Below are positions 1 to 32,465 of a DNA stretch of 32,465 bases, piece after piece. The DNA comes from Terriglobia bacterium (GTDB taxonomy: Bacteria; Pseudomonadota; Alphaproteobacteria; Acetobacterales; Acetobacteraceae), in NCBI GenBank assembly GCA_023511585.1, contig JAIMBF010000029.1, positions 1-32,465 on the forward strand, given 5' to 3'. Positions within the stretch are counted from its first letter, which is position 1. Each line of letters begins with the position of its first letter. Position numbers and translations under genes: made by a program. The notes beneath the pieces were generated by a model, which saw only the letters and a list, made by a program, of their open reading frames with translations, ran no database searches and was not told the origin of the DNA.

Positions 1-633
1 CTGGTCGATATCTCCAACCTCGATGTCGACGGCAGTATCCTCGGGGCCGAAGACCGGCGCCGCCTGTTCAACCTCGGCAATCGGCTTTGGCACAGCGATT
101 CCAGCTTCAAGAAAACCCCCGCGATGTATTCCATTCTGCACGCGCGCGTGGTGCCGCCCGAAGGCGGGGAGACGGAATTTGCCGATATGCGCGCGGCCTG
201 GGATGCGCTGGATGAAAAAACCAAGGCGGAAATTCGGGATCTCGTTTGCGAGCACTCGCTGCTTTACTCGCGCGGCCAGCTCGGCTTTACCGACTTCACC
301 GATGAAGAACGCCGCCAATTCGCTCCCGTTCCGCAACGTTTGGTGCGGCGGCATCCGGGCTCGGGGCGGCTCTCGCTTTATCTTTCCTCGCATATCGGGG
401 CGATCCGCGGCTGGCCCGTGCCGGAGGCGCTGGCGCTGATCCGCGATTTGACGGAACACGCCACGCAACGGGAATTCGTCTATCGGCATGTCTGGGCGCG
501 GCATGACCTGGTGATGTGGGACAATCGCTGCACCATGCATCGGGCGCGGCCGTTTGATGATAAAACCTATCAACGCGATCTCCGGCGCGTCACCTTGCAA
601 GATATCGCGCCGACATTAGAACAGGCGGCTTGA
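1..633 (+). CDS. TauD/TfdA-family Fe(II)/2-oxoglutarate dioxygenase, 5' partial
   Basis: The reading frame is open from base 1, so the N-terminus lies outside the window; 210 residues remain. Known family role: non-heme Fe(II) and 2-oxoglutarate-dependent hydroxylation of small organic acids such as taurine, alpha-ketoglutarate analogues or 2,4-D. Visible hallmarks are the iron-binding HxD in WHSDSSF near the left edge, the distal histidine in CTMHRARPF, and the downstream arginine-rich RDLRRVT segment that normally binds the 2-oxoglutarate carboxylate. The motif WDNRCTMHRA is strongly typical of the TfdA subgroup. It is followed by a CoA ligase on the same strand, so a catabolic operon is inferred. 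The substrate cannot be read from the sequence. Confidence 0.9.
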   Translation: MVDISNLDVDGSILGAEDRRRLFNLGNRLWHSDSSFKKTPAMYSILHARVVPPEGGETEFADMRAAWDALDEKTKAEIRDLVCEHSLLYSRGQLGFTDFTDEERRQFAPVPQRLVRRHPGSGRLSLYLSSHIGAIRGWPVPEALALIRDLTEHATQREFVYRHVWARHDLVMWDNRCTMHRARPFDDKTYQRDLRRVTLQDIAPTLEQAA

Positions 634-640
634 GGGGGAG

Positions 641-766
641 ATGCCCGAAAATATGCCGTTCGAAATATTTGGAATGCGCAATAATCGGCGTTCCGGGTTT
701 GCGCCCGAAAACCCCGCGCGGAAGGCCGAGTCCATGGATTACAAAACCAAGGAGCTGCACACATGA
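641..766 (+). CDS. possible small protein of 41 residues between dioxygenase and CoA ligase
   Basis: An ATG-started frame fills the gap between the dioxygenase stop and the ligase start, and its TGA overlaps the ligase ATG as ATGA. A purine-rich GGGGGAG lies directly before the first ATG at 641; a second in-frame ATG at 653 gives better spacing, about 12 bases. The product begins MPENMPFEIFGMRNN and ends KTKELHT, is hydrophilic and matches no family I know. The position and the ATGA junction suggest real coupling, but a 41-codon open frame in a GC-rich genome can arise by chance. Low confidence. Confidence 0.3.
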   Translation: MPENMPFEIFGMRNNRRSGFAPENPARKAESMDYKTKELHT

Positions 767-2352
767 ACCCGCAAGGCAACGCGGTTTGCTTTTTCGTAGA
801 TCGGCACTTGGAACTCGGCCGAGAGAACCGCGTTGCGTTCGTCGATTTCTGGCGCCAACACAGCTACGGCGAGCTTGCGAAGGAAACCAGCCTGGTTGGC
901 AGCGCATTGCGCCGAAGCGGCGTGGGCCGCGAGCGCCGGGTGGGCCTTTTGCTGCTGGATACCGTCGATTTTCCGAGCATCTTTTGGGGCGCCATGCGCG
1001 CCGGCATTGTTCCGGTTCCTATCAATACCTGGCTGCCGGTGGAACAAATCGGCTATATTCTTGCCGATGCACGGGCTGAGGCGCTATTTGTCTCCGAACC
1101 TCTGCTCACACCGCTTTTGCCCTTGTTGCCGGAATTGACCGAGCTTCGCTTCATTGTGGTGCTGGCGCCCGACGGCAGCCCGCCCCGCTCGGTGGAAGAA
1201 AACAAGATCACCACTCCCCGAGTGCTGAGTTGGCAGGAATTTCTCGACGGCGGCAGCCCAGATTTCGCCCCCGTTCGCGTCGTGGAGGATGAAGTGGCGT
1301 TTTGGCTGTATTCCTCCGGCTCCACGGGCATGCCGAAAGGGGTGAAGCACGTGCACGGCAATTTGCGCGCCACCGCCGAGACCTACGGGCTGCAGGTGCT
1401 CGGCATTACCGCGGAAGACGTGGTTTTTTCGGCGGCGAAACTCTTTTTTGCCTACGGGCTCGGCAATGCCATGACATTCCCCATGGCGGTCGGCGCGCAA
1501 ACCGTTTTGTTATCGGAACGCCCGAGCCCGCACGCGGTGCTGGATTGCATGCGCCGCTTCCAGCCGAGCATCTTCAGCGGCGTGCCCACCCTGTATGCGG
1601 CCTTGCTGGCGCATCCCGAGATTGGGCCCGGTGCCGGCTCGGCCCGGCTGCGCCGCTGTAACTCGGCGGGCGAGGCCTTACCCGAAGCGGTGGGGCGGCG
1701 TTGGCGCGAAATTGTCGGGGTGGATATTCTGGATGGAATCGGCTCCACGGAAATGCTGCATATCTTCATCAGCAACCGGCCCGATGATGTCCGCTACGGC
1801 ACCACCGGCAAGCTCGTGCCCGGATATCGTGCCAAAATTGTCGATGAATTCGGCAACGAGGTGCCGGACGGCACCGAGGGCGAGCTGCTGGTGCAAGGCC
1901 CCTCGGCGGCGGAAGGCTACTGGCTGCAGCTTAGCAAAACGCGTCAGACATTCCGCGGCGAATGGGTCGCCACGGGCGATACGTTTGTGCGCGATGCCGA
2001 GGGGTATTATCATTATCGCGGCCGCTCCGACGATATGATGAAGGTCAGCGGCATTTGGGTCTCTCCGTTCGAGGTGGAAGCGGCGCTGGTCTCGCATCCG
2101 GCCGTGCTGGAGGCCGCGGTGGTTGGCATGGCGGATGAGGAGGGGCTGATCAAGCCGAAAGCGTTTGTTGTGCTGACGGAGGCGGGCCGGGAGCAGGATC
2201 CGCGCGAACTTGCGGATGCTTTGAAAGACTACGTCAAAGAACGCATTGGGGTGTGGAAATATCCGCGCTGGATTGAAATTGTGGAGAGCCTTCCCAAAAC
2301 CGCGACGGGGAAAATTCAACGCTTCAAGCTGCGCGAGATGAGTAGGGCATAG
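763..2352 (+). CDS. benzoate-CoA-ligase-family acyl-CoA synthetase
   Basis: This 529-residue protein is an ANL-superfamily adenylate-forming enzyme that activates a carboxylic acid to its CoA thioester through an acyl-AMP. Visible motifs are the AMP-binding P-loop YSSGSTGMPKG at residues 183-193, the adenine-contacting GIGSTEMLHIF, the TGD of WVATGDTF, the hinge region YRGRSDDMMKVSG and the C-terminal catalytic Lys517 in TATGKIQRF. The segments SAAKLFFAYGLGN and STEMLHIFISNRP are characteristic of the benzoate-CoA ligase subgroup, so an aryl acid substrate is likely; 2-aminobenzoate or hydroxybenzoates are alternatives. The start is supported by AAGGAG eight bases upstream. It lies 129 bases after the dioxygenase stop, probably in the same operon. 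Confidence 0.9.
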   Translation: MNPQGNAVCFFVDRHLELGRENRVAFVDFWRQHSYGELAKETSLVGSALRRSGVGRERRVGLLLLDTVDFPSIFWGAMRAGIVPVPINTWLPVEQIGYILADARAEALFVSEPLLTPLLPLLPELTELRFIVVLAPDGSPPRSVEENKITTPRVLSWQEFLDGGSPDFAPVRVVEDEVAFWLYSSGSTGMPKGVKHVHGNLRATAETYGLQVLGITAEDVVFSAAKLFFAYGLGNAMTFPMAVGAQTVLLSERPSPHAVLDCMRRFQPSIFSGVPTLYAALLAHPEIGPGAGSARLRRCNSAGEALPEAVGRRWREIVGVDILDGIGSTEMLHIFISNRPDDVRYGTTGKLVPGYRAKIVDEFGNEVPDGTEGELLVQGPSAAEGYWLQLSKTRQTFRGEWVATGDTFVRDAEGYYHYRGRSDDMMKVSGIWVSPFEVEAALVSHPAVLEAAVVGMADEEGLIKPKAFVVLTEAGREQDPRELADALKDYVKERIGVWKYPRWIEIVESLPKTATGKIQRFKLREMSRA

Positions 2353-2441
2353 GCGAACCCTGGGCGGGCCTGCCGGCTGCCGGGGCGGCGACAATCCGCA
2401 TTGGCAAGGCGGAGAGGCGGCGCTAAAGGAGCGCAGGCTGC

Positions 2442-2814
<373 letters not shown>

Positions 2815-3384
2815 CTACCGGCCGAGTGCGTAGAATTCCTCGTTCGGGCGGAGGGCCATAGCGCCGGCAAGGCGGTTGGACATGGCAAAGAACGCGGCGA
2901 TGGCGCCGATATCCCAAATATCATCCGTGCTAAACCCGAATTCCCTGAGCCGCGCATGGTCTTCATCGGTAATGGCATAAGCCTGCAAAGCCACTTTTAA
3001 CGCATAATCGAGCATCGCGCGTTGCCTTGGCGTAATATCGGCGCGCCGATAATTGGCGGTGATTTGGTCCGCAATGATCTTGCTCTTGGCGCGCACGCGG
3101 AGAATCGCACCGTGCGCAATAATGCAGTATTCGCACTGATTGGCGCTCGATGTCGCAACCACGATCATCTCGCGCTCCGCTTTGGAAAGGCCGCCCGGTT
3201 TGTCCATCAGCGCATCGTGGTAAGCAAAGAAGGCGCGAAATTCGTCGGGCCGATACGCGAGCGCCAGAAAGACGTTCGGAATGAACCCCGATTTCTCCTG
3301 CACGGCGAGAATCCGTGCGCGAATGTCTTCGGGCAGCGTCTCCAGCGCGGGCACCGGAAACCGGCTGATCGGTGATTGGTCCAT
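2815..3384 (-). CDS. AhpD-like / carboxymuconolactone-decarboxylase-family peroxidase-related protein
   Basis: The 189-residue protein belongs to the alkylhydroperoxidase D-like fold, in the group often named uncharacterized peroxidase-related enzyme. The key signature is NQCEYCIIAHG with Cys84, Cys87 and His91, the CxxCxxxH thiol/proton-relay centre of AhpD. The C-terminal ALRPNEEFYALGR is typical of the subgroup. Known chemistry for the fold is thiol-dependent peroxide reduction; the actual substrate here is unknown. The start has AAAGGA eight bases upstream, overlapping the stop of the HugZ-like gene, from which it is separated by 12 bases. The two genes form an operon, which suggests a shared role in peroxide or heme stress (inference). 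Confidence 0.9.
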   Translation of the reverse strand: MDQSPISRFPVPALETLPEDIRARILAVQEKSGFIPNVFLALAYRPDEFRAFFAYHDALMDKPGGLSKAEREMIVVATSSANQCEYCIIAHGAILRVRAKSKIIADQITANYRRADITPRQRAMLDYALKVALQAYAITDEDHARLREFGFSTDDIWDIGAIAAFFAMSNRLAGAMALRPNEEFYALGR

Positions 3385-3396
3385 GCGTTGCTTCCT

Positions 3397-4161
3397 TTAT
3401 GCATCCTTTGTTGGGGAGGTGGTTGCGGCGCCTTCGTTCTTGCGCGCCGGCGCGGCTTCGGCAAGGCGGATGAGCTCGGAGCGGATATCGTCCGGCGTTG
3501 CCACGGCGCCGGTCCAGTGAATGCGGCAAAACTGCTCGCCGGCCATCAGATCGCACCCATCCACATCAACGCCGACCATCTGCCAGGCTCCGGGCGAGGC
3601 ACCCGCTGCCTCGGCAATGCGGGCAAGGGCATCGGCATGGCCGTCATTCATATGCGCCAAAATCTCCGCCTCTGCGGCCGCCAGGCGCGCCGCAAGCTCC
3701 GGTTCCGGCATCAGGTCTTTGGCGCGAAGCCGACGCGCTTGCCCAAACCCGCCGACCCAAAGGGCCTCCGTGGGGTGAAGGCGCCAGAGCGAGAAATCGG
3801 CGAAATCCGCATAGAGCGCGGCGTAGGGGTGGATCGCCAAAAATCGTGCTTTAAGCCCATCATCCGCAACCATTTCGGCCTCTGCGGCAACGCTGATCCG
3901 CGGCGCCGTCTGCGGATTGATCTCCGCCGGCTGCCCCACCACCAGCAAGGCGCAGTTCGGATTCTCCAGCAAATGGCGCGTATGCTCCGAAAGCCGCGAG
4001 AGCAGCAGCAACAACGAAAGATCCCCGCTTGCCGCGTAGGTAACCAGGGCAGCGTGCGGCTTGCCGTCCTTCACCGTCGCAAGGCTTGCCGCGCGCGCAC
4101 CGCGCAAAAGACGGCGCGCCTTCCAGTGAACAGGGATGTCTTTTGCCTGCGTCGTTGCCAT
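3397..4161 (-). CDS. HugZ-like pyridoxamine-5'-phosphate-oxidase-fold protein with DUF2470
   Basis: The 254-residue protein has an N-terminal split-barrel flavin/heme-binding-type domain (about residues 10-150, with [17 protein letters not shown] and [14 protein letters not shown]) and a C-terminal DUF2470 domain marked by [15 protein letters not shown] and a Trp-rich end. Relatives include HugZ/HutZ heme-utilisation proteins, which bind heme and in some cases degrade it, and many general-stress proteins of unknown cofactor. Assignment to heme breakdown is therefore tentative. It is the first gene of a two-gene unit with the AhpD-like protein and is transcribed away from chvI across an 82-base gap, which must hold both promoters. 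Confidence 0.88.
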
Positions 4162-4243
4162 ATTTTGTTCACCCCGGTTTCATTCTCGCCATATTTGCAT
4201 GGCAGAGCAGCCTCGGAAAGCAGGGGGACAGGACCAAAAACCC

Positions 4244-4945
4244 ATGAAACAAACCATCGCACTTGTTGACGACGACCGGAATATCCTCACCTCGGTCAGC
4301 ATGACATTGGAGCAGGAAGGCTACCAAGTGCGCACCTACACCGACGGGGAGAGCGCACTCCAAGGGCTGCTCGCGCGGCCGGTGGATTTGGCGGTGCTCG
4401 ATATCAAAATGCCCCGCATGGATGGTATGGAATTGCTGCAGCGGCTGCGCGCGCGCTCGAGCGTGCCGGTGATTTTCCTGACCAGCAAAGACGAGGAAGT
4501 GGACGAGCTGATGGGCCTTCGGCTCGGCGCCGATGACTATATCACGAAGCCCTTCAGCCAGCGCTTGCTGCTGGAGCGGATTCGCGCATTGTTGCGCCGC
4601 AATGAGGCAAGCCGCGCCGGCACGGGGGCCGGAGCCGCAAGCGGGGTGATCGTCCGGGGTGACTTGGTGCTCGACGAAAATAAGCATCAATGCACCTGGA
4701 AAGGGCGCGATATCGATCTCACCGTGACCGAGTTTCTGCTGGTCAAGGCGCTGGCGCTGCGTCCGGGCATGGTCAAATCCCGCGATCAACTGATCGATGC
4801 CGCTTACGGCGAGACCACCTATGTGGACGACCGCACGGTGGATAGCCACGTCAAGCGCATCCGCAAAAAGTTCCGCGCGATCGACGAGAATTTCAACCAG
4901 ATCGAGACACTCTATGGCATCGGCTACCGCTACAAGGACGGCTGA
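4244..4945 (+). CDS. chvI: two-component response regulator ChvI
   Basis: The 233-residue OmpR/PhoB-type regulator has a receiver domain (1-120) with acidic pocket VDDD, phosphoacceptor Asp53 in [12 protein letters not shown] and Lys102 in ITKPF, then a winged-helix DNA-binding domain (about 135-230) ending in [11 protein letters not shown]. The N-terminal sequence [19 protein letters not shown] and the [12 protein letters not shown] block are very close to rhizobial ChvI. The ATG at 4244 is chosen because family members begin there; the frame stays open upstream to 4136 but that part lacks homology. An AGGA lies about ten bases upstream. In relatives ChvI is activated by ChvG under acid or envelope stress and controls exopolysaccharide, motility and outer-membrane genes. 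Confidence 0.95.
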
Positions 4946-6653
4946 TTCCTCTTCGGCCATCGCCGTCGGGGGGGAACGTTTCCCAAAAAAGCGCGGCCTC
5001 TTTTTCCGTAGCTGGGGGGTGGGTCGCGAGCGCTGGGTTTCGCCGTTGCTGCGGCGCATTCTGCTGGTGAATGCCCTGCCGCTGGCCTTGCTGGTGGTGG
5101 CGTTGCTCTATTTGGACCAATACCAAAACGGGCTCTTGGAAGCCGAAGTCTCCACGCTTCGGGAAGAGGCGAAAATCTACGCCGGCGCATTGGGCCAGGC
5201 GGCGGTGCATGCGGAAAACCCGCAACACCTAGTCTTGGTGACCGAGCTTGCACGCCCCCTTCTGCGACGGCTCACCGAACCCACGCCGAATGCGCAAGCC
5301 AAGCTTTATGCTCCGGATGGCACCTTGATTGCCGAGAGCCGCGCGACGGAACCGGGCGCGGAAGGGGTGGCGAGCGATTCCTCCCCACCCCCAAACCGCA
5401 ATTGGTTGGTCGACGCGGTGGGGTGGTTTTACGATCGCGTTCTCTCGCGCCTGACTTCGACCAGCACCGGGCAGATGCTGCAAATGAGCCCGAATGCCGG
5501 GGGGCTGGATTGGCAACCGGACGTGAAGGAGGAACTGCGCATGGACAGTTCCAACCAAAGCCGGGAAATGCCCCCCTATATCCGGCGCACGGTGCACAAT
5601 CGGCTCTTGGTGACGGTGGCGGAGCCGGTGATCCGAGACAAGGTGACAGTCGGGATTATTCTGCTCACCCGCGAGGCGCGGGAAGTGGATGCCAGCCTCT
5701 CTGCCGTGCGGGTTTCCATACTGGCCTTATTCGGGCTCGCACTCGGGCTGACGGTGATTATGTCGTGGTATCTCTCGCTCACCATCGCGCGCCCGATTTT
5801 GCGGCTTGCCGAGGCCGCGGAAAGGATGCGCGAGGGGCACGGCCGGGCCGGCGCGGTGCCGGAGACGCTGCTGGCGCGGCGGGATGAAATCGGCGAGCTC
5901 GCCCATGCATTGGCCGATAGCGCCGCGGCGCTCTGGGCGCGCATGGACGCGATCGAACGCTTCGCCGCGGATGTGGCGCACGAGATCAAGAACCCGCTTT
6001 CCTCCATCCGCAGCGCGATTGAGACTTTGCGCCGCGTGGACGAGCCGCAACGGCAGCGTCGGTTGCTGAATATTATCACCGAGGACGTGCAGCGGCTGGA
6101 TCGGCTGATCAGCGATATCAGCGATGCCAGCCGGATTGATGCCGAACTTTCGCGCACGCCGACCGAACCTCTTGATATCGTTCCCATTTTGACCACTTTG
6201 GCCGAGATCGACGAGGCCACGCGCAACGAGGGCGACCCCCGTCTGGTCGTGGAAGTGCCGCCGGGCCCGCTGGTGGTGCAAGGCGTGGCCGATCGTGTGG
6301 TGCAGGTCTTGCGGAACTTGATCAGCAACGCCCGCTCGTTCAGCCCGCCGAACGGCCGGATTACGCTGGCGGCGGCAGAGAAGGGCAATATGATCGAAAT
6401 CACCGTTGATGACGAAGGCCCCGGCATTCCCGAGGCGCAGCGCGAGCGCGTCTTTGAGCGGTTTTATTCGGAACGCCCGGAAAGCGAGCGCTTCGGCCAG
6501 CATTCCGGGCTTGGCCTTTCCATCAGCCGCCAGATCGTGGTGGCGTTGCGAGGCACGATTTCCGCGGAAAACCGCCGCGACGCCTCGGGCCGTGTGCTGG
6601 GGGCGCGCTTTGTGGTATGCTTGCCGAAGGCGCAGCAGGCATCCGGGCGCTGA
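4914..6653 (+). CDS. chvG: sensor histidine kinase ChvG
   Basis: From the ATG at 4914 the protein is 579 residues and overlaps the end of chvI by 32 bases; GTG at 5019 is an alternative start. Order of parts: basic cytoplasmic N-terminus, membrane helix 1 (about 49-66, followed by LYLDQYQNG as in ChvG relatives), periplasmic sensor region (about 68-265), helix 2 (about 268-288), HAMP linker, dimerisation/phosphoacceptor box [15 protein letters not shown] with His356, and a HATPase domain with [20 protein letters not shown] and [11 protein letters not shown]. It phosphorylates ChvI. In many Rhizobiales the periplasmic repressor ExoR acts on it; no exoR is in this window. The PTS genes hprK and ptsH that commonly follow chvG are not present here. 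Confidence 0.94.
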
Positions 6654-6770
6654 TTATTCCTCGTCGCGGAAAACCGTGTGCACTTCGGCAAGAGCTCTGG
6701 CATGATCTATGACAAACTTTACTCCTCCGCCGCGTGTTATGCATACCCCTCCGGCAAAGGAGAATAAACG

Positions 6771-7211
6771 GTGAGCGAGGAGTTTCAGCATATTGTTTGC
6801 CCCCATTGCGCAGCGGTGAATCGCGTGCCCAAGAGCCGCTCGGCGAAGGATGCAAAATGCGGAAACTGTCACAGAGCCTTGTTTGAAGGAAAGCCTGTTG
6901 CGGTCTCCGCCCAGACCTTCGCAACCCATATCGAGCGCAACGATATTCCGGTGGTGGTGGATTTCTGGGCCCCTTGGTGCGGGCCGTGCCGAGCCATGGC
7001 ACCGGCTTATGAACGCGCGGCAGCAAAGTTGGAGCCGATGGTACGATTTCTTAAGGTGAATACCGAAGAAGAACCTGCTCTTGCCGCCCAGTTTCAGATC
7101 CGCAGCATTCCGACCGTTATGCTTTTCAAGCGCGGAAGAGTCGCTGCACAAACCGTCGGAGCAATGAACGGACCGAGTTTGGAAGCATGGATCTTGCACC
7201 ATACCGTATGA
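6771..7211 (+). CDS. trxC: thioredoxin 2 (zinc-binding TrxC type)
   Basis: The 146-residue protein starts at GTG, with AAAGGAG eight bases upstream deciding the start. An N-terminal zinc ribbon carries CPHC (Cys10, Cys13) and CGNC (Cys30, Cys33), followed by a complete thioredoxin fold with active site WCGPC (Cys70, Cys73) and the cis-proline loop RSIPTVMLF. It reduces cytoplasmic disulfides; TrxC-type proteins are oxidative-stress-inducible in enterobacteria, and zinc release tunes activity. It begins a same-strand series with hsp20, lon and marC, suggesting a redox-chaperone-protease response unit. It lies 117 bases after chvG, and that gap probably contains its promoter, which I could not identify. 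Confidence 0.93.
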   Translation: MSEEFQHIVCPHCAAVNRVPKSRSAKDAKCGNCHRALFEGKPVAVSAQTFATHIERNDIPVVVDFWAPWCGPCRAMAPAYERAAAKLEPMVRFLKVNTEEEPALAAQFQIRSIPTVMLFKRGRVAAQTVGAMNGPSLEAWILHHTV

Positions 7212-7304
7212 TAGGACAGAACAATACGCTGCAGCATTCGTCTTCTGCCTGCCGGTCGGTGGGTTTTGAACTTCGCCGCTGAAGCAAAGGATCAGAACAT
7301 TTCC

Positions 7305-7712
7305 ATGACACGAAACAAATTAGACGCGTGGTTTTGGACCGAAGCATGCAGCTTTATTGAGCGGGCGGAACGTCTGCATCGCAGCTTCTTTCAGCCCCTG
7401 CACGAGGATGAGGTTGAAATCGGCTGGGCGCCGCCGGTGGATGTGTTTGAAAGCGACGAGGATCTGCTCATCATCGTCGCTTTGCCGGGAGTGGCGCCGG
7501 CCGATATCAGAGCGGAACTCAACGGCGACGTCTTGACGATTTTCGGGCGCCGGTCTTTGCCGGATCTGCCCAACGGCGCCTATGTGCACCGAATGGAGAT
7601 CCCGCACGGCCGATTTTTGCGGCGTTTGCGAATGCCTTCGCCGCATATGGCGCTGAAGGAACGGGGAATCGAAAACGGTTGCCTGATTTTGAGATTGGCC
7701 AAACGGTATTAA
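7305..7712 (+). CDS. small heat-shock protein, Hsp20/alpha-crystallin family
   Basis: The 135-residue protein contains an alpha-crystallin domain from about residue 40, seen as PPVDVFESDEDLLIIVALPGVAPADIR, the strand NGDVLTIFGRR and the C-terminal IENGCLILRLAKRY that matches the family AxxxNGvL motif. These ATP-independent holdases keep unfolding proteins soluble for refolding or degradation. The ATG at 7305 is preferred, with AAAGG about 14 bases upstream; a TTG at 7266 would add 13 residues. The classic C-terminal IxI oligomerisation motif is absent, since the chain stops just after the domain. It lies 93 bases after trxC and 19 bases before lon, fitting co-expression with the protease. Confidence 0.9.
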   Translation: MTRNKLDAWFWTEACSFIERAERLHRSFFQPLHEDEVEIGWAPPVDVFESDEDLLIIVALPGVAPADIRAELNGDVLTIFGRRSLPDLPNGAYVHRMEIPHGRFLRRLRMPSPHMALKERGIENGCLILRLAKRY

Positions 7713-7731
7713 GCAACCCAGAGACACACAT

Positions 7732-10122
<2,391 letters not shown>

Positions 10123-10130
10123 GTGAGAAA

Positions 10131-10156
10131 TTGGGAACCCGAAGATCGGGACCCGA
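10131..10156. repeat. two adjacent short inverted repeats between lon and marC
   Basis: TTGGGAACCCGAA (10131-10143) and TCGGGACCCGA (10146-10156) are two near-identical palindromic units side by side in the 80-base gap between lon and marC. The second is perfect. They could be a small operator, a processing site in the mRNA, or chance. Confidence 0.35.
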
Positions 10157-10202
10157 GGACGAAGAATAGTGCGGGGAGGGGGATCAACACCTGCAAGGCG
10201 CC

Positions 10203-10841
10203 ATGCGTGACCTTGCAATCAAGTCGTTTGTGACGTTTTTCGTTATTATCGACCCGGTGGGGATTCTTCCGCTTTTCATCGTGCTGACCGCTCGGCAGGA
10301 TCCGCAAACCCGTCGCAAAACGACGGTGCGGGCATTCGTGCTGGCCGGGGGCGTGCTGATCTTCTTCGCCTTTTTCGGCGACTTTCTGCTCTATTTTCTC
10401 GGCATCACCATGCCGGCGTTCGAAATGGCGGGCGGGCTTTTGTTGCTGCTGTTATCGACGGATATGATTTTGGTGCGTCATAGCGGCCTTCGTTCCGTGA
10501 CCGAGGCCGAAACGCACGAGGCGATCGATCGCGCGGATGTCGCCGTCTTTCCTCTCGCAGTTCCGCTGATCGCGGGGCCCGGGGCAATTACCTCGGTCAT
10601 TCTTCTCATGGGGCAGGCGAGAGGGGATATCGGCCTTCAGTTCATTGTCATCGGCGTCATGCTCGCCGTTCTTGGTATAGGCTTCGTTGCGTTTTTGTTC
10701 GCTTCGCGCTTTATGGCGTGGCTCGGGGTCACCGGCATTAACGTCATGGGGCGAATACTCGGCATTCTGCTGAGTGCGCTCGCCGTGCAGTATATCATCG
10801 ACGGCGCAAGAAATGTCATACGAAGTCTTGGTCTCTCGTGA
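10203..10841 (+). CDS. MarC-family (UPF0056) integral membrane protein
   Basis: The 212-residue protein has about six hydrophobic segments and the family marks FVTFFVIIDPVGILPLF near the start, LLLLLSTDMIL in the middle and VAVFPLAVPLIAGPGAITSVILLM before the last helices. MarC proteins sit in the inner membrane and have no proven transport substrate; the original link to multiple antibiotic resistance has not held up. AAGG lies six bases before the ATG. It follows lon on the same strand and ends 15 bases from the stop of the convergent apaG. Whether it is transcribed with lon is uncertain because of the 80-base gap with inverted repeats. Confidence 0.9.
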   Translation: MRDLAIKSFVTFFVIIDPVGILPLFIVLTARQDPQTRRKTTVRAFVLAGGVLIFFAFFGDFLLYFLGITMPAFEMAGGLLLLLLSTDMILVRHSGLRSVTEAETHEAIDRADVAVFPLAVPLIAGPGAITSVILLMGQARGDIGLQFIVIGVMLAVLGIGFVAFLFASRFMAWLGVTGINVMGRILGILLSALAVQYIIDGARNVIRSLGLS

Positions 10842-10856
10842 CGATGCAGGCGCCCC

Positions 10857-11261
10857 TCAGTGCACGCGCCCGCCTTGATAGGGGCTGTCCAAACTGAAGG
10901 TGGGGATCGCAACATCGAACGCCTCGCCGGAAGCGACAACGACCATATGGTAAAGCCCCGTCATGAAGCCCGAGGGGGTTTCCAGCGGCGTGCCGGACGT
11001 ATATTCGAAACTTTCTCCCGGTTCCAGAACCGGCTGTTCGCCCACCACGCCTGCCCCGTGCACGTGCAAGGTGCGGCCGTTTGCATCCGTGATGTGCCAA
11101 GTACGGCGAAGAAGTTGCACGGTATCGCGGCCGAGATTTTCGATTTTCACCTGATAGGCCCAGACATATTGGTTTTCCTCGGGCCGCGACTGATCTTCCA
11201 GAAAGAACGGCCGGACCGTCACGCGAATACTGTGAGTCGTCTTGCTATAGTCGTTTGTCAT
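10857..11261 (-). CDS. apaG: ApaG protein
   Basis: The 134-residue protein has the fibronectin-III-like ApaG fold, recognised by SIRVTVRPFFLEDQS, QYVWAYQVKIENLG, RRTWHITDANGR, the glycine-rich VHGAGVVGEQPVLEPG and FEYTSGTPLETPSGFMTGLY. The old name, cobalt/magnesium efflux, comes from Salmonella CorD mutants; the biochemical role is not settled. The start at 11261 is chosen from family alignment; the frame is open further upstream inside metZ. It overlaps the metZ stop by 17 bases, so the two are translated from one message, a linkage common in alphaproteobacteria, and apaG should share the riboswitch control of metZ. Confidence 0.93.
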   Translation of the reverse strand: MTNDYSKTTHSIRVTVRPFFLEDQSRPEENQYVWAYQVKIENLGRDTVQLLRRTWHITDANGRTLHVHGAGVVGEQPVLEPGESFEYTSGTPLETPSGFMTGLYHMVVVASGEAFDVAIPTFSLDSPYQGGRVH

Positions 11262-12474
11262 GGCTCGCATGCCTGATACTGGCCAAAGCCTCGGCAAGAT
11301 CGGAGATAAGGTCTTCCGTATCCTCAAGGCCGACGGAAAGGCGCACGACGCCATCGCCGATCCCGAGGCGCGCACGCTCTTCGCTGCCGATTTTCATATG
11401 GGTTGTGGTCGCCGGATGCGTAATGAGGGATTTTGCATCGCCGAGATTGTTGGAAATCGCGATCAAGCGAAGATTGTTCATGAATTGAAATGCGGCCTCT
11501 TTGCCGCCGTGCAGCTCGAAACTCACCAAGGTTCCCCCGCCGCTCATCTGCGCACGCGCCAGCGCGGATTGCGGATGATCGGCGCGGAAAGGATACCAAA
11601 CCCGCGCAACCTCGGCACGCTCGGCGAGGAAATCGGCAATGCGCGCAGCGGATTGCTGCGCCGCGGCCAAGCGCTGCGGCAAGGTTTCCACCCCTTTGAG
11701 TAATAGCCACGCGTTAAAGGGCGAAAGGGTGGGACCCGTGTTGCGCAAGTAGGGATGCAGGGTTTCGTTGATCCATGCCTGGCTGCCGAGCACCGCTCCG
11801 CCCAGCACGCGGCCTTGCCCGTCGATATGTTTGGTGCAGGAATAAACCACCACATCGGCGCCCAGCGCCAACGGGCGCTGCAACAATGGGGTGGCAAAGA
11901 CGTTGTCCACCACCAAAATTGCGCCCGCTGCATGCGCCCACTTGGCCACTGCGTTGATATCGATAATCTCAAGCATCGGGTTGGAGGGGCTTTCCAGCAG
12001 CACCAAGGCCGCCGGTTGCGCCAGCGCTGCCTGCCATTGCTCAAGCTTTGTGCCGTCGACAAATTCGGTGGCGATCCCGAAGCGCGGCAGCAGCGTGGAA
12101 ACAATCCAGTGGCAGGCGCCGAACAAAGCCCGGGAGGCAACGACCCGATCGCCCGCTTTCAAATGCGCAAACAGCGCCGCGTGCACCGCGGCCATGCCCG
12201 AGGCGGTCACCCGGCACGCCTCGGCGCCTTCGAGCAAAGCGAGCCGCTTTTCCAGCATGGTGACGGTCGGGTTTCCGAAACGGGAATATTGGTAGCGCTC
12301 CAGCGTGCCGGCGAATGTCGCCGCAGCTTCCTCGGCGCTGCCGTAAACAAAGCCGGAGGTCAGGAATAAGGCCTCGGACGTCTCCCCATACGGAGAGCGC
12401 TCAATGCCGCCATGAACGAGGAGGGTTGCGGGGCGATAGCGGGAAGGCGGGTTCTGCATCGGTCTTTGTCTCAT
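11245..12474 (-). CDS. metZ: O-succinylhomoserine sulfhydrylase
   Basis: This PLP-dependent Cys/Met-metabolism enzyme makes homocysteine from O-succinylhomoserine and sulfide in methionine synthesis. Visible features are RPATLLVHGGIERSPYGETSEALFLTSGFVYGS near the start (shown in part), QYSRFGNPT, ASGMAAVHAAL, VDNVFATP and the PLP-lysine motif SCTKHIDGQGR, all matching MetZ rather than MetB. From ATG 12474 it has 409 residues; ATG 12459 is an alternative giving 404. Upstream extension to 12609 is ruled out because it would run through the riboswitch. ATG 12474 overlaps the stop of a leader ORF as ATGA. The message carries apaG downstream. Confidence 0.93.
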   Translation of the reverse strand: MRQRPMQNPPSRYRPATLLVHGGIERSPYGETSEALFLTSGFVYGSAEEAAATFAGTLERYQYSRFGNPTVTMLEKRLALLEGAEACRVTASGMAAVHAALFAHLKAGDRVVASRALFGACHWIVSTLLPRFGIATEFVDGTKLEQWQAALAQPAALVLLESPSNPMLEIIDINAVAKWAHAAGAILVVDNVFATPLLQRPLALGADVVVYSCTKHIDGQGRVLGGAVLGSQAWINETLHPYLRNTGPTLSPFNAWLLLKGVETLPQRLAAAQQSAARIADFLAERAEVARVWYPFRADHPQSALARAQMSGGGTLVSFELHGGKEAAFQFMNNLRLIAISNNLGDAKSLITHPATTTHMKIGSEERARLGIGDGVVRLSVGLEDTEDLISDLAEALASIRHASHDKRL

Positions 12475-12533
12475 CCTTTGCGGCCGACCGTCGATGCCCG
12501 GCAGCGTTTCTTCGTGCTCCGAAGAAAGGCCAT
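12471..12533 (-). CDS. possible 20-codon leader ORF between riboswitch and metZ
   Basis: An ATG at 12533 lies seven bases after AAAGAGG (12541-12547), the Shine-Dalgarno embedded in the riboswitch 3' end. The frame runs 20 codons, product basic and rich in Arg, Lys and Ser with one Cys, and stops at TGA that overlaps the in-frame metZ ATG at 12474 as ATGA. Within it TTTCTTCG and CGAAGAAA (12507-12527) form a perfect eight-pair hairpin with a five-base loop. It is out of frame with metZ. Either ribosomes translate it and re-initiate at metZ, or the ATG is incidental. Confidence 0.4.
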   Translation of the reverse strand: MAFLRSTKKRCRASTVGRKG

Positions 12534-12540
12534 CCCGCAG

Positions 12541-12596
12541 CCTCTTTAGCGCGCTTCTTTTACCTCGCCGCAAGCCGGCCAGACAAATCACGAGGG
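12541..12596 (-). promoter_or_regulatory. SAM-II riboswitch upstream of metZ
   Basis: Read on the minus strand, P1 is CCTCG (12595-12591) pairing with CGAGG (12567-12563). The loop holds the conserved TGATTTG and CTTGC elements, and the 3' tail holds GTAAAAGAAG and GCTAAAGAGG (12550-12541). This arrangement is the SAM-II (metA/metZ) class, known mostly from alphaproteobacteria, in which S-adenosylmethionine stabilises an H-type pseudoknot that hides the Shine-Dalgarno. Here AAAGAGG is that hidden site. I have not resolved every pseudoknot pair by eye. Confidence 0.88.
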
Positions 12597-12678
12597 GGGA
12601 GACATCCACCAGCGCCGTATTAGGCGCGAATGGATTGCATCGTCAACCCGGTCTCTCTATAAGAGAAGGAAAGTGCAT

Positions 12679-12753
12679 GCGGGTGTAGTTCAGTGGAAGA
12701 ACGACAGCTTCCCAAGCTGTATGTCGAGGGTTCGATTCCCTTCACCCGCTCCA
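12679..12753 (+). tRNA. tRNA-Gly(CCC)
   Basis: Acceptor stem GCGGGTG pairs with CACCCGC, discriminator T, and encoded CCA at 12751-12753. The anticodon stem ACAGC/GCTGT encloses loop TTCCCAA with anticodon CCC at 12711-12713; the T arm reads GAGGGTTCGATTCCCTT. It decodes GGG and closely resembles bacterial glyU-type tRNAs. It is divergent from metZ. Confidence 0.97.
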
Positions 12754-12793
12754 AACGGCACGCGATGGGAGCCGGATGCCCAAGTGCGTCTGC

Positions 12794-13723
12794 CTACGCC
12801 ATTTCCGCCAGACGCGCGAGCAGGAAATCCCGAAAGACCGCAACCCGCTTCGAATTCCGAAGTTCTTCAGGATAGACGAAATAGACATCCACCTTGGGTG
12901 TGGGAACATCTTCCAACAGCCGCACCAACCCCTCGGTTTCTCTCACTAAATAATCCGGCAACGCGCCGATGCCGACATCCGCCCGAATCGCAAGAAGCAT
13001 CGCGTGGATGGAGTTCACTTCCAGCACCGCCCGGCGTGGCGGGCCTTTCCTGCCAACCTCGGCGAGCCAGTTGATATCGGCAACGGGGGGCCGATAATCG
13101 CCGAACAGCACCAGCTTGTGCTGGTCCAGATCCTCCGGCGTGCGCGGCGTGCCATGCTTGGCCAGATAAGAAGGCGTCGCACACACATGCCAACGCATGG
13201 CCAAGAGATGGCGCTGAATCAGGTCGGGCTGTCGCGGCGCATGCATGCGAATGGCCACATCGGCTTCCCGCATAGCCAGATCGAGATCGGCATCATCCAA
13301 AATGAGGCTGATGGAAATTTCCGGATAAGCCTCCAGAAAAGAGTGCAGCCGCGGCGCCAGCCAATGCGAGCCGAAGCCCACGGTGGTGGTCACCTTCAGC
13401 CGGCCCGTGGGCCGTTCCTTGCTTTCGGTCAGCAGCGCCTCGGTCATGGCCAGCTTTGCGAAGACCTCGCGCACGGTTTGATACAAGGCTTCTCCCTGCT
13501 CGGTGAGAATAAGCCCGCGCGCATGGCGATGAAAAAGCGGCACCTGCAGCGCTTCCTCCAGCGCCGAGATTTGCCGCGAGACCGCCGACTGGCTGAGGTT
13601 CAGCGTATCTCCCGCGTGGGTGAAGCTGCCCGCTTCGGCAACAGCATGAAAGACGCGAAGCTTGTCCCAATCCATCGTTAGAACGCTGCCCTGCGCGCCC
13701 GCAAGTTTTCGATTCGCCTCCAT
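12794..13723 (-). CDS. lsrB: LysR-family regulator, LsrB/VtlR-like
   Basis: The 309-residue protein has an N-terminal winged helix-turn-helix starting MDWDKLRVFHAVAEAGSFTH with recognition segment LSQSAVSRQISALE, then a periplasmic-binding-protein-like effector domain. The block LFHRHARGLILTEQGE and the arrangement next to trxB and lrp match the Sinorhizobium LsrB / Brucella VtlR group, which control redox balance, envelope lipopolysaccharide and small RNAs. ATG 13723 has AGG five bases upstream; ATG 13675 (MDWDKL) is the usual family start and an alternative. It lies 55 bases after trxB and is probably co-transcribed. Only one cysteine is visible, in RWHVCATPS, so thiol-based sensing as reported in S. 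meliloti may be reduced or absent. Confidence 0.88.
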   Translation of the reverse strand: MEANRKLAGAQGSVLTMDWDKLRVFHAVAEAGSFTHAGDTLNLSQSAVSRQISALEEALQVPLFHRHARGLILTEQGEALYQTVREVFAKLAMTEALLTESKERPTGRLKVTTTVGFGSHWLAPRLHSFLEAYPEISISLILDDADLDLAMREADVAIRMHAPRQPDLIQRHLLAMRWHVCATPSYLAKHGTPRTPEDLDQHKLVLFGDYRPPVADINWLAEVGRKGPPRRAVLEVNSIHAMLLAIRADVGIGALPDYLVRETEGLVRLLEDVPTPKVDVYFVYPEELRNSKRVAVFRDFLLARLAEMA

Positions 13724-13778
13724 GAGACCTAACCTTGCTTTCCCCGGCCTTCGCAATCACTCAGGCCTTTGATGGTTA

Positions 13779-14744
13779 TCATTCGGCCGCCGATGCCGTT
13801 TCCGGCAGGCTCGCCAGCCATTTTTCGGCATCCAGCGCCGCCATACACCCGCTGCCCGCCGCCGTCACGGCCTGGCGATAGATCTTGTCCTGCACGTCCC
13901 CTGCGGCAAAGACGCCCGGCACCGAAGTACGTGTGCTGCCCGGCTCGGTGCGGATGTAACCCTCCTGGTCCATTTCCAATTGGCCCCGGAAGAGCGCGGT
14001 ATTGGGCGTATGGCCGATGGCGATGAAGACTCCGTCAACGTTGAGCTCGGAAAGCGCGCCGGTTTGGGTATCCCGCAAAACCACGCCGCGCACAGTTTCC
14101 GGCTGGCCGCCGCCGAGAATCTCCTCCACCACTTTGTTCCAAAGCACGGAAATCTTGGGATTGGCAAACAAGCGGTCTTGCAAAATGCGCTCCGCCCGCA
14201 GCCGGTCACGCCGATGGATCAGCGTCACGTGTTCGGCGTGATGCGTCAGAAACAGCGCCTCTTCCACTGCCGTGTTGCCGCCGCCCACCACGGCCACCCG
14301 CTTGCCGCGGAAGAAAAACCCATCGCAGGTTGCGCAAGCCGAGACGCCGGCGCCGCGCAGCCGCCGCTCGGAAGGTAGGCCAAGCCAACGCGCTTCGGCG
14401 CCGGTAGCGATAATGAGCGCCTGCGCGAAGTAAACATCGCCGGAATCGCCTTGCGCGCGGAACGGATGCACGGAGAGATCCGCGGAAACGATCAGATCGT
14501 TCACAATGCGCGTGCCCATCTTCGCGGCCTGCGCCGCCATCTGTTCCATCAGCCAAGGCCCCTGAATAACCTCGGCAAAGCCCGGGTAGTTCTCGACATC
14601 GGTGGTAATCGTCAATTGCCCGCCCGGCTGCAGTCCGGTAATCAGCACCGGTTGCAAGCCCGCGCGCGCGGCATAGATGGCGGCCGTGTAACCTGCGGGG
14701 CCGGCGCCGATAATCAGCACACGAATGGGAGACGAAGGAGGCAT
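13779..14744 (-). CDS. trxB: thioredoxin-disulfide reductase
   Basis: The 321-residue flavoprotein transfers electrons from NADPH to thioredoxin in the cytoplasm. It has the FAD-binding [21 protein letters not shown] (shown in part), the redox-active CATC (Cys137, Cys140) followed by DG, the NADPH-binding [18 protein letters not shown] and the C-terminal FAD motif [13 protein letters not shown] 14744 ([13 protein letters not shown]) is chosen because the family begins just before the first FAD motif; an in-frame ATG 20 codons upstream lacks similarity. Its ribosome-binding site is weak. It precedes the LysR gene and is divergent from lrp across 204 bases of AT-rich DNA, which probably holds its promoter. 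Confidence 0.95.
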
Positions 14745-14808
14745 GCAAAACTCAGCATCTATGGTTGACCTACAAGCATATCGGTCACGTTGCAAGAGAA
14801 ACAACCCG

Positions 14809-14829
14809 AAATTTTACGTATTAAAATTT
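14809..14829. promoter_or_regulatory. AT-rich inverted repeat in the trxB-lrp gap, candidate operator
   Basis: AAATTTT (14809-14815) and AAAATTT (14823-14829) are perfect inverted arms separated by seven bases, in an AT-rich island of an otherwise GC-rich region. Lrp/AsnC proteins favour AT-rich dyads and often bind next to their own gene, so control by the adjacent Lrp is a reasonable guess but unproven. Confidence 0.4.
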
Positions 14830-14881
14830 TGTAAATAAACCGTGGCGTTGGGGGATGTTTCCTGTTCCAATGGAGAAGGGG

Positions 14882-14910
14882 TTGAGGAAATTTTGTTTCA
14901 ATTCTAGCAT
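14882..14910 (+). promoter_or_regulatory. candidate sigma-70-type promoter for lrp
   Basis: TTGAGG (14882-14887) and TAGCAT (14905-14910) are separated by 17 bases and lie 38 bases before the lrp ATG. Each hexamer matches consensus at four of six positions. The spacing is ideal but the match is modest. Confidence 0.35.
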
Positions 14911-14948
14911 AGAGCCTTCGCAAAACCACCAGACCCAAGAGCGCGCCA

Positions 14949-15428
14949 ATGAGCACCGCCACGGCAGAGAATCCAAAACTTGACGCAATCGATCGCAAAA
15001 TTCTTGCCGAACTTCAAGAGAACGGCCGAATCACAAACGTAGAATTGGCGCGCCGCGCAGGCATCTCGGCGCCCCCTTGCTTGCGTCGCGTACGAAGACT
15101 CGAAAAAGCCGGCTACATCCGCGGCTATCATGCGGACACGGATGCCAAACTTCTGGGCTGGCCGGTGACGTTCTTTGCCATTGTCGGCCTCGATAGCCAG
15201 AAAGAAAGCGTGCTCGCCGAGTTCGAGCGTATGGTGGCCGCTTGGCCGGAGGTACGCGAATGCCACATGATTCGCGGCGGCGGGGATTTTCTGCTGCGCC
15301 TTGTGGCAAGAGATACGGAACACGAAAACCAACTCACGGAGCGCTTGACCGGAGCCGAGCGGGTAAGCCGCGTGCTGACCCTGCAGACGATCCGCACCAC
15401 CATTCAGCTTGCCGGCGTGCCGCTCTAA
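14949..15428 (+). CDS. Lrp/AsnC-family transcriptional regulator
   Basis: The 159-residue protein has an N-terminal helix-turn-helix (LDAIDRKILAELQENGRITNVELA, shown in part, then AGISAPPCLRRVRRLEKAGYI) and a C-terminal RAM/ligand-sensing domain with CHMIRGGGDFLLRLVA. Family members form octamer-like rings that respond to amino acids. A lrp gene next to trxB and an LsrB-type gene is known from S. meliloti, where the three are in one operon; here lrp is divergent from trxB instead. It may autoregulate and regulate trxB through the shared AT-rich gap. It ends 44 bases from the convergent MBL-fold gene. Confidence 0.93.
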   Translation: MSTATAENPKLDAIDRKILAELQENGRITNVELARRAGISAPPCLRRVRRLEKAGYIRGYHADTDAKLLGWPVTFFAIVGLDSQKESVLAEFERMVAAWPEVRECHMIRGGGDFLLRLVARDTEHENQLTERLTGAERVSRVLTLQTIRTTIQLAGVPL

Positions 15429-15472
15429 CATCGTCGAACGGCAACCGGGCCTGGACCTTTCGGGCGGCGTTT

Positions 15473-16264
15473 TTATGCGTCGTCGAAATGCAAGACCATG
15501 CCGTCAAAAGCCGGTTCGATCCCCGCCGGCAGGTGGTTCAAAAGCCAGGCCCAGTCGAGATCGGTCCCCATATGCACCAGCACGGTTCGCACCGGCCGCA
15601 GATGCTTGACCCATTCCAGCACTTGCTCAAGGTTGGCGTGGGTGCGATGGGGCGGACGCTGAAAACAGTCCACAAGCCAGGTATGGACACCTTCGAGAAC
15701 GGCAAACGCGGTCTCATCAAGCCGGATCACATCGGTGGAATACGCAAAAGGGCCGATGCGCAGCCCAAGCGTGCGGGAAAAGCCGTGGTCCTGTTCAAAA
15801 ACCACCACATCCATATCCGCCATGCTGACGCGTTCGCCCGGAGAAACCACGCGCGGAAGCAGCGTCGGCCGATAAAAATTTCCCCCTTCCCAAGGGCGAA
15901 ACGCGTAGCCGAACCGCTCTTGAAGTTCCTCCATTGTGGTCGCGGTGCAAAAGGCTTCCAAAGGACGGCGGGCGATCCGATTCAAAATGCGCACATCGTC
16001 AAGGCCGGTGATGTGGTCGGCATGCGCATGCGTATAGCAGATCGCATCGATTCCCGGCACGGCGCAGGCCAAGAGCTGGCTACGCAAATCCGGAGAAGTA
16101 TCCACAAGCAGGCGTTTGCCGTTGTGTTCGATGACAATGCTGGCGCGGCTGCGGCGATTTTTGGGTTCGTTCGGATCGCACATCCCCCAGTCGCCGCGCC
16201 CGTCAGGTCCGCCGATCATCGGCACTCCGGCCGAGCCGCCGCAGCCAAGCACAATTACTCGCAT
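15473..16264 (-). CDS. MBL-fold metallohydrolase, PhnP-like
   Basis: The 263-residue protein begins MRVIVLGCGGSAGVP and carries the metal-binding motif THAHADHITG (His79, His81, Asp83, His84), an RRSRASIVI segment and late metal-ligand regions STDVIRLDE and LVHMGTD. This is the PhnP / RNase Z-like group of cyclic phosphodiesterases; the gene after tatD in alphaproteobacteria is regularly annotated this way with unknown substrate. ATG 16264 overlaps the tatD stop by ten bases. It is the last gene of the mltB-to-MBL run, so its position suggests housekeeping expression rather than phosphonate use; no phn genes are nearby. Confidence 0.9.
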   Translation of the reverse strand: MRVIVLGCGGSAGVPMIGGPDGRGDWGMCDPNEPKNRRSRASIVIEHNGKRLLVDTSPDLRSQLLACAVPGIDAICYTHAHADHITGLDDVRILNRIARRPLEAFCTATTMEELQERFGYAFRPWEGGNFYRPTLLPRVVSPGERVSMADMDVVVFEQDHGFSRTLGLRIGPFAYSTDVIRLDETAFAVLEGVHTWLVDCFQRPPHRTHANLEQVLEWVKHLRPVRTVLVHMGTDLDWAWLLNHLPAGIEPAFDGMVLHFDDA

Positions 16265-17055
16265 GTCTTCTGCAAACCCGTTCCCGCTGTCTTCCGAAAA
16301 AGCCGCCGAAAATTCGCCGTGGTACGCTCGGCAAGAGCTTCCGGCGTAAGCCCCAGGCATTCCGCCAATACGGACGCCGTATGAACCACAAAGGCCGGCT
16401 CGTTCCGCTTGCCCCGATGCGGGACCGGGGCAAGGTAGGGAGCATCGGTTTCCACCAAAAGTCGCTCAACCGGCAAATCCCGCGCCAGCGCGCGCAAAGC
16501 AGACGATTTTGGGAACGTGATAATTCCCGAAAAACTGATATAGCCGCCGAGCGCAATTGCCTTTTCCGCAAGCTCGCGCGAAGAGCTAAAGCAATGCAGC
16601 AAAAAATCGAAGGCGCCGCCGCTCTTCCCTTCCTCTTCCAGAACGCGGGCGATATCGGCATCGGCATCGCGCGCGTGAACGATCAGCGGAACGCCGGCAA
16701 GCCGCGCGGCACGGAGATGTTCGCGAAAACTTTCCTCTTGCACGGCGCGCGGTGCGCGGTCGTAGAAATAATCAAGCCCGGATTCACCGATCCCGATCAC
16801 CTTCGGATGCGCGGCGCGCGCGGCAATGGCCTCGGCTTTCGGAATCGGGCGCTCGGCCGCGTGATGCGGGTGCACGCCGATGGCGCACCACACATGCGGG
16901 TGGCTCTCCGCCAAAGCGATCAGGGCATCCGTTTGTTCCCAACGCGTGCCGATACTCACCATCTCGCCCACTCCGGCGGCTTGCGCGCGCGCAAGAATGT
17001 TCGGCAGGTCTTCGGCGGAAAAATAATCAAGATGGCAATGCGAATCGATCAACAT
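16255..17055 (-). CDS. TatD-family metal-dependent deoxyribonuclease
   Basis: The 266-residue TIM-barrel hydrolase has the N-terminal metal motif MLIDSHCHLDY (His6, His8), the central GIGESGLDYFYDRAP with bridging Glu, LIVHARDADADI, LLHCFSSS and the C-terminal LLVETDAPYLAPVPHRGKRNEP (shown in part). Family members (TatD, YcfH, YabD) remove nucleotides from DNA or RNA ends and have been linked to DNA repair. ATG 17055 is seven bases after the metG stop; the upstream in-frame extension lacks similarity. The metG-tatD pairing is very widespread in bacteria. Confidence 0.94.
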   Translation of the reverse strand: MLIDSHCHLDYFSAEDLPNILARAQAAGVGEMVSIGTRWEQTDALIALAESHPHVWCAIGVHPHHAAERPIPKAEAIAARAAHPKVIGIGESGLDYFYDRAPRAVQEESFREHLRAARLAGVPLIVHARDADADIARVLEEEGKSGGAFDFLLHCFSSSRELAEKAIALGGYISFSGIITFPKSSALRALARDLPVERLLVETDAPYLAPVPHRGKRNEPAFVVHTASVLAECLGLTPEALAERTTANFRRLFRKTAGTGLQKTCE

Positions 17056-17062
17056 CGCCTGC

Positions 17063-18598
17063 TCACGTGGCTTTTTCGACAAAACGCGGGAACACGGCAC
17101 TCGGTGCCGGAAGCGCAACCCCGCTCGGCAAATCTACCGCAAGAGAAGCGTTGTTGCGCAAGTCTTGCGGCACGCCGAGTTGATCGAGCATCCGCGCCAT
17201 GCTGGCAGGCATGAACGGCTGCAAGACGGTTGCGATCACGCGAAGACTGTCCAGCAACACGCGCAAAACCGTGGCCATCCGTCTCGGATCGGTTTTGCGC
17301 AAAACCCATGGGGCTTGCCGATCGATGTAGATATTGGCGGCGCGAATCACTTTCCAGATTTCGTCGAGCGCTTCGTGCAGCGCCTGACGGTCGAGCTTGT
17401 CTCTTAAAATCTCCGGCAACGCATACGCCGCATTTTTCAACGAAAGGTCATCCGCCGTCAGGCCGGATGCTTCGGGCCTTTGTCCGCCGCACTCGCGCGC
17501 GACCAACATCAGGCTTCGCTGCGCAAGATTGCCGAGATCGTTGGCAAGCTCTTGGTTGAGCCGATTAACCAAAGACCGGTAGCTGAAGTCGCCGTCATTT
17601 CCAAACGGCACTTCGCGCAAGAGAAAATACCGAACCGGATCCACGCCGTATGTGTCGGCCAGCGCGCAGGGGTCGATTACGTTGCCGAGCGACTTGCTCA
17701 TTTTCTGCCCTTCAACCGTCCACCATCCGTGGCCGAAAACGCGCTTGGGCGGAGCAATTCCCGCCGCCATGAGAAAGGCAGGCCAATAGACCGCATGAAA
17801 GCGAACGATTTCTTTGCCGACGATGTGCACATCTGCCGGCCAGAAGGCCCAGCGCTCGGAATTTTCGTTCGGAAAACCCGCGGCCGTGATGTAATTGGTC
17901 AGCGCATCGAGCCAGACATACATCACATGATCGGCATCCCCGGGCACCGGCACGCCCCATCGGAAACTGGTGCGGCTTATAGAAAGATCCGAAAGGCCGG
18001 AACGCACAAAACTCAACACCTCGTTCCGCCGGCTCGGCGGGGCAATGAAATCCGGGTTGTTTTCATAAAATTCCAGCAATTTGTTCTGCCACGCGGAGAG
18101 GCGGAAAAAATAGGAAGGCTCCCGCACCCACTCGACCGGCGCGCCGGAAGGCGCGAGCTTGGTGCCGTCAGGGCCGATAACAAGCTCGTCTTCGCCGTAA
18201 AACGCCTCATCACGCACGGCATACCACCCCTCGTAATGGCCGAGGTAGATGTGTCCGTTTGCGACCAGTCTTCGCCAGAGCTCGGAGCAAGCCGCGTAAT
18301 GACGTGGCTCCGTGGTGCGGATGAAATCATCGTTGGAGATGTTCATACGCGCCGCCATGGCGCGAAACTCGGCCGAGACCCGATCGACGAATGCCTGCGG
18401 CTCCAATCCTTCGTCACGGGCCGCTTTCGCAACTTTCTGGCCGTGCTCGTCGGTTCCCGTCAGAAAAAACACGTCATATCCGTCAAGCCGTTTCCAACGC
18501 GCCAGAACATCGGCGGCGATGGACGTATAAGCATGGCCGATATGCGGCGCTGCGTTCACGTAATAAATCGGCGTTGTGATGTAAAACCGCTTTCTCAT
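17063..18598 (-). CDS. metG: methionyl-tRNA synthetase
   Basis: The 511-residue class I synthetase attaches methionine to tRNA-Met. It shows the signature PHIGHAY (HIGH-type motif at 19-22), the TGTDEHGQKVAKAA block, and GQKMSKSLGN (KMSKS at 299-303). The connective-peptide region lacks the four-cysteine zinc knuckles, and there is no C-terminal EMAPII-like tRNA-binding domain, so this is the short form common in alphaproteobacteria. Its ATG overlaps the holB stop as ATGA, giving translational coupling, and tatD follows seven bases later. Confidence 0.96.
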   Translation of the reverse strand: MRKRFYITTPIYYVNAAPHIGHAYTSIAADVLARWKRLDGYDVFFLTGTDEHGQKVAKAARDEGLEPQAFVDRVSAEFRAMAARMNISNDDFIRTTEPRHYAACSELWRRLVANGHIYLGHYEGWYAVRDEAFYGEDELVIGPDGTKLAPSGAPVEWVREPSYFFRLSAWQNKLLEFYENNPDFIAPPSRRNEVLSFVRSGLSDLSISRTSFRWGVPVPGDADHVMYVWLDALTNYITAAGFPNENSERWAFWPADVHIVGKEIVRFHAVYWPAFLMAAGIAPPKRVFGHGWWTVEGQKMSKSLGNVIDPCALADTYGVDPVRYFLLREVPFGNDGDFSYRSLVNRLNQELANDLGNLAQRSLMLVARECGGQRPEASGLTADDLSLKNAAYALPEILRDKLDRQALHEALDEIWKVIRAANIYIDRQAPWVLRKTDPRRMATVLRVLLDSLRVIATVLQPFMPASMARMLDQLGVPQDLRNNASLAVDLPSGVALPAPSAVFPRFVEKAT

Positions 18599-19605
18599 CG
18601 CGCGCTCAGGAGTTGCAAACCGTTCACGATCGCCTGTCTTTGGTCGAGGTGGAACGTCTCGGCCTCATCCGCAAGGCTGCCCAGGGCGTGCCACACCTCT
18701 GCCCAATCATCAAGAGCGCGCGGGGCCAGAATCTCTCTTTCCTGCGCCTCTGCCTTCCCGGATGCGACCTCGCGGACCAGCCGGGCAAGCCGTGCCCGCA
18801 GCAACTGCATAAATACCGGAAAGGCATTTTCTCCTGCGCCGAGCGCGTCGGCGACACGATAGGCGCGCGCCAGATCAAGCCGGGGAAGATCGCCCAAAAC
18901 CTCATCGACCAAATCGGCAAGTTCCAGACCTTGCCCTTCGAACAAGAGAACGGCACGGCCCGGGGAGCCCTCGGCAAGGCTTGCAAGTTTTCGGCGTTCC
19001 TCGGCACTCTGTTCGGGCAAGAGCGCAAGAAGGGCTTGCTCCATATCTTCTTGCCGAAGCGGGGAGAGGCGCAATTGGCGGCAGCGACTGCGGATCGTCG
19101 GCAAAATCCGGCCCGCCGCATTGGCCACCAACAGCAGAACCGTTCGCCCCGGAGGTTCTTCAAGTACTTTCAAAAGCGCATTGGCGGCGTGGCGATTGAG
19201 CGCGTCGGCGCCATCGACCACAACCACACGCCAGCCGCCTTCGGCGGGGGTCAAGCGCAGAAAATCCGCGATACGACGCACATCTTCCACAAGGATCTCG
19301 CCGCGCTGGCGCTTTCGTTTCGGATCCCACTCGCGCTCGATGCTCAGCAGATCCGCATGCGTGCCGACGGCAACCCGGCGGTAGGTCGGATGATTCGGCG
19401 AAAGCGCGAGGCTCTCCCCCTTCGCTCCGGCAAGCAGCCAACGGGCAAAACGATATGCAAGCGTAGCTTTGCCGATACCGTGCGGGCCGGTGAGCAGCCA
19501 GGCATGGTGTAATCGGCCGTTTCGGGTTGCTTTCAAAAGTTCCGATTCAGCGGCCGGATGCCCAAACAGATGCGGGTTTTCCCGCGGCTGCAAAATTTCG
19601 CTCAT
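18595..19605 (-). CDS. holB: DNA polymerase III delta-prime subunit
   Basis: The 336-residue AAA+ protein is part of the clamp loader that opens the beta sliding clamp. Visible are HLFGHPAAESELLKA, the P-loop-like GPHGIGKAT, WRVVVVDGADALNRHAANALLKVLEEPP (shown in part; Walker B and following helix) and the sensor-1/arginine-finger region LPTIRSRCRQLRL with the conserved SRC. The tmk-holB-metG order is a common bacterial arrangement. It overlaps both neighbours by four bases (ATGA with tmk upstream and with metG downstream). Confidence 0.93.
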   Translation of the reverse strand: MSEILQPRENPHLFGHPAAESELLKATRNGRLHHAWLLTGPHGIGKATLAYRFARWLLAGAKGESLALSPNHPTYRRVAVGTHADLLSIEREWDPKRKRQRGEILVEDVRRIADFLRLTPAEGGWRVVVVDGADALNRHAANALLKVLEEPPGRTVLLLVANAAGRILPTIRSRCRQLRLSPLRQEDMEQALLALLPEQSAEERRKLASLAEGSPGRAVLLFEGQGLELADLVDEVLGDLPRLDLARAYRVADALGAGENAFPVFMQLLRARLARLVREVASGKAEAQEREILAPRALDDWAEVWHALGSLADEAETFHLDQRQAIVNGLQLLSAR

Positions 19606-20225
19606 AACGCCATGCCAAACCGTTCACGGATGATGGCACGCACGTCTTGCGCAACCGCTTCGCGCGTTGCTTCCGCCGAAAGCAGCACACAACGTGCAGG
19701 CTCCAAAGCGGCGATTTCACGAAAACCCTCGCGCACGCGCAAGAAAAACGCATCACTTAGTTGCTCGTAATGATCCCGATTTTGATGCCGTTCGTTGATT
19801 CGGGAAAACCCGGTTTCAATCGTCACGTCCAAAATAAGCGTCAGATCCGGATCAAGGCCGACCAACTTCTTCAGCGTTTGGATATCGGCGCGTGAAAGGC
19901 CTTTGCCGTAACCTTGATAGGCCATGGTGGAGTCATAATACCGATCGCACACCACCCACGTTCCGGCCGCTAGGGCAGGGGAAATCGTGCGGGCGATATG
20001 CTCGGCACGCGCGGCAAAATGCAGCAGGGTTTCGGCAAGCGGTGTCCAATCTTGCTCGGGATGGAGCAGAATTTCCCGCAGCTTCTCGGCATTCGGCGCG
20101 CCGCCCGGCTCGCGCGTCAGCAAGACAGTGACGCCTGAGGCCCGCAACGCCTCGGCGAGCACCTTCGCCTGCGTGCTTTTACCGGCGCCTTCGATGCCTT
20201 CAAACGTAATGAAACGCCCGCGCAC
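19602..20225 (-). CDS. tmk: thymidylate kinase
   Basis: The 207-residue kinase phosphorylates dTMP to dTDP. It starts at GTG, four bases after the dacC stop; the product begins RGRFITFEGIEGAGKSTQ with P-loop at about 10-18, followed by the REPGG substrate motif (38-42), DRY at 94-96 in VVCDRYYDST and a lid-like GFSRINERHQNRDHYEQ. The length is typical. It is coupled to holB by an ATGA overlap. The GTG start is forced by spacing from dacC and by family alignment. Confidence 0.95.
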   Translation of the reverse strand: MRGRFITFEGIEGAGKSTQAKVLAEALRASGVTVLLTREPGGAPNAEKLREILLHPEQDWTPLAETLLHFAARAEHIARTISPALAAGTWVVCDRYYDSTMAYQGYGKGLSRADIQTLKKLVGLDPDLTLILDVTIETGFSRINERHQNRDHYEQLSDAFFLRVREGFREIAALEPARCVLLSAEATREAVAQDVRAIIRERFGMAL

Positions 20226-20229
20226 GCCG

Positions 20230-21465
20230 TTAACTGCCGGTGATGTAATGGGTGAGCACGGCCCAGGCGCGGCCGGTCACGCCGAGCCTCGGCACGTCGG
20301 CGCCAGCAAACAACGGCGCCTCTAACGCCGGAACGCCGTCGCCGCTAACCACGAGCTTGCCGAGTTGCGTGCCCTTGGCCACCGGCGCCGACACCGGGGC
20401 GTTGAATGCCACCGTCACTTTGGCCTTGCGTTGCCATTGCCGTGGCATCGTAACAACCAAATCACGCCCGCCCACAAGCGGCACGGAACGTTCGGTGCCC
20501 AGCCAAACCGGCACGCGGTCGATGACGTCTGCAGCGGTAAAGAGCGTGACATCCTCGAATTCTTGAAAAGCCCATTCCAGTAGCCGCTCCGATTCCTGCG
20601 CCCGCTCGCGCATAGTGGCAAGGCCGTTTAACACAAGGATAATACGCCGGCCGGCACGGTCGGCGCTGGCGACAAGCCCATAGCCCCCCGCCTCCGTGTG
20701 CCCGGTTTTCAATCCGTCGGCAAGCCCTTTTTGCACGAGCGGATTGCGGTTGTATTGTTCGATATTGTTGAAGCGGAAATCGCGCTCGGAATCGTAATGG
20801 TAATACTCGGGAAAATTCCGGATCAGCGCCATGCCGAGCAATGCGATATCGCGGGCGGACATATAATGATTGGCATCCGGCAGGCCCGTGGAATTGCGGA
20901 AATTGGTATGAGCGAGCCCAAGCTCGTGGGCTTTTTGATTCATCATTTCAACGAAATTTTCTTCCGAACCGGCAATGCCTTCCGCGAGCACGACGCAAGC
21001 ATCATTGCCGGAATCGACAACCACACCGCGGATAAGATCTTCCACTTTCACGCGCCCCGGGTAGGGCACAAACATTTTCGAGCCGCCGGTGCGCCATGCG
21101 CGCTCGCTGACCGGCAATTCCTGATCAAGCTGCAAACGCCCGGCCTTGAGCGCGGTATAAACAAGATAGATCGTCATCAGCTTGGTCATGGACGAGGGCG
21201 CCATGGGCACATCGGCGTCTTTATCTAGAAGCGTTGCGCCGCTGTTATAATCTATGATCACCGCCCATTTCGCAAGAATATCTAACGGGCCGAGCGGGGT
21301 GTTCGCAGGGCTTGCCTTCGGGGCCGCATTCTCCGCCGCAGGCGGGGGCGCCGCAGGCGAGGGCGCCGCTTTGCGCACCCGCCGCTCGGCCGCATGGCTG
21401 CCTGCAACGAACATCACCGGCAAAATCGTCAGCGCACCGAGAAATGCCGTTCGCCGCTTCAGCAT
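20230..21465 (-). CDS. dacC: D-alanyl-D-alanine carboxypeptidase (S11 family)
   Basis: The 411-residue penicillin-binding protein trims the terminal D-Ala from peptidoglycan pentapeptides in the periplasm. It has an N-terminal signal peptide (LKRRTAFLGALTILPVMFVAG), a Pro/Ala-rich linker to about residue 58, then the catalytic domain with SxxK at Ser92-Lys95, SGN at 152-154 and KTG at 253-255, followed by a C-terminal beta-rich domain. The short C-terminus has no obvious amphipathic anchor helix by eye. It follows rlpA by six bases and precedes tmk by four, so wall enzymes and nucleotide/replication genes share a message. Confidence 0.94.
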   Translation of the reverse strand: MLKRRTAFLGALTILPVMFVAGSHAAERRVRKAAPSPAAPPPAAENAAPKASPANTPLGPLDILAKWAVIIDYNSGATLLDKDADVPMAPSSMTKLMTIYLVYTALKAGRLQLDQELPVSERAWRTGGSKMFVPYPGRVKVEDLIRGVVVDSGNDACVVLAEGIAGSEENFVEMMNQKAHELGLAHTNFRNSTGLPDANHYMSARDIALLGMALIRNFPEYYHYDSERDFRFNNIEQYNRNPLVQKGLADGLKTGHTEAGGYGLVASADRAGRRIILVLNGLATMRERAQESERLLEWAFQEFEDVTLFTAADVIDRVPVWLGTERSVPLVGGRDLVVTMPRQWQRKAKVTVAFNAPVSAPVAKGTQLGKLVVSGDGVPALEAPLFAGADVPRLGVTGRAWAVLTHYITGS

Positions 21466-21471
21466 ACGTGT

Positions 21472-22464
21472 CTACTCCTGTTCCACAACAATGCGGGCAT
21501 CCACCGCGCCCGCTTTAATCACACGTTCCAGCAACGCATCCGCTTCGGGAATGGAGCCGATGGGGCCGATCATCACCTGATCGGTTTCTTCGCCGTTTCG
21601 CAAAGAGCGCACCACACGGGCACCGAAATCGGCAAGAGCGTTCTGTTGCGCCGTTGCTGCCGAAGCCGTGTGGAATGTATTGACGAGAATCCACAGAGAC
21701 CCGGGCACCGCGGTGCCTTGGGTTACGGTTTCGGGCAGCCGGAGCGGCACCTTCGGCAGCTTTCGCTCCGGCATCGGCGTCGCGGGATTGGCCTTCGCCG
21801 CGGCGTTCGGCGAAGAAGACATGCCGGCTCCCACACCGGGCGGCGGCGCCAGCGTTGCCTCCGCTACCTGCTCGCGCGGGGCAGTGGCAATTGCCGGGGC
21901 CGAGGCGTTGCCCTGGAGTTCCATCGCCAAGGCTTCCGAGAGCTCTTGGTCCAACTGCAACCGTACCCGCGCGCGGCCGGTGGCATCGAATCCCAGCAAT
22001 GCTGCAACCCGCGGCGTCACCTCCACGAATCGCGACACCTGCGCCGGGCCGCGATCATTGATGCGCACCATCACGCTCCGCCCGTTTTCCAAATTGGTGA
22101 GCTTGCCGATCGCGGGCAACTGCAAGGTCTGGTGCGCAATGGCCATGGCGTTCGGGTCATAGACTTCGCCGTCGGCCGTCAGGGGCGGATGGTTGCGGGC
22201 GGCGATCACGGCAATGCCGGTAGAATCGTAATGGAACTCTGCGTGCGGGTAAAACCAATGTCCCCCGGCCTCATACGGCTCCCCCACAACGTAGTGCAGT
22301 TGGGGCACGGGCGGCTTCTTCGGGCGCTCCAGATGCAAAAGCCACTCGACAAAGCTGACAATGGATTCCCACGCGTTCTCAGCCGCTTGCTCGGCACGGG
22401 CGCAACCCGTAAACGCCAGCAACAAAACGAAAGCGAGCGGAAGCGAGCGCCTCATGTGTTTCAT
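21472..22464 (-). CDS. rlpA: RlpA-family septal/lytic transglycosylase lipoprotein with SPOR domain
   Basis: The 330-residue protein has a lipoprotein signal ending in the lipobox LAFTGC, a double-psi beta-barrel RlpA domain (about 75-165) and a C-terminal SPOR domain (about 255-328, LWILVNTFHTASAA to DARIVVEQE) that targets denuded septal glycan. The Glu of LTADGEVYDP and the Asp of INDRGP correspond to residues needed for lytic activity in Pseudomonas RlpA. The usual ASWYG start of the domain is replaced by GIAVIAARNHPP, a divergent version. A Pro/Ala-rich linker joins the domains. ATG 22464 or 22455 are both possible. It lies 27 bases after mltB. Confidence 0.9.
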   Translation of the reverse strand: MKHMRRSLPLAFVLLLAFTGCARAEQAAENAWESIVSFVEWLLHLERPKKPPVPQLHYVVGEPYEAGGHWFYPHAEFHYDSTGIAVIAARNHPPLTADGEVYDPNAMAIAHQTLQLPAIGKLTNLENGRSVMVRINDRGPAQVSRFVEVTPRVAALLGFDATGRARVRLQLDQELSEALAMELQGNASAPAIATAPREQVAEATLAPPPGVGAGMSSSPNAAAKANPATPMPERKLPKVPLRLPETVTQGTAVPGSLWILVNTFHTASAATAQQNALADFGARVVRSLRNGEETDQVMIGPIGSIPEADALLERVIKAGAVDARIVVEQE

Positions 22465-22491
22465 TTTTTCATAGACTTCATTGCATCGACT

Positions 22492-23496
22492 TCAAGCCGC
22501 CACGCGATCAGCCAGCAACCCGACCGCCAGAGCATAAAAATCGGAAGGATTATAAGCCCTAATCGCGTTAAAGTTCGGCCCAACCAGGAATGCCTGGCCC
22601 GCGGCGCCCTCGGGCAAGAGCAGCCGGAGGGGTGCGGAAAGCGCCGGCACAGGCTCGCCCGCCGGCGTCGTAAAGCCGATCTGCCGCCATTCCGAGCCCT
22701 CCATGCTGCGCCCGAGCAGGGTTTCGGCGTTGTCATCAGCGGGCGGGCGAACCTCGAGCCCCCAAGGTTGGCCGGGCTGCCAACCCGATTGCGCCAGATA
22801 ATTGGCGATCGAGGCCAAAACATCGGCGGTATCGTTCCAAATATCGCGACGCCCTTTGCCGGTGAAATCCACCGCATAGCGCTGATAGACGGAAGGCATA
22901 AACTGCGGCTGGCCCATTGCGCCGGCCCAGCTTCCAAGCATCTCATTCAGCGGGACATCGCCGTGATCGACGATCTGAAGAGCCGCGATCAGCTCGCGCC
23001 GAAACATCGCCGCGCGGCGCCCTTCAAAGGCAAGCGTGGCCAGCGCTTCGACGACCGAAAAGCCGCCGGAATCGGCTCCGTAATCCGATTCAAGCCCCCA
23101 AATGGCGAGAATGACGCCCGGATCAACCCCGTAGCGGGCCTGCACCGCCTCCAACACTTCCCGGTAACGGCGGAACATCGCCTGCCCGCGGGCAATCCGC
23201 GCGGGGCTCACGCGGGTTCGGCGATAGCGCTGCCAGGTAATAGTGAATTCCGGCTGGCTGCGGTCAAGCTCCACCACCCGCGGGTTCGGCTGCAAGCCGG
23301 AAAGCGCCCGATTTAAGGTGGCAGGCGAGACCCCCGAAAGCCGCGCTTCTGCCCAAATGCCGGCGAGAAAGCCGGAGAAGCCGGGGTTCGTGCCGGTCGC
23401 GGCGCTGATCTCGGCGGCTCTTCCCCACCGGGCGGCCAGCGCGAGCCCTGCGGAAAAAATCGGCAACGCGGAGAGAAGACTGCGACGGAAAAGCAT
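22492..23496 (-). CDS. mltB: lytic murein transglycosylase B family
   Basis: The 334-residue protein cleaves the MurNAc-GlcNAc bond with formation of 1,6-anhydro-MurNAc. Catalytic Glu136 lies in AIWGLESDYG, followed by EALATLAFEGRR, the substrate-groove GSWAGAMGQPQFMPSVY and AVDFTGKGRRDIWNDTADVLASIANYL (shown in part). The N-terminus MLFRRSLLSALPIF followed by a hydrophobic stretch is an export signal with a twin-arginine look; no lipobox cysteine is seen, so it is likely soluble periplasmic. The peptidoglycan-binding domain found in some relatives is absent. It is the first gene of the eight-gene minus-strand run and diverges from the MmgE/PrpD gene. Confidence 0.93.
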   Translation of the reverse strand: MLFRRSLLSALPIFSAGLALAARWGRAAEISAATGTNPGFSGFLAGIWAEARLSGVSPATLNRALSGLQPNPRVVELDRSQPEFTITWQRYRRTRVSPARIARGQAMFRRYREVLEAVQARYGVDPGVILAIWGLESDYGADSGGFSVVEALATLAFEGRRAAMFRRELIAALQIVDHGDVPLNEMLGSWAGAMGQPQFMPSVYQRYAVDFTGKGRRDIWNDTADVLASIANYLAQSGWQPGQPWGLEVRPPADDNAETLLGRSMEGSEWRQIGFTTPAGEPVPALSAPLRLLLPEGAAGQAFLVGPNFNAIRAYNPSDFYALAVGLLADRVAA

Positions 23497-23623
23497 GCCT
23501 CTTGGTCTGCCATAGGCTCATGTCAACCACAACGTCCGGCGTTGGGCGATAGGCTTTTATTACGCGAAGAGCTGCGCCAAAATAAAAAACAATGTAATGC
23601 CCACAAACGGGGGAGACGTCGTC

Positions 23624-25021
23624 ATGGGTATCACCGCCGAACTTGCAACTTTCTCGGCAAAAGTGAGTTTCCAAAGCCTTCCCGTTCCCGTGCTGCACCG
23701 CGCGCCGCAGCTTTTGCTCGATTTGGTCGGCAATATCGTGCGTGCGCGCCATGATGCCGAAAGCACCCCGGCATTGCTGGCGGCGGTGCGGGCGCTCGGC
23801 CTGAATGCCGGCACGTGCGGCGTGTTTGGAGACGCGGCGCGCTACACCCCCGCCGGGGCGGCTCTTCTCAACGGGGCGCTTGCGCATTCGTTGGATTTCG
23901 ACGACACGCACGCCGCGGCTTCCCTCCATCCCGGCGCGCCGGTGATTCCCGCCGCCTTGGCGGCTGCCGAAAGCACCGGGGCAAGCGGGGCGGATCTGCT
24001 TGCGGGCATCGTGGCCGGCTACGAGGTGGTCTGCCGCGTCGCGCTCGCTCTTCCTGCCAAAGCCCATTATGATCGCGGCTTTCATCCGACTGCCACATGC
24101 GGTGCTTTCGGCGCTGCCGCGGCCGCGGGGCGGGTGCTGCAACTTTCCCCGGAAGGCATGCAATCGGCCTTCGGCATTGCGCTCAGCCAAAGCGCCGGAA
24201 GTCTGCAATTCCTCGCCAACGGCGCCTGGACGAAGCGCTTCCAGGTGGGCTGGGCGGCCATGGCCGGGCTCTCCGCGGCTATGCTGGCGCATGCGGGGTT
24301 CAAAGGAGCGGCCGAGGCGCTGGAAGGGCGGCATGGCTTTTTGCGTGCCTACGCCCCGGCACCGGAACCCGATTTGGCCGTTGCGGACTTGGGCAATCGC
24401 TTCGAACTCATGGCGACCGCGGTCAAGCCCTATCCTTCCTGCCGTTACGGACATGCGGGGATTGATGCCGCTCTTGCTCTGCGTGCCAAGCACGGCTTGA
24501 TGCCGGAGGAGATCGAACAGGTAACGCTTGGGCTTCCGCAGGCCGGTCTGTTGCTCATCGGCGAGCCGCTTGAGCAGAAAATTGCCCCGGAAAATGTGGT
24601 GGACGGCCAGTTCAGCGGGCCGTTCGTCATCGCCGCGGCATTGGTAACCGGGGAGATGAACTGGAACAGTTACCGGCTCCTGCACGACCCGACGGTGCGT
24701 TCGCTGATGGCCAAAACGCGATGCGTGCATGATCCTGAGGTAGAGGCCCTCTTCCCCACCCATATGGCGGGAAAACTCACCGTGCGTGCGCGCGGCAGGG
24801 AATTTTCCGAGCTCGTGCGGGTTGCGAAAGGAGAGCCGGAGAATTTCCTGACCGAAGAAGAGCTGCGCGGCAAGTTCCAGAGCCTGACGGAGGCCGTTCT
24901 CGGGCCCGAACGCACGGCGCGACTGGCCGATGCCGTGCTCGCGGTGCACAGCCTGCCGCGTGTCAGCTTATTGTTCGGCTTGGCTTCTCCGCTCGCTCCG
25001 GCGCAACTCGCCGGCGAGTAA
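23624..25021 (+). CDS. MmgE/PrpD-family protein
   Basis: The protein is 465 residues from ATG 23624, chosen because GGGGGAG lies eight bases upstream; an ATG at 23597 would add nine residues. It shows the MmgE/PrpD all-helical then alpha/beta fold marks AALLNGALAHSLDFDDTHAAASLHPGAPVIPA (shown in part), GFHPTATCGAFGAAAAA, KRFQVGWAAMAGL and VKPYPSCRYGHAGIDAA. The family includes 2-methylcitrate dehydratase PrpD, cis-aconitate decarboxylase and several carboxylic-acid epimerases. No prpB or prpC is beside it, so methylcitrate use is not supported; it looks like one of the many stand-alone homologues. It is divergent from mltB. Confidence 0.9.
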   Translation: MGITAELATFSAKVSFQSLPVPVLHRAPQLLLDLVGNIVRARHDAESTPALLAAVRALGLNAGTCGVFGDAARYTPAGAALLNGALAHSLDFDDTHAAASLHPGAPVIPAALAAAESTGASGADLLAGIVAGYEVVCRVALALPAKAHYDRGFHPTATCGAFGAAAAAGRVLQLSPEGMQSAFGIALSQSAGSLQFLANGAWTKRFQVGWAAMAGLSAAMLAHAGFKGAAEALEGRHGFLRAYAPAPEPDLAVADLGNRFELMATAVKPYPSCRYGHAGIDAALALRAKHGLMPEEIEQVTLGLPQAGLLLIGEPLEQKIAPENVVDGQFSGPFVIAAALVTGEMNWNSYRLLHDPTVRSLMAKTRCVHDPEVEALFPTHMAGKLTVRARGREFSELVRVAKGEPENFLTEEELRGKFQSLTEAVLGPERTARLADAVLAVHSLPRVSLLFGLASPLAPAQLAGE

Positions 25022-25113
25022 GTCAGCGCTGCCCGATTTCTCGCTCCAATTATCGCTTTCTCTTGCGCGGTGGGTCCGAAACGGCGTGCCGAGCAGAACA
25101 CACTATGGAATTT

Positions 25114-25133
25114 CGTATAATTATTTTTATACG
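25114..25133. promoter_or_regulatory. perfect AT-rich inverted repeat, candidate operator or weak terminator
   Basis: CGTATAA (25114-25120) and TTATACG (25127-25133) are perfect inverted arms around a six-base TTATTT centre. It sits 20 bases before the candidate -35 box of the small gene at 25236 and 92 bases past the MmgE/PrpD stop. The AT-rich stem makes a poor terminator, so binding by a dimeric regulator is the better guess. Confidence 0.4.
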
Positions 25134-25153
25134 ATTAAAATTAGCCTATATGG

Positions 25154-25182
25154 TTGAATACCGATTTTTCCTAGCATAAATT
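25154..25182 (+). promoter_or_regulatory. candidate promoter for the 68-residue protein gene
   Basis: TTGAAT (25154-25159) and TAAATT (25177-25182) are spaced by 17 bases; each matches the sigma-70 consensus at four of six positions. A start near 25190 would place the GAGGAGC hairpin at the very 5' end of the message. Confidence 0.35.
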
Positions 25183-25186
25183 GCAG

Positions 25187-25215
25187 AGGCAGAGGAGCTT
25201 TGGCTCCTCGCGCCT
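25187..25215 (+). repeat. leader hairpin upstream of small gene
   Basis: GAGGAGC (25192-25198) pairs perfectly with GCTCCTC (25203-25209) around a TTTG loop, and AGGC (25187) with GCCT (25215) can extend it across small bulges. It lies 21 bases before the start codon of the 68-residue gene, with no T-run, so it is more likely a 5'-leader structure than a terminator. Confidence 0.5.
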
Positions 25216-25235
25216 CACATCAGGGATACCTGCAG

Positions 25236-25442
25236 ATGAAGCAGTCATGGGTGATCGAACTCGGCGGAAAATTTGCCGGCGCCGCCGTCACAGATAATGA
25301 CAAATTCCGGTTTGTTGCCGTGGATCCGCGCTTGGACCATCTGGATGGCAGCGTTTGGCCCACGTTGGAAGAACTGCGCCGCGCGCTTCGCGCCTCATGC
25401 GTGGGCGCGGATTCCCTGCCCAAGAAACCCGTCTGTTCCTAA
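25236..25442 (+). CDS. small conserved-looking protein, 68 residues, unknown function
   Basis: ATG 25236 has AGGGA nine bases upstream. The product starts MKQSWVIELGGKFAGAAV, continues with FRFVAVDPRLDHLDGSVWP and TLEELRRAL, and ends in a Cys-containing tail (PKKPVCS). The pattern of a short beta strand pair followed by a helix looks like a real small soluble domain, and I have an impression of similar short proteins in other alphaproteobacteria but cannot name a family. It has its own candidate promoter, operator-like palindrome and structured leader. Its stop overlaps the stop of the convergent HupE-like gene by four bases, so the two messages are antisense at their ends. Confidence 0.65.
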   Translation: MKQSWVIELGGKFAGAAVTDNDKFRFVAVDPRLDHLDGSVWPTLEELRRALRASCVGADSLPKKPVCS

Positions 25443-26617
25443 AAGTTCGGGATCACGCCCTCAAGCACCGTGCGCGCCAAGAACCAATAGGTACCGAATA
25501 AGGCAATCACCGCCGAACTGGGATAAACAACCTGAACCGGGCGTGCCGATCCCGCATAAACCACTTCTGCCGCCGCCAATTGGGGGACCGGCCGGCGCAG
25601 GGAAAACAAATGGTCCAGTGCCAACAGCACCGGAAGCACGATCGCGACGATGCCGATCTGGCCGATTTCAACCCCGACGTTAAACGAGGCAAGCGCCGGC
25701 ACAAGCGCACCCCTAGGCAGGCCAAATTCCTGTAAAGCGCTGGCAAAACCGAAACCATGGATCAGGCCGAAGACGAATGCATTGCGCCAGCGCGTTTGGA
25801 CCTTTCGCGAGATGAAGTTTTCCACCGCCACATAGACGATCGAGGCAGCAATCGCAGGCTCGGTAATGCTGCTTGGGATGCGCACGATCTCCAGCGCCGC
25901 GAGCGAGAGCGTAATTGAATGCGCGATGGTGAACGCAGTGACAATTTTCACCACCGGCCAGATCCGATCTGCCCACATAATAATGGCAAGCAAGAAACAA
26001 ATATGGTCGTAGCCCAGAAAAATGTGTTCGATCCCGGCCGTCAGATACCGCCCGATCACCTCGAGGAGCGTTGCCTTGGGGGCATGGGTAATGGCGATTT
26101 CCGTGCGCTCGGAATCCAACAAATCCTGCGCGGGGTTCTTTTCGCCGCCGATCAGCACCACTTGCCGCGCGCTGGGCGAGACCGCGGTGAGAATTGTGGA
26201 GCGATAGTGCAGCTCCTGGTTCGCGCCGTTGCACGTCCAGCGCGTGCGGACCACCACCCCGTCCTGATCCGGAGAGGTCGTGCTTGGCCCCGCCTGGCAG
26301 AGGCTGCCATCCTGGTTCAGGATCACCGCATGCGTCGTGACATAAGCCGCAATCTGCGAAGCAGCCGCAGCGAGGGCATTGGGTTGCACCAGCCCGGTTT
26401 GCGCATCGAACACATGGGTACCTGCGGCGCGGTCGACATCGCTGCCCTTCATCGTCACCGTTACATCCACGCTACCATCCGCGTGGGGCGTAATAAAAGC
26501 GTTGGAGAGATTCATTTGATGCGCCTGCAGCGGGCGGCACCAAAGCGCGGCGATCGCCGCTCCGATCAGCAGGGGCGCTGTCCACTTTGCGGCGAAAGAG
26601 GCGAGACGAGAGAACAT
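25439..26617 (-). CDS. HupE/UreJ-family membrane protein with extracytoplasmic domain
   Basis: The 392-residue protein begins with a signal-like helix ending near LQAHQ, has an extracytoplasmic domain to about residue 185, then a multi-helix membrane domain. The membrane domain contains GIEHIFLGYDHICFLLAI (His198, Asp204, His205), FTIAHSITLSLA (His233) and GLIHGFGFA (His287), the His/Asp pattern of HupE/UreJ proteins, some of which carry nickel or cobalt. The transported ion, if any, cannot be read here. ATG 26617 has GGAGG seven bases upstream inside the previous gene, which it overlaps by 52 bases, so it belongs to the ABC/GldG/DUF4340 operon. Confidence 0.88.
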   Translation of the reverse strand: MFSRLASFAAKWTAPLLIGAAIAALWCRPLQAHQMNLSNAFITPHADGSVDVTVTMKGSDVDRAAGTHVFDAQTGLVQPNALAAAASQIAAYVTTHAVILNQDGSLCQAGPSTTSPDQDGVVVRTRWTCNGANQELHYRSTILTAVSPSARQVVLIGGEKNPAQDLLDSERTEIAITHAPKATLLEVIGRYLTAGIEHIFLGYDHICFLLAIIMWADRIWPVVKIVTAFTIAHSITLSLAALEIVRIPSSITEPAIAASIVYVAVENFISRKVQTRWRNAFVFGLIHGFGFASALQEFGLPRGALVPALASFNVGVEIGQIGIVAIVLPVLLALDHLFSLRRPVPQLAAAEVVYAGSARPVQVVYPSSAVIALFGTYWFLARTVLEGVIPNF

Positions 26618-27684
26618 TTCGAAACCTCCGCAATTCGGAGAAGGTTGGCGAGGGGGGTGGCTTCTGCGGGGGCAACGGTTGCCACCGCATCTTGTTCCGC
26701 GACCCGCACATAGCGGTGCGCGTGATCTTCCGTGAATGCGCCGAATTCGACGCGTGCGACGGGGCGAGAAGAATCCGGCGTATAAAGCAAGAGAATGAGC
26801 GGCGGGTGCTCAAGCCCATATTGCGATAAACTGTCTTTATCCGGATGAAGCGCAATGATCCGCTCGATATTGGCCTGCTCCAGCGCTTTTAATTCTGCGT
26901 CGATCGCCGGCGCAAACTTGGGATCCGCCTTATGCACGTATCCGCCCATGGCATGGGTGTGCTGGCCTGTGTGGTGAAACCATACCCCGTCGGGATCGCG
27001 TTCGAAGCGAACAAGGTTTCCTCCGGAGACGATTTCGGTGGCGCCGATCGATTCCAGCGATACCGGAAGCAAAAACAAAGCCGCCGGGAGTGCGGCATGC
27101 GCCGCCGCAGTTTCGCTCGGCCACGCACGCTTGAGCATATCCAACGCAAGTTGCCATTCGGTTCCGACATAACGCGAAAGCAGATAAATCTGCGGCTGCC
27201 CTGTAAGGCGAGCAAACTGCGTGGTTTGCGTCGGCGTATTTTCACCGAATATCACTTCCGTCGGCGCCCCGGTGCTTTGGAAGAGCTCAAGCCGCAACCG
27301 GGGCGAGGCAAGGCCGAATTCGGCAAGTTTTTCGCGGCTGTATTCGGGTTCATCCAGCACGCGAAGCGGCGAGGACACGTTGAGAAGACGCAGCCCCAAA
27401 TCGATATGCCCGGCAATCGCCGCGCCGAGGTCCGCGCCGTTGCTGCGCCAAAGATGCGCGCCGCGGCGCTCGAACACGGTTTTGTCGCCACCGGCTTCAA
27501 GCGTAATGCGTTCGATATTCTTTGCCGGGATGTTCAGAATGCCGACCAGCGGTGTGCCCTCGCGGGACATATCTTCCGGCCAGCGCCCGGTGAAGGAGAT
27601 TGCGGCGATCAACGCAATCATCGCAAGGCCGGCGGCAAAGCCGGTGTAGATCGCGCGCGTCCGACGCTTCAGCGGCGCCGCCAC
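26566..27684 (-). CDS. DUF4340-domain protein
   Basis: The 372-residue protein starts at GTG (GGGAGG about ten bases upstream), overlapping the GldG-like gene by 16 bases. It has one N-terminal membrane helix (about 12-32) and two repeats of the DUF4340 pattern, seen as ITLEAGGDKTVFERRGAHLWR and later EIVSGGNLVRFERDPDGVWF (both shown in part), with YSREKLAEFGLASPRLRLEL typical of the family. The domain is regularly encoded after GldG-like genes and is predicted to be periplasmic; its function is unknown. A cluster of histidines, H237, H238, H242, H244 and H251 in WFHHTGQHTHAMGGYVH, could bind a metal. Confidence 0.88.
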   Translation of the reverse strand: MAAPLKRRTRAIYTGFAAGLAMIALIAAISFTGRWPEDMSREGTPLVGILNIPAKNIERITLEAGGDKTVFERRGAHLWRSNGADLGAAIAGHIDLGLRLLNVSSPLRVLDEPEYSREKLAEFGLASPRLRLELFQSTGAPTEVIFGENTPTQTTQFARLTGQPQIYLLSRYVGTEWQLALDMLKRAWPSETAAAHAALPAALFLLPVSLESIGATEIVSGGNLVRFERDPDGVWFHHTGQHTHAMGGYVHKADPKFAPAIDAELKALEQANIERIIALHPDKDSLSQYGLEHPPLILLLYTPDSSRPVARVEFGAFTEDHAHRYVRVAEQDAVATVAPAEATPLANLLRIAEVSKCSLVSPLSPQSGQRPC

Positions 27685-29228
27685 CAGACCACCCCTCCCA
27701 ATAACGCCACGGCCAGCGGCAAAAACACCACCAACACCAAGAACGTGATTTGCATTTCGTGGTGCGTAAGCCGCAGTTCCGGCAGGCTGTATGTCAACGG
27801 TTTAAGCCTTGGGCCGTTGGTATCTTCGGCAAGCCAGCGAATGGTGGCCACCACAAGATCGCCGTTCGAGACATAAGGGAAAAAAGCGTTCGTGGCGATG
27901 CTGGCATTACCCATAAGCACCAAGCGAAACGGTTTGCCGGCCTCGCCGGGCCATTGTCCTTGCTCGGCGATGACGAGCGCGACGGGGCCTTCGCTTGATC
28001 CTAATCGCGCTCCGTTGATCGCGCGCAGGTAGCTATCTTTGCTGGTGGACGCCAACACCGTTGCTGCAATGCCGGGAATACGCTCGGCAAGCCGCAGCGG
28101 GCGGGCGCCGGGAAAGACGGTTAATGCCAAGTCCTGCGTGATCGGATGCGGCGGATAATACGGCACCGCCACTTTATCCTCTTCGGCTTCGTAATGGTTT
28201 ACCGGATCGATCACCACACCGTCGCCCACCTCCAGCCCGATTTTACGCAAAAGCGCACCGAGTTCCGGCGAGACGGGAAAATCCGGATCGTACATCAACA
28301 GCAATCGGCCGCCGCGGGCGAGGTAATTTTCAAGAACCTTCATCTCCTCAGGCGTATAGGCACGACGCGGACCGAGATCTACCACCACGGCACAATCGTT
28401 CGGTACGGCTGTAACCATCGGCGCCGGCAGTGCGCGATCCACATAGCCGATTCGCTCCAATGCCAGCTTCAGCCGCTGTACTCCCGCCGGCGGCGCTTCG
28501 ATGGTATCGCCGCCGCCCGGTACGTCGCGCGCTTGGAGGGTTTCCACGTGACTAAGATGCCAATGCGTTCTATCAACGGTTTCGTAAGGCTCGCCGTGGC
28601 CGACAAAAAAACAAACAACCGGATTTTTGTGGCTCAGCACCCGCTGAATGGCAAAAGCCACCTCGCGCAGATCCACCGTGTTCGGAACCTCCGCCCGATG
28701 TCCTTCCGCTTCCACGACCACGGTGTTATAGACCTGAACGCCGTAATCGCGCGCGACAACGACCTCTTTATCCAGGTCCAATGCGCGGAAACGGAAATGG
28801 GAACGTTTGTGCGCAATGGCGGCGAGCACTTCCTTGGCGGTGCGCGCATCATCGTCTTGCTCGTTGTAAAAATAGGTGAGATGGACATCGGTTTTCAGGT
28901 TGCGGGCAACGGTTTCAAGCTCCGGCGGAGCCGTGAAGCGCCCGCTTAAAGTCACGTCAAAATGCGTATCGTGCCGGTAAAGTGCGATATTGGCGAGCAG
29001 GATGATGCCGAACGCGGCAAGGACGATACCGGCATTCCACACTCCCGAAGCCGGAAGGCGGAGATACAACGGAATGCGAATGGCAAGCGCGAAAATCAGC
29101 AGCAATGCCGCGCACCAGGCGCCGAAATAGAACACATTCGCCGTATCTTCGTCCGCACTGAATGCTCCTGCCACGGCAAAGCCGAGAGCGAGAACAAACA
29201 GAACGACTTGAATGAGTTTCTCAATCAT
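27669..29228 (-). CDS. GldG-like ABC transporter auxiliary protein
   Basis: The 519-residue protein has three N-terminal membrane helices (about 5-24, 34-52 and 64-84), a large extracytoplasmic GldG/ABC-auxiliary domain and a final helix before VWWRRR. Family marks include HFDVTLSGRFTAPPELETVA, VCFFVGHGEPY, DCAVVVDLGPRRAYTPEEM and GGRLLLMYDPDFP. In Flavobacterium, GldA-GldF-GldG form an ABC transporter needed for gliding; homologues in non-gliding bacteria have unknown cargo. It lies 22 bases after the permease gene and overlaps the DUF4340 gene by 16 bases. Confidence 0.9.
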   Translation of the reverse strand: MIEKLIQVVLFVLALGFAVAGAFSADEDTANVFYFGAWCAALLLIFALAIRIPLYLRLPASGVWNAGIVLAAFGIILLANIALYRHDTHFDVTLSGRFTAPPELETVARNLKTDVHLTYFYNEQDDDARTAKEVLAAIAHKRSHFRFRALDLDKEVVVARDYGVQVYNTVVVEAEGHRAEVPNTVDLREVAFAIQRVLSHKNPVVCFFVGHGEPYETVDRTHWHLSHVETLQARDVPGGGDTIEAPPAGVQRLKLALERIGYVDRALPAPMVTAVPNDCAVVVDLGPRRAYTPEEMKVLENYLARGGRLLLMYDPDFPVSPELGALLRKIGLEVGDGVVIDPVNHYEAEEDKVAVPYYPPHPITQDLALTVFPGARPLRLAERIPGIAATVLASTSKDSYLRAINGARLGSSEGPVALVIAEQGQWPGEAGKPFRLVLMGNASIATNAFFPYVSNGDLVVATIRWLAEDTNGPRLKPLTYSLPELRLTHHEMQITFLVLVVFLPLAVALLGGVVWWRRR

Positions 29229-29250
29229 GGCTCGGCGCGACCATGTTCAT

Positions 29251-29952
29251 CTAGCGCTGCCCCAGCGCGCGGATGCTCAGGAACAACCCGAGCAACGCGA
29301 CGCTGATAAAAAACCCTGCATCCGAAAGAAAAAGCGAGCCGGTGGCAAAGGTTCGAAAGTGCACCAGGAACGACATATTCACAACAAGCGCGTTAAAGGG
29401 ATCGGGTAGCAAATAGCCCAGCTTGTCGATAATCCAGAGCAAGAGGAACAGCGAAAGCGACATCACCGCGGCAACGATCTGGTTGCTGACCAGGCATGAG
29501 GCCAGCAGACCCACCGCCACCAGTGCGCTTGCGTGCAAGAGCAGACCCAGGTAACCGCTAAAAATAGGCCCCCAATCCGGCTGGCCGAAAATCGCAAGCG
29601 TGATCGCGTAAGCACCGGAAAGCAGAAGCATAACCGCAATCAGGCTCATACTGGCAAGGTACTTCGATAAAATAACGGAGACTTCGCTCACCGGCGCGGT
29701 AAGCAGCACCTCCAATGTGCGCAGGCGTCGCTCTTCGGCAATCAAGCGCATGGTGATAATCGGCACGGTGAGCAGAAAGAGGACGTAAATCTGAAAGAAC
29801 ACGTGCACAAGCGATGCCGCATGGCTCATAAAGAGCGTGAGCGTAAACGTGTAGCCCATAATCAGAAGAAACACCGCGATCACCACATAAGCAATCGGGG
29901 TGGTGAAAATGGCTTTTTCTTCCTTCACCAAAAGGGCAGCGAAAGTCTTCAT
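29251..29952 (-). CDS. ABC-2-type permease (GldF-like)
   Basis: The 233-residue protein has six predicted membrane helices, with VIAVFLLIMGYTFTLTLF, VPIITMRLIAEERRLRTLEVLLTAPVSE and FLLLWIIDKLGYLLPDPFN (parts shown) as typical of ABC-2 permeases of the GldF/NosY type. The conserved coupling segment EERRLRTLEVLLTAPVS contacts the ATPase. Its ATG overlaps the ATPase stop by four bases (ATGA). Confidence 0.92.
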   Translation of the reverse strand: MKTFAALLVKEEKAIFTTPIAYVVIAVFLLIMGYTFTLTLFMSHAASLVHVFFQIYVLFLLTVPIITMRLIAEERRLRTLEVLLTAPVSEVSVILSKYLASMSLIAVMLLLSGAYAITLAIFGQPDWGPIFSGYLGLLLHASALVAVGLLASCLVSNQIVAAVMSLSLFLLLWIIDKLGYLLPDPFNALVVNMSFLVHFRTFATGSLFLSDAGFFISVALLGLFLSIRALGQR

Positions 29953-30923
29953 GATACCGGTGTTGCGCGTTTCGTCAAAGCAAGAAAGACCTGTTCGAGA
30001 TCCGGCTGTAGCAGAGTCAATTCGGAAAGCGGGAAGCCTCCGGCAATAACCGCCTGCGCCAAATCTTCAGCCACGCGACGGGGGTTTTCGGCTTCGACCG
30101 GAACGATATAGGCTCTCGAGGTTTCGCTATCGGCCGAGACGGGCTGCGCCTCCGTTATTTGCTCAGGTTCGACGGAAGCCACTCCAGGCACCTTCCGCAA
30201 CTGTGCGATAATCCGTTCCGGGGCACCGGCAATTCGCAGGCGGAATCGGTGCTGGTTTGTACTTTGTCCCTTTGCGTCCGTGGTGAGCAGCATGCCGTCG
30301 ACGAGAATCATCACACGGCTTGCAATTTTCTCGATCTCCGTCAGCACGTGCGAAGCGAGCAAAACCGTGCGTTGCCCTGCCAGCGAGCGGATCAGCTCGC
30401 GCACGGCAATAACCTGGTACGCATCAAGCGCGTTGGTGGGTTCATCGAGAATGAGCAACGGCGGATCACCGAGCAGCGCCTGAGCGATGGCAACGCGCTG
30501 ACGGTAACCGCGAGAAAGCTTGCCGATCGCCATATGGGCCACTTTGTCAAGCTCAAGCCTTTCACGGGCCATTGCTACCGAAGCATTCGCTCGAGACCCG
30601 GACAACCCCTTGATGCGGGCCATGAAATGCAGGAATTCGTTAACCCGCATGCCGCTATAAATCGGCGCATCCTCGGCGAGATAACCAATGCTTGCGCGAG
30701 CGGCGAGCGAATCTTCCATCGCATCGAACCCGGCAATGCGCGCGCTGCCGGACGAGGGGGGAAGGTAACCCGTCAGAATGCGCAAAATGGTACTTTTCCC
30801 CGAGCCGTTCGGTCCCAGCAGGCCGACAATCTCGCCTTCTTCAATAGTGAAAGAAACGTCTTTGACCGCAAGCCTTGGGCCGTACCATTTCACCAAAGAA
30901 TCGGCGGCAACAACATTTGCCAT
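29949..30923 (-). CDS. ABC transporter ATP-binding protein (GldA-like)
   Basis: The 324-residue ATPase has Walker A GPNGSGKST (37-45), Q-loop region YLAEDAPIYSGM, signature LSRGYRQR (136-143), Walker B LLILDEPTNALD (156-167) and switch His in LLASHVLTEIE. The roughly 100-residue C-terminal extension is usual for GldA/CcmA/NatA-type proteins that partner ABC-2 permeases. It is the first gene of a five-gene minus-strand operon (ATPase, permease, GldG, DUF4340, HupE/UreJ). The 239-base gap upstream should hold the promoter, but no convincing one was recognised; the ribosome-binding site is weak. Confidence 0.94.
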   Translation of the reverse strand: MANVVAADSLVKWYGPRLAVKDVSFTIEEGEIVGLLGPNGSGKSTILRILTGYLPPSSGSARIAGFDAMEDSLAARASIGYLAEDAPIYSGMRVNEFLHFMARIKGLSGSRANASVAMARERLELDKVAHMAIGKLSRGYRQRVAIAQALLGDPPLLILDEPTNALDAYQVIAVRELIRSLAGQRTVLLASHVLTEIEKIASRVMILVDGMLLTTDAKGQSTNQHRFRLRIAGAPERIIAQLRKVPGVASVEPEQITEAQPVSADSETSRAYIVPVEAENPRRVAEDLAQAVIAGGFPLSELTLLQPDLEQVFLALTKRATPVS

Positions 30924-31074
30924 AATTTATTGCCCGCTATCGCGATTCTGAAATTTCTTTCTTCCGCCTTTTTCTGCAAGCGGAAAGAGTTAGGATGAGG
31001 GAACGGCTAACGCCAGCGATCTTACCACGCGCCGCAAACATTCCCGACTCCAAACACCAGCGAAACCGCAGTGC

Positions 31075-31111
31075 AAAAAAACCTAGACGCACGCTATAAG
31101 GAGCGTGCGTC
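31075..31111 (-). terminator. intrinsic terminator of the lactonase-like gene
   Basis: GACGCACGCT (31086-31095) and AGCGTGCGTC (31102-31111) make a perfect ten-pair GC-rich stem with a six-base loop. Read on the minus strand it is followed, four bases later, by seven T residues (31075-31081). It lies 51 bases after the stop of the lactonase-like gene. Confidence 0.9.
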
Positions 31112-31162
31112 CAGGCAAATCATCAAACACAGCATTCGCTGCGGCTTCCTTCGCTCTTGAGA

Positions 31163-32062
31163 TTATTCGTAATACTCGGGCGAATGCTTGTGGGCTTTGA
31201 AGGTTTCCGGATCGTGCGCAAAAATCACATCTGCCCCTTCGACATCGCGCATGTGCTTGATCCACGCATAGCCCCGCAACAACCCGGCGGGGTCATACGC
31301 CAGCCCGACGCTCGGCAGCAGATTCTTCGTCAGATTTTCCATCAGGTAGCAAGCATCGCTGGTCAGCACCACGGGGCCGGTCTTCGGAAGCCGCACGACC
31401 ACCATCTCGCTTCCCGGCGTGTGCCCGACCGAGCGGTGGATATATACGCTGCCGTCGCCGAACAGATCGAGATCGCCGTTGAGCTCGATCACTTTATACT
31501 TGTTCGGCATACTCTCGCCGAGACCGCTCCGCAGCATGGCAAAATCGCTGGTAATATAGGGGCCGGCATAACCCGGAGGCGGCCAGAACGCGTTGGTGAT
31601 TTCATCGCGTTGCACGACGATAGTCGCGTTCGGGAATTTGCCGACATTACCGGCGTGATCGAGGTGCATATGGCCGAGGATCACGTAATTGATATCCGAG
31701 GGTTTGAACCCGGCCTTTTCCAGTTGCACGTCAATCGCCACGTCCGGGCTGCGGCCGGGATCGAGCGAGGCGGCCATCGGGCCCCAATAGGTGGGATCCG
31801 TGATGATCCGGTCGTTGTTGCCCGTATCAAACAGAACATTGCCCTTCGGATGCTTGATAAGGAAGAACGCAACCGGAATCTGGATGCGCCCGGGCGCGGC
31901 ACCGGTTTGCAACGCGGATTTATCGATATTCAACCAGCCGGACGAGAAGACGTAAAGCCGCATTCCCTCCGGCGAGCCGGCCCATGCCGTCGCACCGAGG
32001 CTCAGGCACCAGCCGGCGACAATCGCAAGGCTTGCCAGCATCCATTTGAAGCTGGATTTCAT
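31163..32062 (-). CDS. exported MBL-fold hydrolase, N-acyl-homoserine-lactonase-like
   Basis: The 299-residue protein starts at ATG 32062 with GGGAG six bases upstream, then a Sec signal peptide (MKSSFKWMLASLAIVAGWCL and on to ATAWAG). The mature part has the metallo-beta-lactamase motif HMHLDHAGN (HxHxDH), later ligands in GHTPGSE, TSDACYL and FAHDPETF, and the YFVxxSG-like start LYVFSSGWL and VLFDTGNND seen in AhlD/AiiA-type lactonases. Family members open lactone rings of quorum signals, but many exported relatives act on other esters or lactones. It stands alone with its own terminator. No luxI/luxR gene is in the window. Confidence 0.9.
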   Translation of the reverse strand: MKSSFKWMLASLAIVAGWCLSLGATAWAGSPEGMRLYVFSSGWLNIDKSALQTGAAPGRIQIPVAFFLIKHPKGNVLFDTGNNDRIITDPTYWGPMAASLDPGRSPDVAIDVQLEKAGFKPSDINYVILGHMHLDHAGNVGKFPNATIVVQRDEITNAFWPPPGYAGPYITSDFAMLRSGLGESMPNKYKVIELNGDLDLFGDGSVYIHRSVGHTPGSEMVVVRLPKTGPVVLTSDACYLMENLTKNLLPSVGLAYDPAGLLRGYAWIKHMRDVEGADVIFAHDPETFKAHKHSPEYYE

Positions 32063-32465
32063 GAGCTTCTCCCATATAACCACGAGGGTCTCCCCATCAT
32101 GGATTTGTTTCCGACGCCGAGAATTTTCTCACAAACGTCGTTCCCCGGCGCCCATCCATCGCGTTTCGCATCATCCATTGCGGACGCGGACGAAACACAT
32201 AGCTCGAGAGCAAAAGCCGTGTCAATTGGCATCTGAAATAAACGCACCCCGTATGCCCTTTGGTCTTTATGCGAAGAGGCCTCGTATGTCCTTTTCTTAA
32301 TTACCGTGCTGGCGGCGCTTGCAACCCTTGCCGGCGCACAGGGCGAAGCCTGTCGTTCCGGGCCTTACCTGGCAGCGGGCCGCGAAAGCGCATCTTGACC
32401 CTCTCTTTCCAAGGCAAAGTGGAGGGCCAATAAAAGCGCAACCCTTGTATGGGCGAACCCCGGGA
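32063..32465. other. 403-base stretch at the right edge, no supported gene
   Basis: This must contain the promoter of the lactonase-like gene on the minus strand. On the plus strand a 53-codon open stretch (32237-32395) encodes a hydrophobic signal-like segment YVLFLITVLAALATLAGAQG but has no ATG in frame; an ATG at 32253 in another frame gives a basic start MPFGLYAKRPR that stops after 15 codons. Together these could be a decayed or frameshifted short secreted protein, or chance. No RNA gene or repeat was recognised. Confidence 0.5.

Follow-up and report, generated by a model that had tools for sequence, protein, structure and literature searches.

The stretch of DNA analysed here, 32,465 nucleotides long and called the window below, is best read as carrying an ordinary SAM-II aptamer followed by a family-specific translational platform on the metZ ribosome-binding region. 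We put at about an even chance that the target of this SAM-II platform is the ribosome-binding region of metZ itself, at a place that would lie roughly 60–90 nt past the aptamer tail. If this is right, SAM-II gains a platform in which one aptamer strand leaves the ligand pseudoknot to pair with a motif far downstream, and this frees the gene's ribosome site. SAM-II has been the subject of much in vitro work, and the sole in-cell functional study found in the open-licence literature concerns S. meliloti (PMC9373788). The leaders compared here precede metZ with a common arrangement, testable in cultivable Acetobacteraceae such as Gluconobacter oxydans. The features on which the argument draws are as follows.

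12590–12595, minus strand: P1 5' arm, partner of 12568–12563 (model alignment)
12525–12604, minus strand: SAM-II aptamer (SAM_alpha, RF00521; cmscan 64.2 bits, full length)
12574–12583, minus strand: aptamer loop UCUGGCCGGC, which supplies the P2 5' strand and is predicted to pair best with the downstream motif (model alignment, duplex energies)
12563–12568, minus strand: P1 3' arm (model alignment)
12539–12547, minus strand: conserved aptamer tail AAAGAGGCU, holding the SD-like GAGG (12544–12541) and the P2 3' strand (sequence, model, leader comparison)
12471–12533, minus strand: 20-codon leader ORF, more likely incidental than functional (ORF list, shuffles, near-relative comparison)
12507–12527, minus strand: P3 hairpin, 8 bp with a 5-nt loop, the window form of a covarying family hairpin (segment-swap z -12.5 in the family)
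12492–12497, minus strand: GCAUCG, 5' arm of a predicted hairpin closing over the metZ start (local fold)
12484–12495, minus strand: conserved motif AUCGACGGUCGG, in the family near UCCACGGYCGG (leader comparison)
12474–12479, minus strand: AAAGGA, probable metZ SD, at a long 14-nt spacing to AUG 12459 (-5.4 kcal/mol, rank 42 of 79)
12456–12461, minus strand: CGAUGC, 3' arm of the predicted hairpin, holding AUG 12459 (local fold)
11245–12459, minus strand: metZ, O-succinylhomoserine sulfhydrylase, with an alternative start at 12474 (TIGR01325, 574.5 bits, cut-off 510)

The SAM-II aptamer and the start of metZ

A cmscan search returned a full match to RF00521 (model positions 1–79, 64.2 bits against a gathering threshold of 36, E 2e-12) at 12604–12525 of the minus strand, the only one found in this Acetobacteraceae genome. 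A preliminary description of this DNA had proposed a SAM-II riboswitch upstream of metZ, with the Rfam model as a check, and the aptamer and TIGR01325 matches bear the proposal out. The elements that it had listed on the minus strand are all where it placed them: P1 arms CCTCG (12595–12591) and CGAGG (12567–12563), TGATTTG (12590–12584), CTTGC and GCTAAA (12550–12545). The position of the aptamer upstream of a methionine-synthesis gene is that of a SAM-II member, and a MetZ-like N-terminus lies downstream of the aptamer in 124/124 leaders of a first set (124 distinct leaders, 116 from the family and 8 from other families). Sequence comparison confirms the locus as a SAM-II riboswitch before metZ, with SAM binding predicted. 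RF00521 matches occur in 329 of the 397 Acetobacteraceae genomes examined, 266 of them above the cut-off. SAM_alpha was reported solely in Rhizobiales and Rhodobacterales in the accessible text of Leyn 2014 (PMC4239095), and no paper with the SAM-II riboswitch of Acetobacteraceae as its topic was found in open-licence PubMed Central. Separately, the matches listed in a plasmid search cover only about positions 1245–1326 of the query, a tRNA.

The aptamer has the same P1, P2 and binding-site consensus as the direct-occlusion SAM-II riboswitch of Sargasso Sea metX, with an SD-like GAGG in the P2 strand. A 2024 review classes SAM-II as direct occlusion (PMC10907184, in its accessible part), in which the P2 SD serves the gene's own start at a normal distance. 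The window's metZ, in contrast, has two in-frame start candidates, ATG 12474 and ATG 12459, at 66 and 81 nt from the GAGG, outside that distance, and it has its own SD-like stretch and hairpin. Across 79 leaders the GAGG-to-metZ AUG distance has a median of 78 nt (IQR 72–87, range 59–162). The AAAGAGG at 12547–12541 of the minus strand is mostly aptamer consensus, the model having CGCUAAAgAGGCC there, and GAGG recurs in 77/79 motif-bearing leaders; the GAGG is thus no extra evidence for a leader SD.

The later metZ candidate, ATG 12459, is probably the start, because its RPAT placement and its alignment to NF005696 fit the homologues better. By a simple pattern that left 27/141 proteins unplaced, an RPAT block at residue 8 is the family mode (47/141); the window MetZ has RPAT at residue 8 when read from 12459 and at residue 13, a position found in 2/141, when read from 12474. 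In the NF005696 alignment, residue 6 of the 12459 protein corresponds to model position 7. If 12459 is the start, the ATGA overlap discussed below misses the real start of metZ. The strength of the AAAGGA stretch is ordinary among 79 leaders, in which the metZ SD has a median of -5.6 kcal/mol, and its 14-nt spacing is unusual. The metZ frame stays open upstream through the aptamer as far as GTG 12609, so open frames are cheap at this locus. Translation of metZ from GTG 12609 across the aptamer is itself unlikely, since other family members show comparable open stretches (TTG -28/GTG -46).

P3, a conserved motif and the metZ hairpin

Aligned leaders share one order of elements: a P2 strand GAGGCC, P3, a motif near UCCACGGYCGG, an anti-SD, a loop, the metZ SD and the AUG. 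Comparison of the family's leader sequences shows P3, the motif and an anti-SD and SD that change in step. The perfect hairpin that the preliminary description had noticed at 12507–12527 proves to be P3, with arms TTTCTTCG (12527–12520) and CGAAGAAA (12514–12507), and it is family-wide and covarying. A motif score of at least 13 was obtained by 61/113 non-redundant leaders and by 0.9% of shuffles, with the consensus read off the same leaders. Motif-based tests exclude the 34/113 non-redundant leaders with a motif score under 12, and 9/223 loci that lack the aptamer pattern were also excluded.

Covariation was assessed by segment swapping, in which duplex energies of true partners are compared with those of partners swapped between species. 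Alignment A1 comprises 54/56 references, with L006 and L103 left out; segment swapping was used instead of its alignment-wide pair counts because the pairing register of GGCCC leaders is offset by one base from that of GGGCC leaders. L006, from another family, is included in the tests with n=79 and was dropped for the segment-swap test with n=78. The P3 arms gave z -12.5 (n=78, 0/5000 swaps), -8.8 at 50 leaders and -4.6 at 23. For anti-SD against SD the value was z -5.6 (n=78, 0/5000 swaps), then -3.5 at 50 leaders and -1.9 at 23 very different ones (163/5000 swaps). Controls that combined the anti-SD with a coding or middle segment, or a P3 arm with the SD, fell between z -0.9 and +0.2.

Matched pairs can be recognised by eye in different lineages as GGCCC:GGGCC, GGGCC:GGCCC, GGUCC:GGACC, CCAGAAU:AUUUUGG, CCCGCCAU:AUGGAGGG, CCUCCA:UGGAGG and GGACGCC:GGUGUCC. 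Five leaders (L019, L026, L122, L124, L125) have an aptamer tail without GAGG and still carry an SD-like stretch before metZ; in two of them, L026 and L124, GGACGCC or GGACACC stands opposite GGUGUCC by eye. Among the 79 leaders examined, 70 have a recognised SD, and the best anti-SD duplex pairs at least 3/4 of the SD bases in 52 of these 70. A point against SD pairing is that in the local fold, SD accessibility across the 79 leaders is not below that of equal-composition shuffles (0.35 vs 0.37, p 0.22), although the entire local segment folds more stably than its shuffled versions (p 5e-10).

Pairing of an anti-SD with the SD or AUG is supported by matched changes in the family, and in the window itself it reaches the AUG only. 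The window keeps P3 and the motif and is without the inner anti-SD:SD helix, its SD being unpaired; its anti-SD duplex (-6.9 kcal/mol) is the 11th from weakest of 79. The predicted unpaired probability of AUG 12459 is 0.00 in the local fold and 0.37 at full length, falling to 0.22 with the P2 strands blocked. The AUGs of L059 and L062 are closed alike (unpaired 0.01, local fold), and in L063 and L047 GCAUCC or GGCGUCC pairs with GGAUGC or GGAUGCC across the SD.

A switch built from these parts would use a hairpin that joins sequence in or beside the motif to the metZ SD and/or AUG, which in the window would be GCAUCG:CGAUGC over AUG 12459. With SAM bound, the aptamer loop and GAGGCY would form P2 and leave the motif free, upon which the metZ hairpin would shut and translation would go down. 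When SAM is low, the loop strand would instead pair with the motif, and the metZ hairpin would be opened. We infer that the loop strand switches to the motif, in which direction control runs, and any Rho termination that might follow; the covariation of P3 and the metZ hairpin is the firmer result.

Several computed properties bear on the exchange. The best partner of the loop within the leader is the motif in 61/79 leaders, compared with 29% for shuffled loops, and in the window the predicted loop-motif duplex reaches -13.9 kcal/mol against -13.0 for the best elsewhere and -6.4 for P2. To imitate SAM binding, the P2 strands were blocked in silico; this raised metZ-hairpin pairs by a mean of 2.99 against 1.13 for random blocks of equal size (p 7e-6, n=79), and its effect exceeded that of a random block in 53/79 leaders. 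Hairpin pairs went up in 50/79 leaders and down in 11/79, and blocking left predicted SD accessibility undiminished (unpaired 0.26 before, 0.33 after). Covariation of loop and motif is weak (z -2.9, where the known P2 gives -3.7); it is slight because both strands are nearly constant. As a switching helix, a duplex between the P2 3' strand and either the motif (z +0.6) or the anti-SD (z +2.7) is unsupported. Swaps for other pairings gave z +2.3 for the loop with the SD region, -1.1 for the P2 strand with the SD region and -0.5 for the loop with the anti-SD.

The 20-codon frame and other explanations

According to the preliminary description, SAM controls a leader peptide to which metZ is coupled. 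The frame is present as it stated: AAAGAGG stands seven bases before ATG 12533–12531, with fair predicted SD strength there (-5.8 kcal/mol), and 20 codons from 12533 to 12471 encode MAFLRSTKKRCRASTVGRKG, which has no Pfam match. The TGA at 12473–12471 overlaps ATG 12474, which is in the metZ frame, as ATGA. SAM would on this account govern AUG 12533; once the 20 codons were read the hairpin would be opened, and translation would reinitiate at AUG 12474 through the ATGA or at 12459. We consider this account unlikely. Besides the SD, the unusual 14-nt spacing of the metZ SD speaks in its favour, and a ribosome halted at 12471 would presumably cover CGAUGC.

A precedent exists in M. tuberculosis, where a short ORF (uPPE2) behind a B12 riboswitch overlaps ppe2 by AUGA and termination-reinitiation is described (Kipkorir 2024, PMC11260477). 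The window shows the same configuration of riboswitch SD, short out-of-frame ORF and stop overlapping the gene start. The M. tuberculosis system differs in its riboswitch class, and uPPE2 is partially conserved and experimentally needed according to the accessible text, whereas the window's frame fails to persist between near relatives. The preliminary description had regarded the platform as undescribed for SAM-II. Reinitiation as a mechanism is known for the B12 class. Of the ribosome-binding-site hairpin and motif, no description for this SAM-II leader was found in the accessible open-licence PubMed Central literature.

The coupled frame was compared with chance in two ways. A first, ATG-only test sought a start 4–11 nt behind the riboswitch SD and a stop within -20 to +10 of the metZ start. 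Such an ATG occurs in 5/124 leaders, where shuffling of the aptamer–metZ stretch gives an expectation of 8.4, and it is followed by a stop near metZ in 2/124 (the window and L117; 2.0 expected by shuffling). Within an enlarged set the ATG is found in 9/141 family leaders, with a stop near metZ in 4/141 (L001, L117, L191, L223); dinucleotide-preserving shuffles give 3.1, and the non-redundant count is 3/105 against 2.1. Frames started by ATG are in this test at chance frequency. The criterion was widened after that test to any start codon (ATG, GTG, TTG) at 3–14 nt. Coupled frames then occur in 21/105 non-redundant leaders of the family, where shuffling gives 9.7 (sd 2.8); ATG alone at 3–14 nt gives 6 against 3.1 (sd 1.8). 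No excess appears farther out: 11, 8 and 8 coupled frames at 15–26, 27–38 and 39–50 nt, against 10.3, 10.6 and 11.2. This twofold excess of any-start coupled frames, which favours the leader peptide, is unaccounted for by closure of the metZ hairpin. Openness of the frame that overlaps metZ does not exceed the shuffled level (65/105 vs 67.4), which counts against a leader peptide, as does the observation that metZ begins with ATGA anyway in 68/124 leaders. A plausible SD-ATG-ATGA behind a riboswitch arises easily in G+C-rich leaders.

Conservation of the frame and of the ATGA among close relatives had been named in the preliminary description as a check, and neither speaks for the leader peptide: the frame does not persist, and the ATGA, being generic, is no leader-specific sign. 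In 89 near-relative pairs, among which a few leaders such as L094 and L223 recur many times, a coupled frame is found in both members of 3 pairs and in one only of 23. L223 has a similar frame of 22 codons with ATGA; among its kin, the frame of L209 has 61 codons and runs beyond the start of metZ, and that of L181 has two. The nearest MetZ relatives (79–80% identity) include L059, L060 and L061. Comparable frames, a point in favour of coupling, occur in the best-scoring, L059 (ATG at 12 nt, 19 codons, TGA overlapping the metZ start), and in L060 (GTG at 12 nt, 23 codons, ending in ATGA), but not in L061, which is L060's sister. The window's genus consists of one genome, with no same-genus leader for comparison. 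In S. meliloti metA, moreover, the AUG behind the GAGG goes unused, and a change of AUG1 does not abolish expression in the accessible account (Scheuer 2022, PMC9373788).

Coupling of a leader peptide to metZ is partly supported, with weak and mixed sequence evidence: ATG frames at chance and not kept, set against the any-start excess. That the 20 codons are incidental is likelier than that metZ requires them. We hold it improbable that ribosomes loading at the GAGG when SAM is low read the short frame through P3, that their stop at 12471 opens GCAUCG:CGAUGC and that they are passed to AUG 12474 or 12459. If true, this reading would combine occlusion by the pseudoknot, a ribosome-binding-site hairpin and a leader ORF that evolves fast in one SAM-II platform, with the ORF as a second control on the hairpin in the window's lineage and perhaps repeatedly in the family.

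A quite improbable alternative, argued by analogy, has the riboswitch GAGG recruit the 30S subunit for a start at the metZ AUG 66–81 nt downstream, with SAM hiding the GAGG in P2. The precedent is again S. meliloti metA, which needs the riboswitch GAGG for a translation start 74 nt downstream (Scheuer 2022, PMC9373788); the family median of 78 nt is close to that distance, which makes this a serious rival, and the near-universal GAGG would suit it. Both loci have a GAGG closely followed by an AUG, as well as a hairpin and a real start about 75 nt downstream. They differ in that AUG1 and AUG2 of metA share one frame with a validated terminator between them, and AUG2 alone failed, whereas in the window no terminator was found, the frames differ and the ribosome-binding-site hairpin is supported in the family. 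Against a distant GAGG stand the SD that metZ of relatives has of its own, unlike AUG2 of metA, the place of GAGG in the aptamer consensus and the lineages that lack GAGG and retain the arrangement. The authors of the metA study state that the spread of their mechanism remains unknown, and metZ is absent from the main text of the S. meliloti Ribo-seq paper.

Attenuation, in which SAM would bring about termination in the leader, intrinsically or through Rho, is the least probable account. Putative terminators were reported behind many SAM-II aptamers in the accessible part of Corbino 2005 (PMC1273637), and T-runs occur in 8/8 leaders from outside the family. Within the family, however, T6 is found in 3/141 leaders (32/141 by a looser T-run criterion), and a search of the window for an intrinsic terminator, meaning a G+C-rich hairpin with a U-run after it and upstream of the gene, gave 0 sites in 12400–12760. 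RNA-seq of Gluconobacter oxydans 621H, which has the same family, gene and aptamer class, covers the SAM-II 5' UTR before metZ about 20-fold more than the gene, and a computed terminator/antiterminator is cited there (PMC5756330). Termination was inferred by its authors, and the ribosome-binding-site hairpin and motif go unmentioned in the accessible text. The coverage fits attenuation, or Rho acting after translational repression, and the latter would suit closure of the metZ hairpin equally well.

Short frames behind the riboswitch Shine-Dalgarno

Across 105 non-redundant leaders of the family, start codons lying 3-14 nt behind the riboswitch Shine-Dalgarno (SD) and opening a frame that ends beside the metZ start are about twice as frequent as expected from shuffling (21 versus 9.7). 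Farther downstream than 3-14 nt, the same leaders hold no excess of such coupled start codons. Conservation of the coupled frames at 3-14 nt was looked for between near relatives and was not found.

Aptamer variants in the family

The score of the SAM-II covariance model RF00521 falls below the cut-off in 63 of the 329 Acetobacteraceae genomes with a match. At four leaders (L128-L131) the match is confined to model positions 10-43 and scores less than the gathering score. The SAM-II aptamers of these leaders (42-150 in L128) and of L081, the five loci inspected for this feature, carry an extra hairpin inserted between the 3' arm of P1 and the GCTAAA element.

In five family members (L019, L026, L122, L124 and L125) the aptamer tail reads GCTAAACGGCC and lacks the SD-like GAGG. 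By eye, a metZ hairpin that pairs GGACGCC or GGACACC with GGUGUCC was recognized in L026 and L124.

The metZ frame and its neighbors

The metZ frame of the window is open across the entire aptamer, as it is in a number of relatives, and overlaps the downstream gene by 17 nt:

12609-11245, minus strand: open metZ frame from GTG, 454 codons
11261, minus strand: ATG start of apaG (NF003967, 168.7 bits), inside the metZ end; shared stretch 11261-11245

Because the apaG ATG lies 17 nt inside metZ, translation of the two genes may be coupled. Just upstream of the aptamer, on the opposite strand, lies a tRNA gene:

12679-12753, plus strand: tRNA-Gly(CCC)

A tRNA is likewise found near the aptamer and on the opposite strand in two leaders among the nearest MetZ relatives (L059 and L060).

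metZ loci in other genomes

Several MetZ matches (for example, in genomes G112, G173, G179 and G381) are listed with one internal TGA, which perhaps reflects an alignment extending beyond the gene end. One contig (C262 of genome G231) carries a pair of SAM-II/metZ units, at 3641-3720 and 24151-24230, that score equally and are oriented opposite to each other.
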